Part shown: piece by piece, positions 1 through 46,384 of the stretch
Position numbering within the stretch: the stretch's first letter is position 1
Layout: every line of letters begins with the position of its first letter
Assembly: GCA_002787235.1 (NCBI GenBank)
Contig: PCWG01000042.1
Location: 227,713 to 274,096 of the forward strand
Source of the DNA: Nitrospinae bacterium CG11_big_fil_rev_8_21_14_0_20_45_15
Lineage (GTDB): Bacteria; Nitrospinota; Nitrospinia; Nitrospinales; VA-1
DNA length: 46,384 nucleotides
Direction of reading: 5' to 3'
Program-made: the position numbers and the translations under genes
Notes under the pieces: model-generated
What the model was told of the DNA's origin: nothing
What the model saw: the letters and a program-made list of their open reading frames with translations, nothing else
Database searches by the model: none

Positions 1-122
1 AAATATAAATTTTCCATGAACACGATACCGTACAACACATTGAACTTGAATTGGAGAAATATTCCCAGACAAATCCATCCAAAAATCTTAAAGTATTTTT
101 TCATCGTTGGGGTGATGGATAT

Positions 123-377
123 TTATTTTTCGAGGTTTTTTAATTCAGATTCCCAATGCTGAATCCAGGATTCTATCTTTGCGACATGATGAGTTTCTTC
201 TTCTCGCAGATCTTCGTACATTCGTTTGATACCTATATTTTCTTCGCTATCTTCAGGTGTTTTTTCCAAAAGAGTTTCATAGTAGGCAACGCTGTTTCGT
301 TCACTGACAAGACACTTTGCCAGAATGCTCAAGCGTCCGCGAATGGATTCAGCGGTTTCATTTTTTTCAACGTTCAT
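123..377 (-). CDS. Ferritin-like mini-protein (84 aa)
   Basis: Small acidic, all-helical protein with no signal peptide. Two predicted helices are visible. The first carries a Glu (SERNSVAYYETLLE, about residues 25-38). The second carries an EExxH motif (LREEETHHVAKIESW, about 57-71), the arrangement of metal-binding Glu/His in half of a rubrerythrin/ferritin four-helix bundle. A full ferritin-like domain is about 140 aa or more, so this would have to dimerise to make a di-metal site; that is inference. The ATG is preceded by GGGAG about 8 nt upstream. It is divergent from the carboxypeptidase gene. The function could be iron binding or oxidative-stress related, but no partner such as an encapsulin is visible. 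The family assignment is moderate. Confidence 0.6.
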   Translation of the reverse strand: MNVEKNETAESIRGRLSILAKCLVSERNSVAYYETLLEKTPEDSEENIGIKRMYEDLREEETHHVAKIESWIQHWESELKNLEK

Positions 378-472
378 TATTTGCGCTCCCGTTTGATGTA
401 ATCTGGTAAATTGATTATAACAAAATAATGCAGTGTTTTGCGTCGTCTGAATCTTTTAAAGGCAATTTAAAT

Positions 473-1990
473 ATGAATCATTTTTCATTAGACAAATACA
501 ACGAGCTGGTTTCCCGGTTGGAGGAACTTTCCAGGCTCGGTGCGGTGATGGGTGTTTTGCATTGGGATCAAGAAGTCATTCTCCCCAGAGGTGCTGTGGA
601 ATCTCGTGCTCAGCAGATGGCAGTGATGGCGGGAATCTTACACGACAAAGGGACGCATCCCGAACTGGGGGAATTGCTGGACAATCTGCATGCTTCAGGG
701 GCATCTGCTTATGATCCTTTGCAATGGTGCAATATTTCGGAAGCGAAGCGAGACTATGACTTGAGTGTGAAAATTCCCAAGGATCTGGTTCAGGAACTTG
801 CAGAGTTGGGTTCCAGGGGGCATCAGGTTTGGGCTAAGGCGCGTGAAGAAAATAAATTCTCTGATTTCGCTCCCACTCTCAAACGGTTTGTGGAATTGAA
901 AACACGCTGGGCGCAATGTGCTTTCCCGGATCTGTCACCGTACGATGCGAACATTGACATTTACGAGCGCGGAATGACGGTCGATAAGTTGACTCCGATC
1001 TTTGATCGGGTCAAAGTCGAATTGAAAATTCTGATCCAGAGAATCAAAGAAAATCCGCGCACGCGGGACGATTCGTTCATGAACGGTAATTTCTCTATTG
1101 AGAAACAAACCGCTTTGGGCAAGAGAATCAGTACCGCAATGGGATTCTCTTTCGACCACGGCAGGATGGATGTCTCGGTTCATCCCTTTTGTGGCGGGGC
1201 AGGACCCGATGATGTCCGCATCACCACTCGGTATCGGGAAGAAAATTTTATAGAATCTTTATATGCGGTGATTCACGAGACAGGACATGGTTTGTACGAG
1301 CAGGGAAGAATGCAGGAACAACGTGATTTGCCTGTTTCAGAAGCATTGACCATGGGCATCCATGAATCACAATCCTTATTTTGGGAACGCATGATCGCTC
1401 AGGGCAAACCGTTTTGCGAAGCCTTTTTGCCCGCATTTCAGGAGTCTTTCCCCAGTCAATTGGCGGGTGTTGTCCCACAGGTTTTTTACGAAGCGGTGAA
1501 TGCTTGCGCGCCTTCGTTGATTCGTGTGGAGGCCGATGAGGCGACCTATCCACTGCATGTGATCCTTCGCTTTGAAATTGAGAAGGGTTTGTTTGATGGA
1601 TCTCTTAACGTGGACGATTTGCCGGAGGTGTGGAATCAAAAAATGGAAGATTATCTGGGAATACGTCCACCAACGGATACCCTGGGAGTCTTACAGGATG
1701 TTCATTGGAGTGGGGGAGCGTTTGGGTATTTCCCGTCGTACACTCTGGGGGCCATGTACGCTTGCCAGTTTTACGATGCTCTTTTGAAAGAGTCTCCCGC
1801 TATCGAAAATGAAATCGCTAAAGGAAATCTTCAACCTGTCAAGAATTGGCTGAATAATAAAATTCACAGTAGAGGCAGATTACTTTCTCCAGAACAACTG
1901 GTTCAGGATGTGACGGCAAGTCCTCTTGACCCGGAAGTATTTATTGCATACTTGAAAGCAAAATACGAAACACTTTACAACTTGACCTGA
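473..1990 (+). CDS. M32 family carboxypeptidase (carboxypeptidase Taq-like)
   Basis: Zinc metallocarboxypeptidase that removes C-terminal residues from peptides in the cytoplasm. The M32 signature HETGH is at about residues 268-272, giving two zinc His and the catalytic Glu. The third ligand Glu lies in HESQSLFWE at about 298. Family-typical blocks near the C-terminus (DYLGIRPPTDTLGVLQDVHW, then GGAFGYFPSYTLG) are intact. Length is 505 aa from this ATG, matching the usual ~500 aa. An in-frame ATG at 428 would add 15 poorly conserved residues; I prefer 473 because AAAGG lies about 10 nt upstream and the family N-terminal helix starts here. It is a single gene with no obvious operon partner. 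Confidence 0.93.
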   Translation: MNHFSLDKYNELVSRLEELSRLGAVMGVLHWDQEVILPRGAVESRAQQMAVMAGILHDKGTHPELGELLDNLHASGASAYDPLQWCNISEAKRDYDLSVKIPKDLVQELAELGSRGHQVWAKAREENKFSDFAPTLKRFVELKTRWAQCAFPDLSPYDANIDIYERGMTVDKLTPIFDRVKVELKILIQRIKENPRTRDDSFMNGNFSIEKQTALGKRISTAMGFSFDHGRMDVSVHPFCGGAGPDDVRITTRYREENFIESLYAVIHETGHGLYEQGRMQEQRDLPVSEALTMGIHESQSLFWERMIAQGKPFCEAFLPAFQESFPSQLAGVVPQVFYEAVNACAPSLIRVEADEATYPLHVILRFEIEKGLFDGSLNVDDLPEVWNQKMEDYLGIRPPTDTLGVLQDVHWSGGAFGYFPSYTLGAMYACQFYDALLKESPAIENEIAKGNLQPVKNWLNNKIHSRGRLLSPEQLVQDVTASPLDPEVFIAYLKAKYETLYNLT

Positions 1991-2126
1991 AGGCCAGGTG
2001 TAGAAATTATTTTTGCTATTGCCTGTGCTTTGTTTTTAAACTGCGGTTGTTTGCTAAGAGTTGAATAGGCATCCGTTGCTTCAATTTGTTTTTTTTATGT
2101 CCCAAAACCTGGATGAACGATGAATC

Positions 2127-2723
2127 ATGGACGATGATCTGGAATACCGTTGCAGGTCACGGTTGAAAATCGAAGAGGACAGGAAAAGCCTCCAAATTTG
2201 TGCGGAGTGCCAAAGACCGATGCCTGAAAAGGCGGCCTTCTGCCCTCATTGTGGTCCTCCGTTGAACCTGAAGGATATTTCTGTAAGGCGAATGTCCGGG
2301 TTTTCTGCCTTTTTCTGGATACTCATCCTCTGCATTTCTTTTGCAGGATTTCTATATTATAAAGAAGGTGGTCACTGGGAAGAGCTTGAGTCTGGAATCA
2401 AATTGGAGGAATTTGAGTCAAAACTCAAAAAATTATTACAAAGGAAAGTCACGCAGTTGGAAAATAAACTTTCGATTTCCGAGAAGGGAGCCGAGCCCGA
2501 AAAGGAAATCGAGCTTGAAAAAACATACAAGGTGGTGATGAAGGTAAATATCAAAGCTTTGAATGTGCGCTCTCAAGCTACGACACGATCCGAAATTATA
2601 GGGGTTTTGTCGAACAATGAAGAGGTGACGATTGTTGAAAGTAAAGATGGTTGGTCGCAAATAAAATTCAAAGAAAAAACCGGATGGGTCGCTTCCCGTT
2701 ATTTATCGGCAGAGATACAATGA
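2127..2723 (+). CDS. Zinc-ribbon membrane protein with C-terminal bacterial SH3 domain
   Basis: 198 aa. Cytoplasmic N-terminus with a zinc ribbon made of two CxxC pairs (CAECQRP... FCPHCG, about residues 25-45). One transmembrane helix follows (FFWILILCISFAGFLYY, about 63-80), then a charged Lys/Glu-rich coiled-coil-like stretch. A C-terminal SH3b (SH3 type 3) domain comes last, with the hallmark ALNVRSQATTRSEIIG and GWVASRYL. SH3b domains usually bind cell-wall peptides or glycans, so the predicted topology puts a wall-binding module outside and a zinc ribbon inside. The specific role is unknown. The architecture is reliable from the sequence; function is not. Confidence 0.75.
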   Translation: MDDDLEYRCRSRLKIEEDRKSLQICAECQRPMPEKAAFCPHCGPPLNLKDISVRRMSGFSAFFWILILCISFAGFLYYKEGGHWEELESGIKLEEFESKLKKLLQRKVTQLENKLSISEKGAEPEKEIELEKTYKVVMKVNIKALNVRSQATTRSEIIGVLSNNEEVTIVESKDGWSQIKFKEKTGWVASRYLSAEIQ

Positions 2724-2814
2724 ACGCTGTACAAACAATGAGTTCTCAGCGATAGAAGGCATGTGGGTCTCATCTTTAACAAAATAATCAGGATATTCAG
2801 AAAGATATAATTTA

Positions 2815-3537
2815 ATGCAAAGTTTTCCTTATAAGGCGGTTGTGTTCGACTGGGCCTACACCTTGGTCGATCTTGTGGAAGAATGTGATGAGAAGGCATT
2901 TGAGCGAATTTATCAAAAAATGCAGGGCTGGGGATGGAATCTGCCTGAATATAAAGTGGTTTACGATCATTACCGGGAAGTATTTGAAATGATGGTCCAC
3001 CAGTCTAGGTCCACGCATCAGGAAGCCCGCTTCGAAGAAGTTCTCAAGCTTCTTTTATTGAGTCACTATAAGGAGAAAGTGGAAAACGAAAAAATTCGTG
3101 AGTTATTGCGGGAATATTATGAAGAGATTTATAAACCTCGAAAAGTGTACGATGAAACGATCCCTGTTTTACAGGAGCTACAGGGAAAAGGTGTGCGCAT
3201 GGGAATCATCTCTAACACGACGAATCCGGATTTCATGAAAGATTACGAACGCGAACTTTTGGGACTATCTCCCTATTTTGAGTTTTCGATTTATTCCTCT
3301 GGAGTTCCCTTTCGCAAGCCGCATCCCAGTATTTATGAAATTGCTCTGACACGTTTGTCAGTGCCCGTCGAGGAAATTCTGTTCGTAGGTGACAGCCCCT
3401 TGACAGATATTGCCGGACCGCAAGCTGTGGGCATGCACACCGCATGGCTGAACCGGGAAGATGCTCCGCACCCCGAGCCAATCCGTCCGCATTATGTGAT
3501 TCATTCTTTGGCAGATTTGCTGGAAATCAGTCAATAA
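2815..3537 (+). CDS. HAD-superfamily hydrolase with atypical motif I
   Basis: 240 aa, class I HAD phosphatase-like protein with an alpha-helical cap after motif I. Motif I reads FDWAYTL: nucleophile Asp12 is present, but the usual second Asp (+2, general acid/base) is Ala14. Motif II is ISNTT, the motif III Lys is in RKPHPSIYE, and motif IV is VGDSPLTDIAG with the acidic pair. An Ala at +2 is known in phosphonoacetaldehyde hydrolases (DWAGT), which use a cap Schiff-base Lys instead; other HADs with a changed +2 residue include dehalogenases. No phosphonate genes are nearby, so the substrate is open. It lies 8 nt upstream of rsmE and is probably co-transcribed with it. Confidence 0.85.
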   Translation: MQSFPYKAVVFDWAYTLVDLVEECDEKAFERIYQKMQGWGWNLPEYKVVYDHYREVFEMMVHQSRSTHQEARFEEVLKLLLLSHYKEKVENEKIRELLREYYEEIYKPRKVYDETIPVLQELQGKGVRMGIISNTTNPDFMKDYERELLGLSPYFEFSIYSSGVPFRKPHPSIYEIALTRLSVPVEEILFVGDSPLTDIAGPQAVGMHTAWLNREDAPHPEPIRPHYVIHSLADLLEISQ

Positions 3538-3545
3538 ATCAATCT

Positions 3546-4289
3546 ATGTCGCTTCCTCGTTTTTACATTTCTCCTGAAAATAAATTGGTAGATCGCATTT
3601 TATTTCGGGAGCAGGACTGGAATCATATCAGGAACGCTCTCAGGCTGGAGTCCGGGGCAAAGGTTTACGCCTTCGATGGTCATGGCATTCAATACCTTGT
3701 GCAGTTGGATCGGGTCGATAAGCAGGGTGTCGAAGGGATCATCCTTCAGAGCGAGCAGAGTAAAAACGAATCACCGCTATCCATCACATTGGGGCAAGCT
3801 TGGCTCCAGGATAGCAAAATGTCGACCTTGGTGAGGCAAGTCGTCGAGTTGGGAATCGTCGCACTTTACCCTCTGGTTACGGAAAGGTGTCAGGTGAAAA
3901 AAAAAGCATTGCAGGAATCATCAAAAGCTTTCCGTTGGGAAGAGATTGCGCGGCAAGCGGCACGGCAGTCGGGACGCTCAAGGGTTCCTGAAATTCAAAA
4001 AAAGTTTTACAGTCCGAAAGAATTTTTTGCAGAAGCAGAGAGTTTCGATCTCAAACTGATTTTTTGGGAAGACGAAAAAGCAACCACACTTCAGGATATT
4101 TCAGCCAAACAGGAGATCAAAACAGCGAGCTTGTTGTTTGGTCCCGAAGGTGGCTGGAGTCGGGAAGAAATCGAAACTGCCCGAAGCCATGGTTATCAGA
4201 CCATCAGCCTGGGACCAAGGATTTTAAGGGCCGAAACCGCTCCCCTTACAGCCATTTCTGTTTTACAATACATCTGGGGCGATATTTAA
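3546..4289 (+). CDS. rsmE: 16S rRNA m3U1498 methyltransferase RsmE
   Basis: 247 aa SPOUT-class SAM-dependent methyltransferase that modifies U1498 of 16S rRNA. The N-terminal PUA-like part starts MSLPRFYISPENK. The C-terminal trefoil knot has the family signature LLFGPEGGWSREEIE followed by SLGPRILRAETAPLTAIS. The open frame extends upstream to 3444 inside the HAD gene, but family alignment and the intergenic position favour the ATG at 3546, eight nt after the HAD stop. Upstream SD is weak. Length matches the usual ~245 aa. Confidence 0.95.
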   Translation: MSLPRFYISPENKLVDRILFREQDWNHIRNALRLESGAKVYAFDGHGIQYLVQLDRVDKQGVEGIILQSEQSKNESPLSITLGQAWLQDSKMSTLVRQVVELGIVALYPLVTERCQVKKKALQESSKAFRWEEIARQAARQSGRSRVPEIQKKFYSPKEFFAEAESFDLKLIFWEDEKATTLQDISAKQEIKTASLLFGPEGGWSREEIETARSHGYQTISLGPRILRAETAPLTAISVLQYIWGDI

Positions 4290-4333
4290 CCGCATAACCT
4301 GTTTTTTATTTGAGAAAGAACTGGAAAAGTAAT

Positions 4334-5119
4334 ATGACGTATCAATGTGAACTGGACATGTTTGAAGGGCCGTTGGATTTATTGCTCCACCTCATCAAAG
4401 AGGAGAAGATGGACATCTACGATATACCTATCGCCCAGATCACACGGCAATATTTTGAATACATGGATATGTTGAGAGAATTGAACCTCGATGTGGTGGG
4501 GGAATACCTTGTCATGGCGGCAGAGTTGACTAAAATCAAATCCCGCATGCTGTTACCCGTCGAGCCCAAAACCGGGGATGAGGTGGACCCGGAGGATGGT
4601 GAAGATCCACGCGAAGAATTGGCGCGTCGCTTACAGGAATACCGTCGTTACAAAGGAGCCGCTTTTGAATTGAGGAAGAGGGAATACGACCAGCAACAAA
4701 TCTTCTACCGAGGAAGTGAAATAGAGGTTGAAGAGTTGGAAAATGAAACGATGGTAGAGGCCAATATATTCGATCTTTTGACCGCCTTTCGGGATATCCT
4801 CAAGAAGCAGGTTGCGCGTCCAACTTACGAAATCAAAGTCACAACCCTTTCGGTTTCGGATCGTATTCAATACATCATGGAATTATTGAATTCATCAGAG
4901 AGCATTTCTTTTGATTCCCTTTTCACACAACTCAACACACGGCAGGAGATCATCGTCACCTTCCTTGCAATGCTGGAGTTGATGCGAATGCGCTTGATTC
5001 GCATTCAGCAGGCAAAACGTTTTGCAGTCATACGAATTTACGCCAATGCAGATAAGGAAGCACAGGATGAAGCCATCCGCCAGTTTCAGGCCAGTCAGGA
5101 AATCGAGCCCAAAGAGTGA
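4334..5119 (+). CDS. scpA: Segregation and condensation protein A (ScpA)
   Basis: 261 aa kleisin subunit of the SMC-ScpAB condensin complex, needed for chromosome organisation and segregation. The N-terminus has the family signature LDMFEGPLDLLLHLI and then an acidic linker. The C-terminal winged-helix part (SFDSLFTQLNTRQEIIVTFLAMLELMRMRLIRI) binds the Smc head. The ATG at 4334 is preceded by GGAAAAG; an in-frame TTG at 4310 is less likely. It sits downstream of rsmE with a 44-nt gap. No scpB follows here, whereas scpA-scpB adjacency is common in other genomes. Confidence 0.95.
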   Translation: MTYQCELDMFEGPLDLLLHLIKEEKMDIYDIPIAQITRQYFEYMDMLRELNLDVVGEYLVMAAELTKIKSRMLLPVEPKTGDEVDPEDGEDPREELARRLQEYRRYKGAAFELRKREYDQQQIFYRGSEIEVEELENETMVEANIFDLLTAFRDILKKQVARPTYEIKVTTLSVSDRIQYIMELLNSSESISFDSLFTQLNTRQEIIVTFLAMLELMRMRLIRIQQAKRFAVIRIYANADKEAQDEAIRQFQASQEIEPKE

Positions 5120-5229
5120 ATATCAAACTGAAGTCGTGTGTTTTCTTTACAGTTTTGATAGCCGAACTCAAGTAAACGGGTATTCTAAAATCATTTGAGT
5201 AGAGACAGAGCCTCTAGAGGAGTTTATTT

Positions 5230-5622
5230 ATGAACAGGGTTTCTGCGTTTTTGATGGTTGTTATGATTTTTCTTTCAGCCTGTGCGAGTAAAACGGGCTG
5301 GGAGCCAACGGTAGACCCGCACAATGATCCCCATCCTGATTTGATCGAGGCCCATACGGAAGAATGTCGGCAACTTGCAGATAAAGCTTCGGGTGGAACA
5401 TTGACGCAATCTGGCGTTGGAACGGCTGTCGGTGCCGCCGTTGGAGCCGTCGTAGGTGCTGTTGTTGGAGCGGTATCGGGCAATGCAGGTGGTGGTGCGG
5501 CTACCGGAGCGGCGATTGGCGGTACGGGAACCGGTGTGTCCAGTGGTGTCCAGGCTGAAGGGGTTTACAAGAATGCTTTTAAAAGGTGCATGCAGAACAG
5601 AGGACACAGGTTACTCAATTAG
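5230..5622 (+). CDS. Glycine-zipper lipoprotein
   Basis: 130 aa. Signal peptide with a lipobox ending LSAC (Cys at residue 18), so probably an outer- or inner-membrane lipoprotein. The middle (about residues 58-100) is almost only Gly, Ala and Val in a GxxxG pattern (GTAVGAAVGAVVGAVVGAV), a glycine-zipper membrane segment as in SlyB/OsmB/RcnB-neighbour families. The tail is short and basic with two Cys. There is an excellent SD (GAGGAG) about 10 nt before the ATG. Function is unknown; the Gly zipper usually mediates helix packing or oligomerisation in membranes. A standalone transcription unit. Confidence 0.75.
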   Translation: MNRVSAFLMVVMIFLSACASKTGWEPTVDPHNDPHPDLIEAHTEECRQLADKASGGTLTQSGVGTAVGAAVGAVVGAVVGAVSGNAGGGAATGAAIGGTGTGVSSGVQAEGVYKNAFKRCMQNRGHRLLN

Positions 5623-5848
5623 CAGGCAGTGCAGGGTTCAGCGTGTGCTGAAATCTTGATACCGATGCGAGATTTATTGAATGTGTAACCTTGTTGCGGA
5701 AGGGGGACCGGGATGCTGATGAGTCACAGGATAACGGTTGCATGTTTTGTTTCGGCTGGATACAATGTCTAATGGATTGTTTTTTCTTGCTCATCCCGTT
5801 TATGTTTGATGCAGATTGTTTTTTCACAGTTCCGTCAGGGCATTCATA

Positions 5849-6520
5849 ATGATAAAGCAAATAAAGGAAGACATAGCGGTCGCTATTGAAAAGGACCCTG
5901 CCGCACGGAATGTGGTTGAGGTATTGCTCCTTTATCCCGGCGTTCATGCTTTGGTGGCCTATCGTTTAGCCAATGGTTTGTGGAAACTTGGATTTAAATT
6001 TTTGAGCCGGGCACTTTCGTACTTTGCGCGTTGGTTGACGGGCATTGAAATACATCCGGCGGCACAAATCGGCAAAAGATTCTTCATCGATCATGGCATG
6101 GGTGTGGTGATTGGCGAAACATCGGTCGTGGGTGACAATGTTTTTATTTACCAAGGGGTCACTTTGGGTGGCCTCAGCACTAAAAAGGGGAAGAGGCATC
6201 CTACGATTGGTAATAATGTGGTCTTGGGTGCAGGAGCGCAGGTGCTGGGACCGGTTCGTATTGGTAACAATTCCAAAGTTGGCTCGGGATCTGTTGTATT
6301 ACAAAATGTTCCAGAATATTCTACGGTGATCGGTGTTCCCGGTCGCGTGGTGTTTTCTGGTGCGGATAACATGACCGGTGAGGATGGTGAAGAGAGATTT
6401 CCCGATCCCGTTGCTCGTGTTATCGAGTGTATGCTGGAGCGGCTTCCCCAGATGGAGCGTGACATACGTCAGTTGAAAGAAGCTCTTCGTGTTGCCAATG
6501 AGTCGTCCACTGAAAAATAG
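5849..6520 (+). CDS. cysE: Serine O-acetyltransferase
   Basis: 223 aa. Makes O-acetylserine from serine and acetyl-CoA, the first step of cysteine synthesis. An N-terminal helical segment (VHALVAYRLANGLWK) is followed by left-handed beta-helix hexapeptide repeats (about residues 65-170). The active-site block FIDHGMGVVIGETSVVG carries the catalytic His/Asp, and the Gly-rich loop GVTLGGLS is present. The short form, lacking the long N-terminal domain of the E. coli enzyme, is common outside enterics. The ATG at 5849 follows CAGGG. The cysteine desulfurase gene is 90 nt downstream, so cysteine production and cysteine use are linked. Confidence 0.95.
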   Translation: MIKQIKEDIAVAIEKDPAARNVVEVLLLYPGVHALVAYRLANGLWKLGFKFLSRALSYFARWLTGIEIHPAAQIGKRFFIDHGMGVVIGETSVVGDNVFIYQGVTLGGLSTKKGKRHPTIGNNVVLGAGAQVLGPVRIGNNSKVGSGSVVLQNVPEYSTVIGVPGRVVFSGADNMTGEDGEERFPDPVARVIECMLERLPQMERDIRQLKEALRVANESSTEK

Positions 6521-6610
6521 TATCCACTCCCCACTTCATTCGAGGCCCATGCAGGCCTTCCATTCGATATATTTAGAACCCATTTCCAGAAATTAATTTG
6601 AGACAAGTTT

Positions 6611-7759
6611 GTGCGCCGTATTTACCTAGATCATAACGCGACCACGCCTTTGGCAAAGGAAGCTCTGGCTTCCATGCTTGAGATATTGCAGGAAGATTTT
6701 GGGAATCCCTCCAGCATTCACGGTGAAGGGCGCAAGGCACGTGAGCACATGGATGTCGCTCGCCTGGAAGTTTCAAAGTTATTGGGGACCCGGCCCGGAG
6801 AGATCACTTTCACCAGTGGTGGGACGGAAGCCAATAATTTTACCCTTCTTGGAGTTGCCTTGTCTTCAGGTGCGAGAGGCGGACGCATCATTTCCACTCA
6901 AGTGGAGCATGCCTCTATCATCAATCCACTCAAACAATTGGAAAAGGATTATGAAATCGTTCTTCTTCCTGTTAATGAAAAAGGTCATGTAGACCCAGCC
7001 GAAGTTGAGAAGGCGATCAACGATCAAACGCTTCTGGTTTCTGTACAATGGGCCAACAGCGAGACAGGGGTGTTACAGAATATTCATGAAATCGGAACGC
7101 TTGCACGTAAAGCGGGTGTTTTGTTTCACAGTGATATGGTTCAAGTCGCAGGAAAAATGGAAATAAATCTGGATTCCCTGCCGGTGGATTTGGCATCGTT
7201 TTCGGCCCATAAGCTCTATGGCCCCAAGGGCGTTGGAGCTTTGTATATCAGACGCGGGACGCAAGCCCTGTTTTCCCCATTATGTGGGGGCGGACAAGAA
7301 AAGAAACGGCGAGGGGGAACAGAAAATGTCGCCGGCATCGTGGGCTTTGGAAAAGCTTGTGAACTATCGAAGGGTTGGCTTGAAAGTGATAGAGATCAAG
7401 ATTCAAAGGATTTGGGCGAATGGTTTTTATCGCAGGTGAGGGCGGAAATCCCCGATGTTCGGCTTTTCGGAGAAGGGGCGAGCAAACTGAGCAATACCTT
7501 TAATTTGGGATTTTCGGGAGTTGAAAGCGACACTTTACTCATAGGACTGGACATTGCAGGCATCGCGGTGTCGGCAGGATCGGCTTGTAGTTCGGGGTCG
7601 GGTTTTCCATCGCCAACTTTATTGGCAATGGGTGTTCCCGAAGAAGAGGTCAACTCCTCATTGCGATTCACTCTGGGGCGGCACTCAAATAAGGAAGATT
7701 TGACTTATGTGGTGGAGTGCCTGTCCAATTTAGTGCGTCTAAATCGTAAAAAACATTGA
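6611..7759 (+). CDS. iscS: Cysteine desulfurase (NifS/IscS family)
   Basis: 382 aa PLP enzyme that takes sulfur from cysteine as an enzyme-bound persulfide for Fe-S clusters and thiolation. It starts with GTG (VRRIYLDHNATTPL, the canonical N-terminus). The PLP Lys is in SFSAHKLYGPKGVG, and SGGTEANN binds the cofactor. The catalytic Cys loop SAGSACSSGSGFPSP is present, with the SACSSG form of class I enzymes. It sits 90 nt after cysE. No iscU or iscR is adjacent, so whether it is NifS-like or IscS-like cannot be settled from context. Length is typical (~380-400 aa). Confidence 0.92.
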   Translation: MRRIYLDHNATTPLAKEALASMLEILQEDFGNPSSIHGEGRKAREHMDVARLEVSKLLGTRPGEITFTSGGTEANNFTLLGVALSSGARGGRIISTQVEHASIINPLKQLEKDYEIVLLPVNEKGHVDPAEVEKAINDQTLLVSVQWANSETGVLQNIHEIGTLARKAGVLFHSDMVQVAGKMEINLDSLPVDLASFSAHKLYGPKGVGALYIRRGTQALFSPLCGGGQEKKRRGGTENVAGIVGFGKACELSKGWLESDRDQDSKDLGEWFLSQVRAEIPDVRLFGEGASKLSNTFNLGFSGVESDTLLIGLDIAGIAVSAGSACSSGSGFPSPTLLAMGVPEEEVNSSLRFTLGRHSNKEDLTYVVECLSNLVRLNRKKH

Positions 7760-8109
7760 TTTTACAGCTAAAATGCAGAAAAAGTCTAATGGTATCGCTT
7801 TAAAGTTCGATATTAAATATAGGCTTTGTATTCAGTCACATTTTACTTGTTTGTCCACTTTAAATGTTTGAAAGAGTATACTGTCAGAGTAACGTTATTT
7901 ATTTGACGCTTGGGAGAAAATCGGTTGACACTTCTTCCGTAGATTACTATAATCTATTGAAAATTAAGGGTCTATGGAAAAGAAGAATGTTCACACTCCC
8001 TACGTTTGTTTATAAAACTAGGCAAAAATGAAAATGGATTGGACTCAAGGGTGTCCTGCATTTGCCAGAAAAAGCCCTAAAACCCGCCATTAAGGAGATT
8101 CTGCCGCTC
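7760..8109. other. Intergenic leader region of the surface-polysaccharide operon
   Basis: A 350-nt AT-rich stretch without a plausible gene. It contains the consensus promoter listed at 7925-7953, leaving a leader of roughly 150 nt before the lipoprotein start. I saw no clear terminator for the cysteine desulfurase gene and no recognised riboswitch fold in it. Confidence 0.6.
7925..7953 (+). promoter_or_regulatory. Consensus sigma-70 promoter
   Basis: TTGACA (7925-7930), a 17-nt spacer, then TATAAT (7948-7953): exact matches to both hexamers at the optimal spacing. It faces the TPR lipoprotein and the glycosyltransferase-kdsB-pyrG run, and is the strongest-looking promoter in the window. Not experimentally known. 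Confidence 0.8.
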
Positions 8110-9066
8110 ATGTTGTTGTCAAACAAATTACCCCACCTATTTTTAGTTCTTTTATTGTCTTCCTCTGTTTTCATGCAAGGTTGTAGTTATATTCCTTGGT
8201 TAAAGGGTAGTCAGGAAGAGGATATTGCTTTTGAAGATGATTTTGGCACAGAGGATGGTGAATTTGCAGATAAAGAAGGTGGCAAAGGGGGTGAAGATGA
8301 TTTCTTTGGAGAAACAGAGGGTGAATTCCTCAATGTTGATGAGCAGTTTCCCAACCCTGCTCAGGAAACAGCAAAGAGCGAATTAAAAGGTGATGTTGAG
8401 AATTTACAATCTCAACAAGGTGCATTAGCAGGTAAAGTCCGACAAATGGAAGAGATGCTCAAGACGCTGGAACCTAAAATCAGTGCGACAGAACAGAGAT
8501 TGCAGGGCAGTCTTGCGGCCGCAAAAGGGAAAACAGAATTCCTGGAGCCGGAAGTGGAGCAACTGAAAAAACAAGTTGCGGCTTTGAATGCTGAAATCGC
8601 CCGGTTGAAAGAAATTGAAGCGAAAGAAGCCGCGGCAATGGTCGCCAAAAAGGAAGAGGTCAAGAAGAAAAGAACAATGCGTCGAAAGGCAAGTCCTGTT
8701 CCTCCAGAGTATTCCAGAGCACTTGCGGCTTATAGAGCCAAGAACTATGACGAATCCATTCTTCTTTTCCAGTCACTTTCAGTAAGCAATCCACCCGCTA
8801 ATTTGCAAGACAACATTGCCTTCTGGATTGGAAGCAATTATGTACAGTTGGAAATGTTTGATGATGCTATCAAGCAATTTGAAATGGTACTGAATAAATT
8901 TTCACGAGGAAATAAAGTACATGATTCGCGCTATATGCTGGCTCTGAGCTATCATAAGATGGGGCAGAGCAGTAAAGCAGTGGAAATTCTTCAATCCGCT
9001 TTAAAATCAAAGCCTAATCAGGAAGTGCGTGTTAAAATGGAAAAAATGCTGAACGAAATCCGTTAA
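8110..9066 (+). CDS. TPR lipoprotein with coiled coil (CpoB/YbgF-like)
   Basis: 318 aa. Signal peptide with lipobox FMQGC (Cys about residue 26), then a very acidic Gly/Asp/Glu-rich linker. A coiled coil follows (about 85-180, EQLKKQVAALNAEIARLKE) with a basic patch KKKRTMRRK. C-terminal TPR-like helices are at about 200-315 (AYRAKNYDESILLFQSL, YVQLEMFDDAIKQFEMVL, SYHKMGQSSKAVEILQ). The order coiled coil then TPRs resembles CpoB/YbgF, the TolA-binding coordinator of outer-membrane constriction, but the lipoprotein anchor and acidic linker differ. AAGGAG lies 12 nt before the ATG; an in-frame TTG at 8062 is less likely. It is first in the operon behind the consensus promoter. Alternatively it could serve in polysaccharide export. 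Confidence 0.75.
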   Translation: MLLSNKLPHLFLVLLLSSSVFMQGCSYIPWLKGSQEEDIAFEDDFGTEDGEFADKEGGKGGEDDFFGETEGEFLNVDEQFPNPAQETAKSELKGDVENLQSQQGALAGKVRQMEEMLKTLEPKISATEQRLQGSLAAAKGKTEFLEPEVEQLKKQVAALNAEIARLKEIEAKEAAAMVAKKEEVKKKRTMRRKASPVPPEYSRALAAYRAKNYDESILLFQSLSVSNPPANLQDNIAFWIGSNYVQLEMFDDAIKQFEMVLNKFSRGNKVHDSRYMLALSYHKMGQSSKAVEILQSALKSKPNQEVRVKMEKMLNEIR

Positions 9067-9099
9067 GCCTTTTTCCCAACTTATTTAAATGGGTTACAG

Positions 9100-10239
9100 A
9101 TGAAAGTCGCCATCGTCCACGATTGGTTGACAGGCATGCGTGGCGGTGAGAAATGTCTTGAAGTTTTCGTGCGTCTCTTTCCACACGCAGACTTGTATAC
9201 CCTTCTGCATATCAAAAATTCAGTCTCACCTGAGATTGAAAATAGAAAAATAGAAGTTTCCTTTCTTCAGAATCTACCCTTCATTCAGTCCCGATACCGC
9301 TATTACCTCCCATTAATGCCCTTTGCGATATCAGGATTTGATTTGCGCGGTTACGACCTGGTGCTCAGTAGCAGTCATTGCGTTGCCAAGGCCGTTCGAG
9401 TGTCTCCCAAAACCCTGCATGTTTGTTATTGTCACACACCCATGCGGTATATCTGGGATCAGTTTGACCAGTACTTTGCCCGACCGGGATCACCCAAGTT
9501 GACTTCGCTTGTTATGAAATTGATAGCACCCTCATTGCGACGGTGGGATGTGAGGATGAACCGGCACGTCGATTTTTTCATTGCCAACTCCCAACATGTT
9601 CAAAAACGTATCAAGAAATATTATGGACGAGAGTCCAGCGTTATCTATCCTCCTGTCGATACAGATTATTTCAAGCCGCAAAAAAAAGAGAGAGGCGATT
9701 TTTTCCTTATTCTATCTGCATTCGCTCCCTACAAGAGAGTTGATTTAGCGGTTGAAGCCTTCAATAAACTGGGGTATCCTCTGGTGGTTATTGGGACAGG
9801 GCAGGATGAGGAGAGATTGCGCCGCCTTGCCAATAAAAACATCCAGTTTAAAGGATGGTTGGATGCAGAAGAAATCCGTTCCTATCTGGGACGTTGCAGA
9901 GCCTTGATTTTCCCCGGTGAAGAAGACTTTGGAATCACTCCTGTCGAAGCGCAGGCAATGGGGCGACCCGTTATCGCTTATGGCAAAGGCGGGGCTCTGG
10001 AAACAGTGGTTGCCAGTTCTGGTAGAGTGGTTGGAGAGCCTCTCAGCAGATCTGCGACAGGTGTTTTTTTCGACGAACCGACGGTCAACGCCTTAGTGCA
10101 GGCTGTGTCCTATTTTGAAACGATAGAATCCTCTTTTGATCCCGATCTCATTCGGCAACACGCCCAGAAATTTGATACAAGTATATTTGCCGATCACATC
10201 AAGAAATTTATCGATCAACAACTTTCTACTTCAACGTAA
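9100..10239 (+). CDS. GT4 family glycosyltransferase
   Basis: 379 aa, GT-B fold retaining glycosyltransferase. The N-terminal acceptor domain has VHDWLTGMRGGEKCLEVF, the opening seen in WbaZ/mannosyltransferase-like GT4 enzymes. The C-terminal nucleotide-sugar site has the EX7E motif (GEEDFGITPVEAQAMGRPVI) and the hinge SAFAPYKRVDLAVEAF. It probably adds a mannose-like sugar to a lipid-linked surface glycan; the sugar is inference. Its stop codon abuts the start codon of the sugar-phosphate transferase gene (TAAATG), so the two are translationally coupled. Confidence 0.9.
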   Translation: MKVAIVHDWLTGMRGGEKCLEVFVRLFPHADLYTLLHIKNSVSPEIENRKIEVSFLQNLPFIQSRYRYYLPLMPFAISGFDLRGYDLVLSSSHCVAKAVRVSPKTLHVCYCHTPMRYIWDQFDQYFARPGSPKLTSLVMKLIAPSLRRWDVRMNRHVDFFIANSQHVQKRIKKYYGRESSVIYPPVDTDYFKPQKKERGDFFLILSAFAPYKRVDLAVEAFNKLGYPLVVIGTGQDEERLRRLANKNIQFKGWLDAEEIRSYLGRCRALIFPGEEDFGITPVEAQAMGRPVIAYGKGGALETVVASSGRVVGEPLSRSATGVFFDEPTVNALVQAVSYFETIESSFDPDLIRQHAQKFDTSIFADHIKKFIDQQLSTST

Positions 10240-11632
10240 ATGCTGAAGAAACACAGTCAGCTATTTCTATCGGGTCTGATTGCATCGGACAGCCTGGTAG
10301 TTCTGTTTTCATGGTTTGCCGCCTATTGGCTTCGCATCAACCTGCCTTGGATTCCACTCACTAGCGGAGAACCGTTGTTTGAGGCCTATGCATGGTCTGC
10401 AATACCGGTTTTGATTGTGTTCATGATCAATGCAAGAAACTTTGGGTTGTATCGTCCTCTTCGAGGGAAAAGTTTTTTGTCGGAATTGACGACCTTGGTG
10501 AAAGTGGTGCTCTTTACCGGACTCATGCTCACCGCACTGGCATTTTTTTATCGTGGGGATTCATTTTCACGTGTGATCGCCGCGTATTTCCTGATTTTAG
10601 TGCTGACACTTTTAACAACATCCCATTGGTGCATCCGTGTTTTTTTGATCCATCTCAGAAAGAAGGGCATCAACTTGAGACATGTGTTGATTCTGGGAGT
10701 GGGTGAATTAGCGCAGACACTTTCGGACAAGCTGAACCTTCATCCTGAATACGGTTTCAATGTAGTTGGATTTTTGCAAGAGGCGCAAAGTACCCCTGTT
10801 GCTACGATAGAGGCACAAAAGATTTTGGGGAAAACACTGGATGTCTCCAGAATCATAAAGGACTATGGCATCGACCAGGTTTTCATAGCATTTCCTCTCA
10901 AAGCTCAGGGCGAGATTGAAAACGTTTTGAGCTTGTTGACAGAAGAAACAGTTACGATAAAAGTTGTCCCTGATCTGATGCAGTTTGTGAATCTTCAGTC
11001 CGGTGTCGAAGAGTTGGATGGCCTGCCCATAATCAGCATCAGTGACACCCCCCTGTATGGCTGGAATCTGGTGATTAAAAGAATCATTGATCTGATATTT
11101 TCTGCTGTGGCAATTTTCTTATTGGCTCCATTGATGGCAGTGATTGCAATCATTATTAAACTGGAATCTCCTGGCCCCATATTTTACCGCCAGGAAAGAG
11201 AAGGATTGGATCGCAGGGTTTTTGACATGCTAAAATTCAGATCTATGAAGATAGATGCCGAATCAAGTTCAGGACCTGTATGGGCCAGTAAAAGTGATGA
11301 TCGTCGAACTCGCATCGGCGCATTTTTAAGATCCTCCAGTTTGGATGAATTGCCGCAACTTTATAACGTCTTCAAAGGCGAAATGAGTCTGGTGGGTCCA
11401 CGACCTGAACGACCTGTTTTTATAGATGATTTTAAAAAGACTATCCCGCATTATATGTTGCGCCTGAAAATGAAAGCAGGCATTACCGGGTGGGCTCAGG
11501 TCAATGGTTGGCGGGGAAATACTTCTCTGGAAAAACGGATTGAATTTGATCTTTATTATATTCGAAACTGGTCTCTGGCATTCGATTTCAAAATTCTTTT
11601 CATGACCCTCTGGAAGGGTTTTATAAATCCCC

Positions 11633-11643
<11 letters not shown>
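10240..11643 (+). CDS. Undecaprenyl-phosphate sugar phosphotransferase (WcaJ/WbaP-type)
   Basis: 467 aa polyprenyl glycosylphosphotransferase that starts a surface polysaccharide by moving a sugar-1-phosphate onto undecaprenyl phosphate. The N-terminal half has four transmembrane helices. A Rossmann-like CoA-binding domain (VLILGVGELAQTL, about residue 150) follows. A further TM segment (about 280-305) leads into the catalytic domain, with KRIIDLIFSAVAIFLLAPLM, PGPIFYRQEREGLD, MLKFRSM and the SLDELPQLYNVFKGEMSLVG PRPE block. The complete domain set resembles WcaJ (glucose-1-P) enzymes. The coding end overlaps kdsB by 11 nt. Confidence 0.92.
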
Positions 11644-14061
<2,418 letters not shown>

Positions 14062-14086
14062 AAATACGGGCATCAAGCAAATAAAA

Positions 14087-14120
14087 AAGGGCACCCCCTT
14101 GAAAGGGTGCCCCTTAAAAT
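14087..14120. terminator. Bidirectional rho-independent terminator
   Basis: GGGCACCC (14089-14096) pairs with GGGTGCCC (14105-14112). A-rich sequence precedes it and AAAATTTTT follows, so it can stop pyrG on the plus strand and the convergent minus-strand gene ending at 14146. Confidence 0.85.
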
Positions 14121-14145
14121 TTTTATAGCTGAAGATCGAACCCGA

Positions 14146-14475
14146 TCAGTTCATGCTACCTTCCTCTTTTTTCCTCATCGGTTCAACTTCCTTTTTCATC
14201 ATGTCCGAGGTGCCGCTACCTTCTTCTTTCAAATGTTTCGCGGTGCCTTCGTGTTTTTTGTACTCGCCGTATTTCTTTTCAGACATGCCTTCCATCTTTT
14301 CTTTATACTTGGAGCCTTCTTCTTTGTGACCGTCCATTTTTTCCATCGCATGATCACCAGCTTCTGTACCATGGCCGGCTCCGTTATGTGCGTCGTCATG
14401 TGCCTGAGCATTGCCTACAGTCAATGCAAACAAGATCAAAAAAGCAGATGGTATAGTGGCTAAGAATTGTTTCAT
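14146..14475 (-). CDS. Secreted Lys/Glu/His-rich low-complexity protein
   Basis: 109 aa. Clear signal peptide (AFLILFALTVGNAQA, cleavage after about residue 25) followed by an extremely hydrophilic mature part: His-rich first (HDDAHNGAGHGTEAGDH), then Lys/Glu/Gly/Met-rich short repeats of the type HKEEGSKYKEKMEG. No Cys and no known domain. It is probably a periplasmic disordered protein, and the His/Met content would allow metal binding, but that is inference. SD AAGGAG precedes the ATG. The HKEEGS-type segment also occurs in the TPR protein at 44895-45557. Confidence 0.65.
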   Translation of the reverse strand: MKQFLATIPSAFLILFALTVGNAQAHDDAHNGAGHGTEAGDHAMEKMDGHKEEGSKYKEKMEGMSEKKYGEYKKHEGTAKHLKEEGSGTSDMMKKEVEPMRKKEEGSMN

Positions 14476-14639
14476 CTATGCTCTCCTTCAATTATCAATG
14501 ATGTGGAAACTACCTATAAAACAAGAATACCAGTATTCTCAGTCGAAAAAGAACAAAATTTATTACAATTTTCCTAACGAAATAATGCAGTTATTTTTCT
14601 TTTGTAAAAGAGTACTTCCGGTGGGTATGGAGCAAAATA

Positions 14640-14677
14640 AAAAAGCCCAACTTTCAAGAAAGAAAGCTGAGCTTTTT
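14640..14677 (-). terminator. Rho-independent terminator of the SPOR gene
   Basis: Two 16-nt arms (14640-14655 and 14662-14677) with a 6-nt loop pair fully when two G-U pairs are allowed. Read on the minus strand the hairpin ends in a U run. It lies 36 nt downstream of the SPOR-protein stop codon. Confidence 0.85.
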
Positions 14678-14712
14678 GTAAATCCATGGGCGGGAGTTAA
14701 ATCAGATTTTTT

Positions 14713-15699
14713 TTAATGTATAAAACTGTTTTTGAAACCCAGGTTGGCTAATTTTAGCTTGTCCTTTTTGGCTTTTTGAACGCTGTCGTATCCTGCCACC
14801 TGTACTGTATAAGTGGTTTGTTTGACGGGCAATCTTGGGATGCTGGCGGTAAATCCCTTTTTCTCCAGATCACTTTTCAAATTATCAGCAGAAGACTTCG
14901 AGTGGAATTGACCGAGAGAAACACCGTAATCGCCCGTTTCCATTTTTTTCAAATTAGGTGAATAACCTTTTTCAGCCAACGATTTCATCAAGCCCACCGC
15001 TTGCTCCTCGGTTGGGAATACTCCTGACAAAACCACATACTGTTGGCTGGTTGTTAATTTGTTTTTCAATTCGGACTTGAACCCTTTGTCCTGAAGCGTT
15101 TTGGCAAATTTATTGGCATTGTCTTCGATCAAAAAGGCACCCACCTGAATGTCCCAGACTTTCCCCGACTTTTTCTTCGTCGTTGAAGCGGTTGGTATCG
15201 ACGCGACTTTCGCCAAAACAGGTGTTCGGCTGGTTGCGCGTCGTGCTTTTCTAATGACTGGTTTTGAATTGTCTGTTGTGAGCGAAGTCTTGGTGATTTG
15301 ACCCGCATTAGATTTTGATTCCTTTAAAACGGAACGTGTTGGTTCAGGTAGGGCAGGTTCTTCTTTGACAGGTTCGGTTTGAATGATTTCTTCCTGAACG
15401 ATTTCTTCCTGAGCGTTCTCTGCATTTATTAACTCAGGAGCCAGTGCCGCTTCTTCTGCAACCGGTCTGCTGGCTTCCAAAATTGCAGGATCGAGTTCCT
15501 GGGGATTGTTGCCGCCTTGCACCAAAAAATAAACGACACCCATGAGCGATAATGCTATGGTTGAAATCCCGACGATTCTGGTATTTTTGCTACGGATTTC
15601 TTTTTCTGCGTCCAGTTCGGCTTCAATCTCGGCATTTTCAGCCAATTCATCGATTTGTTTGCTATATTTGTTTAGAACTTCAATCGGCGTGTCGGTCAT
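14713..15699 (-). CDS. Membrane-anchored SPOR-domain protein
   Basis: 328 aa. The N-terminus is cytoplasmic and acidic, with one TM helix at about residues 38-60 (GISTIALSLMGVVYFLVQGG). A long Glu/Pro/Ala-rich periplasmic linker containing near-repeats (EEIVQEEIIQTEPVKEEP) follows. At least two SPOR-like repeats lie at the C-terminus: VWDIQVGAFLIEDNANKFAK (about 181-255) and TTYTVQVAGYDSVQKAKKDK (about 295-328), the last one short. SPOR domains bind denuded glycan strands at the division septum (FtsN, DedD, RlpA families). The topology matches DedD/FtsN-like proteins; a precise ortholog cannot be named. Confidence 0.85.
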   Translation of the reverse strand: MTDTPIEVLNKYSKQIDELAENAEIEAELDAEKEIRSKNTRIVGISTIALSLMGVVYFLVQGGNNPQELDPAILEASRPVAEEAALAPELINAENAQEEIVQEEIIQTEPVKEEPALPEPTRSVLKESKSNAGQITKTSLTTDNSKPVIRKARRATSRTPVLAKVASIPTASTTKKKSGKVWDIQVGAFLIEDNANKFAKTLQDKGFKSELKNKLTTSQQYVVLSGVFPTEEQAVGLMKSLAEKGYSPNLKKMETGDYGVSLGQFHSKSSADNLKSDLEKKGFTASIPRLPVKQTTYTVQVAGYDSVQKAKKDKLKLANLGFKNSFIH

Positions 15700-15828
15700 G
15701 AGAATGTTTGAATTTAAGTGTTTAAATTAATGGAACATCTAATTATATTAAATTACATGCTATTTAGTATATATTTTATACCTTGAGAATGTCAATAACT
15801 TTTAATAAATCAATAGTATAGGGTTTTT

Positions 15829-16755
15829 ATGGCTGAAAGTAGCGAAATAACAGTCGATCTTTCTGTGGATTTGGGCAAGCTCAAATTATCCAATCCGGTA
15901 CTAGCCGCTTCGGGAACATTTGGCTACGGGCTGGAATACCTGCCTTTTGTGGACTTGAACCGGCTGGCCGGATTCTCCACCAAGGGCCTGTCGCTAAAAC
16001 CACGCATCGGCAATCCTGTTCCACGTGTCATCGATACCGAGGCGGGCATGTTGAATGCCATCGGACTCGAAAATGTGGGGCTGGACGCCTTTCTCAAAGA
16101 TAAAATTCCTCTGTTGAAGCAATACAGCGCGCGTATCATCGTTAATTTTTTTGGTGAATCGGAAGAAGAGTATGTGGAAATGGCGAGGGCTCTGTCTGAT
16201 GTGGAGTGCATCGACGCTTTGGAAATGAACATTTCCTGTCCCAATGTGGCAACAGGCGGACACCAATTCAGTTCCACTCCCCAGCGTGTCGAATCGGTCG
16301 TCAGCAAGACCCGCCAAGCCACCCATAAATTTCTCATTGTCAAACTATCGCCCAACGTGCAGGACATCGGCGAAATCGCAAAGGCCGCAGAATCCGCAGG
16401 GGCCGACGCCTTGTCCGTCGCCAATACCTACGTGGGAATGAAAATAGATATTCGCACCGGCAAACCGTATATCGCCAATCGCACCGGCGGGCTTTCCGGT
16501 TCGGCTATCAAACCCCTGTCACTGTATCTGGTCAACCAGACCGCCAAAGTCGTGAAAATTCCGATCTTTGGCATCGGCGGCATCGCCTCCGCAGAAGACG
16601 TTCTGGAATACCTCTACGCCGGAGCCAAAGCCGTGCAGATCGGGACCGCCAATTTCCTGAATCCAGCCATCACCCTGGAAGTTGTGGACGATCTGGAAAA
16701 ATTGTGCCGGGAACTGGGCATCAAAAAACTGTCCGGCATTCGCCCCTGCTTGTAA
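15829..16755 (+). CDS. pyrD: Dihydroorotate dehydrogenase B catalytic subunit
   Basis: 308 aa class 1B FMN enzyme oxidising dihydroorotate to orotate in pyrimidine synthesis. The N-terminus is LSNPVLAASGTFGYG and the substrate-binding, catalytic-Cys block is LEMNISCPN. The FMN phosphate site is FGIGGIASAEDVLEYLYAGA. Class 1B enzymes normally pair with the electron-transfer subunit PyrK, which is not adjacent here. The gene begins a pyrD-DUF3565-truA run whose later part uses far more C/G-ending codons than the flanking genes. The ATG is preceded by a weak AGGG. Confidence 0.95.
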   Translation: MAESSEITVDLSVDLGKLKLSNPVLAASGTFGYGLEYLPFVDLNRLAGFSTKGLSLKPRIGNPVPRVIDTEAGMLNAIGLENVGLDAFLKDKIPLLKQYSARIIVNFFGESEEEYVEMARALSDVECIDALEMNISCPNVATGGHQFSSTPQRVESVVSKTRQATHKFLIVKLSPNVQDIGEIAKAAESAGADALSVANTYVGMKIDIRTGKPYIANRTGGLSGSAIKPLSLYLVNQTAKVVKIPIFGIGGIASAEDVLEYLYAGAKAVQIGTANFLNPAITLEVVDDLEKLCRELGIKKLSGIRPCL

Positions 16756-16765
16756 AGAGTTCCCA

Positions 16766-16963
16766 ATGCAGAGAAAAATTGTCGCGTTCCATCAGGACAA
16801 AGAAAACCACTGGGTCGCCGATCTCGAATGCGGACACGGACAGCATCGCCGCCACAACCCACCCCTGATCGAGCGTGAATGGGTTCTCAGTGCGGAAGGA
16901 CGACAGCCCTTCATCGGCACCGAACTGAATTGTAAAAAATGCGACGAAGAATTCGCAGACTAG
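16766..16963 (+). CDS. DUF3565 zinc-ribbon-like small protein
   Basis: 65 aa. It matches the pattern of DUF3565: QRKIVAFHQDKENHWVADL, then CGHGQHRRHNPP and a C-terminal CKKC. The CGH...CKKC set suggests one metal site. The family has no established function. It lies 10 nt after pyrD and 24 nt before the preferred truA start, so it is in the same operon. The ATG is preceded by AAAGAG. The open frame extends upstream into pyrD, but the family begins at this Met. Confidence 0.8.
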   Translation: MQRKIVAFHQDKENHWVADLECGHGQHRRHNPPLIEREWVLSAEGRQPFIGTELNCKKCDEEFAD

Positions 16964-16986
16964 AAAATTTATCGAAAGAGCAGAGC

Positions 16987-17823
16987 GTGCCGGAAAATTT
17001 GGACACTGAAACAAAACCACAAAAAAAAATGAAACTGCTTCTGGAATACGAAGGCACCCGCTACTGCGGCTGGCAGTCCCAGAAAAATGGCGTTTCCATA
17101 CAAGAGATCGTGCAGGGCGTATTGAGCCGAATGCACAACACGCCGACCATCGTCTGGTCCTCCGGCAGAACCGACGCAGGAGTTCACGCGCAAGAACAGA
17201 TGGTGCATTTTTTTACCGAGTCCAGGATGACCGACCTGCAATGGCTCAAAGGCATCAACGGACTGCTCCCGACCGATATCGTCGTGAAACAAGTATCCCT
17301 CGCCGAACCGGACTTCCACGCACAGGCATCCTGCAAAGGCAAACTCTATCGCTACACTATATTGAATCGCGATTTCCCAACAGCACTCGATTTTCCCTAC
17401 TCATGGTACCTCTATTATCCGCTCGACGTGGAGGCCATGCGCGAGGCCGTGCAAGTACTCGAAGGACGGCACGACTTCACCTCCTTTCGCGGCTCTAAAT
17501 GCGGCGCGAAAAGCGCGGACCGATACTTGATGAAAACCGTCGTCCGCAAAGAAGGCGACCGCATCCAGTGTTACTTCATCGGCAACGGATTCCTCAAGCA
17601 CATGATACGCATCATCATGGGAACCGTTGTGTTGGCAGGAAGAGGGCTATTGAAGCCCGCAGACATGACGCAAATACTCGAAGCCCGCAACCGCAGAAAA
17701 GCCGGCCCCACCGCACCCGCCAAAGGGCTCTGCCTGATGCGCGTCTTTTATGACATCGAAGAACGTAGCGATTGCCTGCACCGCCTCCAGAACAGCCCCA
17801 TAGAAATCCCCTTCCTCGGCTGA
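16987..17823 (+). CDS. truA: tRNA pseudouridine synthase TruA
   Basis: 278 aa from a GTG start. Isomerises U38-U40 in the tRNA anticodon arm. Family signatures: LEYEGTRYCGWQSQ, the catalytic Asp in SSGRTDAGVHA, KLYRYTI, HDFTSFRG and FLKHMIRIIMGTVVLAGRG. The start is uncertain: ATG 16939 overlaps the DUF3565 gene, GTG 16987 follows GAAAGAG, and ATG 17029 gives the shortest form with the canonical TruA N-terminus (264 aa) but no SD. All three are in frame. Ends the pyrD operon. Confidence 0.94.
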   Translation: MPENLDTETKPQKKMKLLLEYEGTRYCGWQSQKNGVSIQEIVQGVLSRMHNTPTIVWSSGRTDAGVHAQEQMVHFFTESRMTDLQWLKGINGLLPTDIVVKQVSLAEPDFHAQASCKGKLYRYTILNRDFPTALDFPYSWYLYYPLDVEAMREAVQVLEGRHDFTSFRGSKCGAKSADRYLMKTVVRKEGDRIQCYFIGNGFLKHMIRIIMGTVVLAGRGLLKPADMTQILEARNRRKAGPTAPAKGLCLMRVFYDIEERSDCLHRLQNSPIEIPFLG

Positions 17824-17861
17824 AATTTCATAAGAAGAATTTTCCAATGTGGAACCACAAA

Positions 17862-17888
17862 CGTCATCCTGAGCAAAGTGAAGGATCT
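17862..17888. repeat. Palindromic intergenic repeat, GTCATCCTGAGC type
   Basis: 27 nt with arms ATCCT and AGGAT around GAGCAAAGTGA. From general familiarity this resembles a short repeat scattered between genes in many unrelated bacterial genomes. Only one copy is visible here. Confidence 0.6.
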
Positions 17889-17935
17889 CTATCGTGCAAA
17901 CTTAATACAATTGTATGATATTAAAATATAAAGCA

Positions 17936-17948
17936 AAGATTTGACCCT
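17936..17948 (+). repeat. 13-nt direct repeat, copy 1
   Basis: AAGATTTGACCCT, identical to 18090-18102 and in the same orientation. The two copies bracket the REP-like palindrome at 17999-18033. Confidence 0.7.
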
Positions 17949-17998
17949 ATTTAAGATTGTTACAATTAGAAGGGAAAGATTCTAGTGACCAAAAAACC

Positions 17999-18033
17999 GT
18001 CATTGCGAGACGCCAAAGGCGGCGCGGCAATCC
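17999..18033. repeat. REP-like palindrome, CATTGCGAG...GGCAATCC type
   Basis: 35 nt. Arms ATTGC/GCAAT and CGCC/GGCG fold into a hairpin around AAA with internal mismatches. Similar ATTGCGAG...CGGCAATCC palindromes are widespread in bacterial intergenic DNA; this is recalled knowledge, not searched. Confidence 0.7.
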
Positions 18034-18089
18034 ATTTTTATTTTTAAGTGATTACACACTCAAAATGATGCGCAATATTCTATTAAAAC

Positions 18090-18102
18090 AAGATTTGACC
18101 CT
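18090..18102 (+). repeat. 13-nt direct repeat, copy 2
   Basis: AAGATTTGACCCT, identical to 17936-17948, 154 nt apart start to start. Confidence 0.7.
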
Positions 18103-18167
18103 AAATATTATGGTAAAAATTAAATTGCAAGGTGTCTAGAAAATCAGGGGTGCATCATTATTCACGC

Positions 18168-20330
18168 TTAACTTAAACAACATTTTTTAAATTTTTTCCC
18201 GCTTCCACATGGGCAGTCGTCATTTCGCCCTACTTTTTTTGATTTACTAGTTACTGTTTTGAAATTAAACTTTTCCCCTCTTTTTACTTTTTGTGGTTTC
18301 GGCAAATTTTTTACTAAATGATCCATTTCATTTGATTGAACCCAATCATATTCATTATTAACACCGAATCTTAATCTTGGACTCGCTTGTCCAATGCAGA
18401 TCCCAAACCATGAGCTTGCTTTTTGTATGTACTTTCTTCTCTTGCAGTGATTTTCTAAGCGAGGTACTGCTATAGAGACATCATCGTCATTGAGGTGAAG
18501 AGTTAGGCCAGTTGCTCCATCATCTAAAAGAAATGTAAAATCATGAGGTTTGCCATCTTTATCTTTCAGTTTGATCATTTGAGAAATTCCATCGTTTATT
18601 GTTTCAATGGCATTTCCTGAAAGGGCAAGTAACATAAAACCTAAGTCTATTGTTGCAGGATGGTCTAGAATATTTATATCTTTTATTATTTGATCGAATT
18701 CGGTGTCTTTATATTTAGTTAAAATTCCCTCAGGAACATGTGATCCATGCAATCCTTCACGTCTTACCATCATTGCAAGGTCAAGGTCTGCGCATAAATC
18801 TCCTCCGAGAATCATCATGTTTTGGCCTTCATCCATATATAAATTATTTTTCAGATGATATGAAAGAATGGTCAGCTCATGTGAAGAGATAATTTTTTTG
18901 CCGTAAGATGTTCTCCTGTTTATATAGCTCAAAAAATGTAGAGGCGATTGTAGCATTTCCGTTATGACATCAAGGAAAAACACGTCCATTACGAATGGAA
19001 CTTTTATATATTTTGTTTCCTGATAAACTAGAAATTGCATTGCTTGGAAGGAAAGAGCTGGGTAGTGATCAGACACGACACAAAAAGGATATATTTCTTT
19101 GTACTCTCGTTTAATATTTAACTCATTTCCTTTTTTATCAATGAGCTTATAGTTTTTGTCCGTTAAGAAAGAAGCGCATGAGAAAGCTTGATCGTAAGCT
19201 TCTTGAACTGCTTTCTTGAAGTCTTCCTTGAGACAATTATCATTGCCTTTTCGTGCAGCAATAGTAAGCTTTTTTGATTTTGCCTGTAGAAGTATTACTC
19301 TATTTCCAAATACAACCAGAACGTCTATTTCCCCAACTTGGTCGCCTTTAGAGTCGAAGATATCGATATTCATATACACGCGATGTTCGCCAAAAACGAG
19401 CTTCAGTCTTTCAGCAGAAAACTCCTCAGTAAACTCGCCTCTATGCTGCATGGCACTAGGTTGGTATTGCTTATCTGCACAAAACCAGAAAAATGGTGTT
19501 TCATACAGTGCTTCCACCAAATTATAATTCTGGAATAATAAAAAAGTATCTTCTTGAAGTTTAATTATTGGATATGCCTTTTTAGGGTTAAAGTCATCTA
19601 AAGAATTGAATCCATGCATATCCATAGGTGCTACAAAGGACTCAATAATTTGCCTCGATACATCAATGTTAATATTTGAGGAACCGCTAACTTCTTCAGT
19701 TGTAAATTTAAAACTTTCAAGAAAATTCCACTCATTTGGATGTTGATTAGCGAACTGGTTTAAATTGTAATTAATTTTTTTGTTCTGCAGTAATTGTATT
19801 GATGTCACAATATCAAAAGCTTGCTGAGCAGAAAAACCTTTGTTTTCCAGTAACCAATCATTATCTTTTTTGTTTTTGATTTTCGAAAGGTCTCTATATT
19901 GAAATTGATATGCAGATTCCCCGCCATAGAAAATTGCCTCCCTCAAAACATTGCCTTTTTTAAACGGGTTAAAATTTTGATCACCAATTTTACAGGGATC
20001 AAATAATTCCTTTAGCGGCACCATAGATTCATGAATTTCTTTTAGTAGTGAATCGGTCCTGACAATGTATTTTTGGAGGATATCGGGCGAAGGGAGCTCT
20101 GTGCTTAAAGGTTTTTTACATAAGAGCCCGATGAGGGTTGATATTTCAGTTCTCACCAATTTATCCTTTGAGTACTGCGTTAAAATATTATCTGAGGTTA
20201 TTGTGTCAGAATATTTAATCGTATTGTCTCTAAAACAAAAGTGTGCAATCGCATGAACGTATCCTGGAGAAACGCATAGTTCCGCTAGTTCTGAAAATAT
20301 TTCAGATTCTTTTCTAATTTCCAAGTTCAA
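18168..20330 (-). CDS. PD-(D/E)XK/NERD-like nuclease-domain protein with C-terminal SEC-C motif
   Basis: 720 aa, AT-rich, not recognised as a named gene. A helical N-terminal half of about 290 residues has no motif I know. A NERD/restriction-endonuclease-like core follows: EFTEEFSAERL (candidate Glu about 303), VGEIDVLVVFGNRVILLQAK (Asp about 336, Q-x-K about 349-351), then SKKLTIAARKG. These are the D...(D/E/Q)xK ligands of the PD-(D/E)XK fold. The last 19 residues are a SEC-C zinc motif, GRNDDCPCGSGKKFKKCC. The start is TTG with GGAG 9 nt upstream (20340-20343); no ATG exists before residue 103 in the open frame. Base composition and flanking repeats suggest transfer. A stand-alone defence or DNA-processing role is inference. 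Confidence 0.75.
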   Translation of the reverse strand: MNLEIRKESEIFSELAELCVSPGYVHAIAHFCFRDNTIKYSDTITSDNILTQYSKDKLVRTEISTLIGLLCKKPLSTELPSPDILQKYIVRTDSLLKEIHESMVPLKELFDPCKIGDQNFNPFKKGNVLREAIFYGGESAYQFQYRDLSKIKNKKDNDWLLENKGFSAQQAFDIVTSIQLLQNKKINYNLNQFANQHPNEWNFLESFKFTTEEVSGSSNINIDVSRQIIESFVAPMDMHGFNSLDDFNPKKAYPIIKLQEDTFLLFQNYNLVEALYETPFFWFCADKQYQPSAMQHRGEFTEEFSAERLKLVFGEHRVYMNIDIFDSKGDQVGEIDVLVVFGNRVILLQAKSKKLTIAARKGNDNCLKEDFKKAVQEAYDQAFSCASFLTDKNYKLIDKKGNELNIKREYKEIYPFCVVSDHYPALSFQAMQFLVYQETKYIKVPFVMDVFFLDVITEMLQSPLHFLSYINRRTSYGKKIISSHELTILSYHLKNNLYMDEGQNMMILGGDLCADLDLAMMVRREGLHGSHVPEGILTKYKDTEFDQIIKDINILDHPATIDLGFMLLALSGNAIETINDGISQMIKLKDKDGKPHDFTFLLDDGATGLTLHLNDDDVSIAVPRLENHCKRRKYIQKASSWFGICIGQASPRLRFGVNNEYDWVQSNEMDHLVKNLPKPQKVKRGEKFNFKTVTSKSKKVGRNDDCPCGSGKKFKKCCLS

Positions 20331-20608
20331 AAGACTGTACTCCAGTTTGGGGGACTGACGTCTGATACGTCCTTAATTTTCGAGGCAGCTAACAGTTTTA
20401 TTTTTTGCTGTTACTCATCGTTTTTCGGTAACTACATCTAATTCTTAACATGCTTTTATTTTGGATTGTAGAAAAGTTCGATATAATTGAAAATATCTTA
20501 ACGCGCTTCTTCACGAGTGACATGAATTTTTCATCGGATGCGATCATTTTTTAGTAGCCGAAAAAAACTCGGTCACCGAAAATTCCCACGTTTCTTGGTT
20601 GATAATAA
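20331..20608. other. Divergent intergenic region
   Basis: 278 nt, AT-rich, between the SEC-C gene (-) and the uracil-DNA glycosylase-like gene (+). It contains a small palindrome GACGT-CTGAT-ACGTC (20357-20371) and a TATAAT (20482-20487) with only a poor -35 element 17 nt upstream. Nothing else is supportable. Confidence 0.5.
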
Positions 20609-21193
20609 ATGAGTGAAGTTTTGCAGTCTCTTTTAAAAGAAATCAGGGAGTGCCGTTTGTGCGAGGAGCATTTGCCCTTGGGGCCGCGCCCGGTGGTGCA
20701 GGCGCATTTTGGGGCGAGGGTTTTGATTGTGGGGCAGGCTCCGGGGCGCAGGGTTCACGAAACGGGTGTTCCGTTCAATGATCCCAGTGGGGTGCGTTTG
20801 CGCGACTGGTTGGGAATCGATTCGTCGGTGTTTTATGATGCGGAAAAAATCGCGCTCTTGCCGATGGGATTCTGCTTTCCCGGTACGGGCAAGTCGGGGG
20901 ATTTGCCGCCGCGACCGGAATGCGCGGAAGCCTGGCGCGAGAAGTTATTGGACCGTTTGCCCAGCATTCAACTGACTTTGTTGATCGGTCAGTACGCTTT
21001 GAAATATCACCTTGGCACTTCACAGAAAAAGAATTTGACGGAGACGGTCCGGGCCTGGCGCGATTATTCAGAGGAGGGGATCATCCCGCTCCCGCATCCG
21101 AGTCCGCGCAACAATCTCTGGTTGCGCAAAAACGCATGGTTCGAAGCGGAGGTTCTGCCTGTCTTGAAATCAAGGATTCGCGTTTTGTTGTGA
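20609..21193 (+). CDS. Uracil-DNA glycosylase superfamily protein
   Basis: 194 aa. The N-terminal CRLC is reminiscent of family 4/5 UDGs, although the four-Cys Fe-S set is not complete. Motif 1 is VGQAPGRRVHETGVPFNDPSG and the C-terminal motif is HPSPRNNLWL, where the conserved HPSP loop contacts DNA. Sequence between them (LLIGQYALKYHL) matches the core strand and helix. It may remove uracil or another damaged base, but the changed motif 1 leaves the substrate open. It is GC-richer than the SEC-C gene beside it and convergent with the TraB-like gene, with only 10 nt between stop codons. Confidence 0.85.
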   Translation: MSEVLQSLLKEIRECRLCEEHLPLGPRPVVQAHFGARVLIVGQAPGRRVHETGVPFNDPSGVRLRDWLGIDSSVFYDAEKIALLPMGFCFPGTGKSGDLPPRPECAEAWREKLLDRLPSIQLTLLIGQYALKYHLGTSQKKNLTETVRAWRDYSEEGIIPLPHPSPRNNLWLRKNAWFEAEVLPVLKSRIRVLL

Positions 21194-21203
21194 GCGGATT
21201 GCC

Positions 21204-23045
21204 TTACATATCCTGAATGAATTTGCGTGCGAAGGAGCGGACTTCTTTTCCGTTCAATACATGGAACTGGCGTAGTTTCTCCACCATCTGATTGGAGAAG
21301 CGTTTGAGCGGAATATGGATGATGCGTTTTTTGTAATGTTTCGCCAGCTTGCGCCAGCTCATGCGCGGCGGGGTGGGGGAGACGACGGTGACGTGAAATT
21401 CGCGGGAATGAAAAAACGCGGCTTCGAGTAATTTTTCTTCGAGCGTTGTTGCGAGCCGCATTCGGGGGTCTTCCCAGATGTTGGGGATGGGACGCGGCGG
21501 AAAGATCGTCATGCATCCGCCATAGGTTGATTGGCCGATTCCGGGGCCGACCATTTTATCCATGTATTCGGTCGCGAAGAAGCAGAGGGTCGATTCTTCT
21601 TCGTGCTCGGCGTACCAGGTCTGCCGCCAGGTGTATTGCTCTGGCGCGGGTTCTTCGTCGAATATGAACACGACGATTTCGACTTTGCCGCGCGATGCGG
21701 GAATCTCTTTGACGTAGATGTCTCCGGTGTACCAGTGGCGCAGGGTGTCGCGAAGGTCGATGCCGTCTTTCACGGAGGTGGTGAATTTTTCCGTGCGGGC
21801 GAGATCGTTGCTCAAAAGTATTTTCGATTGTTCGCGCACATGGGAATTGAAGTTTTCGATTTTGTCATCTTCCGGCGGCCAGGAGCATTGCCCGTAAGGG
21901 TCCCAGTTGTATTTCCAGCGATCCTGTTTTTCGTAGTCCGGTTCCGGTTTCAGGTCGAGCGACCGCCATTCCATATCGTCTTCCGACAAGCGGTTCTTCG
22001 CTTGTACGATTTCATCCTCTTCACTGAGAATCGCCTCATCCATTCCGAGTGTGATGGTTTCCAGCGATCCGGCTCCGTTGTCCTGAAACGGGTAGTCGCG
22101 TGCGGTTTCCAGCACGGATATCGCAAAGGCATCGCCGCCCACTTGTTTGGCGGTGAGGACCAGTGTGTAGAGATCGGGCGTCAGGCGATGTTCCATCAGT
22201 GTCAGGTTGCGCAGATACTGCAATTGTGCTTGCAGGGCGGTGGCGGTCAGGCCGTGGTATTTCAAATTGCGTTTTTCTATGTGACGTGTTCGCGCTCGGA
22301 GAAGTATTTCCTTGATGCCGTCTATGGCAACGCCACGGTCGGAAAGCAGGTCCTGCCGGTTCTTTTCATAAAGATGAGTTACGAATGGGAATTCGGACAG
22401 GGCGAAAAAGAGTGATTTTTTTTCGACGCTGAACAACTCGGGTAGCGCGTCTAGTTCTTGCGGCGATTCGTATTTCAGTCGCTCGGTATACGCCTCTTTG
22501 ATCCAGGGCCAGTCGAGAATGGAGCAGATGAAAACGATGCGCTTGTAGTCCATCTCCAGCCGGTGGAGTTGAAAGGCCATCCATCGTGCCCGTTTGTCAT
22601 GCAAACCCTCTGCAGGGGGACGTTGTTGACTGAGGAGCAGGGCGGCATTGAATTTTTCCATCGACAAACCATTCAATGCAAAGGGATCGGGCCAGTGTAC
22701 TTTCCGTGGTTCGTAAACGGAGGCACTCCAGTCTATGAATTCACGTCGGATGCCTTCCTGCATGGCGATGCGCAAGCCCATGATGATGGGTTGGCAGGGA
22801 TCGACAGGGACATAGTTCATGGCACCGTCGGGCTCGTTCACCGCACAAATGCTGATGTGCGGGAGCATGTTGATTCCACGTTCGACACCGGCCTGAAATT
22901 CTGGCGGCAGGGCGACGGCGATGCAATCTGGCGAATGCGCGAGCAGTCGCCTGCGCACTTCACGGGCGTAGGTTCCCGAGCCGTGGATGACGGGGAGGAG
23001 GGTGATCCTGTCCCCGAGCTTGAAAATTTCGTTTGATTCCGTCAT
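21204..23045 (-). CDS. TraB/ChaN-like protein partnered with a MoxR AAA+ ATPase
   Basis: 613 aa from ATG 23045; the open frame runs to 23195 inside the ATPase gene, but that extension is unlikely. The N-terminal third looks like the TraB/ChaN (Tiki-like) fold: LLPVIHGSGTYAREVRRRLL, PDCIAVALPPEF, then VPVDPCQPIIMGLRIAMQEG followed by FIDW, and MAFQLHRLEMDYKRIVFIC. The middle is helical. The C-terminal ~130 residues alternate strands and helices (KVEIVVFIFDEE, STLCFFATEYMDK, a Gly-rich VGPGIGQSTYGG, FHVTVVSPTPP), which I do not recognise. No signal peptide or TM. It follows the ATPase gene after 13 nt, so it is an operon. It is GC-rich. Function is unknown; the fold assignment is tentative. Confidence 0.6.
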   Translation of the reverse strand: MTESNEIFKLGDRITLLPVIHGSGTYAREVRRRLLAHSPDCIAVALPPEFQAGVERGINMLPHISICAVNEPDGAMNYVPVDPCQPIIMGLRIAMQEGIRREFIDWSASVYEPRKVHWPDPFALNGLSMEKFNAALLLSQQRPPAEGLHDKRARWMAFQLHRLEMDYKRIVFICSILDWPWIKEAYTERLKYESPQELDALPELFSVEKKSLFFALSEFPFVTHLYEKNRQDLLSDRGVAIDGIKEILLRARTRHIEKRNLKYHGLTATALQAQLQYLRNLTLMEHRLTPDLYTLVLTAKQVGGDAFAISVLETARDYPFQDNGAGSLETITLGMDEAILSEEDEIVQAKNRLSEDDMEWRSLDLKPEPDYEKQDRWKYNWDPYGQCSWPPEDDKIENFNSHVREQSKILLSNDLARTEKFTTSVKDGIDLRDTLRHWYTGDIYVKEIPASRGKVEIVVFIFDEEPAPEQYTWRQTWYAEHEEESTLCFFATEYMDKMVGPGIGQSTYGGCMTIFPPRPIPNIWEDPRMRLATTLEEKLLEAAFFHSREFHVTVVSPTPPRMSWRKLAKHYKKRIIHIPLKRFSNQMVEKLRQFHVLNGKEVRSFARKFIQDM

Positions 23046-23058
23046 GAGAGAAGCGCGT

Positions 23059-24003
23059 TCAACGGTCGCTGTCCGGGTGCAGTGGACTGTCTTCGCCAAA
23101 GAAGAAGTCGCCCAAACCCATGGGCATTCTTTCGTTGCCCAGAGCGCGTCGTTTTCCATCGGCCAGTGCTTCAAGATCGAGAGCTTCTTCGCCAAGTACC
23201 CGGCTCACCGCTTCCTGCCAGTAGGAGTCTTTGCTGAGCGGATGGGTCTTGTCCTGACGGATGCGTTTGATGGCATATTGCAGAATGTGCATGCCGTCGC
23301 GCGGTGAAAAATCGAGATCGAGCTGATGCGCACGTTGTAAAAATTCGACCGTCATATTCAATAAATCATCTTCCGCGAAGGGGAGGTGGTATTTAAGAAT
23401 TGCCAGCTCATCCCTTAAGTTGGGCATCGACAATTGCAGGGTCGGTTGCAGTCGGGATAAAATATAGTCGGGAATCTCGAAGGTGGATTCGTCGCTATTC
23501 ATGGTAACGCAGGCGCGGAACTCGCGATGAGCGTGAATTTGAATGCCCGCAATGATAGACTCGACATAGCGACGGTGATCGAAAAGCGGTGCCATGGAGG
23601 CCCAGCTTTTTTCGTTCATTCGGTTGCCTTCGTCCAGAATGCAGATTCCGCCCGTCACCATGGCACTCACCAGAGGCGAGGCGTGATATGATATCTTGCC
23701 AGATTCGGCAAGCACGGGGGTGATCAACAAATCTTCCGGTCGGGTATCGCTGGTGCATTGAAAAATATACAGAGGTTGCTTGCGTTCCAAAGCGGCAGAC
23801 ATGGCCAGAGTCGTCTTGCCAATACCGGGCATGCCTACGATGCGGGGGGTGAGCGGCAGATCTTTTTCCGCAACCACCAACCAGCAGGCGAGTATTTGTT
23901 TGAGGACTTCTTCCTGACCGATCCATTCAGGCTTTGTTGCATCGGCGCGGCTGAGGTTCACCTCGACACCGTCCAGGTTTACTTTTCTTTGATTATCAGT
24001 CAA
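23059..24003 (-). CDS. MoxR-type AAA+ ATPase
   Basis: 314 aa. Walker A GMPGIGKT at residues 57-64 and Walker B ICILDE at 120-125, followed by GNRMNEKSW (the MoxR family has DEINRAPP here). Sensor 1 Asn is in [11 protein letters not shown] (about 169) and the arginine finger in ILSRLQP (about 184). A helical lid ends the protein. MoxR proteins are chaperone-like remodelers that usually act with VWA-domain partners; none is nearby, and the only partner in the operon is the TraB-like protein. It starts with TTG preceded by GGAG (24012-24015) at 8 nt, divergent from the precorrin-2 dehydrogenase gene. Confidence 0.88.
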
Positions 24004-24086
24004 TTTACCAACTCCGTTTTGATTGAGACAATTAGGGTTTCACCTAGATGATATCATTAAGCTACAAGGGTTAAGGATAATTTATT

Positions 24087-24755
24087 ATGTTGATCGATTT
24101 AAATATTGAAGGACAGCTCATTTTGCTGGTAGGAGCCGGGCGGGAAGCCGCTCGAAAAGTTTTGGGTTTGGTGGATCAGGATGCGGATATTGTGGTTGTG
24201 TCCCAAAACTTTGAAGAACAATTTAACGAATGGGAACGGCAAGGCGAAATGCGTCTGATCCACAAAACCATATCCGACGGAACAATCATCCATGATTTTG
24301 AATATCTGTACATGGTGATGGCGTTGACGGATGATCGCGAATTGAATCGCTCCATTGTGCAAGCGGCGAAGAAGTCGGCACGTTTTGTTTATTCCGTGGA
24401 TGATCCTGAGCACTCCGATTTTTCACATCCGGCCTTGGTCGAGACACGCCCACCGATTCGCATGGCCATTTCCACGAGCGGTCAAAGTCCTATTATGGCC
24501 CGGCATTTGCGCGAACGAGCCGAAGCGATGATCGATCTTTTGATCCGCGACGAAGATTACCTTCAAATCAAATTGCAGGCGAAAATGCGAGAAACGATCC
24601 AATCCGTTTTGCCGACACCGGAGTTGAGGAAGCAGTTTTTAATGCAAATTTTAGACGATCCCATTATTGGCGAGCGACTGAAAGAAAACCATTTCGATCA
24701 GGCGGAAGCAATGGTGATGCAACGACTGAAAGATTTTCAGTTAAAAAATATATAG
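24087..24755 (+). CDS. Precorrin-2 dehydrogenase / sirohydrochlorin ferrochelatase-like protein (CysG N-domain type)
   Basis: 222 aa. Rossmann domain LILLVGAGREAARKVLGLVD at residues 10-30 for NAD. The central motif VYSVDDPEHSDFSHPALVE carries the Asp proposed to serve both dehydrogenase and chelatase steps in Met8p/CysG. MAISTSGQSPIMARHLRER is the family C-domain signature. It probably makes siroheme or feeds heme d1/cobalamin branches. A stand-alone form without the methyltransferase half. ATG follows AAGGAT. It lies 16 nt upstream of the cytochrome-like gene, probably one operon; tetrapyrrole and c-type heme proteins together suggest a shared respiratory role, which is inference. Confidence 0.88.
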   Translation: MLIDLNIEGQLILLVGAGREAARKVLGLVDQDADIVVVSQNFEEQFNEWERQGEMRLIHKTISDGTIIHDFEYLYMVMALTDDRELNRSIVQAAKKSARFVYSVDDPEHSDFSHPALVETRPPIRMAISTSGQSPIMARHLRERAEAMIDLLIRDEDYLQIKLQAKMRETIQSVLPTPELRKQFLMQILDDPIIGERLKENHFDQAEAMVMQRLKDFQLKNI

Positions 24756-24771
24756 TCGGTCATATCGGGTT

Positions 24772-25530
24772 ATGAAAACCAATTTCTTTAAAATCTATGG
24801 CATCGGTTTGCTGGTTTTAACGGTGTTTTATAGTTTGCCCAAAGCTGGGCTGGCGGCTGAATTGCTGAATGTCAGCGATTTAAAACCGCGCGAAATGTCG
24901 AGTCTGTATTTTGACCGGGCGATGGGATATCAGAACTCGCGGTTCAGGGTGGTTTCTCTCGTAGATGCCATCAACCGGGTAGATTCCGGGAGTGGGGTGG
25001 ATGCGCTGGTCTTGAGATGCCGGGACGATTACGAGGGGATCATCCGCTTTGATGAGATACGTCGTTACGATCTCCAGTTGGCGACAGAAATCAATATCGA
25101 TTTGAAGTTCAAGCGTCCGTCCTGGTTACAGGCTGGACTTTTGCTGGTTCCCGATGGTTCCGACGCTCCACCGATGGAACGTTTTATGACGGCAAATATT
25201 GAAGCGATTTATCTGGCGCGTTCTGCGGAATATTTTGCGCCATTGGATGAAGTGGGTGGGAATCATCCCGCAGCGATGCCGGGAAGCCGTGTTTACAAGC
25301 AGAATTGCATTTTTTGTCATCGACTGAAAGGGGTTGGCGGCAATAAGGGTGGGGCTTTACTGGATAAATTTGATTTCAGTTCGGGAAGTTCTGTCGCAAT
25401 GGAAACAGCCTTTCTCAATTTTCATCACAAAATGAATGAGGACAAGCAGAATGTGGAACAGTTTGTTTCACGCTCAGCATTGCATGAGGTGGGTGTTTTC
25501 CTTTCGATCCTTTTCTCGGATTCTCGTTGA
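24772..25530 (+). CDS. Periplasmic c-type cytochrome-like protein with oxidoreductase-type N-domain
   Basis: 252 aa with an N-terminal signal peptide (GLLVLTVFYSLPKAGLAA). The C-terminal part has one heme-binding motif CIFCH at about residues 181-185, with SRVYKQNC before it and GVGGNKGG after it; a distal Met is possible in the later MNEDKQN segment. The N-terminal ~150 residues (VDALVLRCRDDYEGIIRFDE, IRRYDLQLATEI) resemble, at low level, the molybdopterin-binding sulfite-oxidase-like fold, but I see no cofactor Cys. It could be an electron-transfer subunit. A monoheme cytochrome is well supported; the N-domain assignment is weak. Confidence 0.75.
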   Translation: MKTNFFKIYGIGLLVLTVFYSLPKAGLAAELLNVSDLKPREMSSLYFDRAMGYQNSRFRVVSLVDAINRVDSGSGVDALVLRCRDDYEGIIRFDEIRRYDLQLATEINIDLKFKRPSWLQAGLLLVPDGSDAPPMERFMTANIEAIYLARSAEYFAPLDEVGGNHPAAMPGSRVYKQNCIFCHRLKGVGGNKGGALLDKFDFSSGSSVAMETAFLNFHHKMNEDKQNVEQFVSRSALHEVGVFLSILFSDSR

Positions 25531-25605
25531 CATAGCAGGCTGTGCGGATTATCTTTGATTTTATTTTAATTTTTGCTCAACGCTTATAAAAAGAGGGTTT
25601 GATTC

Positions 25606-26001
25606 ATGTCTTTGATTGTTACCGCCACTTTTGCTATCGGCACCGCAGTTGAAATGGGAGTTCTTATATTCCTGAGTAAGTCTGTTGACACGATTACTTT
25701 GATCAATGAAATCATGCTGACTTTTTTGGTCGGCATTGTTGTGGGTCGTAGCTATGGCAAGGAATTTTTTGAGAAAATGCAATGGCATCTGAAATCGAAA
25801 ACGATGCCTGCTAAAGATATTTTGAATGGGGCCGTGATGACGATTGCCAGCATGATGTTGATCACCCCGGGTATTGTTACGGACATTGCAGGTTTGCTCA
25901 TCATCACTCCCCTGACGCGAGGAATTTTTATAGACATGGCGGCCAATTTTACGCGCAAGAGAACTTCGAGTGGGGAGTTGTTTTATTTCTTCAAGGGTTA
26001 A
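25606..26001 (+). CDS. fxsA: FxsA family membrane protein
   Basis: 131 aa with about three TM helices. The family signature is at the C-terminal half: AMTIASMMLITPGIVTD-like block (MTIASMMLITPGIVTDIAGL) and LLIITPLTRGIF. FxsA overexpression in E. coli relieves phage T7 exclusion by F; its native function is unknown. GAGGG precedes the ATG by 8 nt. The N-terminus (FAIGTAVEMGVLIFLS) follows the family pattern of an early Glu in a TM helix. The gene end overlaps a perfect 8-bp hairpin. Confidence 0.88.
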   Translation: MSLIVTATFAIGTAVEMGVLIFLSKSVDTITLINEIMLTFLVGIVVGRSYGKEFFEKMQWHLKSKTMPAKDILNGAVMTIASMMLITPGIVTDIAGLLIITPLTRGIFIDMAANFTRKRTSSGELFYFFKG

Positions 26002-26020
26002 ACGGTAGATTGTACCGTTT
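26000..26020 (+). terminator. Hairpin at the fxsA stop codon
   Basis: AAACGGTA (26000-26007), loop GATTG, TACCGTTT (26013-26020): a perfect 8-bp stem overlapping the TAA stop. There is no immediate T run (GATTTTT comes 12 nt later), so a terminator is possible but not certain. Confidence 0.45.
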
Positions 26021-26060
26021 GATGGATCTCTGATTTTTACTTCTCTTCCAGATATTGCCG

Positions 26061-26771
26061 ATGCTGTTTTCCCCTCCCAAAAGAGATTTCAAAGCGGAAT
26101 TGCTGGATCTGGATGAGGCTCCGTTTGAAGAAGTCCGTAAAAGCCTGAAAGATGTCCGGCGCGTCAATCGTTACCTGAGCGGATACCGCGTTTTGCTGGA
26201 ACAAGTGGGCGAGTTTTTTTCGCGGCAAGAGAAGGGGCGTCCTTTCACGGTCATTGATCTTGCGACAGGTTCTGCGGACCAACCTCTGGCCCTTCTCAAA
26301 TACGCCCAATCTCTGGGCGTGGACATGCGCATCACCGCAGTGGACATCAACGGCAAGATGTTGGCTTACGCCAGTGAGGAAACCGCACGCCACCCAGAAA
26401 TCAAACTCGTTCAGGCAGACATACTTTCCCTTCCTTTTGCGGACAATAGTTTTGATGTAGCGATCAACTCACTTTCCCTGCATCATTTTTCCAGAGAGAA
26501 TGCCATTGGTATCTTGCGCTCGGCATTGCGCGTTTCGCGGATGGGGGTCGTGATCAATGATTTGCATCGGAGTCGTGTGGCCTACGCTGCTATTTTGTTG
26601 CTGACGCGATTGTTCACACAAAACCGCCTCACTCGTTACGATGCTCCCGTGTCTGTGATGAATGCCTTCACTCCCGGTGAAATGCTCGAGATGGCTGAAG
26701 AGGCGGGCTGGAAAAACTTTCAGGTATACCGTCGTTTTCCCTATCGCCTGGCTCTAGTTTCCAGAAAATAA
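26061..26771 (+). CDS. Class I SAM-dependent methyltransferase
   Basis: 236 aa. SAM motif I VIDLATGSADQPLALL, acidic motif II AVDINGKMLAYA, then VQADILSLPFADNSFDVAINSLSLHHF, all typical of Ubie/UbiE-type methyltransferases. An in-frame TTG at 26055 precedes the chosen ATG. It lies 44 nt before the FAD reductase gene. Methyltransferase plus geranylgeranyl-reductase-type FAD enzyme is a combination familiar from type III polyketide/alkylresorcinol and lipid-quinone loci, but no ketosynthase is in the window, so the substrate is unknown. Confidence 0.85.
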   Translation: MLFSPPKRDFKAELLDLDEAPFEEVRKSLKDVRRVNRYLSGYRVLLEQVGEFFSRQEKGRPFTVIDLATGSADQPLALLKYAQSLGVDMRITAVDINGKMLAYASEETARHPEIKLVQADILSLPFADNSFDVAINSLSLHHFSRENAIGILRSALRVSRMGVVINDLHRSRVAYAAILLLTRLFTQNRLTRYDAPVSVMNAFTPGEMLEMAEEAGWKNFQVYRRFPYRLALVSRK

Positions 26772-26815
26772 TATTTATATTTAGTTCAGCCATTAATTTT
26801 TTAATCCGACCTTCA

Positions 26816-28063
26816 ATGAATCCATTCGATGTCATCGTGGTGGGTGGCGGGCCTGCGGGTTCGGCATCAGCGATATTTCTCGCTTTAAAGGGGTATCGTG
26901 TTGCCTTATTGGATCGTGCCAAATTTCCTCGCGACAAGGTTTGCGGTGAGTTTATCAGTCCCGGTGCAGACCCTATTCTTGCTGAACTGGGTGTACTGGA
27001 TAGCATGGAGTCGGCTTGCGAAACCCGCCTCCAAGGGGTAGCCGTTTCAGCGTATGAGAAGGAAGGGTTTTGCGCGGATTACCCTCCTTTATCGGGCCGG
27101 TCAATGACGAGTCTTTCTTTGCAGAGAACGATTTTCGATTCGATTCTTTGGAACAGAGCCGGTGAAGTGGGAGTGGAACGCTTCGAAGGATTTCAGGTTG
27201 CCGATCTAGTTTTTGAGGACGGCCGGGTGGCGGGAGTTTCGGGTTGGGATGTGTCGCGTGTGGCTTTCAATATGCGAGCGCAAGTGGTGATCGACGCGGG
27301 TGGACGTAACGCGGTATCGTTGCGGCGTCTGGGACTCAAAAAATCGGCGAAAACTACCGGACGTCTGGCACTGGCGGCGCATTGGGAGGGAGTCCCGGAA
27401 CACATTTCTCATTGTCACATGCATATCAGTCCTCCGGGCTATACCGGTCTGGCTGAGGTTGCGCCGGGGAAGGTCAACATCGTTCTGGTGGTTCGCCCGC
27501 AAGATGTACGGAATCGAGATCTTCATGAATTTTACAAAACAAGCGTTTTAAGAAATCCATTGCGTGCCGGACTGCTGGGAACCGCCCGTCCATGTGAAAA
27601 GGTGCGGAGTGTGGATTCACTGGCTTTTGCGGTGCGTCCGCCATCGTGCGGGGGATTGTTATTGGTGGGTGATGCGACGGGATTCATTGATCCCTTTACA
27701 GGGGAGGGGATTTATCTTTCTTTACGGAGCGCACAACTGGCTTGTGAAACGTTGACGAAGGCTTTTGCGCTGGGTGATTTTTCTCTGGCTGTGTTGGATG
27801 AATATGAGCGCAGGCGTCGCAAGGAAAATGAGAAAAAGTATAAGTTGAGTCGATTGTTGCAGGGCATTCTTTATCGCCCATCCCTGTGCAAAAAGGTGAC
27901 GCGTGTTTTATCTCAAAATCCGGATTTGTCAGCTCGTTTGGTGGGGGTGATTGGTGATTATATTGATCCTGAAGAACTGGTTTCTTCTAGATTTTTGTGG
28001 GACTTGATGCTCGGCGCGTTGGGCAAACGGCAAACAGGATCTGAAAAAAATAAAACTTTTTAA
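26816..28063 (+). CDS. FAD-dependent oxidoreductase, geranylgeranyl reductase-like
   Basis: 415 aa. FAD dinucleotide motif IVVGGGPAGSASAIFLALKG at residues 8-27, RAKFPRDKVCGEFISPGA (the family's CGE block), and the second FAD site GLLLVGDATGFIDPFTGEGI at about 280-300. These are hallmarks of geranylgeranyl reductase/halogenase-like group A flavoproteins. It probably reduces or oxidises a hydrophobic lipid or polyketide. The stop TAA abuts the ATG of the next gene (TAAATG), so the two are translationally coupled. Confidence 0.88.
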   Translation: MNPFDVIVVGGGPAGSASAIFLALKGYRVALLDRAKFPRDKVCGEFISPGADPILAELGVLDSMESACETRLQGVAVSAYEKEGFCADYPPLSGRSMTSLSLQRTIFDSILWNRAGEVGVERFEGFQVADLVFEDGRVAGVSGWDVSRVAFNMRAQVVIDAGGRNAVSLRRLGLKKSAKTTGRLALAAHWEGVPEHISHCHMHISPPGYTGLAEVAPGKVNIVLVVRPQDVRNRDLHEFYKTSVLRNPLRAGLLGTARPCEKVRSVDSLAFAVRPPSCGGLLLVGDATGFIDPFTGEGIYLSLRSAQLACETLTKAFALGDFSLAVLDEYERRRRKENEKKYKLSRLLQGILYRPSLCKKVTRVLSQNPDLSARLVGVIGDYIDPEELVSSRFLWDLMLGALGKRQTGSEKNKTF

Positions 28064-29938
28064 ATGCGTGATTCATTAAATTCTGCTTGTGTCACGGTCC
28101 TTTTGTTGTTGGGGGGGATTCTGAGGTGGCCGACTTTAAACAGTCCTTTGGCGGGCGACGAGGAGCTTTCGTTTTCGCGTTACGGTCACCTGCCATGGGA
28201 TGAATTGTTATTTGTTTACCGGGACCCCAACCAGCACACCTTGTTCAGCCTGCTGTCTAATTTTTGCATGGCCGTTTTGGGTGAGAATGAAATTGCATTT
28301 CGTACCCCTTCCTTTTTAGCCGGGATACTGGCTCCCATCGCCGTTTATTATTTAGGCAGGCGTTTGTTTGATTCCCCCGAGATTGCGTTTGCAGGTGGTT
28401 CCCTGCTGGCTCTTTCAGGTCCGAGCATAGAATACTCGCAACTTGGCAGGGGATACGCTTTGACGCTATTTCTCGCACCTGTTTTGATCCTCTGTTGTCT
28501 GCGTGCGAAGCATTTATTCTCCAAAGAGACGCTGGCATTTCTGTTGGTGGGTTTCTCCCTTGTTTTGGCTTTGCCAAGCAATGTGATGTTTTTGTTTGCG
28601 ATCGGTGTTTGGGTCGTCGGCAAAAATTATTCAATCATAAGAAAATGGGACGCGACCTGCTGGGAAGAATTGCGATCGGTTGTATTTTCATGGAGTGTCT
28701 TGTTTTTAGGGGTAGGTGCTTATCTATTTTGTATTCGAGAAGGGCTTCAACAAGGCGCGCAACTTTATGCTTCCGACCCATTGGATTTGCACCGATGGAT
28801 TGATGTTGCCGTATTGCTGGTTCAGCCCTGGGGAGTGTCCCTCTATTTACTCGTTGTTTGTTTTAAGGAGAAAAAACAATCTCTATTGTTTGCGGCAATT
28901 TTTTTAGCACCTTTGTTATTGTCGATGTTCATGGGCATTGGTGGATACTCGCGAACCTATCTTTTCTGGCTTCCTTTCTTACTTTTGATAATCGGTGCGA
29001 GTGGTGTTGTACTGGCAAAATTTTTGATCTCGAAAAACAAGCTTGCAGGTTGGATGGCGTCAGCTGTCCTTCTCGTTTTCCTGTTGGTTCCCGTGGGGCA
29101 GTTTCTTTCAGAACATTATCAGAACAGAGAGAGTGTCGCGGCGGGAACGATGGCGGCGGCACGCGAGATGGCGCATTTTGTTCATCAGGAAGTTTCTGCA
29201 GAAGCGTTGCTTTTGATTGTTTCCGAAGCCCCTCAGGGCGGGTTGATCGGCACGCATTTGAAGCAACGAGTTGAGCACGGGATGCGTCGCATAGCCGCCG
29301 GAAACTTACCGCAGATGATTTATTTTGTCGGGCACAGAGATGCGATGCCCGACCGCAAACCTATCGGTGACTACTATCGAGCAAGGTCTATTACCTTGCC
29401 TTCAAATCTTTTGCATGTGGAAAAAGAAATAGGGAATATGGTTTTGTGTCGATTCAATGTTTCTATCCAACGGTTCCTGCCCACACCGTTTGATCCTGAC
29501 AATCTGGAGGATCTTTCGCCCTTTGCAACGCCTGAACTTTCGATGGAGAGAACGCGGGAGGACAGGGCTTTGGGAGAGGATGCCTTGAAGTTTCTGAAAA
29601 AAGGGAGTGATTCGTTGCTGATAGAATCGCGTAAGAAAATTGCAGTGAACATAGACAGGGAAGGGAGCTTCCTTCTGCAAATCTATATCCGTAAGTACGG
29701 TCAACGTTCTCGCATGTTGATGTCTGCGGAACCGCTGTCGCAATGGCCTCCTGCCGCGGGTTATCTCAATCCTTATTTTGGTGCGTTTCGTGTTGGAGAA
29801 GAGGTGTGGCAGAGTGTGATGCTTTTGACGCCGGTTTCTGCGGGACGCAACGCATTCCGGCCGGTTTTTCATTTAGACGATGAAGAAAGTTATTTCGACG
29901 CCTGGCAAACATTTTTGCTAAGCTCTGGCCCATTGTGA
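28064..29938 (+). CDS. GT39/GT83-like integral membrane glycosyltransferase
   Basis: 624 aa. N-terminal half has about 9-10 TM helices. The first periplasmic loop has the acidic motif SPLAGDEELSF, followed by the ArnT/PMT-like RTPSFLAGILAPIAVYYLGR. These proteins move a sugar from a polyprenyl-phosphate donor to lipid or protein on the periplasmic side. The last ~270 residues are a soluble periplasmic domain that I cannot assign. It is coupled to the FAD reductase and methyltransferase genes, suggesting glycosylation of the lipid they modify; that is inference. Confidence 0.8.
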   Translation: MRDSLNSACVTVLLLLGGILRWPTLNSPLAGDEELSFSRYGHLPWDELLFVYRDPNQHTLFSLLSNFCMAVLGENEIAFRTPSFLAGILAPIAVYYLGRRLFDSPEIAFAGGSLLALSGPSIEYSQLGRGYALTLFLAPVLILCCLRAKHLFSKETLAFLLVGFSLVLALPSNVMFLFAIGVWVVGKNYSIIRKWDATCWEELRSVVFSWSVLFLGVGAYLFCIREGLQQGAQLYASDPLDLHRWIDVAVLLVQPWGVSLYLLVVCFKEKKQSLLFAAIFLAPLLLSMFMGIGGYSRTYLFWLPFLLLIIGASGVVLAKFLISKNKLAGWMASAVLLVFLLVPVGQFLSEHYQNRESVAAGTMAAAREMAHFVHQEVSAEALLLIVSEAPQGGLIGTHLKQRVEHGMRRIAAGNLPQMIYFVGHRDAMPDRKPIGDYYRARSITLPSNLLHVEKEIGNMVLCRFNVSIQRFLPTPFDPDNLEDLSPFATPELSMERTREDRALGEDALKFLKKGSDSLLIESRKKIAVNIDREGSFLLQIYIRKYGQRSRMLMSAEPLSQWPPAAGYLNPYFGAFRVGEEVWQSVMLLTPVSAGRNAFRPVFHLDDEESYFDAWQTFLLSSGPL

Positions 29939-29972
29939 GCCGTACTTTTTAAGTGGGAGAGGAGAGTGCTTT

Positions 29973-30005
29973 ACCCATCAGGCTCGAATAGCTTGCCTGA
30001 TGGGT
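29973..30005. terminator. Convergent hairpin between the GT39-like gene and gltD
   Basis: ACCCATCAGGC (29973-29983) and GCCTGATGGGT (29995-30005): a perfect 11-bp stem with an 11-nt loop, between converging stop codons. T runs are weak on both sides (ATTTTA on plus). Probably a shared terminator. Confidence 0.65.
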
Positions 30006-30013
30006 GATGACGG

Positions 30014-31483
30014 TTATTTTAAAAATTCGCTGTGGGGCAAGGCGGTTTTGCCCATCAGGTATTGATCGACGCCGCGTGCGGCTTCCCGGCCTTCGGCAAT
30101 GGCCCAGACCACGAGTGATTGCCCGCGTGTCATATCACCTGCGACGAATACGCCTTCGACGCTGGTCATTTTATTTTCGTCACAGGCCACATTTTTTCGA
30201 GCGTCGAGTTTGACATCGAGTTCTTGTATCATCCCCTCGTGTATGGGATGCACAAATCCCATGGCGAGTAAAACGAGATCCACATCCAGCTCAAATTGCG
30301 AGTTGGGAATTTCTTCCATAGTGGGACGACCGGATGCGTCGGGGGCTCCGAACCGGATGCGAACGGCTTGAATTTTTTTCAATTTTCCATTTTCACCGAT
30401 AAACTTTTTGGTGGATACACAATATTCGGTGATTTCTCTTCGCGCTTCTTCGTGCGAGGTTGTGATTCGGAAAATTTTAGGCCACTGTGGCCAGGGATTA
30501 TTTGTATCGCGCGTTTGCGGGTACTGCGGGAGCAATTCAAATTGTTGCACTGATTTAGCACCTTGTCGCAAAGAGGTGCCGAGGCAGTCGGACCCCGTGT
30601 CGCCGCCGCCGATGATGAGTACCTTTTTATCTTTAGCGGAGATCGCAATGTCCTCGGGTATGACATCACCTTCATTGCGTTTGTTCTGTTGCGGCAGGAA
30701 TTCCATGGCAAAATGAATGCCGTCCAAATCCCGGCCTTCAACAGGCAGGTCGCGCGGTTTTTGTGATCCGCCACACAATACTACGGAATCGTGTTCCTTG
30801 CGCAAATCTGCAATTTTGATATCCACTCCGATATTGACGCCGGTCTTGAATTGAATTCCTTCCTCTTGCATCAGAGAAATTCTGCGTTTGACGATTTCTT
30901 TATCCAGCTTGAAATGAGGGATGCCGTACATCAGGAGTCCGCCCACGCGATCGTCTTTTTCGTACACGACGACTGTGTGTCCAACGCTGTTGAGTTGAGC
31001 GGCGCAGGCAAGGCCAGCGGGACCGGAACCGACGATGGCGATGCTTTTCCCAGTGCGTTTGGCAGGGGGACAAGGGGCAATGAAGCCTTCTTCAAAACCC
31101 TTGTCAGAAATCATTTTTTCAATTTTGCAGATGGTCACGGGTGGTTCGGAAATACCGAGGACGCACGCGCCTTCGCAAGGCGCAGGACATATTCTTCCCG
31201 TGAATTCAGGGAAGTTATTGGTTTTGGAGAGGAGCTGAATAGCTTCTTCCCAACGCCCACGGTAGACCATATCGTTCCAATCCGGTATCAGGTTTCCCAG
31301 TGGGCAACCTGAGTTGCTTTGACAGAAGGGAACCCCGCAGTCCATGCACCGAGCACCTTGTTGACGAAATTTGTCTTCAGGGAACGATTCGTAAACCTCT
31401 TTGTGGTCCTTGAGGCGTTCGTTGATATCCCTGTGCGCTGGGGTTTCCCGGCCAAATTCTAAGAATCCTTTAATTGCACCCAT
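30014..31483 (-). CDS. gltD: Glutamate synthase (NADPH) small subunit
   Basis: 489 aa. Supplies electrons from NADPH through FAD and Fe-S clusters to GltB. N-terminal Cys clusters: CMDCGVPFC, CPLGNLIPDW, then GRICPAPCEGAC. FAD site AIVGSGPAGLACAAQL, NADPH site LIIGGGDTGSDCLG, and C-terminal GVFVAGDMTRGQSLVVWAI. Length is typical. It lies 46 nt after gltB on the minus strand, with a modest SD (AGAAAG). Part of ammonium assimilation with glutamine synthetase (not in the window). Confidence 0.97.
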   Translation of the reverse strand: MGAIKGFLEFGRETPAHRDINERLKDHKEVYESFPEDKFRQQGARCMDCGVPFCQSNSGCPLGNLIPDWNDMVYRGRWEEAIQLLSKTNNFPEFTGRICPAPCEGACVLGISEPPVTICKIEKMISDKGFEEGFIAPCPPAKRTGKSIAIVGSGPAGLACAAQLNSVGHTVVVYEKDDRVGGLLMYGIPHFKLDKEIVKRRISLMQEEGIQFKTGVNIGVDIKIADLRKEHDSVVLCGGSQKPRDLPVEGRDLDGIHFAMEFLPQQNKRNEGDVIPEDIAISAKDKKVLIIGGGDTGSDCLGTSLRQGAKSVQQFELLPQYPQTRDTNNPWPQWPKIFRITTSHEEARREITEYCVSTKKFIGENGKLKKIQAVRIRFGAPDASGRPTMEEIPNSQFELDVDLVLLAMGFVHPIHEGMIQELDVKLDARKNVACDENKMTSVEGVFVAGDMTRGQSLVVWAIAEGREAARGVDQYLMGKTALPHSEFLK

Positions 31484-31529
31484 ATATATAGTTCTTTCTA
31501 ATTCAGAATTGATTTTATGGAGTAGTTGT

Positions 31530-34500
31530 TTACGCTACATCATCCAGCATGGATTGAACCAGATTTCTCTTCCGCTCTTCAATCACACGTCTGTAATCCC
31601 TCGGATAAACTTTGGTGAATTGGGGTAATGCTTCATTCCAGTTGTCCAGAATATTGTGCGCAACAGTACTTAGAGTTGCCTGCAAATGTTCTTTGAGAAG
31701 CGTTTTCAACTGAACAATGTCTTCATCTTCTTCGACTGGGTAGAGGTCTACCAGACCCTTGTTGCAGTTGGCTTCGAATTTTTTATTGGGATCATAAACG
31801 TAGGCAAGTCCTCCGCTCATGCCAGCGGCAAAATTTCTTCCAGTGGGTCCCAGTATAACGGCTATGCCACCGGTCATGTATTCGCAACCATGATCGCCGA
31901 TGCCTTCAACCACCGCACGGGCTCCACTGTTTCTCACGCAAAAACGTTCGCCTGCCAGGCCCCTGAAGAATGCAGAACCGGAAACAGCTCCATACAGTAC
32001 CACATTGCCTACAATAATGTTTTCCTCGGGAACGAGTGACGATTCAGGTGCAGGTCGGATGGAAATTTTTCCACCGGACAGACCTTTGCCGACATAATCG
32101 TTCGCGTCACCAGACAGGCTGAAGGTCACACCCGGTGCTAAAAACGCTCCAAAACTTTGACCCGCCGATCCCTTAAAATTAACGACGATGGTGTTGGGTG
32201 GCAGCCCTTTTTCTCCAACGCGAGTGGAAATTTCGTAGCTGAGCATGGCCCCGACGGTGCGATCAGTATTTTTGATGGGATAATCCAGGCAAACTTCAAA
32301 ACGATTCTGCTTGTGCGCCAGAGCCTGTTCGCTGTCTGCGATAAGCTTATAGTCGAGCAGGTCATTCATGTCTCCACTGAGATCCTGTGTGGTAACATTG
32401 CGAATGGCTACACCTTCTTTGACTTTTGGTTTATAAATGAGTTTTGAAACGTCGACACCCGAGGCTTTCCAATGGTCAGTGGTTTTTTCTGCGGTGAGTA
32501 GATCGACGCGACCGATGAGATCCTCGAATTTTCGAACTCCCATTTCAGCCATGATTTCGCGAACTTCCGTAGCGATGAAATTGAAGAAATTGACGACGTA
32601 TTGAGCATCTCCTGTGAATTTTTTTCGGAGTTTGGGGTCCTGTGTCGCGATACCGACGGAACAAGTATTCAGGTGGCATTTACGCATAAGGATACAACCC
32701 AGTGTCACGAGCACCGTTGTAGAAAATCCAAATTCATCAGCACCCAGAAGTGCGCCAATCACTACATCGCGTCCGGTTTTAAGCTGACCATCGACCTGAA
32801 CGCAGATACGGCCTCGTAAATCGTTCAGGACCAGAATCTGTTGCGTTTCCGACAGGCCCAATTCCCAAGGCAGTCCTGCATGTTTGATAGAGGTTTGCGG
32901 TGACGCACCGGTTCCGCCATCGTGCCCGGCAATCAAAACGCCTTCGGCATGTGCTTTGGATACCCCTGCGGCGATGGTACCCACTCCTGCTTCGGCAACC
33001 AGCTTCACACTCACTCTGGCTTTGGGATTGGCATTGTGCAGATCAAAAATCAACTGTTGCAGATCTTCGATCGAGTAAATATCGTGATGCGGTGGTGGTG
33101 AAATCAAAGTCACGCCGGGTGTTGAGTTTCGCAATTGTGCTATGTACTCGGATACTTTGTGACCGGGCAATTGACCGCCTTCTCCCGGCTTGGCACCTTG
33201 TGCGACCTTGATCTGTAATTCGTCTGCGTTGGCGAGATAAAAACTGTTGACGCCAAATCGTCCCGAGGCAACTTGTTTTATTTTGCTTCTTCGCAAGTCT
33301 CCATTCGGATCGGGAGTATAGCGTACGGGATCTTCTCCACCTTCTCCGGTGTTGCTTCTGCCGCCAATTCGGTTCATCGCGATGGCGATGGTCTCGTGTG
33401 TTTCGCGGGATATGGAACCAATGGACATTGCCCCAGTGCAAAAGCGTTTCGTGATTTCTTCGACCGATTCGACTTCTTCAATAGGGATGGGATTCTCTTT
33501 TTTGATCTTTAATAATCCACGCAAGGTGCATTGTTTGACACTTTCCTCGTTGGAATGCCGTGAAAATTTTTTGAAAGTGGCATAATCGTTGGAACGTGTA
33601 GCATGTTGGAGAAGTGCTATGGCATTGGGATTGAGCATGTGTTTTTCTTCACCCCGTCGCCAATGGTAATAACCGCCCGCCTCCAGAAGATGAGCGGATT
33701 TCCCCTGTGTATTGGCAAGCTCAAAGCGAGTCAAAGTCTCTTTAGCGATGATATCGAGTCTTGCACCACTCACCCGTGATGTGGTTCCGGTAAAGAAACG
33801 ATCGATGACATCTTCATTCAGTCCTACAGCTTCAAAAATTTGTGCTCCACGATAACTTTGTATGGTTGAAATCCCCATTTTGGCTATGATTTTAAACAGC
33901 CCTTTTCGAGTCGCTAGTATGAAATTGTCCAGGGCTTTTTGAGGCTCAATGTTTTTTATGAATAAAGCGTCTTTAGCGATCTGGAGAGCGGTTTCATAAG
34001 CCAGATAAGGACAAACAGCACCCGCACCATAGCCAATGAGCAAGGCGAAGTGCATCATTTCCCGGGCTTCACCCGTTTCTACCACGATACCCACCTTGGT
34101 GCGGGTTTGTTCGCGGAGTAAATGATGATGCAGGGCACCGGTTGCCAAAAGGCTTGGAATGGGTGCATTGTTTTCGTCGAAGCCTTTGTCGGACAAAATC
34201 AAAATCGTAGCTCCGTCGCATATCGCTCCGGATGCCAGGGTGCAAAGCTTTTCGATCCCCTTTTCCATCCCTTCAACACCTTCTGATGCTTTGAAGGTCA
34301 TAGGCAATTGGACCGATTTGATATTGGGCTGGTCCAATGAACGAATCTTTTCCATCTCTCTGGATGTGAGTATGGGATGCTTGATTTTGAGCTTGGCACA
34401 GTGGAGTGCGGATTCTGTCAATAAGTTCCGCTCCGCTCCCAATGTCGATTCCATCGACATGACCAGTTCTTCACGAATGGAATCGATGGGCGGATTGGTG

Positions 34501-36071
34501 ACTTGTGCGAACAGTTGCTTGAAATAATTGAACAGAAGTTGTGGTTTTTCCGACAAAATTGCCAATGGAGTGTCATTGCCCATCGATCCTGTGGCTTCGC
34601 CACCGGAACTTATCATGGGGCTGAGGACGATTTTTATATCTTCTGCGGTGTACCCAAACAAGAGTTGTTTTTGTAACAGATTTTCAGAGATTTCAGTGAT
34701 TTCCCCGCCGCAGTCCGGAACATCTTCAAGATTGAGTTGATTTTCTTTTAACCAGGTTCCATAGGGGCTTTGCGAAGCGATGTCTTTTTTTAATTCATCA
34801 TCCGCGATGATGCGGCCTTGACTGATATCGACCAGAAACATTTTTCCCGGTTGCAAGCGACCCTTGTGGACGATAGTTGCCTCGTCGATAGGCAAGACAC
34901 CCACTTCCGATGACATCACAACGAGATCATCGCTGGTCACGATATAACGGGAAGGGCGCAGTCCGTTTCGATCGAGTACGGCACCGATCACTTGTCCGTT
35001 GGTGAATGCGATAGAGGCCGGTCCGTCCCAAGGTTCCATCATTGAGGCATGGAATTCATAGAAAGATCGTTTGAGATCGCTCATGGACTCATGCCCGCTC
35101 CAGGGCTCGGGAATCATCATCATCACCGCATGCGGAAGAGATCGACCTGTCATCGTGAGCAATTCAAGAGTTTGGTCAAAATCCGCAGAGTCGCTTCCAC
35201 CTTGTGCGATAACGGGCAAAATTTTATCAATTTCTTTAAAATAGGGTGTCTCGAACATCGCGGAGCGCGCCTGTATCCAGTTTTTGTTGCCGCGAACGGT
35301 GTTGATTTCCCCATTGTGCGCGATAAAGCGAAAGGGTTGCGCTCTTCCCCAGGAGGGAAACGTATTTGTGCTGTAGCGGGAGTGAGCCAATGCCAGAGCC
35401 GACTCAAAATCGGGATCGGTGATATCTGGAAAATAAGTCTCTACTTGCGGGGCCATGAGTTGACCTTTGTACACAAAAGTCTGGCTCGACAGGCTGGGCA
35501 CGTAGAAACTATCGTTGTCGTCGTTGAATCCGGCTTTACGAATTGCGTTGGCAACCCGTTTGCGGATGATGTACAGCTTACGCTCAAAATCAATGGTCTC
35601 GGTGATATGATCCGGGGTGGCGATAAAGACCTGGCGTATCTCTGGTTCTATGGTGCGCGCAGTTTCTCCAATAATCGTATTATCAACGGGGGGAATGCGC
35701 CAGCCCAGTAGCTCCAAGCCTTCTTCACGGATGGCCTGATCAACGAGTTCGAAACATTTCTGTGTGTTCTGATTTTTACGGACAAATACCAGGCCTGTCC
35801 CATACCTTCCTTTTGGAGGCAGTTTCCAGCCGAGCTTCTGACATTCTTTATTAAAAAACTTATGCGGAATCTGTACTAAAATCCCAGCACCGTCACCCGT
35901 GAGTGGATCAGCACCACAAGCACCCCGGTGTTCCAGTTTTTTTAATATCTCAAGCCCTTGAAGGACGATTTCGTGGGACTCTTTCCCTTTCATGTGCGCG
36001 ACAAAACCCACGCCACAATTTTCATGTTCAAATTCTGGATCGTACAACCCTTGTTTTACTGGATAGCCCAT
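31530..36071 (-). CDS. gltB: Glutamate synthase large subunit
   Basis: 1513 aa. Transfers glutamine amide nitrogen to 2-oxoglutarate. An 18-residue propeptide precedes the catalytic Cys19 (EHENCGVGFVAH), exposed by autocleavage. An N-terminal Ntn glutaminase domain, a central domain and an FMN TIM-barrel domain follow (GEGGEDPVRY, KPGEGGQLPGHKV). The 3Fe-4S cluster motif is CILMRKCHLNTC at about 1115-1126, and the C-terminal beta-helix domain ends the protein. Complete, with no frameshift seen. It is followed by gltD in an operon and reads away from the CBS-ACT gene across a 465-nt regulatory region. Confidence 0.98.
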   Translation of the reverse strand: MGYPVKQGLYDPEFEHENCGVGFVAHMKGKESHEIVLQGLEILKKLEHRGACGADPLTGDGAGILVQIPHKFFNKECQKLGWKLPPKGRYGTGLVFVRKNQNTQKCFELVDQAIREEGLELLGWRIPPVDNTIIGETARTIEPEIRQVFIATPDHITETIDFERKLYIIRKRVANAIRKAGFNDDNDSFYVPSLSSQTFVYKGQLMAPQVETYFPDITDPDFESALALAHSRYSTNTFPSWGRAQPFRFIAHNGEINTVRGNKNWIQARSAMFETPYFKEIDKILPVIAQGGSDSADFDQTLELLTMTGRSLPHAVMMMIPEPWSGHESMSDLKRSFYEFHASMMEPWDGPASIAFTNGQVIGAVLDRNGLRPSRYIVTSDDLVVMSSEVGVLPIDEATIVHKGRLQPGKMFLVDISQGRIIADDELKKDIASQSPYGTWLKENQLNLEDVPDCGGEITEISENLLQKQLLFGYTAEDIKIVLSPMISSGGEATGSMGNDTPLAILSEKPQLLFNYFKQLFAQVTNPPIDSIREELVMSMESTLGAERNLLTESALHCAKLKIKHPILTSREMEKIRSLDQPNIKSVQLPMTFKASEGVEGMEKGIEKLCTLASGAICDGATILILSDKGFDENNAPIPSLLATGALHHHLLREQTRTKVGIVVETGEAREMMHFALLIGYGAGAVCPYLAYETALQIAKDALFIKNIEPQKALDNFILATRKGLFKIIAKMGISTIQSYRGAQIFEAVGLNEDVIDRFFTGTTSRVSGARLDIIAKETLTRFELANTQGKSAHLLEAGGYYHWRRGEEKHMLNPNAIALLQHATRSNDYATFKKFSRHSNEESVKQCTLRGLLKIKKENPIPIEEVESVEEITKRFCTGAMSIGSISRETHETIAIAMNRIGGRSNTGEGGEDPVRYTPDPNGDLRRSKIKQVASGRFGVNSFYLANADELQIKVAQGAKPGEGGQLPGHKVSEYIAQLRNSTPGVTLISPPPHHDIYSIEDLQQLIFDLHNANPKARVSVKLVAEAGVGTIAAGVSKAHAEGVLIAGHDGGTGASPQTSIKHAGLPWELGLSETQQILVLNDLRGRICVQVDGQLKTGRDVVIGALLGADEFGFSTTVLVTLGCILMRKCHLNTCSVGIATQDPKLRKKFTGDAQYVVNFFNFIATEVREIMAEMGVRKFEDLIGRVDLLTAEKTTDHWKASGVDVSKLIYKPKVKEGVAIRNVTTQDLSGDMNDLLDYKLIADSEQALAHKQNRFEVCLDYPIKNTDRTVGAMLSYEISTRVGEKGLPPNTIVVNFKGSAGQSFGAFLAPGVTFSLSGDANDYVGKGLSGGKISIRPAPESSLVPEENIIVGNVVLYGAVSGSAFFRGLAGERFCVRNSGARAVVEGIGDHGCEYMTGGIAVILGPTGRNFAAGMSGGLAYVYDPNKKFEANCNKGLVDLYPVEEDEDIVQLKTLLKEHLQATLSTVAHNILDNWNEALPQFTKVYPRDYRRVIEERKRNLVQSMLDDVA

Positions 36072-36335
36072 AATTTCAATCTATTTCAAAAGGGAAACGG
36101 TTATTTATTGCAAAAAATGACAAATTCCTTGTCAGGAAGAAGTCTTGAAGCAATTTTGATACCATTTGCTAAGTTGTTAAATATATGCAATGTCTGGCGC
36201 GAATCGCACAGGCAGTGTGTGTTTATTGTATTCAATTGTGTAGCATAACTACTTACTTAAGAGTGTTGTGAAATTCCCTTGTTATGAGAAGTCCGCCACT
36301 ATTTACGCCGAAATAGCTTATGTTTATCAGTCTCT

Positions 36336-36346
36336 GAATGTTACAA
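36336..36346 (+). repeat. Half-site GAATGTTACAA, copy 1
   Basis: An 11-nt sequence repeated exactly at 36391-36401, where it forms the right arm of the palindrome at 36379-36397. Start-to-start distance is 55 nt. Confidence 0.6.
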
Positions 36347-36378
36347 TCAAATCAGAGTTTTGCTATTGTTTTTCTATT

Positions 36379-36397
36379 AACATTCGACCCGAATGTT
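36379..36397. promoter_or_regulatory. Operator-like palindrome
   Basis: AACATTCG-ACC-CGAATGTT: a perfect 8-bp inverted repeat with a 3-nt centre, 140 nt upstream of the CBS-ACT start. It is followed by no T run, so it is more like a protein-binding site than a terminator. The bound regulator is unknown. Confidence 0.55.
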
Positions 36398-36536
36398 ACA
36401 ACGGATTAAAGTTTAAAGAAGCGCGTATTCTACTACATTATTTATGAAGATTAGCAAATAAAAGGGTTTTTGTCCAAAGTGGGGAGACGACCTCATTGCG
36501 GTGAGTGTGTGAATCATTAATTTTAGGAGCTGATGT

Positions 36537-37178
36537 ATGATTGTTGAAGAGATTATGACGGTCGACCTTGTTACGATCAAGGAAAACGATTCCTTGCGTA
36601 AAGCGCAGGATTTGATGGTTGAAAAATCGATCCGTCATCTGCCTGTTGTGGACAAAAATAAGCTTTTGGGGATTATCACAGAGAGTGATATTCGCGGGGC
36701 GTTTATTTATAGTGAGGTGCCAAAAGACGGGAAGGTGGTTCAATTCGATCCTTCAAAAATGCCTGTGAAGGATTATATGACTCGCGATCCTTTAACAGTT
36801 TCACCGGATACGAATATTGAAGATGCGGCTCTGGTAATTTATCGAAATAAAATTGGTGGGTTGCCCGTTGTAAAAAATGGCAAACTGGAAGGGATCGTTA
36901 CGATACTGGATATGCTTGGATTGTTTATAGATATGATGAGCATTCTTGAAAGCAGTTCTCGAATCGATGTGTTGGTAGACAAGAACCAGAAATCGATCGA
37001 TAAGATTACCAAAATCATTACAGATCACGGTTTGGAAATCATTTCTACAGGGATTGAACCCTATGAAGATGATCCTAAAAAGCAAATCTGTTGCTTCAGG
37101 ATGGACTTATGTGAAACCGAGCGTGTGGTTAAAGATATTGAAAAAGCGGGTTTCGAAGTATTGGATGCGATTGATTGA
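36537..37178 (+). CDS. AcuB-like protein: two CBS domains plus ACT-like domain
   Basis: 213 aa cytoplasmic regulator. CBS 1 at residues 1-60 (VEEIMTVDLVTIKENDSL, SIRHLPVVDKNKLLGIIT), CBS 2 at about 78-135 (VKDYMTRDPLTVSPDTNI, GGLPVVKNGKLEGIVT). A C-terminal ACT-like domain covers about 143-213 (SIDKITKIITDHGLEIIS). The Bateman pair probably binds adenine nucleotides; ACT domains bind amino acids. AcuB in Bacillus belongs to the acetoin locus, but no such genes are here. Strong SD TTAGGAGC. Its position opposite gltB suggests a nitrogen or energy sensing role, which is inference. Confidence 0.9.
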   Translation: MIVEEIMTVDLVTIKENDSLRKAQDLMVEKSIRHLPVVDKNKLLGIITESDIRGAFIYSEVPKDGKVVQFDPSKMPVKDYMTRDPLTVSPDTNIEDAALVIYRNKIGGLPVVKNGKLEGIVTILDMLGLFIDMMSILESSSRIDVLVDKNQKSIDKITKIITDHGLEIISTGIEPYEDDPKKQICCFRMDLCETERVVKDIEKAGFEVLDAID

Positions 37179-37202
37179 GTTCCAATTATATCAGAGACAC
37201 TA

Positions 37203-39614
37203 TTATTCTACAGGGGCCGGAGGCGTCACAGAGGGATTCAGATAGATCTCTTGAAATCGATTGACCGGAAAGATTTCAGTTTTTGCATCTTTATCGTAAT
37301 AGGAAAGAGGTTCTCCATCTTCAGGATTGATTTTTGAGAAGACGACTTGATCCGTTTCTGGAAAATTCAGGATGGGTTTTCCTGACAGCGCGGCGGTCAT
37401 ATATTGTAGCCAAATGGGAATAGCGGTGCGCGAGCCTGTTTCATTGACTCCCATGGAGACGTCGTCGTCTTTTCCTACCCAAACCCCCGTAAGAAGTTCG
37501 GGGGTGTATCCCATAAACCAGGCATCGACATAATTGTTTGTGGTTCCCGTTTTTCCAGCGGTGGGCCTTTTTAATTCTCTCACTTTTTGTGCGGTTCCAT
37601 TCTGAACGACACTTTGCAGAAGGCTGGTGATGGTGTACGCGCTGGATGCTGATATTGGTTGTTCTATTCTGGGTTGCGCTGTATAAAGAATTTTTTCTTC
37701 ACTATTTTTGATGTAACGTATGGCCGTGGGTTCGATTCGTTTTCCTTCGTTGGCGAAGGCGGAATAGGCGGAGACGAGCTCGAGAAGGGTGACGCCTGAT
37801 GAACCCAGAGCGATGGACAAATTGTTCGCCAATTCTTGAGTGATGCCCAGATCGCGCGCTACCTGGATGGCTTTGGAGATTCCAATTTCTTGCAATAATT
37901 TTACGGTAACAATGTTACGGGAATGAGTGAGTGCCGTTCGTAAGGGTGTGGGACCGTAGAAAGTTTCTTCAAAATTGACGGGTTTCCATTTGTCGAAGGC
38001 GTGATCTTTTTCTTTGAATATGATAGGCGAATCGACAATGATGCTGGAAGGGTGATAGCCTTCCTGCAGAGCGGCCGCATATATAATGGGTTTGAAAACA
38101 GAGCCAGGCTGGCGTACGGCTTGTACGGATCGATTGAATTGACTTTTTGAAAAATCATAGCCACCTACCATAGATTTAATATGGCCAGTGTGTGGGTCCA
38201 GACCGATCAGGGCACCTTCTACTTCGGGTTCTTGTTCAAGAGCGAGTGCAAGCCTTGGATCCGATGGGTGCGGGCCCAAAACTTTAAACAGGGCACGGTC
38301 TCCTGTGTTGAGAGCATCTCCCACTGAATTTATTTTTGCCCATCGCCCATCGATTTTCGGATTGGGTTCCCGGGCCCATTCCATGTCCTTGAGCTCAAGG
38401 ATACCCTCCTGAGCACCGGTCAGTATGAAGGCAGAGTTTTTTTCTCGTTCCATGACCAACCCTTGAATCATATCGCCTGCTTTGGGTCCTTCATTTTCCT
38501 TCCAGCCATTGAATTCACGCAATTGCGCTTGCAGTTGGCTGGTGGGCAGGGATAGGTCCATACGCCCGAGAGGGCCACGGTATCCAAAGCGTTTGTCGGC
38601 GATGACCAAATTTTCGCGTACGGCTTTTTGTGCTTCTTCCTGAAGCGAGATATCCAGCGTCGAATAAACCATCAAACCACTGTGATACAGTTTTTCAGAA
38701 CCATACTTTTCGATCAAAAATTGCCGTATGTGTTCGATGAAGTAAGGGGCACGATTCAACATGCCGGTCACTTCACCCAGATGGAAATCGGATTGCAGTG
38801 CTTCTTTTTCCTCGCTTGGAGTGATGAAGCTAAGATGAGCCATTCTTCGAATAACATGGTCACGTCTGTTTCGGGCTTTTTTCGGGTATCGATAAGGAGA
38901 GTAGTTGTTTGGTGCTTTGGGCAAGCTTGCAATCATGGCACATTCAGCCACGGTGAGTTCTTTTACGGATTTTCCAAAGTAAGTTCGTGCGGCGGCTTCG
39001 ACTCCATATGCTCCGTGACCGTAATAAATCTGGTTCAAATATATTTCAAGAATTTGATCTTTGGAAAAAATCAACTCAATGCGCAGTGCCAGTATGGCTT
39101 CTTTGATTTTTCGGACCAGTGTTCGGTCACTTGTGAGTAACAGTGTTTTTGTTAACTGCTGAGTGATGGTGCTTCCACCTTCTACGATACGACCGGCTTG
39201 GAAATTGGTTCGCATCGCGCGTAAAATCGCCTTGGGATCGATCCCAAGGTGGTAATAGAAATTGGAATCTTCTACGGCCAGTGTGGCTTGTTTCAAACGG
39301 AGTGGAATTTCTTCCATGGAAACCAGGATTCTTTTTTCGATATAAAACTCTGCGATCAGTTCATCGGTATTAGAAAAAACCCGAGTGATCAGACTGGGGC
39401 TGAAATCTTTGAGCACGCGGACGTCAGGCAAATCTTTAGAATATTTGAAGTAGACATAACCGGCACCTATCGCACCAGAAATAACAACGAGCAGAAACAT
39501 TGCGAATCCGAAAAGGATCAGGGTTTTAAATAATCCTGACGATTTTTTTTTCGGTTTTTTGGTTTTTCGCTTTTTCTTTTTTGAAGGTTGCTGACCAGTC
39601 AGGATTTTTGTCAT
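37203..39614 (-). CDS. mrcA: Penicillin-binding protein 1A
   Basis: 803 aa bifunctional peptidoglycan synthase. Lys-rich cytoplasmic tail (KKKKRKTKKPKKK), TM helix at about 32-55. GT51 transglycosylase: catalytic Glu in VEDSNFYYHLGID, GGSTITQQLTK, and KEAILALRIELIFSKDQILE. Transpeptidase: SxxK in PGSVFKPIIYA, SxN in THSRNIV, KTGT in AGKTGTTNNYVDAWF. All catalytic motifs are intact. Length is within the class A range. It is a single-gene unit; upstream on the minus strand lies the DUF5069 gene after 79 nt. Confidence 0.96.
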   Translation of the reverse strand: MTKILTGQQPSKKKKRKTKKPKKKSSGLFKTLILFGFAMFLLVVISGAIGAGYVYFKYSKDLPDVRVLKDFSPSLITRVFSNTDELIAEFYIEKRILVSMEEIPLRLKQATLAVEDSNFYYHLGIDPKAILRAMRTNFQAGRIVEGGSTITQQLTKTLLLTSDRTLVRKIKEAILALRIELIFSKDQILEIYLNQIYYGHGAYGVEAAARTYFGKSVKELTVAECAMIASLPKAPNNYSPYRYPKKARNRRDHVIRRMAHLSFITPSEEKEALQSDFHLGEVTGMLNRAPYFIEHIRQFLIEKYGSEKLYHSGLMVYSTLDISLQEEAQKAVRENLVIADKRFGYRGPLGRMDLSLPTSQLQAQLREFNGWKENEGPKAGDMIQGLVMEREKNSAFILTGAQEGILELKDMEWAREPNPKIDGRWAKINSVGDALNTGDRALFKVLGPHPSDPRLALALEQEPEVEGALIGLDPHTGHIKSMVGGYDFSKSQFNRSVQAVRQPGSVFKPIIYAAALQEGYHPSSIIVDSPIIFKEKDHAFDKWKPVNFEETFYGPTPLRTALTHSRNIVTVKLLQEIGISKAIQVARDLGITQELANNLSIALGSSGVTLLELVSAYSAFANEGKRIEPTAIRYIKNSEEKILYTAQPRIEQPISASSAYTITSLLQSVVQNGTAQKVRELKRPTAGKTGTTNNYVDAWFMGYTPELLTGVWVGKDDDVSMGVNETGSRTAIPIWLQYMTAALSGKPILNFPETDQVVFSKINPEDGEPLSYYDKDAKTEIFPVNRFQEIYLNPSVTPPAPVE

Positions 39615-39693
39615 TTCTGTTTGCGTGTATCAAGAAGGCGAGGAAAGTGTTTCAAGAGGGTGCGAAAATTAGAGGCAAAGTGCATAAAATAGC

Positions 39694-40113
39694 TTAGTGA
39701 CCTTCCTCCAGATCGATGAGGCCTGCCCATGTGGTGATGTCAGTTCGCGATGGGTCAATTTTGTTTCGAATTTCTATAAAGTATTCCATTCGGTCTTTAT
39801 TGTCAGGTTTTCTATCCAGAATTTTCCAATTAAGGAATTCTATTTCTGATGGGCTGTACTGGTTTGTTTTATCTGTAATCCAACGCGCAATGTCTTCCTC
39901 ATTCAGGCCGATTGCTTTTTCGGCGAACTCGATTTCGTTTGTATGGATGAAACTGAGAATGATTTTGTCAAGTGGACATGGGTATATGTATTCGCCCAAC
40001 GTATTTTCCTTCAAAGCCCTTACCTTATCTATCATACGCGGTAAATGGACGATCCCGCATAATTTATCCTTGGGGCTTCGAGGGACCTCTTTTCTCAAAT
40101 CCAATGCGGACAT
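39694..40113 (-). CDS. DUF5069 protein
   Basis: 139 aa. Matches the pattern I know for DUF5069: LRKEVPRSPKDKLCGIVHLP, RMIDKVRALKENTLGEYIYP and CPLDKIILSFI, then LNEEDIARWI. The family is uncharacterised. No signal peptide or TM is seen. The ATG is only 3 nt after the stop codon of the LRR gene, so the two are co-translated. The C-terminal half (DRMEYFIEIRNKIDPSRTDI) includes a pattern of charged residues but no catalytic motif I can name. Confidence 0.8.
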   Translation of the reverse strand: MSALDLRKEVPRSPKDKLCGIVHLPRMIDKVRALKENTLGEYIYPCPLDKIILSFIHTNEIEFAEKAIGLNEEDIARWITDKTNQYSPSEIEFLNWKILDRKPDNKDRMEYFIEIRNKIDPSRTDITTWAGLIDLEEGH

Positions 40114-40116
40114 TGT

Positions 40117-40599
40117 TCAATCCAATCTCAAACGATTCAGACGGGAAAAGTTTTTAGAGGTTTTGATGGCCCTTGCACCTTCGTCGCCAATTCTATTTCT
40201 GAATAAATCGAGTGTCGATAGTTGGCCAAGATATTCCGATTGAGCCAGAGCTTTGGCACCTTCCTCACCGACTCGATTGAATTTTAGTATGAGTTGATCC
40301 AGTTTTTCAAAACTTTTGCAACTGGCGAGAGTCTGAGCTCCAGCCTCAGTGATGTCGTTCGATTTTAAATTCAGTGTTCTCAATTGATTGAGGTTGGGCG
40401 AACTACAGATGACCTTGACACCTTCATCGGTGATTTTATTGTTGCCAAGCTCAAGTCGCGTGATCCCTGCTATCAAGTCAAGTTGAAAAAGGTTTTTGAT
40501 CCCTTCATCATCGATATCTTTTTCTTCCAGATTGAGGGTGCCTGCGCCTTCCATATGTTTGCGGGCAAAGGCTTCCCAATCGTCGGGTGGATTTTCCAT
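40117..40599 (-). CDS. Leucine-rich repeat (RNI-like) protein
   Basis: 160 aa built of about four or five LRRs of the ribonuclease-inhibitor type: LIAGITRLELGNNKITDEGV, LNQLRTLNLKSNDITEAGA, FEKLDQLILKFNRVGEEGA, and LGQLSTLDLFRNRIGDEGA. Repeat period is about 28 residues, with LxLxxNxIxDEGA. No signal peptide, so cytoplasmic. Coupled to the DUF5069 gene. LRRs give a protein-binding surface; the partner is unknown, and DUF5069 is the obvious candidate. Confidence 0.85.
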   Translation of the reverse strand: MENPPDDWEAFARKHMEGAGTLNLEEKDIDDEGIKNLFQLDLIAGITRLELGNNKITDEGVKVICSSPNLNQLRTLNLKSNDITEAGAQTLASCKSFEKLDQLILKFNRVGEEGAKALAQSEYLGQLSTLDLFRNRIGDEGARAIKTSKNFSRLNRLRLD

Positions 40600-40920
40600 G
40601 AGTTTCGATCTAAAAAAATATTTAAAAATGACATTCCATTAAAAGTTCATTCTAGTGCGATTCATTACCAAGGTCAATCCCGCAAACCATATAAATTATT
40701 CACTGAACGTGTTTATTACGAAGTGTGAGCCATTTTATACAGAAACGGAAAAAAGAGCGTGGAGAGCTGTTTCTTTGAACAATAGGTTGCGATAATAGAC
40801 TGGTTTTATTGAAATATTTCTTTGTAGAAACAATGATTTTTATTCCCAAATGATCAATGGAAATGATAAATATAGTAGAAGCGTTTGTTTACTTTACAAA
40901 AATATTTTCTGGAGGAAATC
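40600..40920. other. Divergent intergenic region
   Basis: 321 nt, AT-rich, between the LRR gene (-) and the TPR protein gene (+). No conserved structure or convincing promoter seen. Confidence 0.5.
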
Positions 40921-41280
40921 ATGAGGAAAATGAGCTTTTTGTTGGTGTTTGTATTTACAATTTTATTCCCTTTGTCTGCTATGGCGAACGAAAGTCCAAT
41001 GCACTTGCCGGAAGGTTCCAATGAAAGTGCAAACATGCACAACGAAGCGGGTATCAAGCATTGGGGAATGGGACATGCCGATGAAGCATTGAAACATTTC
41101 AAAGAAGCTGCAGCGGCAGATTCCAGCATTGCAGAAATTCATTTCAATGAAGCGTTGGCTCTGGATAAATTAGGGCAACATGGTGAGGCTACGAAACATT
41201 TCCAAAAGGCAAAGGACAATGCACACGGGAACGATAAAATTTTACATTCGGACATTCTAAACGGTCATCTGAGCCATTAA
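40921..41280 (+). CDS. Secreted small TPR protein
   Basis: 119 aa. Signal peptide (SFLLVFVFTILFPLSAMA, cleavage after residue ~22). His/Met-rich start of the mature part (ESPMHLPEGSNESANMHNEA), then two TPR-like repeats: AGIKHWGMGHADEALKHFKE and HFNEALALDKLGQHGEATKH. GGAGG precedes the ATG. Ended by the strong terminator at 41341-41372. The pattern (signal peptide, Gly/His/Glu-rich then TPR) resembles the gene at 44895-45557. Periplasmic scaffold is likely; function unknown. Confidence 0.8.
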   Translation: MRKMSFLLVFVFTILFPLSAMANESPMHLPEGSNESANMHNEAGIKHWGMGHADEALKHFKEAAAADSSIAEIHFNEALALDKLGQHGEATKHFQKAKDNAHGNDKILHSDILNGHLSH

Positions 41281-41340
41281 TCGTTGAACAAGGTCGTGTC
41301 GTTTTTAAGGCTAAAGAATTGAGTTATTGATAACAGATCA

Positions 41341-41372
41341 GGGGGCACAGGTTATTCTGCGCCCCCTTTTTT
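41341..41372 (+). terminator. Strong rho-independent terminator
   Basis: GGGGGCACAG and CTGCGCCCCC form a GC-rich stem with one A-C mismatch and loop GTTATT, followed by seven T. It ends the TPR gene before tatA. Confidence 0.9.
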
Positions 41373-41455
41373 CTGCTAAAAGAATTGACGCACTCAAAGC
41401 AGGTTTTCTGCTACAATGGGCGTCAATAATAAATGTGATTAGGGAGATTAATATT

Positions 41456-41839
41456 ATGATGGGAATCGGCTTTCCTGAGTTAATGGTTATTTTGATCATT
41501 ATTATGATAATTTTTGGAGCGGGCAAACTCCCAGAAATTGGAAGTGCGTTTGGCAGAAGCATCAAAAATTTTAAAACGTCGATGAAAGAAGCAGAAGCGA
41601 TGGACGAAGCAGGCGATCAAAGTTCAAGCACAGAAGAAAAGGGAACCACTGCCCAGGCGGCCAAGAAGGAAGAAGAAATTATCGATGAAGCCGCTCTTGA
41701 AATAGAAAAAAACAGGATCGATCCCATCCGAACCGCGCATGATGGGCTGGTTCAGCAGAGTGATGTTTTTACTGATTCTTTGCGGTCTACACCAGGGGGT
41801 CGTGGGCGCGATCGTGGCGTTTCGAGAGATGTATTTTAG
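41456..41839 (+). CDS. tatA: Sec-independent translocase protein TatA
   Basis: 127 aa. TM helix [20 protein letters not shown], then the amphipathic helix [17 protein letters not shown], the TatA/E signature including the FGAGKLPE hinge. Acidic and alanine-rich tail (about residues 40-90) longer than in E. coli TatA (89 aa), ending with basic [14 protein letters not shown]. The ATG at 41456 has AGGGAG 9 nt upstream. No tatB or tatC adjacent. Translocates folded proteins with twin-Arg signals. Confidence 0.92.
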
Positions 41840-41893
41840 GCTGTTTGATTTACTTTTTTGTTCGCTAAAGTGGAATAATGGGGGAGGGAGGCT

Positions 41894-43153
41894 TTAAATC
41901 CCTTCGCTGGCAACACCTGAAAGTTCGCTTTCCCGTGAAACCAGTTCCACTTTTTTCTGCGGGCCGACTGCGAGGACCACACGTCCTTCCAAGATGCCGC
42001 ACAGGGTTTCACCAATACATTTTTTACGCCAGCTTTGAAAGAGGAAATGGTTTTCAAAGTTTTCGTTACGGTCATAACATTTGACGAAGTCATGAATTTG
42101 TTTGCGATCTGCTAATACATTGGGTTCAATTCTCAGCTCTTCTGAACGGATTTGAACGCCAGCGGCGAGTAACTCTTCGACACCTTTGGGCGCGGTGTAG
42201 CTATCGGCATTTGGTAATTCTGGACATTGATCGTCTGGACAGTTCAACCCATCCTCAATCAATTTCAGTAAAACTTTTCCGCTACGAGCAATTTCTTTAT
42301 GGTGGAATCCGCGCAAGGATCGCAGACCTTCCATATCTGTTGGTGTCGAACGTCCTACTTCAAGAAGGGTCTCGTCGCGTATGATGGATTTAGGGAGTGT
42401 GTCTCGCGACTGGGCTTCCAATTCCCTCCATGCAGTGATTTCCCTTAATACGGCAAGTTGTTTGGGGTTGAGGGAGCGAATATTTTTTAATCGTAGAAAT
42501 TGTTTTTGTGGATCATTCAACTGGAATGATTTTGGATTTTCTAGATACAGCATCTCTCCGCGCACCCATTCCTCTCGATTCAGTTTTTTCACCACAGCAT
42601 TCAATTTCCAAAAAACAGGGGTCAGGTAACGCACATCGTCCAGCGCATACTCGATCTGCCCCGTGCTCAAAGGTCGTCGACACCAATCAGTGTAGCGGTG
42701 AGCCTTGCAAATGTGCTTTTTTGAAACTTTTTGTACGATTTTTGCGAATGATATTTGTGCTCCCCAACCCACAAGAGATGCGGCAATTTGGGTATCGAAA
42801 ATGGGGCCAATCGCTTCTCCGCAGAGCTTGTAAAAAATTTCAAGATCTTGTTTCGCGGCGTGAAAAACTTTTAGAATTTCAGGTTTTTTAATGATTTCCA
42901 GAAAGGGGGTCAGGTCGGGAACGGAGATGGGGTCGATCGCCGCACAAACATCGTCGCTGGCAACCTGGATCAAACCCAAGCGATGGAAGTAGGTTCTCTC
43001 GCGCACAAACTCAGTATCGATGGCCAGCATTTTGCTGTCTTGAATTTTTTCACAGAAATCAAGTAGCTGCTCTTCATTCTCAATGTATATTGATTGCTCG
43101 GCGCTTAAAACGCTTCCACTTCCTGAAGAGTTTTGTAAATGCAAATTTTTCAC
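41894..43153 (-). CDS. rnd: Ribonuclease D
   Basis: About 419 aa from GTG 43153. 3'-5' exoribonuclease for tRNA and structured RNA 3' ends. DEDD domain: MLAIDTEFVRERTYFHRLGL (motif I), FHAAKQDLEIFYKL (motif II), and QIEYALDDVRYL with Tyr/Asp of motif III. HRDC domain about 200-280 (NPKQLAVLREITAWRELEAQ). The open frame extends to an ATG at 43267 that overlaps the 68-aa gene and adds non-family residues; start candidates GTG 43153 and TTG 43144 are better but uncertain. The C-terminal tail has a Cys near the end not typical of the family. Confidence 0.9.
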   Translation of the reverse strand: MKNLHLQNSSGSGSVLSAEQSIYIENEEQLLDFCEKIQDSKMLAIDTEFVRERTYFHRLGLIQVASDDVCAAIDPISVPDLTPFLEIIKKPEILKVFHAAKQDLEIFYKLCGEAIGPIFDTQIAASLVGWGAQISFAKIVQKVSKKHICKAHRYTDWCRRPLSTGQIEYALDDVRYLTPVFWKLNAVVKKLNREEWVRGEMLYLENPKSFQLNDPQKQFLRLKNIRSLNPKQLAVLREITAWRELEAQSRDTLPKSIIRDETLLEVGRSTPTDMEGLRSLRGFHHKEIARSGKVLLKLIEDGLNCPDDQCPELPNADSYTAPKGVEELLAAGVQIRSEELRIEPNVLADRKQIHDFVKCYDRNENFENHFLFQSWRKKCIGETLCGILEGRVVLAVGPQKKVELVSRESELSGVASEGI

Positions 43154-43250
43154 CCTGTTAATGCGAAACACATGTCTGCATGACGCGAAAGAAAATGGGC
43201 GGGCGCAAACTGAATGGTTCGCAGAATGCGCTCCGCCCGTGTGTACTTCA

Positions 43251-43457
43251 TTATACAGCGAATTCATCCATCTGGATGCCTTTTTGTTTCAATTCCTTGT
43301 CTGGAGCATCTTCCCAACTATCTACTGGAGTAGTGGTGTCGAAATAATCAGCCCCACTGACAGCATCCTCACGCCAAAACTGCGTACTTAGTTTTTGGGG
43401 AGAGACTACCTTTTTTAAATCGCCTTTGGAATCAAAAATTTTGACTTCAAAAAACAT
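43251..43457 (-). CDS. Orphan 68-aa protein
   Basis: 68 aa, no family recognised. Begins MFFEVKIFDSKGDLKKVV, then a Trp-containing segment and an acidic tail with DEFAV at the end. Excellent SD AGGAGG 6 nt before ATG, so it is probably expressed. It lies immediately upstream of the RNase D gene on the minus strand. The first ~15 residues predict a beta-strand pair. Nothing more can be said. Confidence 0.6.
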   Translation of the reverse strand: MFFEVKIFDSKGDLKKVVSPQKLSTQFWREDAVSGADYFDTTTPVDSWEDAPDKELKQKGIQMDEFAV

Positions 43458-43870
43458 ACGACCCTCCTGTTACGTAAAGTTAAACTCTGCCAGTTGACTA
43501 TTCTGGCTCCATTAAATAAAACTATAAAAAACAACTACTTAAAAATATTCACGCTTACAATAAATCCAAATTATCTTGATGTCAAGACAATAACATCAAT
43601 AAAATCAATAGGTAATATGATTTTTTTACTGCAAAGGAAATGTTATTAAGGTCGGTGAGTCGCAATATTTCAGTCATAATGTCATGTATTAGCTTGTTTG
43701 ATATGTTGTAAATATATTAATTTAAATGTATTTATAAACTTTACTTCGTTGTTGTGAGATGTCGGTATTGTGGAATTCTGATTGACTTTTGTGAGTTGAT
43801 AACCTATCTTTAGAGAGTCATATTTCTTTAATTTTGGGTCTTCAATCCCCTTCGGGTCGATACCGATAAT
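43458..43870. other. Divergent intergenic region
   Basis: 413 nt, very AT-rich, with no ORF of substance. The tsaB promoter candidate lies at 43782-43810. Otherwise nothing recognisable. Confidence 0.6.
43782..43810 (+). promoter_or_regulatory. Candidate sigma-70 promoter of tsaB
   Basis: TTGACT (43782-43787), 17-nt spacer, TATCTT (43805-43810). One mismatch in the -35 and two in the -10; leader of about 55 nt to the tsaB ATG. Confidence 0.55.
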
Positions 43871-44590
43871 ATGAAAATTCTGGGAATCGATTCATCTACT
43901 CCACACGCTAGTGTGGCTCTATTTTCAGATGATGTCTGTTTGTCTGAATCCACGCACACTCGTACTAAAAAATTTTCTGATAAAATTTTGTTAATGATTG
44001 ACGATGTTTTACGGTCTGCTGAGGTTGGCATCCATGAAATCGAAGGCTTCTGTGTTACGTCGGGGCCGGGATCGTTTACAGGGCTTCGTGTAGGAGTCAG
44101 TTTGGTGAAGGGATTTGTTCTTGCCACTGAGGCTCCGTTTTGGGGGGTTGGAACTCTTTCTGCCATGGCTTTTTCTCTGGGTAAAATTCCAGAGCAGATA
44201 TGCGCTGTTCTTGATGCAAGGAAACAGCAGGTTTATTCGGCAATCTTTCGGTGGGACGGGGATGAATTTCAGCGTTTGACCCCGGACGAAGCATTGAGCG
44301 CAGAAGAACTTTGTGCGCGGATTACAGAGCCGACGGTTTTCATCGGCAGTGGATTGCAAGTTTATGGTGATATATTTTCAGAGCAATTGGGATCATTTTA
44401 TAAGCTGGGAGAAGAATCGAATCACTCCATTGCGGCATCTGCAATACGGCTTTCTCAACGCTCTGAAAATTTAAATAAAAAACTTTTTGATTTGAATCAT
44501 TTAACAATACAGTACGCAAGGAAGGCTGAAGCGGAGTTTAAGCTATGTGCCGCACTTGAACAGGAGGAAGTGAACAATGGAAATCAATGA
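43871..44590 (+). CDS. tsaB: tRNA threonylcarbamoyladenosine biosynthesis protein TsaB
   Basis: 239 aa ASKHA-fold partner of TsaD in t6A37 modification of ANN-decoding tRNAs. Signatures: MKILGIDSSTPHASVAL, VTSGPGSFTGLRVGVS and KGFVLATEAP. Length is typical (231 in E. coli). It has no nucleotide hydrolysis motif of its own; it scaffolds TsaD/TsaE. The stop overlaps the start of the DUF465 gene by 14 nt. Confidence 0.94.
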   Translation: MKILGIDSSTPHASVALFSDDVCLSESTHTRTKKFSDKILLMIDDVLRSAEVGIHEIEGFCVTSGPGSFTGLRVGVSLVKGFVLATEAPFWGVGTLSAMAFSLGKIPEQICAVLDARKQQVYSAIFRWDGDEFQRLTPDEALSAEELCARITEPTVFIGSGLQVYGDIFSEQLGSFYKLGEESNHSIAASAIRLSQRSENLNKKLFDLNHLTIQYARKAEAEFKLCAALEQEEVNNGNQ

Positions 44591-44798
44591 AGATTTGCTC
44601 GAAAAACTCATAAAAGAAAATCACGAATTCAAAAAAATTCACGATCAGCATTCAAAATTGAAGTCAAGAGTTGAAGAGCTGAACAAACTCAAACTCATTA
44701 CTCCAGAGCAGGAAATCGAGAAGAAAAAGCATCAGAAAGAAAAGTTGATATTGAAAGATAGAATGGGTGAGATCGTCAATCAACATCAGTCCAGCTAG
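44577..44798 (+). CDS. DUF465 (YdcH-like) small helical protein
   Basis: 73 aa, charged, coiled-coil hairpin: LIKENHEFKKIHDQHSKLKS, then LNKLKLITPEQEIEKKKHQK. The 'L...PEQEIE..KK.KL.LKD.' second helix is the DUF465 pattern. SD AGGAGG about 8 nt before the ATG, within the tsaB end. Uncharacterised family; co-translation with tsaB is visible. Confidence 0.85.
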   Translation: MEINEDLLEKLIKENHEFKKIHDQHSKLKSRVEELNKLKLITPEQEIEKKKHQKEKLILKDRMGEIVNQHQSS

Positions 44799-44894
44799 TA
44801 TTGATTGATCGTTCTGTCTGGTATATTTTTTCTGTTTTTACCATCATGATAGTTTTGACCTGTTGAAATGTTTTTATATTTAGACAGGTTGATC

Positions 44895-45557
44895 TCAATG
44901 TTCCGATAATTTTTTATACCAGTTTTTGAATTCGGTGGTTTCTCTAAGAGATGCCAGATCGGGATCTGTGATAAGGGTTCCGGGAATGGGCAACCCGAGT
45001 TTGACTGATTTTTTTAGAGCCGTTAGACTGTCTTCCATTTTCCCAGTAAGTGCGTGCAGACAGGCATAATTATAGTGCAGGTGGAGATTGTCAGGCTCTT
45101 GGGTTTCCAGTGTTTTGAGAGTATTGTAGGCCAAATCAAAGTGTTTGAGTTGCATGTAGGCCGAGCTCAAGTTGATATAGGCTGAGGCCAGTTTAGGATG
45201 GTGGTTGAGTGCTTTTTGGTATTTGAAAACGGCTTGTTCCGCTTTGCCCAGAGCCATTAGCTTGTTCCCCTCGTTGTAATGAAAAATCCCCATCCGACGC
45301 TGATTTTCCGGATCGGAATGGTCCAATTCCGAGTGCCCCTTTTCTTTGGGATCGCTACTGCTTCCTTCTTTGTGGCGACTGCCTTCTTCCTTATGGTTGC
45401 TTCCTTCTATTTTATCCGCCTTATCAGTGATTTTCGGTTGTTCTGTATGGTTTGCCTCTTGTGCCGGCAGACCGACCTGATCGGCAATGATAAAAACTCC
45501 TGCACCTAACAAGAGTAAGGTTGCTCGTAGTTTGTTTGATTTAATTGCTGGATGCAT
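44895..45557 (-). CDS. Membrane-anchored/secreted TPR protein
   Basis: 220 aa. N-terminal hydrophobic helix (LLLLGAGVFIIADQVGLPA, signal peptide or anchor). Low-complexity Lys/Glu/His/Ser segment (SNHKEEGSRHKEGSSSDPK). Two or three TPRs: GNKLMALGKAEQAVFKYQKA, then LASAYINLSSAYMQLKHFDL, and a C-terminal TPR-like piece (YACLHALTGKMEDSLTALKK). The start overlaps the end of the upstream DUF115 gene by 17 nt. Periplasmic scaffold is likely; partner unknown. Confidence 0.8.
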   Translation of the reverse strand: MHPAIKSNKLRATLLLLGAGVFIIADQVGLPAQEANHTEQPKITDKADKIEGSNHKEEGSRHKEGSSSDPKEKGHSELDHSDPENQRRMGIFHYNEGNKLMALGKAEQAVFKYQKALNHHPKLASAYINLSSAYMQLKHFDLAYNTLKTLETQEPDNLHLHYNYACLHALTGKMEDSLTALKKSVKLGLPIPGTLITDPDLASLRETTEFKNWYKKLSEH

Positions 45558-46384
45558 GAAGGATGGTTTCTGATGTGGAGTGGATATTGAGTACTCTGTC
45601 TATTTTAGCCCCTTGAGAGCCGAGATTGTAAATTTTTGCTTCGGGGTTGGCGAGTACGATGCTTTCGATGGCTCGCAGGTAACCGTACATTGTCTGATTG
45701 GTGAGTACCTCTCGACCCTGTGTGCCTGACACGGGAATGGTTTTTGATTTAGCGGTTTTTAATTCATGTTCCTGGCTGTAAACGTTGCTAGAGGTAAAGC
45801 GGTCCATCGAACCGAGGGATTGTAACGCATTGCGTGCATAGATTCGCCCGCCTGAAAAGGCGCAGTCTTGCCCGGCAAGGAGAATAGGGCGGCAACCAAA
45901 CTGGATCAGGCAATCGAGAGCGAAACAGGCCACCGATCCGCCAGACTGAGTGAGTCCCTTTTCTGCTCCGAGGGGATCGTCTTTAAACAGTGAATGGCCC
46001 TGCTGAATCGCTACATATTTCTTCTGAGGTGCTCTCGAAAGAATATGCGGGTGTGACGTTGGCGTGAAGATCAGGGTTCCAGTTTGATGCGGCAAATCGC
46101 TCAAGTGTTTGCAGTTTTCTGTCTGTGGATCGAGAGTGAAAATATATTCAGGATCGATGCCTGCTTGAATCAGAATGGGCAATGCCGTATCGACACAGGT
46201 GATTAAGGCCCGTTTCTGCAAATATTTCAGGTGTGGGACAATGCTGTCCAGCGAGGGGCCCGCGCTGATGAGCAGGGCGGCTTGACCTGCATGAGCATTT
46301 TTCAGTGCTTTGATGCCGGGGGTGTTTTGGACAATGGCTTTATTTTTTTGATAATTGAGTTTTTCCTGCCCGCCCAGAACGGCG
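45541..46384 (-). CDS. DUF115 / MAF (MptE-like) protein, 5'-truncated by window
   Basis: The C-terminal ~280 residues are visible; the open frame runs off the window end. The motif LLISAGPSLDSIVPHLKYL (about 46280-46225), the region CVDTALPILIQAGIDPEYIF and the acidic FTLDPQTE after it are characteristic of the DUF115 / 6-hydroxymethylpterin pyrophosphokinase MptE-like and motility-associated glycosyltransferase (Maf) families. Later PILLAGQDCAFSGGRIYA. Flagellin-modifying Mafs use the same fold. The TPR gene downstream overlaps by 17 nt. Specific role cannot be decided without the N-terminus. Confidence 0.85.
   Translation of the reverse strand, partial: AVLGGQEKLNYQKNKAIVQNTPGIKALKNAHAGQAALLISAGPSLDSIVPHLKYLQKRALITCVDTALPILIQAGIDPEYIFTLDPQTENCKHLSDLPHQTGTLIFTPTSHPHILSRAPQKKYVAIQQGHSLFKDDPLGAEKGLTQSGGSVACFALDCLIQFGCRPILLAGQDCAFSGGRIYARNALQSLGSMDRFTSSNVYSQEHELKTAKSKTIPVSGTQGREVLTNQTMYGYLRAIESIVLANPEAKIYNLGSQGAKIDRVLNIHSTSETILHASSN

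Follow-up and report, generated by a model that had tools for sequence, protein, structure and literature searches.

TIRtrons and their transposases, the TIRYT, were described by Di Nocera et al. 2013 (PMC3733652), and the available text of that study reports families of loose TIRs, moderately abundant, in some genomes. The same text places REPs chiefly in convergent and co-directional gaps between genes and describes one class, the CGTC-tagged REPs, as having no dedicated transposase. The TIRYT group probably matches subclass 2.1 of Quentin et al. 2018 (PMC6006769), a subclass for which REP-like sequences are said not to be found nearby, as far as the accessible part of that paper goes. The locus presented here bears on the question of how single-copy RAYT-like transposases, with their scattered repeats, come to persist. 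Most such repeats are palindromic, so that RNA or DNA structure could account for their conservation, whereas the TIR studied here is non-palindromic; its small, countable set of sites also makes selection, binding, and loss directly testable.

Repeats in a convergent gap

In the window (the whole stretch of DNA analyzed, 46,384 nt), a sequence-only reading had pointed out two palindromes and a 13-mer pair at 17862-18102, interpreted the bracketed stretch as a composite mobile unit linked to REP-associated tyrosine transposases, and proposed counting the motifs genome-wide and looking for a RAYT-like gene with the motif at its ends. All of these repeats were recovered within one base of where they had been placed (Table 1): CGTCATCCTGAGCAAAGTGAAGGATCT begins at 17862 and CGTCATTGCGAGACGCCAAAGGCGGCGCGGCAATCCA at 17998, and AAGATTTGACCCT occurs on the + strand at both 17936-17948 and 18090-18102, as a direct repeat. 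The 13-mer pair was found by reading the sequence and by a motif scan, being missing from the automated repeat listing, and at the local base composition a 13-nt direct repeat of any sequence would arise within 240 nt with a probability of ~0.0015. The 13-mer was judged to be real because of its genome-wide copies, the decisive evidence: across its 3.37 Mb, the genome carries 23 copies of AAGATTTGACCCY, versus 0 of the reversed form.

Table 1. Features of the gap around 17862-18102 and the genes on either side
Feature	Position in window	Strand	Basis
CGTC-tagged palindromic repeat 1 (CGTCATCCTGAGC type)	17862..17888	+	Sequence, weak fold, one strict genome copy
CGTC-tagged palindromic repeat 2 (CGTCATTGCGAG...GGCAATCCA)	17998..18034	+	Sequence, hairpin, 5 strict genome copies, kept in G046
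Loose TIR copy 1	17924..17948, core 17936-17947	+	Exact motif, position-weight score 33.8
Loose TIR copy 2	18078..18102, core 18090-18101	+	Exact motif, position-weight score 39.7
Left neighbor: tRNA pseudouridine synthase (truA-like) gene, 3' end facing sites	16939..17823	+	PF01416
Right neighbor: NERD + SEC-C protein gene, convergent	18168..20330	-	PF08378, PF02810

Comparison of the window's genome (G000) with that of a sister species (G046) separated these repeats by history. The 18090 TIR copy has the same core at the orthologous place in the sister species (loci L155 and L121), and palindrome 2 is also present there, whereas neither the 17936 copy nor palindrome 1 has a counterpart in the orthologous gap. 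Because one pair is kept and the other is not, the stretch is made up of independent repeats that share one convergent gap, with a probable IS-element end (18115-18159) among them. The bracketing described in the sequence-only reading is real, but the bracketing ends are direct, not inverted, G046 holds the inside and the right end without the left end, and a second copy was not seen among the loci examined, all of which already makes it exceedingly unlikely that the 167 bp between the window copies are mobile as one unit. Synteny with G046 breaks directly past TIR copy 2; the genes beyond are unlike, and the position of the NERD/SEC-C gene is taken by a different gene. The segment at 18115-18159 itself has matches at several G046 positions and at one position in a congener (G047); one of these matches borders what resembles, as read by eye, the end of an IS3-family transposase, so that the segment probably represents a solitary IS end.

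Both palindromes carry a CGTC foot and are separate from the TIR system; palindrome 2 fits in full, and palindrome 1 in part, the CGTC-tagged class as presented in the available text of Di Nocera et al. (PMC3733652). Palindrome 2 has the CGTC foot, stem-loop, and CCA tail of that class, folds as single-stranded DNA (-8.8 kcal/mol, z -2.1), and occurs in strict form (CATTGCGAG..GGCAATC) 5 times in the genome. Palindrome 1 shares the CGTC start but lacks the CCA tail, hardly folds (-1.6 kcal/mol, z -0.15, no better than shuffles), and has a single strict copy (TCATCCTGAGC..GAAGGATCT); looser relatives were present at other loci examined. The class is distinct from the 13-mer repeat and has no dedicated transposase in the literature available to us, which speaks against the palindromes being part of a transposase-moved unit.

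A single transposase gene with inverted ends

The genome contains a single Y1_Tnp match, a 319-aa gene with inverted, outward-reading copies of AAGATTTGACCCC on each side, the arrangement that the sequence-only reading had proposed to look for. Its N-terminal part matches Y1_Tnp (PF01797, 42.6 bits) and its C-terminal part Bac_DnaA_C (PF08299, 32.5 bits), both over cut-off; the HxH block shows no variation across 14 aligned relatives, and a family profile compared with solved structures found DnaA chains only, via the C-terminal part. The proposed connection with REP-associated tyrosine transposases stood insofar as a Y1 gene with motif-bearing ends exists, but not as to family: the protein scores 44.2 bits with the NCBI REP_Tyr_transpos model, below its cut-off of 80. 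Because the C-terminal domain is DnaA-type, the protein is assigned on sequence grounds to the TIRYT/TIRtron group, not to the palindrome-linked RAYTs. The TIR tip GGGGTCAA matches 7 of 8 positions of the TIRtron consensus GGGGWSAS given in the accessible text of PMC3733652, and a 6-bp AT hairpin (-2.4 kcal/mol) is present at one element end, with none in the loose copies. One full copy of the element was found in the genome, plus one N-terminal fragment; the fragment, of a second TIRYT (contig C21:78420-78560, L343), has no TIR of this type nearby.

Some match to the transposase was obtained in 44 of the 77 genomes of the class searched, many of these matches spanning residues 225-319 only and looking like DnaA through the shared tail. 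Many full-length relatives have inverted AAGAYYTGACCCY-type ends, and inverted repeats scoring at least 11 were present at the gene ends of 41 of 55 loci from other bacteria, versus 1.0 expected from shuffles (63 of 80 loci were entered after manual exclusion of 17, many of which were partial matches, and a further 8 dropped out because a flank was too short). As a loose motif, AAGACYTGACCCY was not abundant in other lineages, with a maximum of 10 per genome across the 77 genomes. The TIR of at least one relative (L044) forms a clear hairpin (-4.1 kcal/mol, z -4.4); at that locus (G024 contig C1, ~1442900-1446000), several TIRYT genes or pieces lie in a row with hairpin TIRs of the AAGACYTGACCCC type.

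The sister species carries the transposase gene at the same place, with 89% identity to that of G000, the median for 117 orthologous ORFs in the compared G000/G046 stretches being 83%. In two genomes of another genus (G024 and G026), the two neighbor genes are adjacent, with neither a transposase gene nor a TIR between them. Because of this empty site, the element is probably a later arrival; its exact edges are unreadable from the comparison, the spacers having drifted. It would have entered an ancestor shared by G046 and the window's species and would have stayed as a single copy passed on vertically.

Loose TIR copies with and without the gene

Gap-free alignment of 46 sites gave a consensus near TATATnAAATCAAGATTTGACCCY, in which an AT-rich box immediately precedes AAGATTTGACCCY. 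The window's copies of the 13-mer show no stable fold as single-stranded DNA and no GT[AG]G foot, and the cores resemble each other even between unrelated sites of one genome. A profile search (E<=0.01) returned 33 sites in G000, 32 in G046, 1 in the congener G047, and at most 4 in each of the other 74 genomes. The G047 genome (97% complete, in a single contig) has no match to the transposase protein. This contrast covers two carriers, one of them an 87%-complete MAG (G046), and a single non-carrier; claims of absence are limited by MAG quality. At the loci examined, 36 sites in G000 and 32 in G046 had position-weight scores of at least 22, with a matrix trained on the sites of G000 and G046 and hence leaning towards both; one match to the 13-mer that falls within a long ORF (L185) was left out of both model and site set.

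An ancestral remnant was considered as the source of the single G047 site and rejected: no gene orthology was found at the locus, where the only stretch in common with G046 is a 91-bp match ~0.8-0.9 kb away. By eye, the site adjoins a HigBA-like toxin-antitoxin pair (L342, ~2500-3600), so that mobile DNA may have brought it in.

Conservation of cores at orthologous places

The 36 sites of G000 comprise the 2 element ends and 34 loose copies, and a counterpart at the orthologous place in G046, judged from the flanks, was identified for 25 of the 34. Of these pairs, 13 were chosen by the exact motif in both genomes, 6 after relaxing the motif, and 6 via flanking gene ends or the same gap (L170 by the left flank only). 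Core identity across the 25 pairs was 281/300 positions (94%), with no difference in 14 pairs, 1 in 7, 2 in 1, 3 in 2, and 4 in 1, so that conservation falls short of absolute; the 12 pairs chosen without an exact match in both genomes had a mean of 1.6 differences in 12. The flanks (-52..-13 and +20..+59) were identical at just 630/2000 positions when compared ungapped, and allowing gaps raised this to 66%, against 62% for wrongly paired flanks. Even the weakest counterparts scored 12.4 and 12.7, compared with -1.4 for the 95th percentile of the best score in random 300-bp windows.

For the remaining 9 loose sites, no G046 counterpart was seen. The flank was found without the site for the window's 17936 copy, L178, and L327; L330 and L331 had no G046 match; L169.1 and L169.2 sit in DNA missing from G046; and L333.0 and L333.2 are extra copies in a cluster. 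Six loci could be matched in G047 via one flank, and none had a site.

The strongest result is that a short non-palindromic word is kept at orthologous places, amid surroundings that have drifted, in both of the genomes that keep the enzyme. The near-unchanged state of the copies in a related species, amid DNA that has drifted, suggests some joint role for the enzyme and its scattered sites. Such cross-species conservation was not found in the available text of the literature on TIRYT, REP-like repeats, and Nitrospina repeats (PMC3733652, PMC6006769, PMC3686654), and a literature search with GGGGTCAAATCTTG gave no match. New here are the cross-species tracing of loose TIRs, their counts with and without the gene, their orthologous conservation, and their convergent bias.

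Were the loose TIRs inert relics, left over from past transposition in safe gaps and alike through common descent without upkeep, the decay of several sites would be natural. A core identity of 94% beside barely alignable flanks is unexpected for inert DNA of that age, however, and we regard this already disfavored reading as improbable, even though convergent gaps would also be the promoter-free ones and REPs have similar locations according to the accessible text of PMC3733652.

Placement relative to genes

Sites were concentrated between converging genes: 38 of the 58 classified in G000 and G046 fell in convergent gaps, 18 in co-directional gaps, and 2 in divergent gaps, whereas the 297 background gaps of the same loci were 37 convergent, 188 co-directional, and 72 divergent. 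The 58 remain from 68 sites once 8 that fall within an ORF call and 2 at the ends of contigs are set aside, and genes were called by a simple ORF rule. The bias held for G000 alone (19 of 31 sites convergent, p 4e-9), and no orientation preference was seen in co-directional gaps (8 versus 10).

These counts bear on whether the core is the site of an unrelated host protein (a regulator, a terminator factor, or an uptake sequence) carried by chance at transposon ends. A strongly conserved non-palindromic 12-mer, AT-rich on one side, would suit such a protein. A regulator is hard to reconcile with 2/58 sites in divergent gaps, and ~33 copies is a low number for an uptake sequence. Moreover, G047, without the transposase, is near-devoid of copies (1 profile match), and related genes in other phyla have TIRs of the same type, so that we hold a host-protein site to be very unlikely.

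A gene-cassette model, with TIRs as junctions of inserted genes, did not reach significance (p 0.07) and remains a lead: by hand count, 7 G000/G046 pairs lose synteny on the outer side of the site and 1 on its inner side. One cassette-like case was observed at L169:5182-7403 (G000 contig C2), in DNA that G046 lacks at the orthologous place: three TIR-like copies point the same way, and each of the two intervals holds one gene, of 153 aa and, collagen-like, of 338 aa.

Proposed explanation

We consider it probable that the locus belongs to a settled TIRYT/TIRtron whose roughly thirty loose TIRs are kept together with the enzyme, either through use by the host, which we favor, or through re-copying of the core. 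What we infer extends to binding and cleavage by the enzyme, the origin of the loose copies, selection, and benefit. The TIRYT would bind the double-stranded TIR through its DnaA-like tail, and its HUH core would cut or join single-stranded TIRs. The loose TIRs would stem from transposase activity and would then be kept because the enzyme-site pair is useful to the cell (the favored alternative) or because the enzyme re-copies the core. More specifically, and only tentatively, a domesticated TIRYT may occupy, by way of its DnaA-like tail, the roughly thirty TIR sites, most of them between convergent genes, its single-strand nuclease serving the host and gene and sites being kept or lost together; transcription or replication conflicts are a possible setting for the service of such a site-bound nuclease.

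The main rival to host use is homogenization without host benefit, whereby the transposase exchanges or re-copies cores while the flanks drift. This would explain the likeness of the cores of unrelated sites within one genome and the lack of sites where the enzyme is missing, but it sits uneasily with sites that stay orthologous, with the strong convergent bias, and with some sites having been left to decay (1 to 4 changes); nor has exchange activity been seen for the TIRYT group. We rate it as rather unlikely.

Comparison with known systems

The element shares with described TIRtrons a Y1 HUH transposase, a Bac_DnaA_C tail, and long inverted repeats with a GGGG tip (7 of 8 consensus positions), and loose TIR families, reported there from some genomes (PMC3733652, as far as available), are present here too; it differs in that the loose TIRs hold their orthologous places while the flanks have drifted, and in that they are near-absent in a congener without the gene. 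With RAYT/TnpAREP and their REPs or REPINs it has in common one settled Y1 gene and many small repeats, mostly downstream of genes. REPs are, however, palindromes with a GT[AG]G foot, in contrast to the non-palindromic, footless TIR seen here, and the protein falls under the NCBI RAYT cut-off. IS200/IS605 elements have the same Y1 HUH core, but the present element is set apart by its C-terminal DnaA-like domain, by inverted ends of which one has a 6-bp AT hairpin and the loose copies none, and by its one full copy, as opposed to the several near-identical full copies per genome by which IS200/IS605 elements are recognized.

Follow-up and report, generated by a model that had tools for sequence, protein, structure and literature searches.

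A pair of genes in the analysed window (the whole stretch of 46,384 nucleotides) encodes an AAA+ ATPase (A) and a 613-aa partner protein (B) and is real, widely distributed and apparently undescribed. Our preferred reading, to which we assign a probability of about 0.55, is that A and B together make up an AAA+ remodelling machine of two components, with B as the adaptor that takes the place of a VWA protein. MoxR-type ATPases have been described as acting mostly via VWA partners, and MoxR genes, for which seven subfamilies have been listed, are usually found near a VWA gene (PMC3893208). Literature searches for DUF5682, for MoxR with TraB and for yehMPQ gave nothing informative.

Organization of the locus

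The pair is organized as follows.

23059-24003, minus strand: gene A, AAA+ ATPase of 314 aa, TTG start with a GGAG Shine-Dalgarno sequence upstream
23046-23058, minus strand: gap of 13 nt between the stop of A and the start of B
21204-23045, minus strand: gene B, 613-aa partner, ATG start at 23045

Both reading frames were open at the positions reported in the preliminary description, on the same strand and 13 nt apart. The two genes had also been called GC-rich, which is true relative to the window (0.527 for A and 0.540 for B versus 0.456) and no further than that. The flanking genes, one uracil-DNA-glycosylase-like and the other CysG-N-like, are both on the opposite strand, indicating that A and B form an isolated two-gene unit. 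No VWA gene adjoins the pair in the neighbourhood inspected in the window, in agreement with the first reading of the locus. The host of the window is a draft genome of 3.37 Mb, whose nearest named relative, judged by B, is a Nitrospinaceae MAG (90% identity).

A 720-aa reading frame on the minus strand (18168-20330), about 0.9 kb from the pair, has a GC content of 0.35, compared to 0.46 for the window. Its product has a nuclease-related domain of the NERD family (E 8.6e-7) and, at the C terminus, a SEC-C motif (E 1.6e-8); it is possibly a defence gene. Between the TruA-like gene and the uracil-DNA-glycosylase-like gene, the 90%-identical relative (L038) has a DUF2971 gene in place of this frame, and the site therefore looks like an insertion hotspot.

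Distribution and co-occurrence

At least nine phyla contain the pair. A single scan of genome contigs detected 49 relatives of B, 43 of which had A at their locus, indicating that the pairing is not due to chance. These relatives of B belonged to the Nitrospinota, Nitrospirota, Planctomycetota, Latescibacterota, Omnitrophota, Gemmatimonadota, Fibrobacterota and Tectomicrobia, and to one deltaproteobacterium. The pair, with a short gap, is also carried by the Chlamydiota plasmid Neochlamydia pS13. In five planctomycete loci B stood alone and A was located elsewhere in the genome (67-69% identity). Both genes are normally present in single copy, and the searches of phages and viral contigs yielded no relatives of A or B. 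Recurrent pairing without a VWA gene, which the preliminary description had named as an observation that would support its reading, was seen in many phyla.

Among 77 genomes of the window's group, 52 contained both genes, 4 contained B only, 1 contained A only and 20 contained neither (Fisher p 1e-13, kinship ignored). All five discordant genomes were less than 90% complete, and in three of the four genomes with B only, the start of B was cut off. The second sample comprised 147 genomes drawn around a genome unrelated to that of the window and included one B-positive genome from the first group. B was present in 18 of these genomes, 17 of them new. A was detected in 16 of the 17 new B-positive genomes, the exception being 71% complete, and in 0 of 19 B-negative genomes. 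No sampled genome that was at least 90% complete carried just one of the two genes.

In most B-positive genomes of the second sample, A and B were unlinked; in one genome (G136) they were on the same contig but about 490 kb apart. The near-perfect co-occurrence, which includes many genomes with unlinked A and B, indicates more than co-inheritance of an operon, and the separate retention of unlinked A and B in several lineages argues against hitch-hiking. Homologues that never co-occur, which the preliminary description had named as evidence against the pair, were thus the opposite of what was found.

Incomplete copies were seen in a few genomes. G003, a single contig with 86% completeness, contains an incomplete A and an incomplete B 1.5 Mb apart (C1:794718 and 2265063), the result of either decay or sequencing error. 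In G026 (L040), the full gene is followed after ~360 nt by a second, broken version of the sequence for the final ~60 residues of B (C56:164087-164263), and in G022 a broken copy of this part was on a separate contig (C438:4054-4251).

The ATPase

The following motifs were assigned to A.

Residues 57-64: Walker A, GMPGIGKT
Residues 120-125: Walker B, ICILDE
N169: sensor 1
R184: arginine-finger candidate
Residues 235-237: sensor-2-like RDG
Tail: acidic, 'DFFF..DPLHPD'

The Walker A, Walker B, sensor 1 and arginine-finger assignments had been made correctly at first reading, including the positions given for the two Walker motifs. The key residues of these four motifs were invariant or nearly so in 26 homologues from many phyla.

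The best Pfam match of A was AAA_5 (E 4.3e-16, above the cut-off). Against AAA_3, the family of MoxR proper, the protein scored 26.1 bits, just under the cut-off of 27, and the six-frame genome search gave 28.1 bits. The same genome encodes three true MoxR paralogues, each scoring over 200 bits. When a profile of the 26 A sequences was compared with the PDB, the nearest solved relatives were midasin, CbbQ and NorQ, and the closest small ones were 5c3c, 6l1q, 9qhd and 9qh4. In the AAA+ tree, all A sequences formed a single clade (support 100/99), which was nearest to CbbQ/NorQ (support 86/81, with long branches). The A clade was apart from YehL and the DUF5682-linked ATPases, which formed well-supported separate clades, a placement to which the warning of long branches also applies. 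Together, the Pfam, PDB profile and tree results indicate that A, judged from its sequence, is a member of the wider helix-2-insert/MoxR assemblage, with no one subfamily confirmed. The MoxR label originally given to A needs qualification: it suits the wider assemblage, and the two scores against MoxR proper fall on either side of the cut-off.

The partner protein

Protein B was divided into three parts, the last of which contains three conserved motifs.

22476-23045, minus strand: residues 1-190, TraB/DUF5682-like domain (hhalign, Foldseek, alignment)
21936-22475, minus strand: residues 191-370, middle region, mostly helical (AlphaFold2 model)
21207-21935, minus strand: residues 371-613, C-terminal domain, antiparallel strands, then helices and strands in alternation
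Residues 426-436: motif KDGIDxRxTLR
Residues 476-487: motif TWYAEHEEESTL
Residues 500-510: motif GPGIGxxxYGG

B had no match in Pfam, NCBIfam, PADLOC or PHROGs, and its TraB-type domain was not detected by Pfam: the score against the DUF5682 profile (PF18934) was 11.6 bits, below the cut-off of 26, and covered profile positions 1-83 only. With hhalign, residues 1-112 aligned with four true DUF5682 proteins (E 1.4e-7) and residues 16-189 with E. coli YehM (E 0.0012). The homology to DUF5682/YehM ended after the N-terminal third. The AlphaFold2 model of B, built on a 39-sequence alignment, had a mean pLDDT of 83.8, and its top viral-model match in Foldseek was a Marseillevirus TraB family protein (E 2.4e-5, probability 1.00). 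The TraB-like fold originally proposed for B, whose absence would have refuted the preliminary description by its own terms, was thus recovered in the first ~190 residues by both the structure search and hhalign, but the catalytic-type motifs were not kept.

TraB/TIKI/ChaN proteins carry two GX2H motifs and a glutamate. In the DUF5682 set, R9-H10, E34 and G240/H243 were invariant. In B, the first GX2H has become PxxH (P in 36/37, H in 34/38), the position of the TraB-type glutamate is occupied by P, A, C or D, and the second GX2H site reads C-S-x-x-D-W-P-W without a conserved histidine. The replacement of residues that DUF5682 keeps suggests that the front of B is a worn-down TraB-type domain that is probably noncatalytic.

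Conservation in B is highest in the C-terminal domain. Among 13 diverse members, the mean pairwise identity was 51% for this domain and 60% for its core, compared to 34% for the TraB-like part. The family-wide forms of the three motifs are KDGxDxRxTxR, TWYAEHxxEST and GPGIxxxxYGG, and the invariant residues of the domain include D427, D430, R432, R436, W477, E480, H481, E484 and S485. The Gly-rich stretch VGPGIGQSTYGG that had been pointed out in the C-terminal domain is real and is located at residues 499-510; G500, P501, G502, Y508, G509 and G510 were invariant in 39 homologues.

The C-terminal domain matched no Pfam family, and neither the whole model of B nor the C-terminal domain folded alone had a significant fold match in the PDB. 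Its description as unassigned therefore stands. Of the two kinds of C-terminal fold named beforehand as supporting the first reading, VWA-like or novel, the VWA-like one did not hold, since the 50 best PDB fold matches of each model included no VWA protein and the sequence of the domain contained no MIDAS DxSxS motif. For the domain folded alone, the best matches all had E values of 0.099 or worse and TM-scores of about 0.1-0.35. Many of these nonsignificant matches were to short-Argonaute PIWI, uS11, RuvC and the retroviral integrase core, which we take to be RNase H-like, and at such E values they give a hint only. In the predicted model, the order of strands and helices fits an RNase H-like fold; at the position corresponding to the first RNase H aspartate, family members have D, E, A or H. 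Motifs of known enzyme classes were not detected in B.

Ribonuclease_T2 was considered and dropped. Of the 39 members, 9 gave a weak match to this family, with a best E value of 0.00056, but the window's B and the ten other members rescanned with coordinates gave none, and no such fold appeared in the structure searches.

VWA genes and neighbouring genes

No VWA gene was linked to the pair in any lineage looked at. In 22 pair-bearing genomes, the VWA_2 matches listed lay either on a different contig or tens of kilobases from the pair, and in the genome of the window the nearest among the matches listed was about 124 kb off. VWA genes were present elsewhere in 21 of the 22 genomes, indicating that a VWA partner in trans is possible; one pair-bearing draft genome (G101) had no VWA_2 match. 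The five planctomycetes with A apart from B had no VWA gene around A. One MIDAS-like reading frame was located about 1.7 kb from A at a single locus in a single genome (L163). The CbbQ/MoxR relatives of A on plasmids had an adjoining VWA gene in all four cases inspected.

The neighbourhoods of the pair varied and consisted mostly of housekeeping genes, with no third gene conserved across many loci. LigA, amidohydrolase, acetyltransferase and TerB-like neighbours were lineage-specific. A TerB-family gene (E 2.2e-8) directly follows B in four planctomycete loci (L066, at 10066-10431, L071, L072 and L083).

Comparison with known systems

The E. coli yehLMPQ/DUF5682 (PF18934) system consists of the AAA+ protein YehL, the DUF5682 protein YehM, the VWA protein YehP and the SWIM zinc finger protein YehQ. 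The A-B pair resembles it in having an AAA+ gene followed by a gene for a protein that starts with a TraB-like domain, and the N-terminal homology of B to DUF5682/YehM extends over about 110-180 residues. In contrast to yehLMPQ, the pair has just two genes, without a VWA or SWIM gene, and its neighbours vary. B has lost the GX2H/Glu/GX2H motifs that DUF5682 keeps, the C-terminal two thirds of B are unrelated to YehM, and A is outside the YehL clade in a tree with long branches. The pair coexists with a true DUF5682 gene in 4 of 24 pair-bearing genomes.

The planctomycetes G112, G121, G122 (L095, L121, L122 and L123) and G109 contain a DUF5682 system in addition to the A-B pair. In several of them, the DUF5682 gene is preceded by an AAA+ gene and followed by another conserved gene.

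CbbQ and NorQ, which belong to the CGN (CbbQ/GvpN/NorQ) subfamily and act with CbbO and NorD, are close solved relatives of A, and the two arrangements share the feature of one dedicated partner. Unlike CbbO and NorD, B has no VWA domain or MIDAS motif. B has the fold of TraB/ChaN-type proteins in its first ~190 residues but matches them in the N-terminal third alone, and their catalytic-type motifs are lost. In NorQD, the VWA partner inserts a finger into the AAA+ pore, and in McrBC the pore of the AAA+ ring likewise receives a finger of McrC, a partner without a VWA domain (PMC13036017). Unlike in McrBC, B has no recognised nuclease domain, and no sequence relation between B and McrC was found. 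On present evidence, the pair is not a reduced VWA system.

Proposed function and alternatives

CbbQ, NorQ and midasin are remodelling ATPases. Because A and B are kept together across phyla even when far apart, they look like halves of one machine. A would form a hexameric ring of the helix-2-insert kind, like CbbQ, NorQ and midasin, and B would bind this ring as a dedicated partner, in the position of the VWA protein in NorQD and CbbQO. The region of B around residues 380-450, which is ultra-conserved and modelled with low pLDDT, would become ordered on the ring, judging from these two features alone. The TraB-like front, probably catalytically dead, would be a second contact, for a client, which the ATP-driven movement of the ring would remodel or mature. 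The single copy, slow evolution and housekeeping neighbours point to a core cellular client rather than conflict with phages. The C-terminal domain may replace the VWA partner in function, as had been suggested, but its invariant E, H, D and R residues could equally serve in catalysis instead. The lack of linkage between A and B in many genomes is less typical of a strictly stoichiometric complex and counts against a machine, and the VWA genes in 21 of 22 genomes, with a possible partner in trans, count against a VWA-free one.

B may itself be an enzyme with a C-terminal active site that A loads, gates or regulates, as McrB does for McrC. The high conservation of the C-terminal domain, its many invariant polar residues, a strand and helix order that fits an RNase H-like fold and the many RNase H-like proteins among the nonsignificant PDB matches (E >= 0.099) are consistent with this reading, which we nevertheless regard as possible but doubtful. 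Its weak points are the lack of a significant fold match (TM-scores of about 0.1-0.35), the variation of the first RNase H aspartate position (D/E/A/H) and the failure to find a motif of any known enzyme class in B. McrBC provides a precedent for a non-VWA partner (PMC13036017). We consider it rather unlikely that the pair is an old shared machine composed of a NorQ/midasin-type ring and a B protein with a new enzymatic or nucleic-acid-binding C-terminal domain, possibly of RNase H-like topology, with the front as a dead TraB-type binding module.

The homology of the first 112-190 residues of B to DUF5682/YehM (hhalign E 1.4e-7 and 1.2e-3), the pairing of both the B and the DUF5682 families with an AAA+ ATPase and the presence of VWA genes elsewhere in the genomes could also be explained if the pair were a reduced or derived YehL-DUF5682-VWA-SWIM system (yehLMPQ) whose VWA component was lost or is supplied from elsewhere. 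This explanation is unlikely, since A is nearer to CbbQ/NorQ than to YehL (86/81, long branches), the homology of B stops past the N-terminal third, a true DUF5682 gene coexists with the pair in 4 of 24 genomes and no lineage looked at has a VWA gene beside the pair. An anti-phage or other conflict system, comparable to the VMAP/iSTAND MoxR-VWA ternary systems, is very improbable. Conflict systems built from MoxR-type ATPases and variable partners do exist (PMC7159879), the low-GC NERD/SEC-C gene is about 0.9 kb away and a Neochlamydia plasmid carries the pair. However, PADLOC gave no meaningful match, no effector turnover or fusions were seen, the genes are absent from the searched phages and viral contigs, and the pair is single copy and slowly evolving with mostly conserved housekeeping neighbours.

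With A and B as a two-component remodelling machine still the preferred reading, the pair is a broadly distributed, obligate exception to the VWA partnership of MoxR-type ATPases. Its partner protein is covered by no Pfam or NCBIfam family, and the pair can therefore be used to ask what a ring of this kind requires of its partner. The pair marks a slowly evolving, uncharacterised function common to nitrite oxidisers, planctomycetes and several uncultured phyla.
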